Of a stretch of DNA of 39,928 bases, positions 1 through 39,928 are shown in pieces. The stretch's first letter is position 1; each line of letters begins with the position of its first letter. Source of the stretch: Gammaproteobacteria bacterium (GTDB lineage: Bacteria > Pseudomonadota > Gammaproteobacteria > UBA6429 > Thiohalophilaceae); NCBI GenBank assembly GCA_029881995.1, contig JAOULO010000029.1, positions 1 to 39,928 on the forward strand, read 5' to 3'. The notes beneath the pieces were generated by a model. The model was given only the letters and a program-made list of their open reading frames with translations, did no database searches and had not been told where the DNA came from. The position numbers were made by a program, and so were the translations under genes.

Positions 1-19
1 TAGTTTAGCAAGAAATCAG

Positions 20-1090
20 CTAGCGCTTTTTACGAGACGCCTTCTTCTTAGCCTTCTTCTTAGCCTTCTTCTTAGCCTTCTTCTTAGCCTTCTTCTTAGC
101 CTTCTTCTTAGCCTTCTTCTTAGCCTTCTTCTTGGCCTTCTTCTTGGCCTTCTTCTTAGCCTTCTTCTTGGCCTTCTTCTTGGCCTTCTTCTTGGCTTTC
201 TTCTTAGCCTTCTTCTTAGCCTTCTTCTTAGCCTTCTTCTTGGCTACTTTCTTCTTAGCCTTCTTCTTGGCGGCTTTCTTTTTACTCTTCTTCTTAGCCA
301 CTTTTTTCTTGGTTTTCTTCTTAGTCTTTTTCTTAGTGGCCTTCTTCTTACCAGTTTTCTTTTTGGCCGTCTTTTTCTTGGCCGTCTTCTTCTTCGCTGG
401 CTTTTTAGCTGCCGGCTTAGAAGTAGAAGCTCCACCACCTGAAGGCAGGCTTTCCACGATTCGTGTCAGGGCTGCAAAAATGGCATCAATCTGACCCACG
501 CCCTGAACAGAGCGAACTTTACCCTGACGGCGGTAGAAATCAATTAATGGTGCTGTTTGAGATTCATAAACACGCAGACGGTTACTAATGGTGGACTCAA
601 CATCATCATCACGTTGCATCAGTTCACCACCATCCTTGTCACAACGACCTGGCATACGTGGGGGCTGGAAATGAACATTATACATCTGGCCACAGCTCTT
701 ACAGGTACGACGTCCAGTCAGGCGTTTCATCAGAACATCGAAATCCACATCGATCAGGACACCCGCTTGCAGAGGTTTACCCATCGAGCTAAGCATTTTG
801 TCCAGAGCTTCGGCCTGAGGCAGGTTACGAGGGAAACCATCTAATATAAAGCCTTTGTTAGCATCCGGTTTGGAGAGACGTTCCTTGATCATACCCAGGA
901 CAATATCATCAGATACCAGTTGGCCCGCATCCATTGCTGCCTTGGCACGCATACCCAGAGGTGTGCCCTGTTTAACCGCTTCGCGCAATAAATCACCGGT
1001 CGAAATTTGCGGGATACCATATTTGTCGACCAGTTTTTTGGCCTGGGTTCCCTTACCTGAACCGGGTGCTCCAAGTAATACGATTCTCAT
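20..1090 (-). CDS. adk: Adenylate kinase with a ~140-residue lysine-rich C-terminal tail
   Basis: Converts ATP + AMP to two ADP in the cytoplasm. Residues 1-216 are a complete long-form adenylate kinase: P-loop GAPGSGKGT (8-16), the AMP-binding TGDLLR region, DGFPR, and a zinc-type LID with C130, C133, C150 and D153, which is the classic Cys-x2-Cys-x16-Cys-x2-Asp spacing. A normal enzyme ends near residue 215. Here a linker rich in Gly, Ser and Thr leads into about 130 residues of AKKK/TKKK/VAKKK repeats ending in SRKKR. The tail reads in one open frame, is encoded by 12-bp tandem repeats, and resembles histone-H1-like tails. Its function is unknown; binding to nucleic acid or polyphosphate is a guess. 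The ATG is preceded by a GGAG about 12 nt upstream. The enzyme call is certain; the role of the tail is not. Confidence 0.97.
   Translation of the reverse strand: MRIVLLGAPGSGKGTQAKKLVDKYGIPQISTGDLLREAVKQGTPLGMRAKAAMDAGQLVSDDIVLGMIKERLSKPDANKGFILDGFPRNLPQAEALDKMLSSMGKPLQAGVLIDVDFDVLMKRLTGRRTCKSCGQMYNVHFQPPRMPGRCDKDGGELMQRDDDVESTISNRLRVYESQTAPLIDFYRRQGKVRSVQGVGQIDAIFAALTRIVESLPSGGGASTSKPAAKKPAKKKTAKKKTAKKKTGKKKATKKKTKKKTKKKVAKKKSKKKAAKKKAKKKVAKKKAKKKAKKKAKKKAKKKAKKKAKKKAKKKAKKKAKKKAKKKAKKKAKKKAKKKAKKKAKKKAKKKASRKKR
41..244 (-). repeat. 12-bp tandem repeat array coding for AKKK units
   Basis: About 17 consecutive copies of a 12-bp unit, read on the plus strand as CTTCTTCTTAGC with frequent A/G variation at the alanine-adjacent lysine codon. 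Each unit encodes Ala-Lys-Lys-Lys on the minus strand inside adk. The period is a multiple of three, so gain or loss of units keeps the frame. Less regular TKKK and VAKKK copies continue to about 400. One strand is almost all purine. This is a coding repeat, not a CRISPR: there are no spacers. Confidence 0.95.
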
Positions 1091-1621
1091 TTTTATTCAC
1101 TCCGTTAACTTTAGATAAGGATTATTATCGGCAGGGCTCTTATTACTTTAAATACTTTTGACCCCTGCAATAAACTAAATCATTAAACTTAGAAAGTAAA
1201 ATTAGTAGTTGCTCATGCACAAGTCAATGTGATCAATGTCCGTTTTTGTCTCTCATGGCCTTTTTTTTAAATTTATAAATGTATGCTTAATCATTTTTTC
1301 TGTGTATGTGAAGCTTAAAGTTAAACAGCCTCAATACACATGAATTAAATTTCAAATTTTATAAAGCGCCCCATTACCATTATATTTTAAATGGTTATTT
1401 AGGATCCGCTAATGCCTTTTGTTTTCAACACAGACTGTTAGAATAGCGCCTCACTTTTGTACAGTAAGAGTTGAAGAGTTAATGGATACGGACAATACAG
1501 GTTCCGGACTCAAATAGCTTAGTGAGATTAGCCTGACATGAGATATCTATTTCCTTCGATGTTTTATTCAGACACCAAATTGAAGCCTGGAATTACTTTC
1601 AAACTGCAATAATTGACAACT
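1091..1621. other. AT-rich intergenic region between divergent adk and phosphoesterase genes
   Basis: About 530 bp with no convincing gene. It must hold the promoters of both divergent neighbours, but I could not pick a clear -35/-10 pair for either. An ATG at 1481 opens only an 11-codon frame. Widely spaced GCAGGG/CCCTGC arms near 1134-1180 are too far apart to call a terminator. Confidence 0.6.
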
Positions 1622-2179
1622 ATGAAAATCTGCATTGTTTCAGACAGTCATGATAACCGCTTCTTACTCGCTGCGGCTGTTAAGGATGCCAAACAAAAGG
1701 GTGCCGAAGCCGTTTTACACTGTGGTGATGTAGTCGCACCTACCACTTTGCGAGTCCTTGATCCAGTTGGTCTGCCAGTGCATGTTATCCATGGTAATAA
1801 TACTGGTGACCTGTATAGCATGGCCCGCCTTGGCCATGATGCCAGGTTCAATATTCACTACCATGGTCAGGATGCTGGAATTGACCTTCACCAACGCAGG
1901 ATTTTCATGGTTCATTTTCCGCATTATGCCCGAGCAATGGGGACGACGGGGGACTGGGATATTGTCTGCTGTGGTCATGATCATAAGGCCGAGATTTCTC
2001 ACATTGAGAATATCAAGGGAACACAGACCCTGTTTATTAATCCAGGAACTGTTGGAGGTGTAGGTGCTCATCCGACCTATGTAATGGGAGATTTATCCAG
2101 CATGGAATTTAGTATTGAAGATGTCCCGATTCCTGATGGTCTTGCCTATAACCAGGCTTCGGTGACACCCCATTTGTGA
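1622..2179 (+). CDS. Metallophosphoesterase of the YfcE/MJ0936 family
   Basis: A 185-residue calcineurin-like phosphodiesterase with the small single-domain architecture of the YfcE/MJ0936 family. The metal-site motifs are in order: DSH near the N-terminus, HCGDVV, HGNN, a His-rich VHFPHY segment, CGHDH and the family signature NPGT(V)GG. The physiological substrate of these enzymes is usually unknown; they hydrolyse phosphodiesters in vitro. The frame could open at a TTG at 1613, but the ATG at 1622 gives the family's typical N-terminus (MKICIVSDSH). The gene stands alone, ending 5 bp before the convergent GGDEF/EAL gene, with no visible terminator between them. Confidence 0.9.
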   Translation: MKICIVSDSHDNRFLLAAAVKDAKQKGAEAVLHCGDVVAPTTLRVLDPVGLPVHVIHGNNTGDLYSMARLGHDARFNIHYHGQDAGIDLHQRRIFMVHFPHYARAMGTTGDWDIVCCGHDHKAEISHIENIKGTQTLFINPGTVGGVGAHPTYVMGDLSSMEFSIEDVPIPDGLAYNQASVTPHL

Positions 2180-2184
2180 GAAAA

Positions 2185-4179
2185 TCAGTTAGCTAGTACA
2201 TGACCTTCAGCTTGAAGTAATTCAGGCCGACCTATTTCATATCCCTGCGCATAATCAATACCAATATTTTCCAGCGCCTGCAGGGTCGCCTTGTCCTCGA
2301 CAAATTCAGCTATGGTATTAATACCCATTACATGCCCAATCTGGTTGATTGAAATAACAAGGTTATAGTCGTTCTCATCACTTAATAAATTCTGGATGAA
2401 GCTGCCATCAATCTTTAGATAATCCACCGGTAATGTTTTCAGGTAAGTAAAAGAGCTGAGGCCACTTCCAAAATCATCCAGGGCAAACAAACACCCCTTA
2501 TTGCGCAGTGTTTCGAGGAAGTTTTGTGCACAAACTATATTACTAATAACAGCGGTTTCAGTAATTTCAAAACACACCTGATGGAAATGAACATTGCTTA
2601 GTTCAAACTGTTGTAATACATAATCCAGAAATTCCTCTTCTCCCAAAGACTGACCGGACAGGTTGATAGAATATAACTCAGTGCCATTCGCATCTACTGT
2701 CTGCTGATTTATATATGACAGAGTGTGTTTAACAACCCACCTATCAATAGCTGGCATCAGATAATAGCGTTCTGCTGCTGGAATAAAGCTTGTAGGACGT
2801 ATTACAGTCCCATTTTCATCGATCAAACGTAATAGTATTTCATAAAATTTTTTACTTTCACTTTCCTGGTTTAATGTGCTGATAGACTGTGAATATAAAC
2901 AGAATTGATTTTCCAGCAAAGCTTTCTGAATCACCTGTACCCATTTCATCTGCCCATGGCGTTTTGAGATTTCATTATCATCCTCAGTGTAAACATGTAC
3001 ACAATTCCGTCCTCGTTCTTTGGCGACATAACAGGCTGAATCTGCCGCACTTAAGACATCAGTAATGCTAACACTGTTAGAAGTAATAGGTACCACACCA
3101 ATACTGATACTGGTATTAAAGACGTTATCCTGCCAGGCAAAACTGTATTCACTGACTGCCTGACGTAATTTCTCTACAACTCCTTGTACCTGATCTCCAG
3201 GACAGGCCTCAAATAATATTCCAAACTCATCACCCCCCAACCGTGCCAGTACATCCGTCTCTCTGACCTGCTTTTTCAAGAGACCGGCAATAGCCTTTAG
3301 CATTTCATCGCCAGCAATGTGCCCGCAGGTATCATTCACAATCTTGAAATCATCCATATCCATATAACACATTGCATGCTGCACATTGTTGTGTCGTGAA
3401 TCTTCCAGTAATTTCCCCAACCTGTGTTCAAATTCCTGCCTGTTTATCAAACCAGTCAGGGAGTCATGGCTGGCCTGGTAAGAAAGCTGACGAGCCATCC
3501 CTTTTAATTCGGTAATATCGTGCAGAACCAGTACCGTACCTATAATTTCATTACTTCGGTCTTTAATAGGCGAAGCCATCACTTCAACCGAGTGCTCGGT
3601 ATGGTTGTTTTGATTTATTAATAATGTCCTGTCATCAAGTTTTTTACTGATCGATTTTTCCAGGCATTGATTAACTGGATCCGGCAAAAGTAGACGACTG
3701 GACTCATCCACCAATACCAGTATTTTGTCATATGACTGACCCTTGGCATCCTGAAGAGAAACTCCGCAAAGTGATTCCGCCACTGGATTCATGTACTGCA
3801 CCCTGCCATGAATATCGAATGAGACTACACCATCTCCAATGGCCTGCAAGGTCACATGCATACGTTCCTTCTCAGTAAAAATAACCTGTTCTGAGCGGCG
3901 GATAGACTCGAACAGTGGCTTAATCATGATGACTGCGAATAAGACCAGGCCAGAGATGAACAAGGCAAGGGACTCTGTTTGTAAACTGGGTTGGTTCAGA
4001 GGATAAGCGACGATGGCAGTACCCAGGGTCATTGCCCGACGCAAGGCCATTAAGAATATGGCACTGGACAGCGTTAACCAGGCCAGGCGAGCCCCTGTTG
4101 TGTGAATCAAACGCAGGGCAAGCACTGCAGCTGTCAGCTGCAGTAAAACCGAAATTGCCAGTATTATAATCGTTGCCAT
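2185..4179 (-). CDS. Membrane PAS-GGDEF-EAL cyclic-di-GMP protein
   Basis: 664 residues. Three hydrophobic segments lie within the first ~95 residues, then a PAS domain (~100-225), GGDEF (~235-395) and EAL (~410-655). The cyclase motif is intact (RLGGDEF, near 315), with the inhibitory-site RxxD (RETD) five residues before it. The phosphodiesterase motif reads EILLRL rather than EALLRW. The other catalytic signatures are present: SINLS, EITET, DDFGSG, LKIDGSF, a Glu in AEFVE, and QGY near the end. Both activities are therefore plausible, and which dominates cannot be told from sequence. The gene starts 12 bp after moaE and may be cotranscribed with moaD-moaE. PAS could sense a small ligand or redox state; no cofactor-binding residue stands out. 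Confidence 0.93.
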   Translation of the reverse strand: MATIIILAISVLLQLTAAVLALRLIHTTGARLAWLTLSSAIFLMALRRAMTLGTAIVAYPLNQPSLQTESLALFISGLVLFAVIMIKPLFESIRRSEQVIFTEKERMHVTLQAIGDGVVSFDIHGRVQYMNPVAESLCGVSLQDAKGQSYDKILVLVDESSRLLLPDPVNQCLEKSISKKLDDRTLLINQNNHTEHSVEVMASPIKDRSNEIIGTVLVLHDITELKGMARQLSYQASHDSLTGLINRQEFEHRLGKLLEDSRHNNVQHAMCYMDMDDFKIVNDTCGHIAGDEMLKAIAGLLKKQVRETDVLARLGGDEFGILFEACPGDQVQGVVEKLRQAVSEYSFAWQDNVFNTSISIGVVPITSNSVSITDVLSAADSACYVAKERGRNCVHVYTEDDNEISKRHGQMKWVQVIQKALLENQFCLYSQSISTLNQESESKKFYEILLRLIDENGTVIRPTSFIPAAERYYLMPAIDRWVVKHTLSYINQQTVDANGTELYSINLSGQSLGEEEFLDYVLQQFELSNVHFHQVCFEITETAVISNIVCAQNFLETLRNKGCLFALDDFGSGLSSFTYLKTLPVDYLKIDGSFIQNLLSDENDYNLVISINQIGHVMGINTIAEFVEDKATLQALENIGIDYAQGYEIGRPELLQAEGHVLAN

Positions 4180-4191
4180 GTGGTGATACTC

Positions 4192-4629
4192 TTATCTTCC
4201 CGGAGTATTCTGTTGTACCCAGCGTTCACCTTTCTCAAGGAATTCTTTTTTCCAGAATGGGGCCTTTGATTTCAGGGCCTCCATGATATATCGATTGGCC
4301 TCATAGGCATCTTTGCGATGAGCCGACCAGACTGCAACCAGTACAATGGGATCGGCAGGATGTACTTCACCCACCCGGTGAATAATCAGACTATCCAGGA
4401 TCGACCATTTCTCAGCTGCCTCCTGGCTGATTTGCAGAAGGAAGTTTTCTGTCATCTTTGGATAATGCTCAAGCACCATGGCCTTAACCTCATCCCCTTC
4501 ATTAAAATCACGCATACTGCCCACAAAAATGGTGGTTGCGCCATATTGCCCACCTTGTTGCATTTTAGTCTGGTATTGCAACAATTCAGCATAAGGATCA
4601 AAATCCGCTTCTCTTATCTCAACCTGCAT
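4192..4629 (-). CDS. moaE: Molybdopterin synthase catalytic subunit MoaE
   Basis: The large subunit of molybdopterin synthase, which with thiocarboxylated MoaD inserts two sulfurs into cyclic pyranopterin monophosphate to form molybdopterin. The 145-residue length is typical. Family signatures: TIFVGSMR, the LEHYPKMTE segment, HRVGE, the VAVWSAHRKDAYEA block and the lysine-rich LKSKAPFWKKE with the active-site lysines. Its ribosome-binding site (AGGAGG) overlaps the end of moaD, and the two reading frames are almost adjacent, which implies translational coupling and matched subunit production. Confidence 0.97.
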   Translation of the reverse strand: MQVEIREADFDPYAELLQYQTKMQQGGQYGATTIFVGSMRDFNEGDEVKAMVLEHYPKMTENFLLQISQEAAEKWSILDSLIIHRVGEVHPADPIVLVAVWSAHRKDAYEANRYIMEALKSKAPFWKKEFLEKGERWVQQNTPGR

Positions 4630-4631
4630 GC

Positions 4632-4865
4632 TTAGCCTCCTGTCACTGGCGGAAAAAAGGCCACTTCCTCACCACCTGTCACTTCATGCTCTAAAGATAC
4701 ATACTCCAAATTTACTGCGCACAAAACATTGGCGGGCATGGGTTGGTCGTGAGTGACCTTCTGCCAGACCTGTTCCACCGACAGGGGCCCGACCAGCTCC
4801 AGCTCACAATCATCAAGCTGTAGTTTCTCTCGCAGGCTTGCAAAAAATCGTATCTGAATCATCAT
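4632..4865 (-). CDS. moaD: Molybdopterin synthase sulfur-carrier subunit MoaD
   Basis: A small ubiquitin-like sulfur carrier of 77 residues. The diagnostic feature is the C-terminal PPVTGG, whose terminal Gly-Gly is adenylated and thiocarboxylated by MoeB-type enzymes before sulfur is passed to the pterin in the MoaE active site. The fold's opening strand (IQIRFFASLREKL) is clear. Two adjacent ATG codons precede Ile3; either may be used. It is first in the order moaD-moaE-GGDEF/EAL and lies 90 bp from the divergent moaC, so the short gap must contain promoters for both directions. Confidence 0.95.
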   Translation of the reverse strand: MMIQIRFFASLREKLQLDDCELELVGPLSVEQVWQKVTHDQPMPANVLCAVNLEYVSLEHEVTGGEEVAFFPPVTGG

Positions 4866-4955
4866 TGAAAAGTACCTGGAAATATTTGCTCCATCTCAGC
4901 AAGCTGCTTATCATGCTTACTGACTATCTTTAATTGTACTGTGAAATTCAAGAAT

Positions 4956-5429
4956 ATGAGTGATTTAACCCATTTTAATTCCAAAGGTGAGGCCCATATG
5001 GTCGATGTTGGGAACAAATCGGCCTCACACCGCGTGGCGATCACACGTGGAAAAATCACGATGCGACCTGAGACCCTGCAAATGATTCAGCAGGGTGACC
5101 ATAAAAAAGGCGATGTGCTGGGAATTGCTCGAATCGCCGGTATTATGGCCGCAAAAAAAACGGCTGATCTCATTCCTTTGTGTCACCCCATCATGCTAAG
5201 CCATGTAAGTGTTGATTTTGAGATTGAACAGACTGACGCAATTGTCTGCAGTGCCCGAGTGGAAACAACGGGACAAACGGGAGTGGAAATGGAAGCCCTG
5301 ACAGCCGTCCAGATTGCCTTACTGACTATTTACGACATGTGCAAGGCAGTTGACCGCGGTATGCTCATTGGTGAAATTGGTTTAGAACACAAGAGTGGCG
5401 GTAAATCAGGTGAATGGAACCGGTCATAA
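4956..5429 (+). CDS. moaC: Cyclic pyranopterin monophosphate synthase MoaC
   Basis: Second step of molybdenum cofactor synthesis: converts 3',8-cyclo-7,8-dihydro-GTP (the MoaA product) to cyclic pyranopterin monophosphate. 157 residues, family length. Signatures: [13 protein letters not shown] at the start, LIPLCHP with active-site His77, [13 protein letters not shown], and DMCKAVD with D127 and catalytic K130. A GTG at 4941 would add five residues, but the ATG at 4956 aligns with the family's usual MS-L-TH start. moaA is not in the window, so the pathway genes are dispersed. Confidence 0.96.
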
Positions 5430-5461
5430 TCAAATATAAGCCTGATTAACCCGTAGCACGT

Positions 5462-5728
5462 TCAGTATTCAATTCTCTCTGGTGACCAATTAAGTGGTGA
5501 ACGACGACGATCTAGATTCATCCGGCGTTCCCTTGTAATGCTGACACCAGCACTATCTTTCAATGGAAAACTGAAACTCCGGGTTTTCGCACAACGACGA
5601 TCATCACCATATATCCTTTTCAGACTGGGGTCCCTGGCCACAATAAACCGAATAACACTCATAAATCCCAGTACAAGCAGGAGCCCTAGAAAAATCGGAG
5701 ACTGAACGATGCCCAGTATTGTATCCAC
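5462..5728 (-). CDS. Small single-pass membrane protein with an arginine-rich tail
   Basis: 88 residues of unknown function. An N-terminal hydrophobic helix (about residues 4-30) is followed by a strongly basic cytoplasm-like tail containing DDRR, RERR and DRRR clusters. It starts with GTG and has a strong GAGGTG ribosome-binding site at good spacing, which supports a real gene. It is convergent with moaC (32 bp between stops) and divergent from mutH. I do not recognise the family. The tail's paired-arginine motif recurs in the small protein at 9669. Confidence 0.6.
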   Translation of the reverse strand: MDTILGIVQSPIFLGLLLVLGFMSVIRFIVARDPSLKRIYGDDRRCAKTRSFSFPLKDSAGVSITRERRMNLDRRRSPLNWSPERIEY

Positions 5729-5824
5729 ATTTCACCTCGTGTTATCTGTGATAAATGATAAAGCCAGTATGAGTTTAAACTGAATGCGTAGGAAAAATTG
5801 TCAACAAATGTTGCGTCATAAACT

Positions 5825-5853
5825 TTGACTTAAATCATCTAAATCAAAATAAT
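5825..5853 (+). promoter_or_regulatory. Candidate mutH promoter placing the transcript start at the ATG
   Basis: TTGACT at 5825-5830 and AATAAT at 5848-5853 are separated by exactly 17 bp. Transcription would begin close to 5860, the mutH start codon, and no ribosome-binding site precedes that codon. The same bases also give a weak FNR-like dyad (TTGAC-N4-ATCAT, 5825-5838). Prediction by eye only. Confidence 0.4.
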
Positions 5854-5859
5854 GCTGTC

Positions 5860-6543
5860 ATGGATAAGCTACACACCACACCACCTTGCGATATTACCCA
5901 GTTAGAACAACGAGCCTGGCAAATGGCTGGTCAAACAATAGGCAGTCTGGCCAAAATATTGGGCTCTCCTATCCCAAAAGACCTTAAACACGCCAAGGGA
6001 TGGCAAGGTCAGTTGATTGAAAGTTATTTGGGAGCAACGGCTTCCAGTCAGGCAGCACCTGATTTTATGGGTTTAGGCATAGAACTTAAGACACTTCCCC
6101 TTGGCCATGATGGGTCACCCAAGGAATCGACCTATGTGTGTACCGTACCGTTAAGCAATCTACATGAGATTAGCTGGGAATCCTCCTGGCTCAGGAACAA
6201 ACTTCGCCATGTGTTGTGGATTCCCATTGAAGCTGCCCCATCTATCCCCATCGCAGAAAGAACCATCGGTACCGGAATCCTCTGGCAACCCTCATATGAA
6301 CAGGAGCAGGCCCTCAGACAGGACTGGGAGGAGCTTATGGACATGATCTGCCTTGGCCAATTGGAACAGATCACAGCTCACCACGGTAAGTATCTGCAGA
6401 TTCGCCCCAAAGCGGCCAATGCCAGCGCCCTACGCCCTGCCAGTGATGAACATGGCAATCGCATCATGACCTTACCAAGAGGCTTTTATCTAAGACCTGC
6501 TTTTACCCGGCAGATACTCGAAGCCCATTTTGCCATCGACTGA
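5860..6543 (+). CDS. mutH: DNA mismatch repair endonuclease MutH
   Basis: Nicks the unmethylated strand at hemimethylated GATC sites when activated by MutS-MutL, giving strand discrimination in mismatch repair. 227 residues, close to the E. coli protein. The catalytic set is visible: E54 in the KGWQGQLIE block, D68 in PDF, and E75 and K77 in GIELKT. These match E. coli E56, D70, E77 and K79 with a constant offset. Presence of MutH implies a Dam methylase elsewhere in the genome. It is a single-gene unit between divergent and convergent neighbours. Confidence 0.97.
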   Translation: MDKLHTTPPCDITQLEQRAWQMAGQTIGSLAKILGSPIPKDLKHAKGWQGQLIESYLGATASSQAAPDFMGLGIELKTLPLGHDGSPKESTYVCTVPLSNLHEISWESSWLRNKLRHVLWIPIEAAPSIPIAERTIGTGILWQPSYEQEQALRQDWEELMDMICLGQLEQITAHHGKYLQIRPKAANASALRPASDEHGNRIMTLPRGFYLRPAFTRQILEAHFAID

Positions 6544-6634
6544 TATTGGTCTTGCCGGCTTTATACTAATACACATCTGACTACGGTAGAATTAGCGCAC
6601 TTTTTGAGCAAGACCATCCACGAAGGTAAGACAA

Positions 6635-7321
6635 ATGAGTGACTCGGATAATACGAGCGATATCAATATGCTGGATCAGGGACAGAATGCCCAGCAACTA
6701 TTGGAACAAAAACTGTCCGAGTTATCACTACTCGACAAACAACAATCCCCCATTGAATGGGCCAGGGTGATGCTTGATATTGCCGACGCCAAACTGGCAC
6801 TGGGACAAAATCCTGAGGCCTGGCAAGACGCCAGAGCCAGTTTTGATGTGTTTCTACAGCACGAAAACTGGCAGCAAGCCGTAGAGGCCTGCAATGTCAT
6901 GTACCAGACCGAGCAACCCGCTTCAATCGGCGCACTGGCACAAGGTATCTGGTTGGCCGTGACCTATCCCATTGCGGCAGAAACCACCGTGACCATGCTG
7001 CACAATATTATTGAAGATACCCCGAAAAATGCCGATGGGGCCGCCGTTGCTGCTGCAACTGCCCACTATATTGCCAGCATACGAACCAGTGGTGAAAAAC
7101 AGGATAGCCTGTGTTTTCTGACCACCCACATCCTGGGCCAGGTCGCTAAAGCACATAGTCATGTGGAAAATCAAGAGGCCTTTGATATGTGGCTGGCCAG
7201 ACTGGAACTGGATAAACCGGAAGTGCTGCTACCACGCATGGCCCAAATCATTGATGCCATGGCAGGTGATGAGTGGTGGTTCGATCGGGATGAGCTTCGC
7301 GCGAAACTACCGACGAACTAG
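6635..7321 (+). CDS. Conserved helical protein of unknown function
   Basis: 228 residues, predicted mostly alpha-helical, with Ala/Leu/Gln-rich repeats such as WARVMLDIADAKLALG and WQDARASFDVFLQHENW that look like TPR-type helical pairs. There is no signal peptide or membrane segment, so it is probably cytosolic. AAGGTAAG about 9 nt before the ATG is a good ribosome-binding site. It ends in a 4-bp overlap with the convergent MgtC-family gene (shared CTAG). I do not recognise a named family; a scaffold or protein-interaction role is inference from the repeat pattern only. Confidence 0.75.
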   Translation: MSDSDNTSDINMLDQGQNAQQLLEQKLSELSLLDKQQSPIEWARVMLDIADAKLALGQNPEAWQDARASFDVFLQHENWQQAVEACNVMYQTEQPASIGALAQGIWLAVTYPIAAETTVTMLHNIIEDTPKNADGAAVAAATAHYIASIRTSGEKQDSLCFLTTHILGQVAKAHSHVENQEAFDMWLARLELDKPEVLLPRMAQIIDAMAGDEWWFDRDELRAKLPTN

Positions 7322-8007
7322 TCCCCGGTAGGCGAAATACTGAATTCGATAATCTGTTCCATATTGCTGAGGCTCTCGGCCAGAGCATGAAAATTATCCG
7401 TATTCTGAGTATTGATGGTCATACTGTACTGAAAGACAGCACCTTCTTCTTCAAGATGATAACTTGGGCTGTAATACTTGATGGCATGTTGTTTAATAAT
7501 CGCTGCCAGCTCATCCTTGGGCAAACCTATCTGCCGTTTAAACCTGACCATCAGGGTCGCATAACGACGGGATTTAAGTTTACGCTCTACCCAGCCAAGA
7601 GAACTTAGTACCAGTAAAGTTATCAAAGTTGCTGCACCCGCAGCAGTGAAAAACCCCATGCCGACGATGATGCCAATGGCCGCCGTCATCCAGATGGATG
7701 CTGCCGTGGTCAAACCACGGATGGTCAGTTTTTCTTTCATGATCACGCCGGCACCCAGAAAACCGATACCGGTCATAATGCCCTGGGCCATACGGGTTGG
7801 ATCCACTCGAATAGTATCAATGGGCATAGCGGCCAGCAGAGACCACTGGAAGACCGTCAACAGCATCAACAGGCTGGAAGATACACAAACCAGAGTATGG
7901 GTGCGCAAACCGGCAGGCCGACCATGATAGCTTCGCTCCAGACCGATAATGCCACCCGCAAAAACTGCCGCCAGTAGACGGACAAATATCACTTCGTAAT
8001 CATTCAT
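7318..8007 (-). CDS. MgtC/SapB family inner-membrane protein
   Basis: 229 residues. The N-terminal 140 carry four to five hydrophobic segments with the family signature GGIIGLERSYHGRPAGLRTHTLVC and the MAQGIMTGIGFLGAGVIM block. The C-terminal ~75 residues form a soluble ACT-like domain. Family members are linked to magnesium limitation and, in pathogens, to survival in macrophages through control of the F1Fo ATPase; most environmental homologues are uncharacterised. There is no operon partner. The intergenic region upstream shows nothing I can identify as a magnesium-responsive leader. Confidence 0.92.
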   Translation of the reverse strand: MNDYEVIFVRLLAAVFAGGIIGLERSYHGRPAGLRTHTLVCVSSSLLMLLTVFQWSLLAAMPIDTIRVDPTRMAQGIMTGIGFLGAGVIMKEKLTIRGLTTAASIWMTAAIGIIVGMGFFTAAGAATLITLLVLSSLGWVERKLKSRRYATLMVRFKRQIGLPKDELAAIIKQHAIKYYSPSYHLEEEGAVFQYSMTINTQNTDNFHALAESLSNMEQIIEFSISPTGD

Positions 8008-8161
8008 TAAGTATTCATTTATTGTTGTTTATTTTTAAGTATAGATAGGTTCTGTAAAGTCTGCAGCGAAAAAATAAATCAATGCCCAATATAAATGGTT
8101 TACTACTTTATCCAGATTCAAACAGACAAGTTTTAATTAAGATTAAGACATTTTTTTGTAA

Positions 8162-8920
8162 TCAACCGACATAACGAACACCGATTCGATATCCATTACG
8201 CGCAGCATCACGATAATAACTGGCATGCTGAACCGTTCTGTTATCCTGGATACAGATTTCACCAATCCCCCGAGGTTGGTTCCAGGCTTGTTCCAGTACA
8301 ATTTTGTGTAATACCTGGGTCATATCTGTAGAACCAAAAATATTGTATAGCGTGCGAACCCCTTTCTCTGTTGCAGGATCGCATTGCTGTTCCTTGACCA
8401 GTTGCAGGTAGGCCACAATATTGGCCACAAACACCGTTGAAGCGGTTCGGGGTTCTTTCTGTTCATCGTCAAAAGGATTACGAGTAAACATAGAATAAGG
8501 CGTAGGCTGATTTGGACTACGATCGACATGAAAACTCAAGTGTGGGAAACGATTACGGTGCCCCATATCTCGCATATGGCTGGCAAGATAGGCATTCTGA
8601 ATCATTACCGGGCCAGCTCGATCAACCAGTTGCTTGATCGAAGGATTCAAGTTCATATCTGCATCATGCAGGTTTAGCTCTATTGACTCACTGAACTCAC
8701 AGATCAGTCCAAAGTGCTTAAAATTAAACGGTATTTCAACTTTCTGACTCAGACTCTGTAGATCGGTGCTTAAGATATCCTGGTAGTAGTTTGTGATATG
8801 CCCGGCATAATCCGGAATTGAAAAACGCAGACTAAAACTTTTTCCCTGATAGGAACCAATCACAGCACCATGTGGATTTTGTAATAACTGAGTTAATTCA
8901 TTGGTTAAATCGAGCGACAT
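8162..8920 (-). CDS. Putative TauD-like Fe(II)/2-oxoglutarate oxygenase-related protein
   Basis: 252 residues, soluble. It has an H131-x-D133 pair in HLSFHVDRS and a distal H232 in QDNRTVQHASYYRDAARNGYR, ending in RIGVRYV. The His-x-Asp ... His triad and the QDNR..QH..Y.RD ending resemble the TauD/gamma-butyrobetaine hydroxylase group, where these residues bind iron and a distal arginine holds 2-oxoglutarate. Overall similarity is otherwise low, so it could be a divergent or inactive relative. A GAGG ribosome-binding site lies about 12 nt before the ATG. It is not in an evident operon: it lies 154 bp from the mgtC-like gene and 150 bp from the FHA gene. Confidence 0.55.
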   Translation of the reverse strand: MSLDLTNELTQLLQNPHGAVIGSYQGKSFSLRFSIPDYAGHITNYYQDILSTDLQSLSQKVEIPFNFKHFGLICEFSESIELNLHDADMNLNPSIKQLVDRAGPVMIQNAYLASHMRDMGHRNRFPHLSFHVDRSPNQPTPYSMFTRNPFDDEQKEPRTASTVFVANIVAYLQLVKEQQCDPATEKGVRTLYNIFGSTDMTQVLHKIVLEQAWNQPRGIGEICIQDNRTVQHASYYRDAARNGYRIGVRYVG

Positions 8921-9070
8921 TACCAGGCTACCTCTTTCTCAAACCTGTATTTATATCGGCACCCGATAAGCCCGGCTAAACCTCTAGTGATTTAGGATTA
9001 ATTTATTGTTATTTGTTGAATTATTGGTATTAAGAGCAACAAATTAACAAAAATTTACTATTTCACCCGC

Positions 9071-9481
9071 TTACTTGGTCTTTTTCCTGGTAGTTTTTTT
9101 CTTCTTGGGTTTTGTGACAAAGACACCGGGGATCCAGGTCTTATGTAATTGTGCAGTTTCGGCAGGATCATCATTAGTGTCATCCAGAAAACGAAAATTA
9201 CTCATCCCGATTCGTATGACATCGCCATTGGACAGTTTATGCAAGTCAACTCGTGCGTCATTCACAAAAGTCCCATTGGTACTGGCCTGATCCTGAATGT
9301 AATAATCAAGGGAGGCTCGCTCATCAAGGGGCATAGCCTCTATTACCGCATGAGTTTTGCTCACCAGTTCATCATCGATACTAATCTCATTCTCAGTCGC
9401 CCGCCCTATCCTGAACTGGGGCTTATCAATTCTTAGTCTTATCCCTGCTGAACCATCTTTTATTTGAACCAATGTCGCCAT
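9071..9481 (-). CDS. FHA-domain protein with lysine-rich C-terminus
   Basis: 136 residues, nearly all a single forkhead-associated domain that reads phospho-threonine. The key residues are G26-R27 (RIGR), S41 and H44 (SKTH) and N69-G70 (STNGTF), so the binding site looks complete. The last dozen residues are basic (PKKKKTTRKKTK), recalling the adenylate kinase tail. A longer frame reaches 9574, but its extra 31 residues are hydrophobic and unlike any FHA start, so I use the ATG at 9481. It is the first of three FHA proteins in the window; a natural partner would be one of the two kinases encoded downstream. Confidence 0.9.
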   Translation of the reverse strand: MATLVQIKDGSAGIRLRIDKPQFRIGRATENEISIDDELVSKTHAVIEAMPLDERASLDYYIQDQASTNGTFVNDARVDLHKLSNGDVIRIGMSNFRFLDDTNDDPAETAQLHKTWIPGVFVTKPKKKKTTRKKTK

Positions 9482-9607
9482 ATTTAGTAACTGCCAATTA
9501 TTTATTTTTGTTATGTATAAATTATCAGAATATATCGTAATCCGACAAATTAGTATAAAAAAGCCGCCATACAATGATCGACAGCCGCCTCAGAGTCAAA
9601 ATAATTA

Positions 9608-9623
9608 TGTGATATTTATCACG
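9608..9623. promoter_or_regulatory. CRP/Vfr-type binding site
   Basis: TGTGA-N6-TCACG, one base short of the perfect CRP dyad (TGTGA-N6-TCACA). It lies in the 187-bp gap between the divergent FHA gene (start 9481) and the small gene starting at 9669, and is followed by a possible -10 (TACAAT, 9631-9636). It may regulate either gene. Confidence 0.55.
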
Positions 9624-9668
9624 CTTTTTGTACAATAGCACGTAGTGGTAGAAAATGAAGTATTCTTG

Positions 9669-9833
9669 ATGTCCCAAGTACAGGTCAAATATGCAGGTCC
9701 CAATCGCCGAAACCATGAGCGACGCTCACAGGCAGTCCGCCACCAACCCAATCGAAGACAGGAAAATGATCGACGTCGCTTTGGTGCAGGTAATACTGCC
9801 CAAGCCAATGCATCAATGACCCATGGTTCTTAA
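9669..9833 (+). CDS. Small arginine-rich protein
   Basis: 54 residues from the ATG at 9669 (a GTG at 9645 would add eight). Highly basic and polar, with repeated paired arginines spaced about 4-8 residues (PNRRNHERR, PNRRQENDRRRFG) and no hydrophobic core, so it is probably disordered. It sits directly downstream of a CRP-type site and ends 15 bp before the convergent gene at 9849. The RR-spaced motif is also seen in the membrane protein at 5462 and near the N-terminus of the response regulator at 14600. Function unknown; real-gene status rests on the upstream regulatory signal and biased composition. Confidence 0.5.
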   Translation: MSQVQVKYAGPNRRNHERRSQAVRHQPNRRQENDRRRFGAGNTAQANASMTHGS

Positions 9834-9848
9834 TACAGGGGAGGAAAA

Positions 9849-10094
9849 TTACCGTAAATAGGCACCGGGATTTCGGTTATAGCGGATATTCATCAGAACC
9901 TCATGCCCCATATCCTCTTCTGATGTACCGATGGTTGCGGCAATCCGAAGTGCGTCCATTTCCTTTTCATAAGTCGCAGTAAACACGACCTGCCCCTGAT
10001 ACAGGTGGGTGACACTGAAGTCATAGCCAAGCTTGCTAACTTCAATCACATGAAAAGGATTCAACTGTGCCTGTTGTGCTGCCATGCCTTCCAT
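9849..10094 (-). CDS. Small conserved-looking protein of unknown function
   Basis: 81 residues, acidic and soluble, with an alternating strand/helix pattern (HVIEVSKLGYDFSVTHLYQGQVVFTATYEKEMDALRIA). Two ATG codons lie within the first four residues; the first is used here. It lies 54 bp downstream of gshA on the same strand and may share its transcript. I do not recognise the family and cannot assign a role. Confidence 0.6.
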   Translation of the reverse strand: MEGMAAQQAQLNPFHVIEVSKLGYDFSVTHLYQGQVVFTATYEKEMDALRIAATIGTSEEDMGHEVLMNIRYNRNPGAYLR

Positions 10095-10148
10095 ATCGGC
10101 ATGGAATAACCCGCCTCAATTTAATAAATGTGGAATAGCCCGCACTTT

Positions 10149-11723
10149 TTAGCTTTGAGCAAAGTATTTTGCCAAGTAGTTGGCAAAATCCTGATCATTA
10201 TTTGTCTCTAAATCTGCCTGATTTTTATGTGAATCGGTTGCCCATTTTTCAAACTGTTTTATACGTTCTACATCCAGCTTGTGTTGTTTAAAATATTCCT
10301 GGTGTTGAAGGGACATGCGCATTGCAAAATCATAAAAACCCTCGTTATTGTTGCGCATGGCATTCAGCATCCTGGCCGATGGTGTTGCATCAGAATCCCT
10401 TATCCTCTCAGCTAGTTTGTCCAATGCCTTTTGGTAAGGCGCACCTACTTTACCGATATCTAAAATTTCAGCAATAACCTGCATTTTCTCAAATAGTTCC
10501 TTAGCCCAGGTTTTCAGACAGTGCGACTGCCCCCGGTCGCTCAACTGACATGCTTTATCTCGGCCTCGATGTGCTGTGAGTAATTCATTCTGGTCAATGG
10601 CTAATTTTTCATCTGATGAGAACCTCGGGCTTTCCTGCAGCAGACAGAACAACATAAATATTTCCAGAAAATAGGCCTGTGTTTCATTAATTCCCAGTGG
10701 GTCAAAGGCATTCACATCAAGGGAACGGAGTTCGACATACCTGACACCGCGCTTTTTTAAGGCCAGGACAGGTTTCTCGTTGCCATTTAGTAACTGTTTA
10801 GGTCTGACGGTACTGTAGTATTCGTTTTCAATCTGGAGAATATTGGTGTTTAACTGTTGATACTTCCCATCCACACACACACCGAATTTTTCGTACCCTT
10901 TATAGGGTGTGCTGATAGCTTCACTGAGACTCGTGACATAGTCCAGGATCGAATCATAATTGGCATGAACACCGGTCGCTTTTTCCTTATTATTTTGATA
11001 ACCAATATCACCCATCCGCAATGAAGTCGCAAAAGGCTCATAGAAAGTCGAGGGATTAAACTCATCCAGTTCGGTTTTCTGGCCTGCCAGAAAGGATTTG
11101 CAAATAGCAGGAGAGGCACCAAACAAATACGGTACCAGCCAACCATAACGCAGCAGGTTTCGAATCAAATCGAAATACTTTTCTGAGATAAAATCCTGCA
11201 GCTCTAAGGAACTTTGTTCCAACTCACGGTAGACTGGCCAAAATGACTCAGGTAAAGAATAGTTGTAATGCACCCCGGCAATAACCTGCATTGTTCGCCC
11301 ATAGCGATGCCCCAGCCCACGTCGATAAACCGTTTTCATTAAACCCGGATTGGAAGTTCCATACTTAGCAATGGGGATACTCGTTTCACCTGCCACCACA
11401 CAGGGCATGCTGGTTGCCCAGAGAATTTCATCTCCCAGGTGCTGGTAGACAAAGGCCTGGGTGTCACGAAGGAATTCCAAAGCACTGGTCACATTGTCAA
11501 ACGGAGGTGTAATTAGCTCCGTCAGGGCTTCTGAGTAATCTGTGGTGATATAGGGATGGGTTAGCGATGCGCCAAGAACATCTGGATGGGGTGTCTGGGC
11601 AATTTTGCCATCCTGCCCTACCCGCAAGGTTTCTTTCTCCAGCCCAATAAGCCCATTTTGTAACAAAACCTGCTGGTTTGTGCTGACTAGTTGGGCAATA
11701 CGGTTCTCAAATTGCTGATACAA
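10149..11723 (-). CDS. gshA: Glutamate-cysteine ligase GshA
   Basis: Joins L-glutamate and L-cysteine using ATP, the first and rate-limiting step of glutathione synthesis. 524 residues, close to E. coli GshA, and of the same proteobacterial type: GLEKETLRV near the start, HPYITTDYSEALTELITPP, the MPC segment, YGRTMQVIAGVHYNYS, and VRYVELRSLDVNAFDP. The only sensible start is TTG at 11723; the next in-frame Met would remove conserved sequence. gshB is not in the window. Upstream, 126 bp separate it from the FHA gene at 11850. Confidence 0.96.
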   Translation of the reverse strand: MYQQFENRIAQLVSTNQQVLLQNGLIGLEKETLRVGQDGKIAQTPHPDVLGASLTHPYITTDYSEALTELITPPFDNVTSALEFLRDTQAFVYQHLGDEILWATSMPCVVAGETSIPIAKYGTSNPGLMKTVYRRGLGHRYGRTMQVIAGVHYNYSLPESFWPVYRELEQSSLELQDFISEKYFDLIRNLLRYGWLVPYLFGASPAICKSFLAGQKTELDEFNPSTFYEPFATSLRMGDIGYQNNKEKATGVHANYDSILDYVTSLSEAISTPYKGYEKFGVCVDGKYQQLNTNILQIENEYYSTVRPKQLLNGNEKPVLALKKRGVRYVELRSLDVNAFDPLGINETQAYFLEIFMLFCLLQESPRFSSDEKLAIDQNELLTAHRGRDKACQLSDRGQSHCLKTWAKELFEKMQVIAEILDIGKVGAPYQKALDKLAERIRDSDATPSARMLNAMRNNNEGFYDFAMRMSLQHQEYFKQHKLDVERIKQFEKWATDSHKNQADLETNNDQDFANYLAKYFAQS

Positions 11724-11849
11724 ATACCTAAACCTTGCAAATAAAGATGGATCTCAGTCTGAATACAGGAAGGGAAAGCAATAAAGGCGGGGATTATACC
11801 CCAAGGTATTCAGCGTACAATCAGAAAACCGTGTTTATACAGTATTTGG

Positions 11850-12359
11850 CTAATAAATGTTCAATCGGCGACTGAATTTGTGTCTGCCTGACTCTGAGGC
11901 AAATATGGTGCTATCGAGATCATCTTCATCTTCAGCATGCTTAAATTCCCGAGTAATCTCTTCCACTACCTCAGCAAGCGATTCTTCGGCATTCTTTGTC
12001 TTTTCCGCTGTGATCACAGTTGCCTGTTCCGCCGAAACATACTCTCGTACACCTTCGATTAGGACAACAAATTTACTCTTACCGACCATCACGGTGTCAT
12101 TATGAGAGAGTTTTACATGCTGAATTGGACTTTGGTTATGGAAGGTATGGTTTGTACTTTCCAGGTCACGAACATAGTATTCCAGTTCTGAGGTATCCTG
12201 ATTGAACACCACTTCAATCTGGGCATGAGACTTACTGGCATAGGCATCATCAACTGCAATATCATTCAAATTCTCGGACCGCCCTATTCGAACAACCGTT
12301 TTATCTAGTGGCCATTTAATCCCCGGCACTCCGTTAGCGTATTGTATTAACTCAGCCAT
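11850..12359 (-). CDS. FHA-domain protein with acidic tail
   Basis: 169 residues. The FHA domain covers roughly 1-110 with G26-R27, S42-K-S-H45 and N70, but the conserved glycine after that Asn is replaced by His (STNHTF), so phospho-peptide affinity may be altered. The C-terminal ~60 residues are acidic and probably flexible (EEVVEEITREFKHAEDEDDLDSTIF), with possible phospho-acceptor Thr/Ser residues, ending in a basic patch. The N-terminus (MAELIQYANGVPGIKWPLDK) matches the style of the FHA protein at 9071 (MATLVQIKDGSAGIRLRIDK), so the two look like paralogues. Confidence 0.9.
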   Translation of the reverse strand: MAELIQYANGVPGIKWPLDKTVVRIGRSENLNDIAVDDAYASKSHAQIEVVFNQDTSELEYYVRDLESTNHTFHNQSPIQHVKLSHNDTVMVGKSKFVVLIEGVREYVSAEQATVITAEKTKNAEESLAEVVEEITREFKHAEDEDDLDSTIFASESGRHKFSRRLNIY

Positions 12360-12593
12360 CCCAACCTGCCCTGTTTATTGATATTAATTTGAAGCAAACT
12401 AAATTTATAATTGTCGTGAACCAGTGATCATAAACCGATCAAATGGTACTTTGTCAATAGGGTTATACATTAAATACCGCAGCAAAAATAAGACAACTTA
12501 ATTCCCATAATATATATGTTGTAAATAAGCTAAACTCAGCCCATGAATCTTATAATTTGTATGCTGACTGAAACCATGGCTAGATAGCTCTGT

Positions 12594-13637
12594 ATGAAAA
12601 TAATCAGCTTCCTTCTCACTACTCTGACCCTTGTCTCGCTAATACCGATGCCATGTCTGGCTGAAGAACCCGAATCCTATCTCACCCCACATGAAGAACC
12701 TGAAAATTATGATCTTGAGGAAGTTCTCATACCCTATGAGTCCGATTTTTTCAGTTTTCTTGATGCTCCCCACGAACTTATTTCTGGTGGTGTTGAATCC
12801 ATGGCTCAGGAAATGGATCTGTTTTTTGCCGATGAAAAAATCTATTCTGAAACAACCAATAGCTATGCCCGATTATCAAGTCAGATAAATTTTAGTCATG
12901 GAGGAGAAACCAGTACCACGGAAGATATCAAATTAAAAGTTGATCTCAAGAAAACCAAAAAAAAGCTAAAACTGTTACTGGAAAGTGACACAGATAGAGA
13001 TTTACAAACCGGTACCGATCAAAGTACCGCTCCAGGTCAGGCACAGGAAGAAGTCAGCTTTTTTGCTGCATTGCAGAAAGAAGTCTCAAGAAAAAGAAAA
13101 TGGAGTACCAAGGCCTCTCTAGGTATTAAACTAAAAGTGCCTCTCGACCCCTTTCTCCTACTTCGAGCTAATAAAAACTCAAAATATGGAGATTGGAAAA
13201 TGCGTTTTTCTGAAACCATATTCTGGTTCAATTCCAGGGGAGGTGGTGCATCGAGCCTGCTTGAGTTTGACTATGCTCTGACGGAAAAACTGCTATTTCG
13301 ATCAACCACTTCAGAGTTATGGACTGATTTTCTTGATTATCACGAAGCCAGCCAATCATTCTCTTTATTTCAGGAACTAAGTGATCGACGGGCTGTCTCC
13401 TATTCCATAGGAACAACAGGTATTAGTGAACCGGTCTGGCACAATACAGCTCATTATATTTCTCTGAATTATCGGCAACGGATTCATCGTGACTGGTTAT
13501 ATTTAGATCTTAATCCGATTATTACATATGCAAGGGATAATGATTATAAAGATCAGCGCTCTATTACTCTGAGGCTTGAGATGGTCTTTGGTAATAAATA
13601 TGTCTATCGGCCAAGAACTGAAGAGGATGATTATTGA
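12594..13637 (+). CDS. Secreted probable outer-membrane beta-barrel protein
   Basis: 347 residues with a clear Sec signal peptide (cleavage after CLA, near residue 23). An acidic, Pro-rich segment follows, then a region rich in alternating hydrophobic/polar strands with many aromatic residues (LEFDYALTEKLLFRSTTSELW, WLYLDLNPIITYARDN, ITLRLEMVFGNKY) typical of small outer-membrane barrels. It does not end in a C-terminal Phe, but the penultimate strand is barrel-like. I do not recognise the family. It is a single gene, followed by a hairpin terminator that serves the opposite strand. Confidence 0.75.
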   Translation: MKIISFLLTTLTLVSLIPMPCLAEEPESYLTPHEEPENYDLEEVLIPYESDFFSFLDAPHELISGGVESMAQEMDLFFADEKIYSETTNSYARLSSQINFSHGGETSTTEDIKLKVDLKKTKKKLKLLLESDTDRDLQTGTDQSTAPGQAQEEVSFFAALQKEVSRKRKWSTKASLGIKLKVPLDPFLLLRANKNSKYGDWKMRFSETIFWFNSRGGGASSLLEFDYALTEKLLFRSTTSELWTDFLDYHEASQSFSLFQELSDRRAVSYSIGTTGISEPVWHNTAHYISLNYRQRIHRDWLYLDLNPIITYARDNDYKDQRSITLRLEMVFGNKYVYRPRTEEDDY

Positions 13638-13678
13638 TTACAATTATTTCTAACTATATCTCTTTACCAAATTTTCAT

Positions 13679-13714
13679 AAAAACCTGGCCAACTGATATT
13701 TTCAGTTGGCCAGG
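13679..13714 (-). terminator. Rho-independent terminator for the dienelactone hydrolase gene
   Basis: Perfect 13-bp arms (13684-13696 and 13702-13714) around a 5-nt loop. On the minus strand the stem is followed by five T residues. It lies 22 bp past the stop of the gene at 13736. The plus strand lacks a T-run, but the long stem may also slow transcripts from 12594. Confidence 0.9.
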
Positions 13715-13735
13715 ATATAACTTCGACTTAATTGA

Positions 13736-14518
13736 TTAAAAAACCTGCTTGAATAAGTCCTGCATGGCTTGCCAGGATTTTTCATCTGATTCTTTATCAT
13801 AGGCAAGCGGTATCCCAAATTTCTTTCCATAAGCATCCGCACCAGGGTTGGTAAACGAATGTTTGGCACCAGGGTAGTTTATGAATTGATAATCAACCCC
13901 TGCAGCTTCCATTTCTTTTTTAAATCCTGCAATTTGGTTCGGCTTTACAAAAGGATCCGCAGCTCCATTTAACACCAGTACTTTTGCCTTAAGCTTGCCT
14001 TTTTTAGCTGGCTTGGATGTACCCAGACTGCCATGAAAACTGGCAACGGCTTTTAAGTCGACTCCCAGTCTGGCCATTTCAAGTACTATCCCTCCGCCAA
14101 AGCAATAACCAATTGCCGCAATTTTATCCTGCTGGGTGTTCGTATGGGATTGTAGTTGTTTCATGGCCGCAAGAAATCGCTTTTTAGCCAGGGGCATATT
14201 TTTCTTGACAGCCCCAGAAAAGCTTCCGGCTTCTTTAGGGTGTGATGCCTGCTTACCATTACCATACATATCCAGTGCGAACGCGGTATAACCCAGTTTG
14301 GCAAGCATATCTGCCCGTTTGCGGGCATATTTATCGTGACCCCACCATTCATGAACGATCAGTATACCCGGCCGCTTACCTTTAATACTGTCATCATAGG
14401 CGATGTACCCTTTCATGCTTGTACCGGCAGCAGAGTAATTCACATTCTTCCCTACCACCTTCGCCTGGATCACAGGGGACATAATAATTAAGCAACAAAT
14501 TAAAGCGAGTCTGTGCAT
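13736..14518 (-). CDS. Exported dienelactone hydrolase family protein
   Basis: 260 residues: signal peptide (about 1-19, SPVIQA|K) then an alpha/beta hydrolase of the dienelactone hydrolase type. Catalytic triad visible: nucleophile C139 in GYCFGGG, D188 in NGAADPF and H220 in GAKHSF; a conserved EWWG oxyanion-side motif lies near residue 57. Classical family members open dienelactones in chloroaromatic degradation, but such periplasmic forms are widespread and their substrate is usually unknown. No aromatic-degradation genes surround it. It is a single gene bounded by two terminators. Confidence 0.92.
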   Translation of the reverse strand: MHRLALICCLIIMSPVIQAKVVGKNVNYSAAGTSMKGYIAYDDSIKGKRPGILIVHEWWGHDKYARKRADMLAKLGYTAFALDMYGNGKQASHPKEAGSFSGAVKKNMPLAKKRFLAAMKQLQSHTNTQQDKIAAIGYCFGGGIVLEMARLGVDLKAVASFHGSLGTSKPAKKGKLKAKVLVLNGAADPFVKPNQIAGFKKEMEAAGVDYQFINYPGAKHSFTNPGADAYGKKFGIPLAYDKESDEKSWQAMQDLFKQVF

Positions 14519-14540
14519 TTTTGCCTCCAGTATTGTTATT

Positions 14541-14570
14541 AAAATAAAAAGCCCGTCTATTGACGGGCTT
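14541..14570 (-). terminator. Rho-independent terminator for the response regulator gene
   Basis: AAGCCCGTC and GACGGGCTT (14549-14570) around a TATT loop, followed on the minus strand by TTTTTATTTT. It lies 29 bp past the stop of the gene at 14600 and isolates it from the hydrolase gene. Confidence 0.92.
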
Positions 14571-14599
14571 ACGATATAACATTGTCAGCAAATTTGGTA

Positions 14600-15073
14600 T
14601 CAGGCCTGAACCATTTCATCCAGGTTCAATATGTCTTCAAGACAGGGAAAGAGTTTACCTCTCTGAATGGGCTTGGGTAGAAACCCTTTTGCACCTAAAC
14701 GTTTACACCAGGCTTTTTCTGATGGCTGCTCCGAGGCACTGATGATAACCACGGGTATATGAGCAGTAGCAGGGTCTTTGTGTAAAATTCTGGTAGCCTG
14801 AAAACCGGTCATGCCAGGCATGATGACATCCATCAGTACGACATCAGGTTTCTGTTGACGAGCCAACTCGATGGCCTGTTCTCCCCCCGTCGCGGTTAAA
14901 GTATTGTATCCCGCCTGCTCTAATACCATTTTCAAGGCATGCACGACGGTCTTAGAGTCATCAACGATTAATACCGTATACTCTCCTGACAACTTAACCC
15001 GTGGATGTTTTCTTCTATCTGTCGTCTGTGCAGCTGGCCGTGAAAACAGATTTTTTAAGCTAAACCCTTCCAT
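14600..15073 (-). CDS. Single-domain response regulator (PilH/CheY-like)
   Basis: 157 residues. A ~30-residue basic N-terminal leader containing DRRKHPRVKLSG precedes a complete receiver domain: D38/D39 acid pocket, phospho-acceptor D82 in MDVIMPG, S112 in ISAS and K134 in LPKP. There is no output domain, so it would act by protein contact, as PilH- or CheY-type regulators do. No histidine kinase is adjacent. The leader resembles the RRxxxR start of PilZ domains, but the rest of a PilZ domain is absent. AGGGA/GAGGA ribosome-binding sites precede the ATG, and a strong terminator follows. Confidence 0.93.
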   Translation of the reverse strand: MEGFSLKNLFSRPAAQTTDRRKHPRVKLSGEYTVLIVDDSKTVVHALKMVLEQAGYNTLTATGGEQAIELARQQKPDVVLMDVIMPGMTGFQATRILHKDPATAHIPVVIISASEQPSEKAWCKRLGAKGFLPKPIQRGKLFPCLEDILNLDEMVQA

Positions 15074-15250
15074 TTATCCCTTTTTCCTCAACATTTACCT
15101 GACAATTTAACCAATTCCGTATGGTGTCGCAACAATGGCTTCACTGGAATGAGAAACTTATAATTGGTCAAATATTATACATCTGTAAAAATCGCCATTT
15201 TTCAATCATTAAGCATGTGCAATAGAAAATCCGCAATTACAATTGCCTAA

Positions 15251-15463
15251 CTAACCCCTGAATTTCACAACGCTTGACCGCCGTAGAAACAGCGCAAATT
15301 GCCTCCTGGCCTCTGTCAGATTATCAAATGGCCCAAACTCATGCCCTTCCTGACCCAGAAAATACCATTGCCTTTTTCTCATAAACACACGCCCTGTGGG
15401 CAAGTTGGAGCCCACATATCCCCCCATTTCGGGGTGTCCGCTCTGTCGTCCCGGCTTCTCCAT
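15251..15463 (-). CDS. Small protein, second of a tandem WY/GPF-motif pair
   Basis: 70 residues. The core QWYFLGQEGHEFGPFDNLTEA matches the core of the protein encoded just upstream (GWYVLTREGTSGPYLTKELA). Including GRVFMRKRQWYF in the comparison with DRFFHVMGQGWYV supports the longer start at 15463 over the internal ATG at 15382. From memory this pattern is that of small gammaproteobacterial proteins annotated DUF6316, function unknown. Ten base pairs separate it from the preceding gene, so the two are probably cotranscribed. No ribosome-binding site is visible, consistent with coupling. Confidence 0.6.
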   Translation of the reverse strand: MEKPGRQSGHPEMGGYVGSNLPTGRVFMRKRQWYFLGQEGHEFGPFDNLTEARRQFALFLRRSSVVKFRG

Positions 15464-15473
15464 TTACTATCAA

Positions 15474-15713
15474 CTAAACCGGGTTATAACGCCAGGATTC
15501 TTTCTTTTCCTCTGGCACCATACTCTTGACCAGTTCTAGAATAAATTCACGAGCCAATTCTTTGGTCAGATATGGCCCACTGGTACCTTCTCGTGTGAGT
15601 ACGTACCAGCCCTGTCCCATTACATGGAAAAACCTGTCCGTATTCATTCGGTATTCCTTACCCGCTCTCGCTTTGGATGATTGTTTGTCCTGTTCAAAAT
15701 CTACCATAACCAT
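15474..15713 (-). CDS. Small protein, first of a tandem WY/GPF-motif pair
   Basis: 79 residues. The core YRMNTDRFFHVMGQGWYVLTREG...GPY looks like the DUF6316-type pattern (from memory). The first 20 residues are polar and may not all be translated: an internal ATG lies at residue 23, immediately before TDRFF. It is paralogous to the downstream gene at 15251. No catalytic residues or membrane segment are visible. It lies 134 bp downstream of the acyltransferase gene on the same strand. Confidence 0.65.
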   Translation of the reverse strand: MVMVDFEQDKQSSKARAGKEYRMNTDRFFHVMGQGWYVLTREGTSGPYLTKELAREFILELVKSMVPEEKKESWRYNPV

Positions 15714-15847
15714 GCCCTTACTCTTGGTGAATACTACCTGTTAGATATGGTAATAAATTGGCATTGAAGATCATGTCGGGTAAGGCTGATCCTGTTGTAG
15801 GACGTTGCTGACAGTAATTCGGAAGGTAGAGGTAACTACCGCTTTGC

Positions 15848-17179
15848 TTATGATATCCGTCTTTTCTTTTTGATAAGCCTGACAAGCTGGGCCAGATCCT
15901 TTTCAAGTTCATGGCGCCGTGCTTCAAGATATAAGCGTAAGCGCCTTCTCCTGACAAACAGGAAAAATACCCTGATATTGTCCCATATTCTGCGCCGCTC
16001 ATTTCTTAACATTAAGGCTGCCGCTGAAGTCGGTATCAGGAAAATCAAATAATACATGGCCAACTCATATGAATAATACTTGGCAACCAGACCTGTCTGA
16101 ATTCCCCAGAACAGGATAAACAAGACCAGACCGATGACCATTTTAGCAGTATCGTATTGATCCTCACCCCGAGATACTGACCTGGCAGTCCAACGGGTCA
16201 GGAAAAAAGGAACAAAGGAATTGAGAATGCCCCACACACCCAGAGGCAAAATAACTAACAGAATAAACAGGCTTCTCATAATAAAACGAAAAATAATACT
16301 TGGCCGATAATCAAAGGTCAGGTGGTAATCTTTGATATCCAGGGCTCGGCACAGCCGCTCAAAGTTATGTAGACGTCGTCGTATAGCTTGCATTTTTTCA
16401 GGGTAGATATCTCTGAGTTGCTTACCGGCCAGGGCCAGTTTTTTCAGAGCACGGAATTTTAACTCAAGACTTCGTTGACGGTACTTACCATGGCGCAATG
16501 CAAAAAAACGTTCTAGTGAACGAATAAAATCCAGTTCTTCATTGGAGTCTACATTAAGGGTGACATCATCCAGGCCCTTATAAATAGCTTCGGTTAGTGC
16601 ATTTGATTGAATGGATTTATCCTTTGTCAATATCGGTTGCAGATCAACTGGTTCGCCAAACTTGATAAATACTGTGCTCCGAAATCGACCTTTACTGGAA
16701 AAATTAAGGCCTGCTGGCACCAGAAGTGGTACTTTTGAATTAGCTTGGATCGCCCCCAGAGCAATGCGAGCCGCGCCGGTCTTGAGTGGCCGTAAACTTG
16801 GATCAGAATGGCTCTGTCCTTCCGGAAAGATCAGAAGAACGCCGTTTTCATCAAATAGCTCATAACATTTTCTAAATGAATCCTGATTTTGCACCATATT
16901 AGAATCAGGATCCTGGCGGCGATAAACAGGTATGGCTTTAATCAGTTTAAGAATGGGCCACAAAACAGGGTTTTTGAACAAGCCACTCCGTGCCATAGGA
17001 TGTATATGACGATGCATAACCGCCTGCAAAATCACTGCATCGGCCAGGGCATTGGCATGATTGGCACATAATAAAACCGGCCCACTCTCATGAATATGCT
17101 CAAGCCCAGACACCTCATAGTGGCGGTAAAATATCTTGACCACCAAATGACAAAATTTTTGCCAGACCCGAATAAACAA
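15848..17179 (-). CDS. Membrane 1-acyl-glycerol-3-phosphate acyltransferase-like protein (PlsC family)
   Basis: 443 residues. The N-terminal ~230 form a PlsC-type acyltransferase with the catalytic H41-x4-D47-type motif (NHANALAD) and the substrate motif FPEGQS at about 118-123. The C-terminal half, unusual for plain PlsC, has two to four hydrophobic segments (about 300-325, 345-365, 375-395) and ends in a basic stretch. Proteins of this build are often annotated as lysophospholipid acyltransferases; the exact acceptor is unknown. It starts with TTG, with AAGGAT about 8 nt upstream; no conserved Met is available. It is a probable single-gene unit. Confidence 0.9.
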   Translation of the reverse strand: MFIRVWQKFCHLVVKIFYRHYEVSGLEHIHESGPVLLCANHANALADAVILQAVMHRHIHPMARSGLFKNPVLWPILKLIKAIPVYRRQDPDSNMVQNQDSFRKCYELFDENGVLLIFPEGQSHSDPSLRPLKTGAARIALGAIQANSKVPLLVPAGLNFSSKGRFRSTVFIKFGEPVDLQPILTKDKSIQSNALTEAIYKGLDDVTLNVDSNEELDFIRSLERFFALRHGKYRQRSLELKFRALKKLALAGKQLRDIYPEKMQAIRRRLHNFERLCRALDIKDYHLTFDYRPSIIFRFIMRSLFILLVILPLGVWGILNSFVPFFLTRWTARSVSRGEDQYDTAKMVIGLVLFILFWGIQTGLVAKYYSYELAMYYLIFLIPTSAAALMLRNERRRIWDNIRVFFLFVRRRRLRLYLEARRHELEKDLAQLVRLIKKKRRIS

Positions 17180-17235
17180 TTTTCTATCCTTTTATCAATT
17201 GTTTCGAACTGATTAGATTATCCAGTTAATCAAGC

Positions 17236-17475
17236 TTACTGGGTTGTTGCGACCATTAATTTTTCGTAATCGTTTCGAGAAATAATATCTACGCTCTCAT
17301 GCAGTTCTGAATACACCAGTAGAGCCTTATGACTGTCGAGTTGAGAGCGAACGTGTGCAACCTTTTGCTCTAGTTTGTATATATTTTCACCATAATCCGT
17401 CCCCTCACGCAGTACATACTGCTCAATGATTGCGGTCAGGGTATCGGCATCTAGCTGGTCGATGGGGATAATCAT
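17236..17475 (-). CDS. yheU: YheU family protein (UPF0270)
   Basis: 79 residues matching E. coli YheU closely: IP..L...TL..IIE.YVLREGTDYGE, LEQKVA.VR.QL and the ending VYSELHESVDII. The family is small, cytosolic and of unknown function. A TTG at 17493 would extend it, but the ATG at 17475 reproduces the family start (M-I-I-P). It lies between the acyltransferase gene and the divergent FHA gene. Confidence 0.93.
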   Translation of the reverse strand: MIIPIDQLDADTLTAIIEQYVLREGTDYGENIYKLEQKVAHVRSQLDSHKALLVYSELHESVDIISRNDYEKLMVATTQ

Positions 17476-17642
17476 GCCCACATGGTAAATCAAAAGTATA
17501 GGGACTTTACACCCTATTTATTAAATGGTTATAAATCGGTAAACTTGTGATACAGCCACTATTGGCAGAAATTCAGGTATTGCTATAATTTTATAAATAT
17601 AATCATCGCTGAAACAGAAACGGACTTTAAGCAGAGCAACTC

Positions 17643-18206
17643 ATGTACAGTATAAGTATTACCCATAATCAGAACCCCGTTGATGAGCATATTCTCAAGT
17701 CTGAGACTGTTACGATTGGACGGGGAACCGACAATGATATCCAGTTACTGGATACCACGGTTAGCCATCACCATGCAAAGCTGATGCTGATGAATGAAAC
17801 TCTCATCATTGAAGACCTTGGTAGTACAAATGGTACCTACCTTAACGGTCATCTGGTTAAACGTGAATACATCAAGCAAGGTGATATTGTCATGATTGGC
17901 CAGCACCTGTTTAGTTTTGAAAAATTGGCCGAGCCGGAAGAAACTGAAGAACAGGAACCTACCCTGCAAATGAGTCGAAACTCCATCGAGCAGGTCATTT
18001 TTCAGAACCAGGCCAGACCGAGTACACCCGCCGATTCCAAAGCTATCAACTGGGTTGCTCAGGATGAAAACGGGGTTTGGTGGGGTTTTGAACGTCAGCC
18101 GGTTGCCGATACCGCAGGATGGTCGAACTTTCAGGACACAATGAAATTAAAACTTAAGCAGGAAACACCGAACCCCGAATGGCGTGAAACCCTGCACAAG
18201 ATCTAA
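17643..18206 (+). CDS. FHA-domain protein with C-terminal conserved extension
   Basis: 187 residues. The FHA domain (about 1-95) has the full phospho-threonine site: G26-R27, S41-H-H-H44 and STN63-G64-TYLNG. After an acidic linker (EETEEQEPT) comes a ~75-residue region with a Trp-rich strand pair (NWVAQDENGVWWGFE) and a terminal amphipathic helix. The downstream gene cluster 18787-21528 contains a kinase and PP2C phosphatase on the same strand, so this FHA protein is a plausible reader of that kinase. An intervening opposite-strand gene separates them. It ends in a 4-bp overlap with that gene. Confidence 0.92.
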   Translation: MYSISITHNQNPVDEHILKSETVTIGRGTDNDIQLLDTTVSHHHAKLMLMNETLIIEDLGSTNGTYLNGHLVKREYIKQGDIVMIGQHLFSFEKLAEPEETEEQEPTLQMSRNSIEQVIFQNQARPSTPADSKAINWVAQDENGVWWGFERQPVADTAGWSNFQDTMKLKLKQETPNPEWRETLHKI

Positions 18207-18574
18207 CAACTCGTATCGAAGCCAAATTCCCCCAACCAGTTTCCACTACGATAATCCAGCCTCAGCCATTTTGGTACATAGTGTTGCACATTATGGATTG
18301 GGAAATCAGTTAACCGTGGTGCATCATCAACACTGTCCATATTGCATGTATCAGTCATCACCGGCCTAAAACGTATATACAGTTTATCTTCTAAAACTGG
18401 AATTGACTCGCCGGTTACCTCATCAAAAAACCGTGTGCGCTTTCTAATCAAACAGCTAAAATACAGCTCCATCTCGACTAGAATTGGCTTCGTCATGTTA
18501 GATAACTGATGGCTAGCCGAACGTGAAAAACTAATTTGTATCTGCTTGCCTTCAATCTCAATAGTCTTTTGCAT
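18203..18574 (-). CDS. Conserved-looking protein of unknown function
   Basis: 123 residues from the ATG at 18574 (an immediately preceding TTG adds one). Soluble, mostly beta by eye, with IQISFSRSASHQLSNMTKPILVEMELYFSC, LYIRFRPVM and HYVPKWLRLDYRSGNWLGEFGF. Four cysteines, one being the last residue. GGGAA lies about 6 nt upstream of the start. Its stop overlaps the stop of the FHA gene on the other strand. I do not recognise the family. Confidence 0.65.
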   Translation of the reverse strand: MQKTIEIEGKQIQISFSRSASHQLSNMTKPILVEMELYFSCLIRKRTRFFDEVTGESIPVLEDKLYIRFRPVMTDTCNMDSVDDAPRLTDFPIHNVQHYVPKWLRLDYRSGNWLGEFGFDTSC

Positions 18575-18735
18575 CAAAGTTCCCTAATTAAGTTAAATAT
18601 TGAATCTGCTACCTTATCCAACAATACCAGCAAGTAATTGCAGTGAAAGTAACTTAACCCACAGAGAAAAACACCATAATAAACATGCAGATAATCAATT
18701 ATCACCATGTTTATGACTGGTAGAACTCAAATTAA

Positions 18736-18754
18736 CCGATATACTTCCGATATA
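18736..18754. promoter_or_regulatory. Direct repeat upstream of the GGDEF-kinase-phosphatase operon
   Basis: Two copies of CCGATATA (18736-18743 and 18747-18754) start 11 bp apart, one helical turn, about 33 bp before the first gene of the operon. This spacing suits a dimeric or two-component regulator. It could be chance in AT-rich DNA. Confidence 0.3.
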
Positions 18755-18786
18755 TTGTTTATGTTCATTGTCTCAGGAACCAGAAT

Positions 18787-19911
18787 TTGTCGACTTTCAT
18801 TCTCATAGATGCAGATGCGCTTAGTTTTCTGGTTTGCACACTCTTCGTTGCAGCTTCCTTATTTGCAATGCACACCTTGCATAAAGACACCCCTTATTAC
18901 ACCTGGTGGAGCGCAGGCTTTGCGATTAGTGGACTAAGATACTTTGTCACCTATCTTGTCACTGTACTGGGCGTTCCTATCACAGTTTTTATTCTAGACC
19001 TTTTATTTATTGCCCAGGCCTTGCTGATGCTACAGGGAGCCCTGATCATGCAGAACAGGCCCCAGCCTATCTGGCTAATTCTTCTGGTTGGGCTAGTACT
19101 GGTTGTATGGGGTTTTATTGCTAGTAATTTATCGTTGAACTGGATGCTGCATGACATACCCGTGCTTGGTTTTTATGCCATCGTATTTCTGATAAGTGGA
19201 CTCTCGTGTATTAAAAATACCTCCCGTTCTGAAATACCGACCCCAATCAGAATGGGCAGTAATTTTTTGATTACCGCATTAGGCATTTTCTACCTGGTGA
19301 TTCTGTTTCTTAAACCGGAAAATAATCTGAGGTGGATCTTTATTGCTGAACAGGGCCTGCTTGTTACCCTCGGCATTTTACTGGTATTGGCAATCCTTAA
19401 TAAGTTACAAAGCGAAATACACAAGGCAACTGATGTAGATGTTGCTTCTGGTGCCTATACGCGAAACTACTTTTTTAAACGAATTGATGAAGAACTCAAG
19501 CGTGCTCAGCGTTATCACCGACCTTTTTCAATGGTTCTGCTGCGTATTGATCAATTCAATGATATTACTCTGTCACTTGACAAAAAGGTTACAGATTCCA
19601 TCTTACGTCTTTTTTATGACAATATTTATAACGCCCTGCGCGATGTTGACTTTACAGGCCTGACCAGTGATGGGGAATTCGCCATTGCATTACCTGAAAC
19701 TGATGTTGAAGAAGCCCGCCATGTCGCTGAACGACAATTATACCGCAGTAAGAAACTGACCATCCCCGCTCTTGATGAATCAGGAGGACCATCTGTTTAT
19801 ATCACCGTTATCAAAAGTGAAGCCAGTGATAATGCGGAAAGTATTTATCTTCGTGCAAAAAATATTATTGATGGTAAAATTGACGATGGAATACATCCAT
19901 TATTTTACTAG
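18787..19911 (+). CDS. Membrane protein with degenerate GGDEF domain (probable c-di-GMP receptor)
   Basis: 374 residues. Six to seven hydrophobic helices span residues ~8-205, followed by a GGDEF-type domain (~215-374). The active-site motif reads SDGEF (294-298) instead of GGDEF, so cyclase activity is doubtful. The inhibitory-site RxxD is kept exactly five residues upstream (R285-D-V-D288), which in the family allows c-di-GMP binding without synthesis. It starts with TTG, preceded by AGGAA; there is no usable ATG before residue 28. First of a three-gene unit with the kinase (42 bp gap) and PP2C genes. The hydrophobic sensor region resembles 7TM/MHYT-like input domains, but I cannot name it. 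Confidence 0.88.
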   Translation: MSTFILIDADALSFLVCTLFVAASLFAMHTLHKDTPYYTWWSAGFAISGLRYFVTYLVTVLGVPITVFILDLLFIAQALLMLQGALIMQNRPQPIWLILLVGLVLVVWGFIASNLSLNWMLHDIPVLGFYAIVFLISGLSCIKNTSRSEIPTPIRMGSNFLITALGIFYLVILFLKPENNLRWIFIAEQGLLVTLGILLVLAILNKLQSEIHKATDVDVASGAYTRNYFFKRIDEELKRAQRYHRPFSMVLLRIDQFNDITLSLDKKVTDSILRLFYDNIYNALRDVDFTGLTSDGEFAIALPETDVEEARHVAERQLYRSKKLTIPALDESGGPSVYITVIKSEASDNAESIYLRAKNIIDGKIDDGIHPLFY

Positions 19912-19913
19912 GG

Positions 19914-19950
19914 TGTATAGTCTGACACTCAAAACAGGTAGTACTATACA
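19914..19950 (+). promoter_or_regulatory. Inverted repeat enclosing the kinase ribosome-binding site
   Basis: TGTATAGT (19914-19921) and ACTATACA (19943-19950) form perfect 8-bp arms with a 21-nt loop. The loop holds the only SD-like bases (CAGGTAG) before the GTG at 19954. In RNA it could form a hairpin just ahead of the start codon; in DNA it could be an operator. Confidence 0.45.
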
Positions 19951-19953
19951 AAC

Positions 19954-20688
19954 GTGGCCTCTTCACGAAACCAGATAACTGAATTCAAACTGGCACCCGG
20001 CCGGGTGCTTGCTAAAAAATATGAAATAATCGATCTGCTTGGTGCTGGTTGGGAAGGCGAAGTCTATCTTATCCGCGAAGTAGCAACGGGTATTGAACGT
20101 ACAGCAAAGCTGTTTTTCCCTCACCGAAACCTTAAAGACAGGTCTGCCCAATTCTATGCAAAAAAGCTGCACACGCTTCGGCATTGCCCCATTGTTATTC
20201 AGTACAGTACCCAGGATACGATAATTTTCAGGAACAATCCTGTCACTGTTTTGATCTCAGAATATGTGGAAGGTGAATTACTTAGCGACTTTATTAACCG
20301 CCAACCTGGTAAACGTCTCACAGCATTTCAGTCTTTGCATTTGCTCCATTCACTGGCAGCAGGTATGGAGTGCATTCATACCATGCGAGAATATCATGGT
20401 GATTTACATTCAGAAAATATCATTGTTCAGCGTTATGGGCTGAGTTTTGATCTGAAGCTTGTAGATATGTTTAACTCAGGTAGCCCCAAGAAACAGAACA
20501 TTCATGATGATACTGTTGATATGGTCCATATATTTTATGAGGCACTGGGTGGGGCCAAGCATTATTCAAAACAGCCCGCTGAAGTTAAACAAATTGTCAA
20601 TGGCCTGAAACGATCACTGATTTTGAAAAAATTCAGAAGTGCGGGACAACTACGGCAATACCTTGAAACCATGCAGTGGTCGGCTTGA
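19954..20688 (+). CDS. Compact Ser/Thr protein kinase-like protein
   Basis: 244 residues, a bare kinase fold with no membrane segment. Glycine loop GAGWEGEVY (30-38), ATP lysine K52 in TAKLF, hinge SEYVEGELL, catalytic loop HGDLHSEN (D150, N155) and metal Asp D171. The last motif is DMF in place of DFG, and HRD is HGD, both seen in atypical but often active kinases. The C-lobe is short. It starts with GTG; no Met occurs before residue ~138. The PP2C phosphatase 36 bp downstream is the natural antagonist, and the FHA proteins are possible readers. Substrate unknown; the adjacent degenerate GGDEF protein is a candidate. Confidence 0.85.
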   Translation: MASSRNQITEFKLAPGRVLAKKYEIIDLLGAGWEGEVYLIREVATGIERTAKLFFPHRNLKDRSAQFYAKKLHTLRHCPIVIQYSTQDTIIFRNNPVTVLISEYVEGELLSDFINRQPGKRLTAFQSLHLLHSLAAGMECIHTMREYHGDLHSENIIVQRYGLSFDLKLVDMFNSGSPKKQNIHDDTVDMVHIFYEALGGAKHYSKQPAEVKQIVNGLKRSLILKKFRSAGQLRQYLETMQWSA

Positions 20689-20724
20689 ATCACGCATATT
20701 ATTTCTGCCTGCACGGATATCATT

Positions 20725-21528
20725 TTGAAGAACATTTACACCTATACACAATCTGAACTTGAAAGTCCTGAGCTTCTGAGCCTTGATTTCGGCAAGGCAG
20801 TTGTTTTTTCCGATAAATCTCCTGAAAAGGACAGCGCCAATGAAGATAGTCTGGCCCTGTTTGAGATTGACAAAAAAACTGCCGTATTTCTGGTCGCCGA
20901 TGGTCTTGGAAGCCTACCCAATGCTGATGCCGCATCTAAACTGGCCATTAGTGCGATACAACGCGCCCTTAAGCAGGCGACGGACAATGACTCCCTTCGT
21001 GAAGCCATTCTGGATGGTTTTGAAAAAGCCAACCAGCAGATACTTGATAAAATGCCTGGTTCAGCAACTACTCTTGTCGCAATTGAATATCAGAATGGTG
21101 AAATACGTTCCTACCATGTTGGCGATTCCATGATTCTGGTGACAGGGCAACGCGGCAAAATCAAACTACAGTCTGTTCCCCATTCTCCCGTAGGCTATGC
21201 CGTTGAATCCGGCATGCTGGATGAAGATGAAGCTGTTCACCATGAGGAGCGGCATATTGTATCAAATGTGGTGGGTTCTGCTGATATGCGTATCGAGCTT
21301 GGCTCGGCAATTAAATTAGCCCAATACGATAGCCTTATTATTTCCAGTGATGGACTGTTCGATAATCTCTACGTTGATGAAATAGTTGATATAGCCAGAA
21401 AAGGAAATATTGAAACAGCTGGCCAGCAACTTCATGAGTTAGCCAGGCAGCGTATGCTATCTCCCAAGGAAGGCTTGCCAAGTCATGCAGATGATCTGAG
21501 TTTTATTCTATTCAGGCCAACAAAGTAA
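20725..21528 (+). CDS. PP2C-type Ser/Thr protein phosphatase
   Basis: 267 residues, cytosolic, metal-dependent phosphatase. Motifs in order: NEDS (39-42), FLVADGLGS with D59, GSATTLVAI, HVGDSMIL, ISSDGLFDNL and a C-terminal DDLSFIL. All metal-binding aspartates are therefore present, although DGLGS replaces the usual DGMGG. It starts with TTG; the next Met is far inside the domain. It is the last gene of the GGDEF-kinase-phosphatase unit and stops exactly where the convergent dehydrogenase stops, without a terminator. It most likely reverses the neighbouring kinase's phosphorylation. Confidence 0.93.
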   Translation: MKNIYTYTQSELESPELLSLDFGKAVVFSDKSPEKDSANEDSLALFEIDKKTAVFLVADGLGSLPNADAASKLAISAIQRALKQATDNDSLREAILDGFEKANQQILDKMPGSATTLVAIEYQNGEIRSYHVGDSMILVTGQRGKIKLQSVPHSPVGYAVESGMLDEDEAVHHEERHIVSNVVGSADMRIELGSAIKLAQYDSLIISSDGLFDNLYVDEIVDIARKGNIETAGQQLHELARQRMLSPKEGLPSHADDLSFILFRPTK

Positions 21529-22959
21529 TTAATCGTGGTCCTGTGTTACAACTACTTTAATACTTTTATTACTACTTGCTGCCAGTTCAAAGGCCTCATT
21601 TAATCTGCTTACTGGCATAACATGACTAATAAGAACATCTTCAAGCTTCCTGATCACTGCCGGGAATTGGCTCAATAATTGAATAGCGTCAACAAAACTG
21701 CCACAACGTGAAGTAACCAGTTCAAGCTGTGACTGGCTAATCCTCTGCAGAATTTTGTTCGAGTCATTTTTAAAACTCTTAGCATCAAGAAAAATGCTGC
21801 CACCAGCTCTAAGTAGACTCGCCCCTTGAGTACTTGTTGGTTTTGACAGAATATTTATTTCATCGCCTGAGGAAACCAAGGCCATTTCAAACTGTTGACT
21901 CATATTCTCATCAAGTTCAGAAACGATTTCACAGTTAGCAGGGAAATCATCTGGCCGGATATCTTTTACATGTAATGATTGAAAAACACGTACCGATGAA
22001 TTTCTTTTAATTATCTGATTAAATGCGTATTCAAATTTTTCACTTTTTAAGCCCAGTAGTTGTTGTTCGTTTATAACTATTTCAGTAAGGTGCTCCAGCC
22101 CCAATACAGGCTGACCATGTGTAGACTTAAGATGAACCACCCTTTTCGCCATATCTGCGGCCAATTCAAAACCCAAGGGGTTGCCGGTCGTATCAAATAC
22201 AACATCATAAGACTGTTGCAAATCAGACCGGTTTACTTCATCAAGAAGCACTACACTATCTGCACCCAGCTCATAAGCTGCCTCCTGCAACTTGAGGTGT
22301 CTCATCACGGCATGGATCGTAAAATTAATATTCTTTGACTGCCGATAACAATTAAGGGCTGCAATAATAAGCATACCTAAACGTCTAGGACCTAATACAG
22401 CAATTCTATCTCCTGGTTGAGGGGGTGTTACGGTTACCGCCTTAAGGGCTGCGGCAAAGGGCTCGATCAGTACACCTGACATACCGGTGAATTCTGTAGG
22501 TAATGTATGAATAGCATTGACCGGTGCAAGCACCCAGGGTGAGAATCCTCCTGGCAAGCGATCTATCCCTATTGTCAGTCGGTCGAGGCAATGAATATCC
22601 AGTTGATTGTTACAATAAAAACATTGTTCAGTCACCAAGCCTCGTGCCATGTGTGAAGCATTGATTTCGATAGCGACATTTTGTCCCTGATATATGCCGA
22701 TAACTTCATGCCCAATAATCTGGGGAAGGGAAAATGGTAAGTGATGACGTGCAAGATCGGTAGAACATACCCCACATGCGCTTGTTTGAACAGGAACATA
22801 ACCTGGGCCTAAGTCCAGATATGGTTTACCTTCTCGCGCTATGTTCCAGCCAGCATCAACAGAGCCAGTATATCGATAGTGATGAATGTGATTGGATTGA
22901 TCTGCATTATACTCTGCTGCAGTGAACTGTATGTCCTGTATAGGATTCCTATCCGGCAT
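21529..22959 (-). CDS. Zinc-type alcohol dehydrogenase-like protein with an inserted segment
   Basis: 476 residues from the ATG at 22959 (a TTG at 22980 adds seven). Medium-chain dehydrogenase: catalytic C62 in CGVCSTD, H84-E85 in GHEVIG, and IEPFAAAL. The structural zinc lobe has C113, C116 and C124, but the first position is T110. The nucleotide loop reads LGPRRLG, lacking the middle glycine. Normal members are ~350 residues; here ~110 extra residues lie in the C-terminal half, and the region 340-470 looks like a second partial Rossmann-like unit. Cofactor and substrate are unknown. Same strand as marC, 75 bp downstream. Confidence 0.85.
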   Translation of the reverse strand: MPDRNPIQDIQFTAAEYNADQSNHIHHYRYTGSVDAGWNIAREGKPYLDLGPGYVPVQTSACGVCSTDLARHHLPFSLPQIIGHEVIGIYQGQNVAIEINASHMARGLVTEQCFYCNNQLDIHCLDRLTIGIDRLPGGFSPWVLAPVNAIHTLPTEFTGMSGVLIEPFAAALKAVTVTPPQPGDRIAVLGPRRLGMLIIAALNCYRQSKNINFTIHAVMRHLKLQEAAYELGADSVVLLDEVNRSDLQQSYDVVFDTTGNPLGFELAADMAKRVVHLKSTHGQPVLGLEHLTEIVINEQQLLGLKSEKFEYAFNQIIKRNSSVRVFQSLHVKDIRPDDFPANCEIVSELDENMSQQFEMALVSSGDEINILSKPTSTQGASLLRAGGSIFLDAKSFKNDSNKILQRISQSQLELVTSRCGSFVDAIQLLSQFPAVIRKLEDVLISHVMPVSRLNEAFELAASSNKSIKVVVTQDHD

Positions 22960-23034
22960 AATGCAAACGTACACCAACAAACAATGTAATAAGACAGAGA
23001 ATGAGTATTGTAATCAGTAAGGCACCTTTGTCCA

Positions 23035-23661
23035 TTACGAGGCCATTTTAAAGAACGATTTTATTCCGTCGAGAATATATTGTACTGCCAGAGCTGCCAG
23101 CAATAAGCCCAGTACTCGACTAATTACATTAGCCCCCGTTTCTCCAAGTGAACGAACCAGTACAGGAGCATAAAGCAATGCTAGCAATGTAATTAACAGC
23201 ACCGCTATCAGAATGGCAAGGGCTGGCCAATGAATAATCTCTCCGGGATGGGCAGACGTCATCAACAATATAATTGTGATGGCACCTGGGCCTGCTAAAA
23301 GTGGGAATGCCAGTGGGAATACCGTGATGTCCTGTTTGTGACTGGCTTCATCTTGCTCACCAGATGTTGTTGAACGAAGACCGGATTGCCTGGCAAACAC
23401 CATTTCGATTGACAGTAAAAATAACAAGGCCCCACCAGCAATTCGAAAAGCCGGTATAGTGATTCCCATCCAGTCCAACAGGCGCGTACCGGTGAAAAAA
23501 AACACCAGCAGAATAATACTGGACAAAACCGTTGCATTGATGGCCATCCTTCGCTGTTCCTCACGGGCAATACCGTGGGTCATGGCCGCAAACAGCCATG
23601 CAACACCGATAGGGTCAATAACACTAAACAACGTAATAAAATTACTCAGGTAGTTATCCAT
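23035..23661 (-). CDS. MarC/YchE family integral membrane protein
   Basis: 208 residues with six hydrophobic helices. The N-terminal FITLFSVIDPIGVAWLFAAMTHG and the internal FPLAFPLLAGPGAITIILL block are the paired signatures of the MarC family. Despite the name, marC deletion does not change multidrug resistance in E. coli, and the transported substrate is not established; the related SnatA/YchE type moves small neutral amino acids. The gene lies between the dehydrogenase gene and the cysteine-rich peptide gene, all on one strand. Confidence 0.93.
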   Translation of the reverse strand: MDNYLSNFITLFSVIDPIGVAWLFAAMTHGIAREEQRRMAINATVLSSIILLVFFFTGTRLLDWMGITIPAFRIAGGALLFLLSIEMVFARQSGLRSTTSGEQDEASHKQDITVFPLAFPLLAGPGAITIILLMTSAHPGEIIHWPALAILIAVLLITLLALLYAPVLVRSLGETGANVISRVLGLLLAALAVQYILDGIKSFFKMAS

Positions 23662-23687
23662 TTAACCTAATTGCCATACTAAGATAT

Positions 23688-23936
23688 TTAGCTACCCGGT
23701 TTTGGACACTTGGCCATACAATCCGGATAGGCGATATTACATGGCTCGTAACAACTTTCATCCTTCTGCTTGCAGGATGTCGAAGCTTTTTTCCTGCAAT
23801 CTTCATTTTTCTTTCGACATTGTTTTGAGCACTCGACAAACTTATTAATGCTCGACCCCTTTTCCATAGAATCGGCCATTGCAAACTGAAACATCCCCAA
23901 AAACAAGAATAGACTGCTTATCAATATAGATTTCAT
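23688..23936 (-). CDS. Small secreted cysteine-rich protein
   Basis: 82 residues. A signal peptide (about 1-21, ending FAMA|D) precedes a ~60-residue mature chain with eight cysteines in a CxxxC-type rhythm (CSKQC, EDC, TSC, ESC, EPC, PDC, AKC) and many lysines. A strong AGGAGA ribosome-binding site sits 7-8 nt before the ATG. Such chains usually form disulfide knots or bind metal in the periplasm. I do not recognise the family. It is transcribed toward marC with a 26-bp gap, so the two may share a transcript. Confidence 0.75.
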   Translation of the reverse strand: MKSILISSLFLFLGMFQFAMADSMEKGSSINKFVECSKQCRKKNEDCRKKASTSCKQKDESCYEPCNIAYPDCMAKCPKPGS

Positions 23937-24237
23937 TTATTTTCTCCTGCTTTACCCCAATTTATCTTTACTTTCGGTAAATATTAAACAGATTCAACTG
24001 AATTTCATATGCTTGAGCTCATTGCCTTCATAAACCAGTCTGTTTAATTCTTTTCGCTCGAGATAATCCCAACCATTTCTTCAAAAATGGAAAGTTTACA
24101 TAATATTTTCGTGTTTAATCATAGGTATATACGACTTCAGATTTCAGCAGCTTATCCGATAAATATCATATATAAAATATGGAATAGCGCTGCAACACCA
24201 TAATGTCCACATTATCAAATAGTTATGGAGAATTACC
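23937..24237. other. AT-rich divergent intergenic region
   Basis: About 300 bp between the divergent cysteine-rich peptide gene and the binding-protein gene. It must contain both promoters and includes a good GGAG ribosome-binding site for the gene at 24238. I see no hairpin terminator, RNA gene or clear operator in it. Confidence 0.6.
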
Positions 24238-25251
24238 ATGAATCTGATACGACTGATTTCAGTAGTCAGTATACTGGCCTGCACAGGAAGTCTACAGGCG
24301 GCTAGCAATGATATGAAAGGGCTAGCTTTCTCTAATCCTGCCAAACAGATGAAAATGCCTGCTGGCTGGTCCACCAAGACTGTGCAATATGACAAGCAAA
24401 TTAATAATGCAGATCTGGTTATTTCATTTGGTCAGCAAACCTATCCCGCTCTGCACAAGCTGGTAGAAAATTATGCCAAAGACAATAACATAAATATTGT
24501 CATCCAAAGTGGTACCTGTGGAGTTTCAGCAGGTAAACTTTTACGAAAAACTCTGGACTCTGGCACCTTCTGTTGTCCCCCAAGTGACAGAGATCGCTTA
24601 CCTGGACTTGAATTTCACACCCTGGCGATATCTGCACTTTCTATTTTCGTAAATGAAAAAAATCCACTGCAAAATATTTCTACCACAGAGGCCAGAAAAA
24701 TATTTCAGGGTAAAATCCGAAAGTGGAATGAATTTGCAGTTGCAGATTCATTTAATTCAAATATTCGCCCACACATTAGACTGCATTGTAAAAAGCGCCC
24801 TGGTCACTGGACACTTCTACTTAAAAATCAGGAACAGTTCAGCCCGCTCTTGAAAGAGGTAGGTGTTATCCCCGATCTGGTTGCCAAAGTCGGTCAATTA
24901 GAAAACTCGGTGAGTCTGGAAACACCTTATATGGTCAATCTCTACAGGAAAGAGCCGGTCAAAATGTTAAAGGTTGATGGTCATTCTCCGAAAGATATCG
25001 ACTATGTTGCATCAGGGAAATACCCATTTTACCGAACCTATAATATGACAACCTGGAGTAATGGAGGAAAACAAAAGCAAGCTGTTATAAAACTTATTAC
25101 ATATTTACGCCAGCACATTGAAGATAAGCATCAGCAATATTCTATGGTTCCAGTTTCTAAACTGAAAAAGGCCGGTTGGAAGTTTAAGGGTAGCGAACTC
25201 ATTGCGGAACCTAATGGTAAAAAACTAGCGTATTATCCACCGCAGCATTAA
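24238..25251 (+). CDS. Periplasmic substrate-binding protein of the PstS-like class
   Basis: 337 residues: signal peptide (about 1-21) then a type II periplasmic binding fold. ADLVISFGQQTYPALHKLVENY opens the first lobe, and LSIFVNEKNPLQNISTTEARKIFQGKIRKWNEF is the characteristic hinge region of PstS-like proteins. It has a distinctive cysteine set (C94, C112-C113, C184) around SGTCG and GTFCCPPSDRDRLPGLEFHT, where phosphate binders have Ser/Thr-Asp loops. The ligand is therefore uncertain and metal or disulfide chemistry is possible. No ABC permease or ATPase follows; instead a GGDEF-EAL receptor starts 12 bp later, suggesting a sensing role. Confidence 0.85.
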   Translation: MNLIRLISVVSILACTGSLQAASNDMKGLAFSNPAKQMKMPAGWSTKTVQYDKQINNADLVISFGQQTYPALHKLVENYAKDNNINIVIQSGTCGVSAGKLLRKTLDSGTFCCPPSDRDRLPGLEFHTLAISALSIFVNEKNPLQNISTTEARKIFQGKIRKWNEFAVADSFNSNIRPHIRLHCKKRPGHWTLLLKNQEQFSPLLKEVGVIPDLVAKVGQLENSVSLETPYMVNLYRKEPVKMLKVDGHSPKDIDYVASGKYPFYRTYNMTTWSNGGKQKQAVIKLITYLRQHIEDKHQQYSMVPVSKLKKAGWKFKGSELIAEPNGKKLAYYPPQH

Positions 25252-25263
25252 GTCGTTTTTGTT

Positions 25264-27678
25264 ATGTGGAAAAAATCCGGTCTGACCGGCAAGATGTTAA
25301 TCTATACCGCCAGTATTGGACTGGTGGTATGGTTTATTTCTGATTATTACCAGACAAGAACGCTAAAAGAGATTTTCCACGAGAAACTGCAAAACCGATT
25401 CAGTATTCAGGCCCAGGAACATCGCACACTGTTTGATCGCTACATCAAGATTCATAACCAGGCTGCTAAATTACTCGCAAGTTCTGATTATCTTCACCAT
25501 TACATTGTCGACCAAAAATGGCAGCCAGGCTTTAGTGGAAAATATAAACTTCATGAAGACAGTCCTGAATGGCTACCCAACATTTCTACTCTAAGAAAAT
25601 TCGTATTACCGCGATACACTTTTATCATGGATGTTAATAATAAGGTAAGAGAACTGTATTACTGGAATGGGGTGCTACCACCAAATGAAATTCTACATCC
25701 TGACCCGCTACTGGTTCAGCTATCAGAAAACCAGAGTTATCTGACTACATTAAGTGGCAAACCCTATTTATTTACCTCTGAGCCGATTGTAGCCTACGGA
25801 AAAAGAGTAGGTACACTTGCTATGGCCTCACCTATTGATAGTGATTTCATGATCGAATCACAAATTCTCTCTATCAGTAAATATACGGTAGCTCTATTGG
25901 CTGAAGATGAAGAAACCATACTTGTAAGCAGCGATCCCAAAATGGTTCCTGAAGGCGTCAAAGTATCCGAGCTAAGCAATGTTTATCAAACTATTGGAGA
26001 AGGTTTTTTTGATTATGGATCATCAGATCTGGTAATCAAATGTGTCTCATTCATTCCACTACAGGAAGTACAGGATCTGACTCATGCAGTGTTAGTTAAA
26101 GAACGTCAAATGCGGTCCATCTCCATGGCAACCTATGTTTTGGCATTCATGCTAATAATGTTCTATTTGACAAAACGTCTGTTAAATATGACCCACCGTG
26201 TAGTTGAGTTTTCTGAACGCATGGAAATTCAACAACCCAAAATTGAACAAAAAGATGAGCTCAAGATCCTGGAAGAGCGATTCAAGCTACTCGCGAGCGC
26301 CATTAAAAGTGAAACTGAAGCGCTGGAGTATCAGGCCTCTCATGATCCATTGACTGACTTACCAAACCGGAAAATGCTTAATGAACGTCTGCAAAGCACC
26401 TTACTTCGCAGTAAGGTAAGTCAATTACCTCTGGTACTCATCATCAGCGATCTAAATCACTTCAAGGAAATTAATGATACCCTGGGGCATCATATTGGAG
26501 ATCTTGTCCTGCAACAGGCCGCCGAGCGCTTATACAATACGGTACGGAAAACCGATACAGTAGCCCGTTTAGGTGGTGATGAATTTAGTATCCTGCTACC
26601 GGACACCAATATTGATGAAGCACAACGTATCGCAAGAAATATAACAGAAATTTTCAAAATACCGTTTGTTGCTGAAGGTCATAATCTGAATGTCGGGATC
26701 AGTATTGGTTTAGCCGAGTCTCCAACTCATGGTGATGATGTCAACATCCTGGTGCAAAGGGCAGACGTTGCAATGTATGACGCCAAACGTGGCAAGAAAG
26801 GCTTTGCCGTTTATGATCCTGAACAGGATACACATAACATCAGCAAACTTGAATTAATGTCCGAACTTAGAGAAAGTATTAACAGTCAAAATATTGATAT
26901 CCACTACCAGGCCAAGCAGGATATTATGTCTGGTAAGCTTATCGGAGCTGAGGCACTTCTACGCTGGGTCCACCAGGAGAGAGGTTTAATTCAACCAGAT
27001 GATATTATTCCTTTAGCCGAACAAACAGGCCTGATAAAACCTTTAACGCGCATCATTCTGGACAAAGCCATTCATCAATGTGCTGAATGGCATAAGATTG
27101 GTTACAAGCTAAGCGTTTCAGTCAATGTCTCCGTACACTGCCTTCATGGCACCATGCTTACCAGAGCATTACGAGAGTTTATCAGTAAATATAAGCTGCC
27201 ACCTGAGTACTGTATTCTTGAAATCACCGAAAGCGATATTATGGTTGACCCTATCAGGGCCAAAAATATTCTAATGGAAATTGATTCAATTGGTGCACAT
27301 ATCTCAATTGATGATTTTGGTACCGGTTATTCATCCCTGGCCTACTTAAAGCAACTCCCCGTATCTGAAATAAAGATTGACCGTTCCTTTGTGATGGAAA
27401 TTGAAAATGATGAAAATGACAAGGTCATTATCAGGACGATTATCGATCTTGCCCATAATCTGGGCCTTGATGTTGTTGCCGAAGGTGTTGAGACTGACAC
27501 TGCCCTGGCACTATTGAAAACCCTTGGCTGCAATATTGCACAGGGATATTTTATTGGTCGCCCCGTTTCAGGAGATGATTTTACGGCTAAACTAGGTAAG
27601 CATCCATCATCTATATCATTACAGGATAATAAATCTGATATAATAGAAACCTTTGAGGGTAAGCCCATTAAACCATAG
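25264..27678 (+). CDS. Membrane sensor GGDEF-EAL cyclic-di-GMP enzyme
   Basis: 804 residues. TM1 (~8-26), a ~255-residue periplasmic sensor of double-Cache type, TM2 (~285-303) and a HAMP-like linker lead to GGDEF (~355-515) and EAL (~525-770). RLGGDEF (near 437) is intact with RKTD as the inhibitory site. The EAL half has GAEALLRW (near 560), VNVSVHCL, EITES, DDFGTGYSSLAYL, KIDRSFV, AEGVE and QGYFIGRP, so phosphodiesterase activity is likely. The periplasmic sensor plus the binding protein encoded immediately upstream suggest control of c-di-GMP by the ligand-loaded binding protein. Operon with the next two genes (gaps 24 bp and 1 bp). Confidence 0.95.
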   Translation: MWKKSGLTGKMLIYTASIGLVVWFISDYYQTRTLKEIFHEKLQNRFSIQAQEHRTLFDRYIKIHNQAAKLLASSDYLHHYIVDQKWQPGFSGKYKLHEDSPEWLPNISTLRKFVLPRYTFIMDVNNKVRELYYWNGVLPPNEILHPDPLLVQLSENQSYLTTLSGKPYLFTSEPIVAYGKRVGTLAMASPIDSDFMIESQILSISKYTVALLAEDEETILVSSDPKMVPEGVKVSELSNVYQTIGEGFFDYGSSDLVIKCVSFIPLQEVQDLTHAVLVKERQMRSISMATYVLAFMLIMFYLTKRLLNMTHRVVEFSERMEIQQPKIEQKDELKILEERFKLLASAIKSETEALEYQASHDPLTDLPNRKMLNERLQSTLLRSKVSQLPLVLIISDLNHFKEINDTLGHHIGDLVLQQAAERLYNTVRKTDTVARLGGDEFSILLPDTNIDEAQRIARNITEIFKIPFVAEGHNLNVGISIGLAESPTHGDDVNILVQRADVAMYDAKRGKKGFAVYDPEQDTHNISKLELMSELRESINSQNIDIHYQAKQDIMSGKLIGAEALLRWVHQERGLIQPDDIIPLAEQTGLIKPLTRIILDKAIHQCAEWHKIGYKLSVSVNVSVHCLHGTMLTRALREFISKYKLPPEYCILEITESDIMVDPIRAKNILMEIDSIGAHISIDDFGTGYSSLAYLKQLPVSEIKIDRSFVMEIENDENDKVIIRTIIDLAHNLGLDVVAEGVETDTALALLKTLGCNIAQGYFIGRPVSGDDFTAKLGKHPSSISLQDNKSDIIETFEGKPIKP

Positions 27679-27702
27679 AATACAATAATTTCTCACAAGA
27701 CA

Positions 27703-28257
27703 ATGCCAGTAAAAACTATACTTGCCATACTACTCATCATCTTGGTGATAAGCCCTATTACAATTATCAACCCTGCCTACGCCGGCAACAAAAATCAGTA
27801 CGAATCAGAAAACATACGCATTAGAGTAATACCACGCTCGCCACAACAAATCGCTGCATTCTATGAGGCCCGTGGCTTTCAAAAAAACATGCTGGATAAA
27901 ATCAAGCAATACTGTTTTATCACTATTTATGTTCGAAACAAAGGTAAGCATATAATCTGGCATGATCTAGGAAAATGGACATTTCAGGCAGGAACAAAAA
28001 AAATACAACGCATCGATCGACATCAATTAAAACAAACCTGGCAGAAAATGGGCATTCCCCTTCCCCACCAGTCAACATTTCGCTGGACGCTTTTACCAGA
28101 ACAACTGGACTTTCGCCCTGAAGAAGGTGAAGGTGGCAATATTGTCCTGCCTGCTACAAATGAAAATATCCGTATCACCAGCCAATTTAACTTATATAAA
28201 AATAATTCAGACGATATAGTCAAACTTATTCTCGATAATATCCAGTGCAAAAAATAA
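27703..28257 (+). CDS. Secreted protein of unknown function
   Basis: 184 residues. A signal peptide/hydrophobic helix (about 5-26, ending PAYA|G) precedes a mostly beta mature domain with IRIRVIPRSPQQIAAFYEARGF and two Cys residues (one mid-chain, one in the C-terminal QCKK). The length and pattern suggest a compact periplasmic domain with one disulfide. It lies inside the binding protein/GGDEF-EAL/thioredoxin operon, one base before the TlpA-like gene, so translation is probably coupled. I do not recognise the family. Confidence 0.75.
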   Translation: MPVKTILAILLIILVISPITIINPAYAGNKNQYESENIRIRVIPRSPQQIAAFYEARGFQKNMLDKIKQYCFITIYVRNKGKHIIWHDLGKWTFQAGTKKIQRIDRHQLKQTWQKMGIPLPHQSTFRWTLLPEQLDFRPEEGEGGNIVLPATNENIRITSQFNLYKNNSDDIVKLILDNIQCKK

Positions 28258-28258
28258 T

Positions 28259-28783
28259 ATGACAAAACTGACATATCCAATAATCACAATCTTATTGCTA
28301 ATATCAGCCAATATAGCTGGCAGCCAAACCAACTTACCCAAAGGATTATTGGCCCTCAAACCATTACCAGCACCTACTACCCGCCTGCAGGATATCGATG
28401 GTAAAACATATGACCTGACAGAAGATCGAGGCAGTGTAGTCTTTGTCCACTTCTGGGCAAGTTGGTGTGGTCCTTGCCGTAGAGAAATGCCTGCCATTCA
28501 GAAAATGTGGAATATCATGCAAAAAGAGGGGCTGAAGATTGCTCTTATTAATACTGCCGAAGATGAAGATACGGTATTCAGTTTTCTAGCCAGCTATGCC
28601 CCTGATATCAGGGCCCTGATGGATAAAGATGGCCAGGTCACAGAAAAGTGGCAGCCCAGGGGTTTACCTGCAAGTTATATAATCAATAAAAATGGGTATA
28701 TTATTTATCAGGCCCTTGGCGGTAGGCCCTGGGATGACAAAACCTATCTAAATTTCATTCGACAGATCTTAAAGGAAGATTAA
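28259..28783 (+). CDS. TlpA-like periplasmic thioredoxin
   Basis: 174 residues. A signal anchor (about 1-21) is followed by a TlpA/ResA-type thioredoxin fold with active site WASWCGPC (C70, C73), the expected EMPAIQKMW helix, VTEKWQPRGLPASYIINK (cis-Pro loop) and a terminal helix. Such proteins reduce specific periplasmic disulfides or apocytochrome haem-binding cysteines, or deliver copper. Within this operon the obvious clients are the cysteine-containing binding protein and the secreted protein just upstream; this is inference. No DsbD-type electron donor is in the window. Confidence 0.92.
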   Translation: MTKLTYPIITILLLISANIAGSQTNLPKGLLALKPLPAPTTRLQDIDGKTYDLTEDRGSVVFVHFWASWCGPCRREMPAIQKMWNIMQKEGLKIALINTAEDEDTVFSFLASYAPDIRALMDKDGQVTEKWQPRGLPASYIINKNGYIIYQALGGRPWDDKTYLNFIRQILKED

Positions 28784-28949
28784 GCACAGCATATTTTGTG
28801 ATACAACCGTCATTTCAAACTATTCAATTTTAGTCGATATAACAAGACATATCGTATTGCAAACCAGTTCAAATTTAAAAATTAATATCCCATCTATATT
28901 TCCCGATAACAATACACAATTTGTTTAATCGTTTGTTAGGGACAGAAAA

Positions 28950-29174
28950 ATGGCATTAGCAAAGAAAAAGACGGAACCGGTTTTGGACATACCTGTGACA
29001 ACCAAGGTAAAGCTGGTGCGTGATGCAATCGGTGGTATCCAGTTAATGACCGAAAATGGCGAGTTATTACAAAACGTGTTTGTTAAACAATGTGAACGAA
29101 TGGAAGGCAGCGTTGCCCGCTTAAACCTGGAAGTTATCTTTTTGTTTAATGAAGAAAAAGTCAAGAACTGGTAA
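28950..29174 (+). CDS. Small soluble protein of unknown function
   Basis: 74 residues, preceded by TAGGGA at good distance from the ATG. A basic start (MALAKKKTEPVLD) leads into an alternating beta pattern (VTTKVKLVRDAIGGIQLMTENGELLQNVFVKQ) and a short C-terminal strand/helix. There is no signal peptide. The opposite strand is also open (28925-29179), but the ribosome-binding site and codon pattern favour the plus strand. It lies 166 bp after the thioredoxin gene, and a separate transcript is likely. Function unknown. Confidence 0.65.
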   Translation: MALAKKKTEPVLDIPVTTKVKLVRDAIGGIQLMTENGELLQNVFVKQCERMEGSVARLNLEVIFLFNEEKVKNW

Positions 29175-29180
29175 ACCAAA

Positions 29181-29534
<354 letters not shown>

Positions 29535-29789
29535 TTAAACCTGTGATATCTCACCTTTTGAGCCAAGAATGGCAAGCAGTTTATTCGCCAGTTCCTCTGC
29601 CTCTAACCCAAGATCGGTCAGGTAACCGCCGTCTTCCTGAGTAATAATACCTTTTTCAAACAGCCTTTGAGTGGCAGCAATAATGTTTTCCTCTGCATTT
29701 GAATGTACCTTGATACCCTGTTGCATACTCGACAGGCTAAAGTGCATTAAAACATTTAATTCATCTACAACATCTTGTTTAAAGGACAT
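29535..29789 (-). CDS. TIGR02647-like small protein
   Basis: 84 residues. The pattern ELNVLMHFSL.SMQQGIKVHSNAEE..IAATQRLFEKGIITQ.DGGYLTDLG.EAEE matches, from memory, the gammaproteobacterial family TIGR02647, whose function is unknown. The body looks like a small winged-helix-type fold (three helices then a YLTDLG turn), so nucleic-acid binding is possible but unproven. A strong GAGGTG ribosome-binding site precedes the ATG. An 8-bp inverted repeat (29522-29543) spans its stop codon; it lacks a T-run and is not called a terminator. Confidence 0.85.
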   Translation of the reverse strand: MSFKQDVVDELNVLMHFSLSSMQQGIKVHSNAEENIIAATQRLFEKGIITQEDGGYLTDLGLEAEELANKLLAILGSKGEISQV

Positions 29790-29808
29790 ACCAACACCTC
29801 ATCTAATT

Positions 29809-30504
29809 TCATGGTAGATTAAAAAGAAGTACTTCTGCCTCACCATTAGCAGTAATACATATTGAAGCCTCCTGTTGAACCGCAATACCATCACCGTGGG
29901 AGAGTGCATTTTCATTCAATATAACATTACCTCTTGCTATATGAATATACTGGGTTCGATCTTTATCCGCGGCATATTCCACCTGCTCAGCATCCTTGAG
30001 CCGACAGGCATATAGTTCGGCATCCTGATGAATGCTGAGGGAGCCATCCCGACCATCTGCTGAAGCCACCAGACGAAGCTGTCCATTGAGTTCATCATGA
30101 AAGGCCTTTTGTTCATACCCTGGCTCTACACCATATTGGTTTGGGGTAATCCAGATTTGCAGGAAATTAACCGGCTCTGAATCAGAGGCGTTATATTCGC
30201 TGTGTGTAACACCGGTTCCGGCACTCATACGTTGCACTTCACCTGGTCGAATCACGGTACCAAACCCCATGCTGTCCTTGTGCTCCAGAGCACCAGACAG
30301 GACATAACTGATGATTTCCATATCCTGGTGGCCATGAGTTCCAAACCCGGCACCCGGGTCAACCGTATCATCATTAATCACCCGCAGGGCTGACACCCCC
30401 ATGTAATTAGGATCATAATAATTAGCGAAGGAAAACGTGTGCCAGGTATCCAGCCAACCGTGGTTGGCATGACCACGTTCATTTGCGGGTCGCAGGTAAA
30501 TCAT
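29809..30504 (-). CDS. Pirin family protein (YhhW-like)
   Basis: 231 residues, two cupin domains. The iron site is complete in the N-terminal cupin: H57 and H59 (GTHGHQD), H101 and E103 (THSEYN), with the family start YLRPANERGHANHGWLDTWHTFSFANYYDP. E. coli YhhW oxidises quercetin in vitro; physiological substrates in free-living bacteria are unknown, and some pirins act as redox-dependent regulators. A good GGAG ribosome-binding site precedes the ATG. It is upstream of and on the same strand as the genes at 29535 and 29181, so a three-gene transcript is possible. Confidence 0.95.
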   Translation of the reverse strand: MIYLRPANERGHANHGWLDTWHTFSFANYYDPNYMGVSALRVINDDTVDPGAGFGTHGHQDMEIISYVLSGALEHKDSMGFGTVIRPGEVQRMSAGTGVTHSEYNASDSEPVNFLQIWITPNQYGVEPGYEQKAFHDELNGQLRLVASADGRDGSLSIHQDAELYACRLKDAEQVEYAADKDRTQYIHIARGNVILNENALSHGDGIAVQQEASICITANGEAEVLLFNLP

Positions 30505-30665
30505 GTGCTACTCCTGCCTGTTTGAGCATCTCCCCCCATTATCCCCTATTCTGCTACGAACTGGAAACAGACTAAATAATTTCCTTCCAAATGAGGGAAT
30601 CTTTCACTCCTTGTCGCTTTACCAGATAGAGCACCTGAATTTCAAACAAAACCGGGGTAAGGATA

Positions 30666-30908
30666 ATGTTAAAAGATACTTTTTTTCTCATTATTACTGT
30701 TGCATCAATTAGTTATATATTTTTTACGCTACCTGCCTATGCCAGCCCAGATTTCCCAGGTTATTCAACTGGTCACAGCATCCAGAATCCGGATAAGGCT
30801 GAGAGCAAGGCTCGACTGGCGACAAACTTAAATAAAAACCAGCACCACCTTGTTAGAAGTGAACGATACATGCGGTTGCTTTCACCAGGTGAAATCCACC
30901 ACTTATGA
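30666..30908 (+). CDS. Small secreted protein of unknown function
   Basis: 80 residues. An N-terminal signal peptide (about 1-26, ending PAYA|S) is followed by a 54-residue polar, His- and Asn-rich mature chain without cysteine. AAGGA lies 6-7 nt before the ATG, a strong translation signal. The short mature part is probably largely unstructured. I do not recognise a family. It lies in the run of small plus-strand genes that ends at the terminator at 31206. Confidence 0.6.
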   Translation: MLKDTFFLIITVASISYIFFTLPAYASPDFPGYSTGHSIQNPDKAESKARLATNLNKNQHHLVRSERYMRLLSPGEIHHL

Positions 30909-31003
30909 AAATTTATGCTCCCGAGTGATGGAAATTTCATCCCGATGTAGCCTTTATCAATAACAAGCTGCGTTAAATAATTTATATAAAACAGGAACAA
31001 CAC

Positions 31004-31123
31004 ATGAGTGATAACAGACCCGTCAGCAGATATGCCTTACTAAGAAATATTCTGCTGATACTAATTACATTTTCTCTGATACTGATTCTTACAAGGTTTA
31101 TACCATTAGTATTCGGTGACTAA
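31004..31123 (+). CDS. 39-residue single-pass membrane peptide
   Basis: An ATG with AGGAA 7 nt upstream opens a 39-codon frame ending at TAA. The peptide has a short polar, basic N-terminus (MSDNRPVSRYALLR) and one long hydrophobic helix (about 15-37, rich in Ile and Leu) ending FGD. A good ribosome-binding site, a classic membrane-peptide composition and the terminator 82 bp downstream all support expression. No family recognised. Confidence 0.55.
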   Translation: MSDNRPVSRYALLRNILLILITFSLILILTRFIPLVFGD

Positions 31124-31205
31124 GCCCACAACAAAATTTTCTTGCTCCTCCTCAAGTAGAATTAGGTAGAACCTTTATCTCCCCTATAGACTATATTTCT
31201 ACCTG

Positions 31206-31234
31206 CCTGCGAAGATTTCTTCGCAGGATTTTTT
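31206..31234 (+). terminator. Rho-independent terminator
   Basis: Perfect 10-bp arms (31206-31215 and 31218-31227) with a two-base loop, then ATTTTTT. It ends the plus-strand transcript carrying the small genes at 30666 and 31004, and separates it from the sigma-factor gene that starts 48 bp later. Confidence 0.93.
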
Positions 31235-31281
31235 CTTATACCCTGTCATACCAGCTCAGAACCTTGTTAGAATGGCAGCTT

Positions 31282-31845
31282 ATGGCAGACGACAACCCTA
31301 TAACTCAGTTACTCCAGGACTGGCGCTCCGGTGATCCCAAGGCATTAAATGAACTCATGCCAATGGTTCACAGTCATCTTCGACAACTGGCGAATAATTA
31401 CATGCGAGGGGAAAATGCCGGACACACACTGCAGGCCACAGCCCTGGTTAATGAGGCCTTTTTAAAACTCGTTGATGCCAGTGTTGCCTGGCAAAACCGT
31501 GCCCACTTTATTGCGATTGCTGCCCGCGCCATGCGCCAGATTCTCATTGACCATGCAAAAAGTAAAAAACGTCAAAAGCGAGGGGGTGATGATATTCAGG
31601 TCACCCTGCATGAAGCCAATATCGCAGATAACCAGCAGCAACCCGATTTACTTGATATCGAGGATGCACTCAACAAACTGGAAAAAATTGATGAACGTAA
31701 GGCCCAGATTATCGAGTTGAGCTTCTTTGGTGGAATGACCTATGAAGAAATCGCTGAGGCACTCAGTATCTCAGAGGCAACCGTTGATCGTGAATTGCGT
31801 TTTTCAAAGGCCTGGCTGCAACGTGAATTGAGCAACACCGTATAA
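31282..31845 (+). CDS. ECF-type RNA polymerase sigma factor
   Basis: 187 residues. Region 2: LQDWRSGDPKALNELMP...LRQLANNYMRGENAGHTLQATALVNEAFLKL, typical of the sigma-70 ECF-like subgroup TIGR02999/Sigma70_ECF. Region 4: ERKAQIIELSFFGGMTYEEIAEALSISEATVDRELRFSKAWL, a clear helix-turn-helix. A TTG at 31264 adds six residues; the ATG at 31282 fits the family start better. In this subgroup the sigma factor is often encoded near a Ser/Thr kinase sharing its signalling pathway instead of a classical anti-sigma factor; here the kinase at 33311 lies on the opposite strand three genes away. Confidence 0.93.
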   Translation: MADDNPITQLLQDWRSGDPKALNELMPMVHSHLRQLANNYMRGENAGHTLQATALVNEAFLKLVDASVAWQNRAHFIAIAARAMRQILIDHAKSKKRQKRGGDDIQVTLHEANIADNQQQPDLLDIEDALNKLEKIDERKAQIIELSFFGGMTYEEIAEALSISEATVDRELRFSKAWLQRELSNTV

Positions 31846-31896
31846 GCCCACACACTCAATCAAATAATAATTCAACTGCTTGTTGGATATTCTGCT

Positions 31897-32769
31897 TCAA
31901 TCATCCAGCATCTGCATCGCATTCGCTCGACTTCGTAGCATCCGATTAAAGGATTCACCCAGGGTAGCAATCTCGTCCTTACCTTTGGGATCACATTCTG
32001 GTACATCCATTTTGCCCATGCTGACATCGTGAGCAATTTCTGACATGCGTCTGACAGGTTTAATAACAATCATGGACAACAGTAAATTGAGAATCACAAA
32101 GACAGCAACAAATACCACTGCAAGTGCAGTCATGAATGTATAAAAGGTTTTGTCGGCACGTGCTAGAGGAATAGACATGGGTACACTGACGATCTGAGTT
32201 CCAACTACCTCCTGCATCTTCCAACCAAAACCATTGGCCTTACCATAACGCGCCAACATCGTCTCGGGGGCATCTTCAACCTTACCATGACAGGCCAGGC
32301 AACCTTCATTTTTGATCTGGATCGGACGAGCCATATAGAGCATGGGTCCGGTAGCGGTGAGATGATCACCGATTAATTCATTCTCATCCGGGTTATTTCG
32401 AAAGTATTCTACGATGCTGGTTTCCCATTCTGTGGATCTGGACGCCGGGTTGGTCGGGTTTAAGGTGGCTTCCTTATAAGTATATTCAGGATACTTCTCT
32501 CTCAGGCGTTGAACATTTGTCATTGCCGCATAGGCAGGAACTGTCTGAGGTAAGAAATCCCTTTTCATCTGTACCGCAAGCAGGGGACGAATTTCACCGA
32601 TGGTGTATTTACGTACGGCCATGGCACTTTCCATCATAATGCCGGCAGTGTGCAGAATCTCTTCTCGCGCATTGTCCTGCAGCACCTTGTTGGAAACAAG
32701 GCCAGCCCCGACCAGGCCAAGAATAAATACAAATAACATCACCAGATTGAATTTGGTACGTAATCCCAT
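31897..32769 (-). CDS. Haem-binding periplasmic sensor with HAMP domain (Tll0287-like)
   Basis: 290 residues. TM1 (~7-27), a periplasmic Tll0287-like (DUF3365) domain with a covalent haem motif CLACH (C157, C160, H161), TM2 (~210-235) and a cytoplasmic HAMP segment (~235-285) ending in a short tail. There is no kinase, methyl-accepting or GGDEF output domain, so it must signal by contact or be a truncated sensor. The CxxCH haem suggests redox or gas sensing. It is the last gene of the operon that begins with the kinase at 34831, and AAGGGGAAGGAC is a very strong ribosome-binding site. Confidence 0.92.
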   Translation of the reverse strand: MGLRTKFNLVMLFVFILGLVGAGLVSNKVLQDNAREEILHTAGIMMESAMAVRKYTIGEIRPLLAVQMKRDFLPQTVPAYAAMTNVQRLREKYPEYTYKEATLNPTNPASRSTEWETSIVEYFRNNPDENELIGDHLTATGPMLYMARPIQIKNEGCLACHGKVEDAPETMLARYGKANGFGWKMQEVVGTQIVSVPMSIPLARADKTFYTFMTALAVVFVAVFVILNLLLSMIVIKPVRRMSEIAHDVSMGKMDVPECDPKGKDEIATLGESFNRMLRSRANAMQMLDD

Positions 32770-32798
32770 GTCCTTCCCCTTGTCCTAAATAATTTTAT

Positions 32799-33299
32799 CT
32801 ATTTTTTTATGCGACCATGCTTAACACAGTACTGAAATTTGCGATAGGCCCGAGTAAAACCCTGTAAACTGAAACGGCTGCTTACTGTCTGTGTTTTAGG
32901 CCAGCTTGGCCAGAACCCCAGCACCAGCTTGATCTGTTTACCCTTGATAAATTCCTGCACCATCTCTTCTGCTTTTTTATCAAAGATGGCGTTTGTTTTT
33001 TTGTACAGGCTATCCACCTTATGAATAGATCGGCCATCCACCTGTATACCGACTCCCTGATAACTCAAATCGATATTTGATTTTGTTTGAGCCATCATAA
33101 GGTCACCATTAAAGACCAGTTTGACCGGTGTCATGGTCTGACCATCATTAATACGTTGCACCGATGATTCCAACAAGCAAACGGATCGTTCATGCTGACC
33201 GTCTGAACCAAAACGTACGGACCAGTTCTCTGCCCAGACTTTTTCTGCATATACATTTAATAACAGGACGCTGACTATAGGTACAACAAGTCTATTCAT
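32799..33299 (-). CDS. Exported protein of unknown function
   Basis: 166 residues. A signal peptide (about 1-23, ending VWA|E) precedes a beta-rich mature domain (WSVRFGSDGQ, VKLVFNGDLMMAQ, IKLVLGFWPSWP) with one early and one late Cys (CLLES, YCVKHGR) that could pair. The pattern resembles small periplasmic proteins with IalB-like folds, but I cannot confirm this. It lies 11 bp after the kinase gene and 29 bp before the haem-sensor gene, so it is probably part of the same envelope-sensing unit. Confidence 0.75.
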   Translation of the reverse strand: MNRLVVPIVSVLLLNVYAEKVWAENWSVRFGSDGQHERSVCLLESSVQRINDGQTMTPVKLVFNGDLMMAQTKSNIDLSYQGVGIQVDGRSIHKVDSLYKKTNAIFDKKAEEMVQEFIKGKQIKLVLGFWPSWPKTQTVSSRFSLQGFTRAYRKFQYCVKHGRIKK

Positions 33300-33310
33300 A
33301 TTTCCGAATT

Positions 33311-34831
33311 TTACTCACTATATAAATGGCTGGTCTGTAGCTGGAATGACTGTTTTTCACTATCTGTCCGTAAAGTATCCGCCAGGGTCATACACAGGCC
33401 TTGCATGCTTGAGGCACTTGCCGCATATCGTCTGATCATGGTTTGTGCAATAGGTCCCAGATAAGTGATTAGAGCCGCTTCTAATTCGGCCAGTTCAGTT
33501 GCACTCAGATCAACGCCAGAGACAGAACCATCGGTACGAATCATTTTGGGTATAGGTGGGGTGGTAAAGGCGGCAATCTGGCCTTCCAGTTGTTTCAAAA
33601 ACGAATCACGCATGGATTGCTCGGGTAGATAATCCAGTAAAAGCTGGCGCAGACCGATTATATCCGAAGCTGTCCTGGCCATGCGTTTCACCAGTTTAGG
33701 GGCAATGGGGCCTATCAGCGGTATTAATATCTCCGCAATAGTATTGAGAATGCGCTCATCCCACTCATAGGAACGGGACTTTTTAACTCCAATTGTGACT
33801 TCTCTACTCTGACCCGATTCATTGCCTTTGTTAAGAACTGTCCGTAGGGCGATCAAATCATCCAGTAGACTGTATATATCGCCATAACGTTCCTCAAGTT
33901 CCCGCGCTATGGCCGTTTGAAGAATTTGTCCTACCAATGGAGGTACATCTGCTGGCAGGCTGCTGAGCATATTCAGATCAAAGCGTAATACTGCATCCAG
34001 GATCTCAGGCAGGGATTTACCGGGAAAAGCCCGTTTCCCAGTTAGCATTTCATAAAACACAACACCGACTGCCCAGACATCGGTCCGTCCATCGACCGGA
34101 TCACCACGCAATTGTTCAGGAGACATATAGGCCAGAGTACCGATGCTCATGCCCGTACTGGTCAGATGGACGTTTTCCACCTTGGCAACCCCAAAATCGA
34201 GAATTTTTACGCCACCATCTGAGGTCAACATGATATTGGCCGGCTTGATATCCCGGTGCACAATATTCTGCCCATGGGCGGCTGCAAGGCCATCACCTAC
34301 CTGCAGTATGATATCCAGCGCCTCCATGACAGGAACAGGGCCTCGACTGACCCGGCGGGATACTGTCTCACCCCGGTAATACGGCATGGCGATATACATC
34401 TGGCCATCGTCTGTTTCACCGATATCGTGGACAGTACAAATATTGGGATGATCTATCTGGGAGGCCGCCCGAGCTTCCGCCATAAAGCGTTCACGGGAGG
34501 TTTCATTATTGACGTGGGGCGGCAGAAATTTAAGCGCGATCTGTCTATGTAAACGGGTATCCAGGGCCTGATAGACAACCCCCATTCCACCGACACCAAT
34601 CTGATCTTTGATCTGGTATGGCCCAACACTCGAGCCCTGTTTGACTGATACTGAGACCGCTCCGACAGGTATGGGACTGTCCATCACCTTGGTGGAATCA
34701 TCTGCCTGAAGCAGACCCAGGACTTCCTCCAGCACAACGGTATCTGATCCACATTGCTCACGTACAAAGGCCTCGCGCTTTACCGGCTCCACGGCCAAAG
34801 CTGCCTCAAAGTACAACTGGATCCGATCCAT
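33311..34831 (-). CDS. Ser/Thr protein kinase with duplicated GPIA-type C-terminal domain
   Basis: 506 residues from the ATG at 34831, chosen because AAAGGACAG lies directly before it; a TTG at 34864 and an ATG at 34846 are weaker. Residues 1-55 form the short helical leader usual in kinases paired with ECF sigma factors. The kinase domain (~70-330) is canonical: VGGMGVVY, K101, HRDIKPAN, DFG and GTLAYMSPE. After a linker, two ~50-residue copies follow (~367-416 and ~452-499), each with L..YLGPIA....RR.A..A....L...L (GPIA at 374 and 459); from memory this is a recently named DUF8082-like domain. There is no membrane segment, so it is cytosolic. Confidence 0.93.
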   Translation of the reverse strand: MDRIQLYFEAALAVEPVKREAFVREQCGSDTVVLEEVLGLLQADDSTKVMDSPIPVGAVSVSVKQGSSVGPYQIKDQIGVGGMGVVYQALDTRLHRQIALKFLPPHVNNETSRERFMAEARAASQIDHPNICTVHDIGETDDGQMYIAMPYYRGETVSRRVSRGPVPVMEALDIILQVGDGLAAAHGQNIVHRDIKPANIMLTSDGGVKILDFGVAKVENVHLTSTGMSIGTLAYMSPEQLRGDPVDGRTDVWAVGVVFYEMLTGKRAFPGKSLPEILDAVLRFDLNMLSSLPADVPPLVGQILQTAIARELEERYGDIYSLLDDLIALRTVLNKGNESGQSREVTIGVKKSRSYEWDERILNTIAEILIPLIGPIAPKLVKRMARTASDIIGLRQLLLDYLPEQSMRDSFLKQLEGQIAAFTTPPIPKMIRTDGSVSGVDLSATELAELEAALITYLGPIAQTMIRRYAASASSMQGLCMTLADTLRTDSEKQSFQLQTSHLYSE

Positions 34832-35094
34832 CTGTCCTTTGTTCATGTCTGCGTTGCTACCCAATTATATTATTATTTTTACTATAACCCTTCAATTGGC
34901 ATGGACAATATCCGAATCCAGGTTATTTGTCGAGCACTAATTGCCCGAATGGATCATAACGATTAATGAGAGCTGTATCACACAAATATTAGCTGACTGC
35001 TGGATAAATAATACTCACTTTTGTGACGAATACAGGAATATGTTTGATTTTACTTACTGAATATTTAATTGTGAAACGGCGTCGAATGAATCGA

Positions 35095-35117
35095 GTGTTC
35101 CCAGCTTGTTTGAACAC
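35095..35117. repeat. Inverted repeat GTGTTC-N11-GAACAC
   Basis: Perfect 6-bp arms in the 270-bp gap between the gene at 35139 and the kinase start. No T-run follows on either strand, so it is unlikely to be a terminator. It could be an operator for the kinase operon; nothing else in this gap is recognisable. Confidence 0.3.
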
Positions 35118-35138
35118 AATTCAATTATCATAAAATAC

Positions 35139-35516
35139 TCATTCTAAACTTTTCACTAACTCTGCCTTGTCCGCAGGCAGAGTCAGTACGGTATGTAGTT
35201 CAAATAGCTCAGCCAACTTGTCCACGTATTCTCTTTCCCCTTTTTCGACCACAACGATAATACGTGCCCTGGGTGCATATTTTTGCAGACTATAAAAAAA
35301 TACATCCAGGTTACTGATATTCACACCTGCATAGTTATTCCCATAGCCATAGACAAACTCACCGATAACCACATCGGGGATCTCTTTACGTAACTGGCTA
35401 ATGGCCTTACGCGTAGAGTCAAAACGAAGCTCTTTAAACTGGCCGCTCTGACATAGATCAGTCAGATCTGGAAACAACGGGGATTCAATGATGGAATAGA
35501 TCGTTTTCGTTGACAT
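35139..35516 (-). CDS. Receiver-fold-like protein of unknown function
   Basis: 125 residues, soluble. The alternating strand/helix pattern (KTIYSIIESPLFP, IPDVVIGEFVYG, RARIIVVVEKGEREYVDKLAELF, HTVLTLPADKAELVKSL) resembles a CheY-like fold, but the phospho-acceptor Asp region reads VVIGEFVYGYG and the terminal Lys motif is altered, so it would be a pseudo-receiver at best. It is divergent from the nnrS gene with only 57 bp between starts. I do not recognise a named family. Confidence 0.65.
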   Translation of the reverse strand: MSTKTIYSIIESPLFPDLTDLCQSGQFKELRFDSTRKAISQLRKEIPDVVIGEFVYGYGNNYAGVNISNLDVFFYSLQKYAPRARIIVVVEKGEREYVDKLAELFELHTVLTLPADKAELVKSLE

Positions 35517-35572
35517 GCCTGTATTATACTACTTCGCTATATTTAGACACAGTCAAACCGAAGGCCCCCTTG

Positions 35573-36769
35573 ATGATAAACATCGAAGAAAATAAGCAAT
35601 ACCGTATCAGTTTTCATCATCTGGGGTTCCGACCTTTTTTTCTACTAGGCAGCCTATATGCCGTCATCACGGTTTTGCTGTGGTTTTTGCAATATCAATT
35701 AAATCTGTTGTTTCCTAGTGTTGATAACCTTCCGGTGATCTATTGGCATGGCCATGAAATGATCTTTGGGTATGGCATGGCCGTGATTGCAGGATTCTTA
35801 CTGACTGCTGTGCGTAACTGGACCAATGTCCAGACGCTTAATGGAATTCCCTTACTGGCGCTTGCCCTGATGTGGTTACTTGCCCGCTTAGTTGCCTGGG
35901 TTGATCACTCAGCAGCCATCCCGGTGATGGCCTTGCTGGACCTCGGTTTTGGGATTTTCCTGTGCCTGGCCCTGGCTCACCCTGTAATTAAGGCTAAGCA
36001 ATGGGGCCAGTTGGGAATCATTTTTGCTGTGATGCTGATCGTCCTCGCCAACCTGCTTTTTTACACAGGCATGATGGGACAGATTTCCAGGGGGATGGAG
36101 CTGGGCCTCTATGCGGGTATCTATTTTATTATCGCCCTTATTTTGCTCATGGGTAGGCGAGTCATTCCTTTTTTTATCGAAAAAGGGGTCGATGAAACCA
36201 TACAGATCAAGAATCCCCTCTGGCTGGACAATGCCGGTATCGTCCTCATGCTCGGGTTTATATATCTGCAGGTCTTTACCAGCTACCGCCCACTTGCCAG
36301 TGGGCTGGCCTTTGGCCTGTTTCTGATTCATAGCTGGCGTCTTTATATCTGGCACAGCAAAGGTATCTGGCAAAAGCCCCTTCTATGGATACTCTACATC
36401 GCCTATGCCTTTATCACCCTTGGCTTTTGTCTCACTGGCCTGAGCAATCTAGGTTATTTGAACCCCATGCTGGCCCTGCATACCTTTGGCTATGGTGGGA
36501 TGGGCCTGATGACCCTTGGTATGATGGCCCGTGTCGCCCTGGGACATACCGGCCGAAATGTCTTCGATCCCCCCGCTGTCCTGAAGTGGATCTTTGCCCT
36601 GGCCACTGCCGGAGCCCTTGCCAGAGTGGTTTTGCCAGCCCTGTCTCCTGGTCTACATGCCGAGTGGATAGGTCTATCACAGCTCCTGTGGTGCCTTGCC
36701 TTCGGGCTATTCACCCTTGTCTACAGCCCAATGCTGATCAAACCTCGTGTCGATGGACGATACGGTTAA
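35573..36769 (+). CDS. nnrS: NnrS family haem-copper membrane protein
   Basis: 398 residues from the ATG at 35573, which has GAAGG upstream; a TTG at 35510 would start inside the divergent gene. Ten to twelve hydrophobic helices. Signatures: FRPFFLLGSLYA, IYWHGHEMIFGYGMAVIAGFLLTAVRNWT, MGRRVIPFF and LHTFGYGGMGLMTLGMMARVALGHTGR with conserved His ligands. Family members relieve nitrosative stress by protecting iron metabolism from nitric oxide. That suggests exposure to NO from denitrification or a host; no denitrification genes lie in the window. It is followed by a TusA-like gene after 130 bp. Confidence 0.94.
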   Translation: MINIEENKQYRISFHHLGFRPFFLLGSLYAVITVLLWFLQYQLNLLFPSVDNLPVIYWHGHEMIFGYGMAVIAGFLLTAVRNWTNVQTLNGIPLLALALMWLLARLVAWVDHSAAIPVMALLDLGFGIFLCLALAHPVIKAKQWGQLGIIFAVMLIVLANLLFYTGMMGQISRGMELGLYAGIYFIIALILLMGRRVIPFFIEKGVDETIQIKNPLWLDNAGIVLMLGFIYLQVFTSYRPLASGLAFGLFLIHSWRLYIWHSKGIWQKPLLWILYIAYAFITLGFCLTGLSNLGYLNPMLALHTFGYGGMGLMTLGMMARVALGHTGRNVFDPPAVLKWIFALATAGALARVVLPALSPGLHAEWIGLSQLLWCLAFGLFTLVYSPMLIKPRVDGRYG

Positions 36770-36837
36770 ACTTCTTTTAAAACAATAAATTACAACCATT
36801 CCCCGTTAATTTTGAAGAATTTTTCGAAAATTAAGCT

Positions 36838-36882
36838 TTGACAATCGGGTTTTTATTTCATAAGTTAATAAACGTTCACTTA
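36838..36882 (+). promoter_or_regulatory. Candidate promoter with overlapping TetR-type operator
   Basis: TTGACA (36838-36843) and TAAGTT (36861-36866) are 17 bp apart. A 22-bp imperfect dyad, TAAGT...ACTTA (36861-36882), begins on the -10 and contains an AACGTT core as in many TetR-family operators. It lies just upstream of the TusA-tetR pair, so the encoded TetR protein may repress its own operon. Confidence 0.5.
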
Positions 36883-36899
36883 CAAAACAGGAGACTGAG

Positions 36900-37127
36900 A
36901 TGAATATTGATTTAGAATTAGATGCCCGTGGCCTAAATTGCCCCCTGCCCATCCTACGGGCAAAGAAATCCATTGCCCAGTTGGCCAGTGGCCAGGTACT
37001 CAAGGTCATTGCCACCGATCCCGGTTCAGTCAAAGATATCGAGTCTTTCTGCAAACAAACAGGCAATGAGTTGATGGAGTCCGGTGACGAAAACGGCGAA
37101 TTTGTCTTTTTATTGAAAAAACACTGA
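36900..37127 (+). CDS. TusA/SirA-family sulfur-carrier protein
   Basis: 75 residues. The family site is DARGLNCPLPILRAKK with C14 in CPLP, and LASGQVLKVIATDPGSVKDI follows as the usual second strand/helix. TusA-type proteins carry persulfide sulfur, for example for tRNA thiolation, molybdenum cofactor or sulfur oxidation; members of this CPLP type are frequent in sulfur-metabolising gammaproteobacteria. It has a strong AGGAGA ribosome-binding site. Its stop codon overlaps the start of the TetR gene by one base (TGATG), so the two are translationally coupled. A link to MoaD sulfur transfer is possible, but unsupported here. Confidence 0.94.
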   Translation: MNIDLELDARGLNCPLPILRAKKSIAQLASGQVLKVIATDPGSVKDIESFCKQTGNELMESGDENGEFVFLLKKH

Positions 37128-37738
37128 TGCCAAGGCGCCTGAAGGCAAATGAACGCCGCGCCTCTATCCTGGCTGTGGCCAAGGTCCTGTTTGCCGACAA
37201 GGGCTATAACGGTGTTGCCGTTGATGAAATTGCCCGACGGCTGGGCGTTAGCCCGGCCGTGCTTTATCAACACTTTCCCTCCAAGGAAGCCCTTTACGAC
37301 GAAGTCCTCAGTTATGCCTGTGCTGAAAGGGAAAGCTACATTGATGCGGCCTTAAAAGGTCCCGATGACTTTGGCAGTGTGCTGGAGCGCATGGCCCTGG
37401 TGTTTGCCGAAAAACTGGCCTCAGACAGTGACTACCTGCGCATGGAGATGCAGGCCGCCCTGGAAGATGCCCCAGCGGCCCAGCAGTTTTTTGAAAACCG
37501 TTGGAAATCCTTTGCCGATTTTATTGAATACAGCATCAAGGAACTTGCTCAGCAGGGTCAGCTAGGCCATATCAATCCCCGCATCGCCAGCCTGATGTAT
37601 CAGGGCATGTTGCGTGAGGCACTCTATTCAAAACTCATTCTCAAATCGGAGCGGTTTAAGCAATTCTCTCTGCCGGATCTCATTAAACTGATGACCTCGC
37701 TTTTTCTGAATGCCATAGACTTTCACCCGCAAACCTGA
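37127..37738 (+). CDS. TetR family transcriptional regulator
   Basis: 203 residues. The N-terminal DNA-binding domain is standard: ILAVAKVLFADKGYNGVAVDEIARRLGVSPAVLYQHFPSKEALYDEVL. The C-terminal ~140 residues form the helical ligand-binding/dimer part (SDSDYLRMEMQAALEDAPAAQQFFENRW, MYQGMLREALYSKLI). The inducing ligand is unknown. Its start overlaps the stop of the TusA-like gene (TGATG). The palindrome upstream of that gene is a candidate binding site. The nearby NnrS gene is another possible target. Confidence 0.94.
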   Translation: MPRRLKANERRASILAVAKVLFADKGYNGVAVDEIARRLGVSPAVLYQHFPSKEALYDEVLSYACAERESYIDAALKGPDDFGSVLERMALVFAEKLASDSDYLRMEMQAALEDAPAAQQFFENRWKSFADFIEYSIKELAQQGQLGHINPRIASLMYQGMLREALYSKLILKSERFKQFSLPDLIKLMTSLFLNAIDFHPQT

Positions 37739-37851
37739 ACTTTGTAAAAACATTTCAATACTGAAAGTGCCTCGCCCCAGTCCACGACTGCACATAAGCA
37801 CATCGTCGAAAGCAGATTCTGTTGTATAGTTTTATACACAGGATTGATGAC

Positions 37852-39231
37852 ATGCGCAGATTACCCTTTAAATATCAGATACTGCTTGGCCCGGCGATTA
37901 TTGCAATCACCCTGGCTGGCTTGATCTGGTTTACCCTCAGCCAGTTTCAACAGATTCAGAGTCAGAATGAAACTATTCGGCAATGGGCAAGAATCACAGA
38001 TCGCATGCACCTGGCTATCGTAACCGGACAACGTATGGTCAACCTGGCCAACTCACTCATTCATAACACCCAGGATCAGGATGAGCTGCAGTTTAGCTAC
38101 CTGGAGCAAAGCCGAATCTTTTCTGACAATGTGCTCTACCCCGAGTGTTTTGAAAAAATGAATCCTGAGGTTCGTGATCTGATCAAAACCTCTGAACAGA
38201 AAGTCCGTTATGACGAAGAACTCAATCCCAAAAAAGTCGTCGGTACACTAAATATATTACTTCCAAAACTGGAACAACAATACAACACCTGGTGGGCCCA
38301 GAAGCGGGGGGCCTATATAGATTATTATGACAACGTCAAAATCATCAATTATCGCCTGTTAAACATCTCACTGACTGTTCTGGTCATCTGTCTTATCCTG
38401 GCAGGCAGTATGACCTTCTGGACACTTCGTAATACCAATTCTCGGCTACGTAAACTGGCCAATGATGCCCAGGCGGTCTGTGATGGCACCCTGAACACCG
38501 TTCCCTCACCGGATTCAATCATTGATGAAATAGACCGTGTCACCGAGTGCGCAGCCAGAATGACCCATAGACTGGTCAAGGTTGTTGCCGTGGAAAAAAT
38601 TCTGCAGGGTGCTGAAAATGAACGACGCCGGATTGCCATGGACATGCATGATCAGGCCCTGGCGGATTTAACCGGCATTACTCGTAAGATGGATGATATA
38701 CAGGCTTCTCATAAAGAGAACCGTGAATTACATAATGAGTTAAATGGCCTTGCCAGTGATCTCCAAACAGGTATTCAATCGATCAGAGAAATCATTGATG
38801 ATCTTCATCCCCATAATCTGGAGATATTGGGTATAGCTGCTGCCGTTGAGGAATTATGTAAGCGCGCCTGTAAAAGCAGCAATTGTCCACAATTTCATCT
38901 CAGCCTGGACAGTCAAATCGAAAACAGCTTAAGTAAATTGCAATGCATTACCTTATACAGGATTATTCAGGAATTAGTGCAAAACATCATTAAACATGCC
39001 AACTGTTCCCTGTATGAAATCAGTCTTCGCTTAGAACCCGGCAAGTTGACACTACTTGTCGAAGATAATGGTACTGGATTTGATATTGATATCAGCACGG
39101 GCAAAGGCCATGGCCTGATTAATATTGAAGAACGTGCCAAGGCCATTAATGCCGACTTCCAGTGGTCTAGCTCACGTTTTAACAGCGGTAGTCGTTTTGA
39201 ACTCACCATTAACACGAACAAGGATGAATGA
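37852..39231 (+). CDS. NarX-type sensor histidine kinase
   Basis: 459 residues from the ATG at 37852 (a TTG at 37822 adds ten). TM1 (~10-30), a ~145-residue periplasmic helical sensor of NarX-like build, TM2 (~175-195), a HAMP region, then HisKA_3 with H-box ERRRIAMDMHDQ (His near 266) and a HATPase with N-box ELVQNIIKHA (~373) and DNGTGFD (~404). The phospho-acceptor motif D-M-H-D-Q is that of the NarL-partner type, and a LuxR-type response regulator starts 2 bp downstream. The ligand is unknown: the P-box of true nitrate sensors is not evident. Confidence 0.95.
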   Translation: MRRLPFKYQILLGPAIIAITLAGLIWFTLSQFQQIQSQNETIRQWARITDRMHLAIVTGQRMVNLANSLIHNTQDQDELQFSYLEQSRIFSDNVLYPECFEKMNPEVRDLIKTSEQKVRYDEELNPKKVVGTLNILLPKLEQQYNTWWAQKRGAYIDYYDNVKIINYRLLNISLTVLVICLILAGSMTFWTLRNTNSRLRKLANDAQAVCDGTLNTVPSPDSIIDEIDRVTECAARMTHRLVKVVAVEKILQGAENERRRIAMDMHDQALADLTGITRKMDDIQASHKENRELHNELNGLASDLQTGIQSIREIIDDLHPHNLEILGIAAAVEELCKRACKSSNCPQFHLSLDSQIENSLSKLQCITLYRIIQELVQNIIKHANCSLYEISLRLEPGKLTLLVEDNGTGFDIDISTGKGHGLINIEERAKAINADFQWSSSRFNSGSRFELTINTNKDE

Positions 39232-39232
39232 T

Positions 39233-39928
39233 ATGACTGATTCCCTCTCCATCATTATTGCCGAAGATAATCCCCGTGACATGGACTACCTGTGTCAACA
39301 CCTCGATGGACACCAGTTGATTCGTACTGTGAATGGTCAGGATGCCCTGCAAAATGCCGTTAATTATGATGAACCCAATGTTATCAGCGATATCCAGATG
39401 CCCGGTATGAATGGCATCGATCTGGCAAAAGGTCTCTGGCAGGAACGCCCCATGGCGAGGATTGTTTTCTGGTCCCAGTATCGTGATGAATCCTATGTCC
39501 GTTCCCTGTCACGCATGATCCCACCGGATACTGTGTATGGCTTTGTCCTGAAAGACAATTCAACCGAAACGGTGACCCGCGCCATCAATGCCGTATTCGT
39601 CGATAACCAGTGCTGGATCGACCCTCGTGTCAGGCGGGTTCAGGCCCGCTTACAAAGCCCGGATAATTCATTGAGTGATGGGGAATACGAAGTCCTGATC
39701 GATATTGCCCTGGGCCTGACAGATAACGCCATTGCCAAACGCCGCTACCTGTCTCGTCGTGGTGTACAAAATCGACTGCGTTCACTTTATAACAAGCTTG
39801 ACGCCGATCACATCATGCCAACCTTGCAACAACAATCCGATATTGTGAACATGCGTAATCGTGCTGTCTCCATAGCTCTGCGCCGTGGTCTGCTAAATTA
39901 CCCGGAACTGGAAAAGGAAGAACAACAT
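39233..39928 (+). CDS. LuxR/NarL-type response regulator (partial, runs off the window)
   Basis: 232 codons are visible with no stop before the window end, so the 3' end is missing. The receiver domain begins SIIIAEDNPRD, with phospho-acceptor Asp in VISDIQMPGMNG, Ser in VFWSQYRDE and Lys in GFVLKDNS. A LuxR-type helix-turn-helix (LSDGEYEVLIDIALGLTDNAIAKRRYLSRRGVQNRLRSLYNKL) follows at ~150-190; it has RRGVQNRL where most have TVKNHL. About 40 further residues then continue, unusual for NarL proteins, which end near 215. The ATG is 2 bp after the kinase stop, so the pair is translationally coupled. Confidence 0.9.
   Translation, partial: MTDSLSIIIAEDNPRDMDYLCQHLDGHQLIRTVNGQDALQNAVNYDEPNVISDIQMPGMNGIDLAKGLWQERPMARIVFWSQYRDESYVRSLSRMIPPDTVYGFVLKDNSTETVTRAINAVFVDNQCWIDPRVRRVQARLQSPDNSLSDGEYEVLIDIALGLTDNAIAKRRYLSRRGVQNRLRSLYNKLDADHIMPTLQQQSDIVNMRNRAVSIALRRGLLNYPELEKEEQH

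Follow-up and report, generated by a model that had tools for sequence, protein, structure and literature searches.

What does a PstS-like periplasmic binding protein do directly before a receptor with GGDEF and EAL domains, and do the secreted protein and the thioredoxin encoded behind them belong to the same pathway? Among c-di-GMP enzymes, known inputs are rare. The four genes lie on the + strand of the window (the whole stretch of DNA analysed, 39,928 nucleotides), with intergenic gaps of 12, 24 and 1 bp in order, and were annotated as follows:

24238-25251, + strand: PstS-like periplasmic binding protein, 337 aa (PF12849 PBP_like_2, E 3.8e-9)
25264-27678, + strand: membrane receptor with GGDEF (E 1.5e-47) and EAL (E 7.3e-68) domains, 804 aa
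25345-26118, + strand: periplasmic sensor region of the receptor, residues 28-285, modelled as a LuxQ-like double Cache (AlphaFold2, Foldseek, VIA-align)
26335-26796, + strand: GGDEF domain with intact active site and intact RxxD site (domain match, residue check)
26863-27564, + strand: EAL domain, catalytic residues intact (domain match, residue check)
27703-28257, + strand: gene 3, secreted protein of 184 aa without family match (domain search)
28259-28783, + strand: TlpA/ResA-like thioredoxin, 174 aa, Redoxin/AhpC-TSA family, WCGPC (domain search, translation)

Gene calls and domain searches bore out the order, identities and gaps given by an earlier, sequence-only reading of this DNA, as well as its remark that the binding protein has no ABC transporter partner: no ABC-transporter genes, pstCAB included, were present among the four neighbours scanned. 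The N terminus of the binding protein reads as signal-peptide-like. Rfam gave no match at gathering scores in the whole window, and promoter and terminator scans remained at chance level. The four genes are two modules, one formed by the binding protein and the receptor and the other by gene 3 and the thioredoxin.

The sequence-only reading had named the co-conservation of binding protein and receptor as one test of its proposal, and the two are co-conserved beyond chance in three genome sets. Among 58 relatives, both orthologs were found in all nine genomes holding either, a count that takes in G004, where the receptor is cut, and G026, where both genes lie at contig ends. The binding protein was present in eight of 148 genomes of another phylum and the sensor domain of the receptor in those same eight; all eight binding-protein genes share a contig with a sensor gene at most about 1 kb away, and the binding protein adjoins 8 of the 14 sensor genes. 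Among 369 Gammaproteobacteria, the sensor domain was present in 11/11 genomes with the binding protein, and 10 of the 13 binding-protein loci adjoin a sensor gene while the other three do not. Seven of the 18 sensor genomes of this set had no binding protein at E 1e-50, and in four of these seven the sensor match is weaker, at E 1e-28 to 1e-51. When counted by locus, the binding protein adjoins 11 of 21 gammaproteobacterial sensor genes, a twelfth has a partial binding-protein frame and one is located at a contig end. There are sensor genes without a neighbouring binding protein and, therefore, some receptors act without an adjacent one. One-sided Fisher tests, in which shared ancestry is ignored, gave p values of 8.6e-17 (369 Gammaproteobacteria), 2.1e-13 (148 genomes of the other phylum) and 9.4e-11 (58 relatives). 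In addition, binding-protein and sensor distances were correlated in 53 pairs from L119-L180 (r 0.81, a value reached in 0 of 2000 permutations), which is in part due to shared ancestry. The sensor domain was at hand in 73 of 80 named binding-protein loci, six of the others being without a sensor gene and one a cut contig; some contigs of the relatives are among these loci, and the sets therefore overlap. The pairing of binding protein and receptor is real, and the two are co-inherited across phyla. According to record titles, its carriers are Nitrospirae, Magnetococcales, Magnetovibrio, Desulfobulbaceae, relatives of Beggiatoa and Thioploca, and Chromatiales, lineages that inhabit steep redox gradients. 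No description of the pair was found in the literature searched (titles and abstract openings).

The periplasmic region of the receptor, of about 260 residues, was left unnamed by domain search. It showed no convincing family in Pfam and no convincing match to the PDB by sequence; weak CHASE4 matches (E up to 0.1, best 3.7e-5) appeared in 29 of 69 sensor members, that of the window's own sensor falling below the cut-off. With an AlphaFold2 model (pLDDT 91.6), VIA-align ranked five LuxQ entries in positions 1-5 (Z 15.2-15.7; next entry 12.4), with rmsd 3.2-3.8 over 190-205 aligned residues and 13-14% identity, which is a fold-level likeness, and Foldseek alone did not set LuxQ apart from other Cache domains. 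The predicted structure of the sensor is that of a LuxQ-like double Cache, and no conserved Cys was found in this domain in the orthologue alignment. On the cytoplasmic side, 15 GGDEF and EAL positions of catalytic type are identical in 8/8 orthologs, and the receptor is predicted to be a bifunctional c-di-GMP enzyme with intact residues in both domains. The 68 cytoplasmic parts compared contained HATPase_c (33), GGDEF (27), EAL (21) and SpoIIE (1), and the sensor tree requires at least nine output changes by parsimony. The output domain has been swapped on a conserved pair of binding protein and sensor, between GGDEF-EAL, GGDEF, histidine kinase and SpoIIE.

In Vibrio quorum sensing, LuxQ binds the periplasmic protein LuxP, which carries the ligand. 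The present pair resembles that system in joining a periplasmic binding protein to a double-Cache receptor, with LuxQ at the top of the chains aligned to the sensor model at fold level. It differs in its binding protein, which is PstS-like (PBP_like_2, PstS fold) and not LuxP-like, LuxP presumably being of another binding-protein type; in its output, GGDEF-EAL here and a kinase in many other lineages with this sensor; and possibly in its ligand, AI-2 there and, as a candidate, a thiophilic class here. Given the co-inheritance, the LuxQ fold and the intact GGDEF and EAL residues, the best reading is a ligand-presenting binding protein on a c-di-GMP receptor, and it is very probable that the two proteins operate together like LuxP-LuxQ in tuning the c-di-GMP enzyme. 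The secreted binding protein would take its ligand in a cleft equivalent to the phosphate site of PstS, the lining of which now seems to consist of Cys and His, and would dock onto the double-Cache domain, which may tip the balance between the diguanylate cyclase and phosphodiesterase domains; physical docking, the direction of its effect and the ligand are steps that we infer. The sequence-only reading had envisaged a binding protein that presents a ligand or redox state to the receptor, within a pathway from a periplasmic signal to c-di-GMP with a redox arm. Ligand presentation and the route from binding protein to c-di-GMP receptor are supported by the co-inheritance and the LuxQ fold, but the redox arm is not.

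Two described systems also place a c-di-GMP enzyme under a binding protein. NspS is a PotD-like, polyamine-binding protein of another family. A passage of PMC8967002 describes how, in polyamine sensing by Vibrio cholerae, this binding protein governs the bifunctional GGDEF-EAL receptor MbaA; here too the binding-protein gene adjoins a GGDEF-EAL receptor gene, whereas its product belongs to PBP_like_2, is PstS-like with Cys and His at the pocket loops, and is not of polyamine type. In the arginine system ArtI-STM1987 of Salmonella, as stated in a passage of PMC8846402, the response of the c-di-GMP enzyme needs both the binding protein and the double-Cache domain, the same combination as here, although with an amino-acid binding protein instead of a PstS-like one. 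The present pair suggests that the LuxPQ principle of setting a binding protein on a double-Cache receptor has arisen or spread far beyond quorum sensing, and that the binding protein used here has another ancestry. As an input device the pair is defined by its two proteins and by six named residues of pocket type, and a ligand screen is directly possible.

The Cache domain might instead sense a small ligand directly, the binding protein being a brake, a sink or a ligand-independent clamp. Many solved relatives of the sensor model are Cache domains complexed with small ligands and several sensor homologs have no adjacent binding protein; nevertheless, we consider this unlikely, given that a binding protein with conserved pocket-type residues is tightly co-inherited and that the sensor is closest in fold to LuxQ, for which LuxP is the ligand carrier.

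For a ligand-presenting binding protein, attention falls on its pocket. The AlphaFold2 model (pLDDT 92.8) has a PstS-type fold (Z 24.1 to 4gd5), while the best PstS-family score was 53.7 bits versus a cut-off of 206.6, and PHROGs gave a single marginal match, to a phosphate transporter family. Three features of the sequence were compared with PstS:

24517-24519, + strand: Cys94 in GTCG, aligned with the Ser of the GGSGTG loop in solved PstS 4exl
24571-24576, + strand: vicinal Cys112-Cys113 (FCCPP), from the alignment to PstS 4exl
24778-24810, + strand: RLHCKKRPGHW (H183, C184, R187, H190), aligned with the GSGSR loop of PstS

Cys94, which is C in 76/76 aligned rows, falls in what we take to be the phosphate loop of 4exl. 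Phe111-Cys112 lie on the Ser-Asp of DIGNSD, to which we ascribe a phosphate-site role in PstS, and Cys113 on the following residue; the CC pair is present in 76/76 rows and also in 12/12 rows spanning both subfamilies of the binding protein. In the third loop Cys184 lies on Ser and Arg187 on Arg, and RLHCKKRPGHW, itself the probe that gathered the 80 named loci, is invariant in 12/12 rows collected without it as probe. The phosphate loops of PstS presumably carry Ser/Thr/Asp/Arg ligands, and the positions aligned to them are Cys or His except Arg187. Four Cys and two His are conserved in all, and the phosphate pocket seems, from its sequence, to have been rebuilt with these residues. Cys94, 112 and 184 are placed on the PstS loops by alignment, and a Cys/His-lined cleft is the geometry that we infer. 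The second subfamily lies beside other GGDEF proteins, whose receptor frames are cut by the locus ends; it was left uncounted because the sensor profile found no match there.

If the binding protein still bound phosphate like PstS, it would report phosphate to the c-di-GMP enzyme. The PstS-type fold and the weak PstS family scores favour this, and a passage of PMC9602780 cites a phosphate-chemotaxis paper for chemoreceptors that binding proteins activate. The conserved Cys and His that replace the phosphate-loop residues, the family score far from its cut-off and the lack of transporter genes among the neighbours scanned speak against it and make it very unlikely. In the cited chemotaxis study the binding protein involved is reportedly PstS. 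Another parallel is AioX, of the AioX-AioS/ArrX/ArxX systems for arsenic oxyanions, whose pocket Cys106 binds arsenite according to a passage of PMC5908839. Both are oxyanion-type binding proteins serving signalling, but AioX is PhnD-like, with one such Cys and a kinase partner, whereas the present protein is PstS-like with four Cys and two His; no phosphonate-binding (PhnD-like) family matched it in Pfam at E up to 1.

The fourth gene fits the TlpA/ResA-like thioredoxins (Redoxin/AhpC-TSA with CxxC). Gene 3 was paired with such a thioredoxin in 19/19 gene-3 loci (E 3e-33 or better), drawn from the best 20 gene-3 loci, weaker matches lying outside the count. Behind the receptor, the gene 3-thioredoxin pair occurred in only two genomes of one genus among the loci examined; it was absent from all six further orthologous loci that could be read downstream of the receptor, one of which belongs to a same-genus genome, and of the named binding-protein loci only L101 was found to have gene 3. 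Conservation of the four-gene order, which the sequence-only reading had proposed as a check, was seen only once outside the source genome, in G001 (also L031 and L101), whose contig stops within the thioredoxin. We judge gene 3 and the thioredoxin to be a separate module outside the sensing pair, and the thioredoxin looks like a recent neighbour of the receptor. The suggestion that it maintains cysteines found no support, and the redox arm was rejected as a part of the system: the thioredoxin has its own partner and the sensor has no conserved Cys. A single pathway of all four genes, in which the thioredoxin keeps the cysteines of the receptor or the binding protein reduced, would agree with the tight spacing here and in G001 and with the conserved Cys of the binding protein; those four Cys are also present in many loci without an adjoining thioredoxin, and the distribution of gene 3 and its thioredoxin renders such a pathway highly improbable. 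Finally, that the binding protein is a leftover transport component placed fortuitously before the receptor, as the few loci without an adjoining sensor gene might suggest, is scarcely credible, being contradicted by the co-inheritance in three genome sets and by the 73 of 80 loci with their output swaps.

With regard to the ligand of the binding protein-receptor pair, a soft and thiophilic one (copper, other soft metals or metalloids, or reduced sulfur species) is the most likely class and has, in our estimation, close to an even chance. Apart from signalling proteins, the clustered neighbours yielded no recurring third gene by which the ligand could be identified; SCO1/SenC, COX1 and ATPase neighbours provide a weak lead to copper. 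More tentatively, and with somewhat under even chances, we propose a widely dispersed module in which a PstS-derived binding protein, its phosphate site now Cys4/His2, would be combined with a LuxQ-like sensor on c-di-GMP enzymes, histidine kinases or a SpoIIE phosphatase, and would sense a thiophilic ligand or the redox state of thiols in magnetotactic lineages and those of the sulfur cycle, which live in redox gradients.

Some neighbours in individual loci must be mentioned separately. L173 has a SCO1/SenC gene between the binding protein and the sensor, and L169 has a heavy-metal-ATPase-like gene and COX1 nearby. In L180, L193 and L196 a small membrane protein is encoded before the binding protein; its relatives adjoin SCO1-like genes in 8 of 23 other loci fetched, in which the neighbours beyond the SCO1-like genes were read by eye.

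The four genes considered here lie on the forward strand. Their spacing (12, 24 and 1 bp) is the one given in the sequence-only reading:

24238..25251 (+), PstS-like periplasmic binding protein (PBP), 337 aa
25264..27678 (+), GGDEF-EAL receptor, 804 aa, with a periplasmic sensor region (residues 28-285)
27703..28257 (+), secreted protein (gene 3), 184 aa
28259..28783 (+), TlpA/ResA-like thioredoxin

Comparison with Pfam and NCBIfam assigned the first product to PBP_like_2 (E 3.8e-9), its scores against the PstS families being far under the cut-off. GGDEF and EAL domains were found in the second, no convincing family was obtained for gene 3, and the fourth belonged to Redoxin/AhpC-TSA (ResA-like). 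No ABC-transporter gene occurred among the four neighbours scanned. Since 15 positions of the GGDEF motif, the RxxD site and the EAL catalytic residues, which we take to be of catalytic type, were identical in 8/8 receptor orthologs, it is plausible that the receptor has both activities. It would in this resemble MbaA, for which both are reported (PMC8967002). Divergent from the PBP gene, a small secreted Cys-rich protein (23688-23936, minus strand; 82 aa, 8 Cys by reading) has a 40% relative in the corresponding position in L031/L101, and L032/L117 contain a weak match to it over a short stretch (18 aa, E 0.04); all are loci fetched from other genomes. By reading alone, protein-kinase-like and PP2C-like genes adjoin at 19954-21528; a similar pair is near the PBP in L032.

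Among 58 relatives, full-length receptor orthologs were present in 8 genomes and PBP orthologs in 9 (E 1e-54 or better; next match 6e-29), a count that leaves out weaker PBP paralogs, present in many more genomes. In the ninth PBP genome, G004, the contig stops 167 residues into the receptor that follows the PBP. G026 has the two genes at contig ends, and the remaining 7 genomes have them side by side. Both were found in all 9 genomes having either, which bears out their co-conservation. The four-gene order and the redox arm attached to it were not upheld: among these relatives, gene 3 and the thioredoxin stand behind the receptor only in the genome of the window and in G001, where the contig end falls inside the thioredoxin. 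They are absent from that position in six genomes, namely G005, G026, G034, G036, G014 and G002, the last of the same genus as the genome of the window. The thioredoxin adjoins gene 3 in 19/19 loci with a gene-3 match of E 3e-33 or better, the window and G001 included, and no PBP or receptor lies within 1.5 kb on each side in the 17 others. Because the two genes are mostly found apart from the receptor, the redox arm is most likely a passenger. In loci L081-L099 they form a stable two-gene module (19/19) with varying surroundings.

The PBP-sensor pair was followed further by a genome_contigs search with an alignment of both PBP subfamilies, the best 80 of 209 relatives being kept. LHCKxRPGH is present in these 80 loci by construction, being the probe, and they overlap the contigs of the 58 relatives (e.g., L101, L103, L113, L115, L117). 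A profile built on the periplasmic region of 8 receptor orthologs matched an ORF in 73 of these best 80 PBP loci, mostly directly behind the PBP (before it in L169, one gene away in L173); the PBPs of L119 and L144, absent from the ORF calls, were recognised in translation. The sensor gene was not found in 7/80 loci (L105, L132, L150, L153, L156, L159, L175); the contig of L105 ends inside the PBP, and the sequence upstream of the PBP is short in L153 and L159. By record titles, the PBP loci belong to Gammaproteobacteria, Nitrospirae, Thermodesulfovibrionia, SAR324, Deferribacteres, Desulfobulbaceae, Magnetococcales, Magnetovibrio, Magnetominusculus, Magnetocorallium and relatives of Thioploca and Beggiatoa.

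Several arrangements in these loci may be mentioned. A Sel1-repeat protein (by Pfam for L150, by similarity for the others) takes the place of the receptor behind the PBP in L150, L153, L156 and L159, which come from relatives of Thioploca and Beggiatoa. A single PBP gene is flanked by two same-type receptors in L194:3040-9624. A membrane protein of 160-180 aa with conserved Cys directly precedes the PBP in L180:3294-3836, L193:6004-6492 and L196:3734-4234, and its relatives adjoin SCO1-like genes in 8/23 other loci fetched.

The reverse test was made in whole genome sets. In 369 Gammaproteobacterial genomes the sensor profile (E 1e-10) found a match in 18 and the PBP profile (E 1e-50) in 11, all within those 18. 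By coordinates, the sensor lay beside the PBP in 10/13 PBP loci; the two are on separate contigs in G124 and G068, and one of two PBP copies in G070 has no nearby sensor. The PBP lay beside the sensor in 11/21 sensor loci of the same set; a short PBP frame (136 aa) adjoins the sensor in G231, one sensor gene reaches the contig end in G228, and one PBP is flanked by two receptors in G092. Of 148 genomes from the phylum of the L128 genome (Magnetominusculus by record), the identical 8 contained PBP and sensor; a sensor gene lay no more than about 1 kb from each of the 8 PBP genes, and 6/14 sensor genes had no PBP within that distance. Three further genomes, that of L128 included, had 5/5 PBP genes and 5/6 sensor genes paired. 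The Fisher tests of co-occurrence ignore common ancestry.

PBP and sensor distances were correlated (r 0.70, n=68 pairs; r 0.81, n=53 pairs for L119-L180, with 0/2000 permutations as high). In multi-copy genomes the nearest neighbours by PBP and by sensor were in clear agreement for some loci (L146, L124) but not for all (L145, L149). The outputs vary: at E 1e-5, 68 cytoplasmic parts (5/73 being left out as too short at contig ends) contained HATPase_c in 33, GGDEF in 27, EAL in 21, HisKA_2 in 7 and SpoIIE in 1. A quick tree was made of 71 sensor domains, of which 62 could be labelled by output (from profile, motif or Pfam). Parsimony requires 9 output changes on it, with 2 to 3 per class forced by well-supported branches alone.

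The sensor model (69 sequences, pLDDT 91.6, pTM 0.84) had LuxQ as its top Foldseek match (2hje, E 2.2e-7), other Cache domains being close behind, and in VIA-align five LuxQ entries occupied ranks 1-5 (Z 15.2-15.7; next entry 12.4). Identity to LuxQ is 13-14%, and the match is therefore one of fold. Because LuxQ works with LuxP, the nearest known fold of the sensor is that of a receptor which itself depends on a PBP. For the PBP, the model (75 sequences, pLDDT 92.8, pTM 0.87) is PstS-type (4gd5, Z 24.1). The simplest account is a receptor of the LuxPQ kind whose binding protein derives from PstS.

In profile alignment with 4exl, a solved PstS, PBP Cys94 corresponds to a Ser of GGSGTG, Phe111-Cys112 (followed by Cys113) to Ser-Asp of DIGNSD, and Cys184 and Arg187 to Ser and Arg of GSGSR, which we take to be the phosphate-holding loops of PstS. 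Cys94, Cys112 and Cys113 were conserved in 76/76 rows, and His183, Cys184 and His190 were invariant in 12/12 rows from two PBP subfamilies, these rows coming from a whole-protein search in which the motif was not the probe. No sensor-domain column had 7 or more Cys among 69 sequences. We infer that the Cys/His residues line the PBP cleft, and their presence in the loops suggests a thiophilic ligand. The nearest precedent is AioX, whose pocket Cys is reported to bind arsenite (PMC5908839). Weak hints to copper come from context only, and no consistent third gene among the neighbours of PBP-sensor loci names the ligand.

It is well established that binding proteins can act on kinases, on chemoreceptors and on c-di-GMP enzymes (PMC9602780; PMC8846402), and no title or abstract opening in our literature search described the PBP-sensor pair. 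We rate the general principle as known and the pair as an apparently new variant.

On contig C16 of the window's own genome (L038:3217-5724), the gene of a second PstS-like protein with the same RLHCKxRPGHW signature stands upstream of another GGDEF protein gene, with 3 bp between them. Pairs like this one occur in L060, L061, L062, L066 and L067, and the receptor frames of these pairs had no match to the LuxQ-like sensor profile. Paralogous PstS-like proteins (WAGCGITKKAFM...) in L068-L080, some in tandem, keep a Ser/Gly-rich loop at the RLHCKxRPGHW position of the pair's PBP, as seen by eye in a few.
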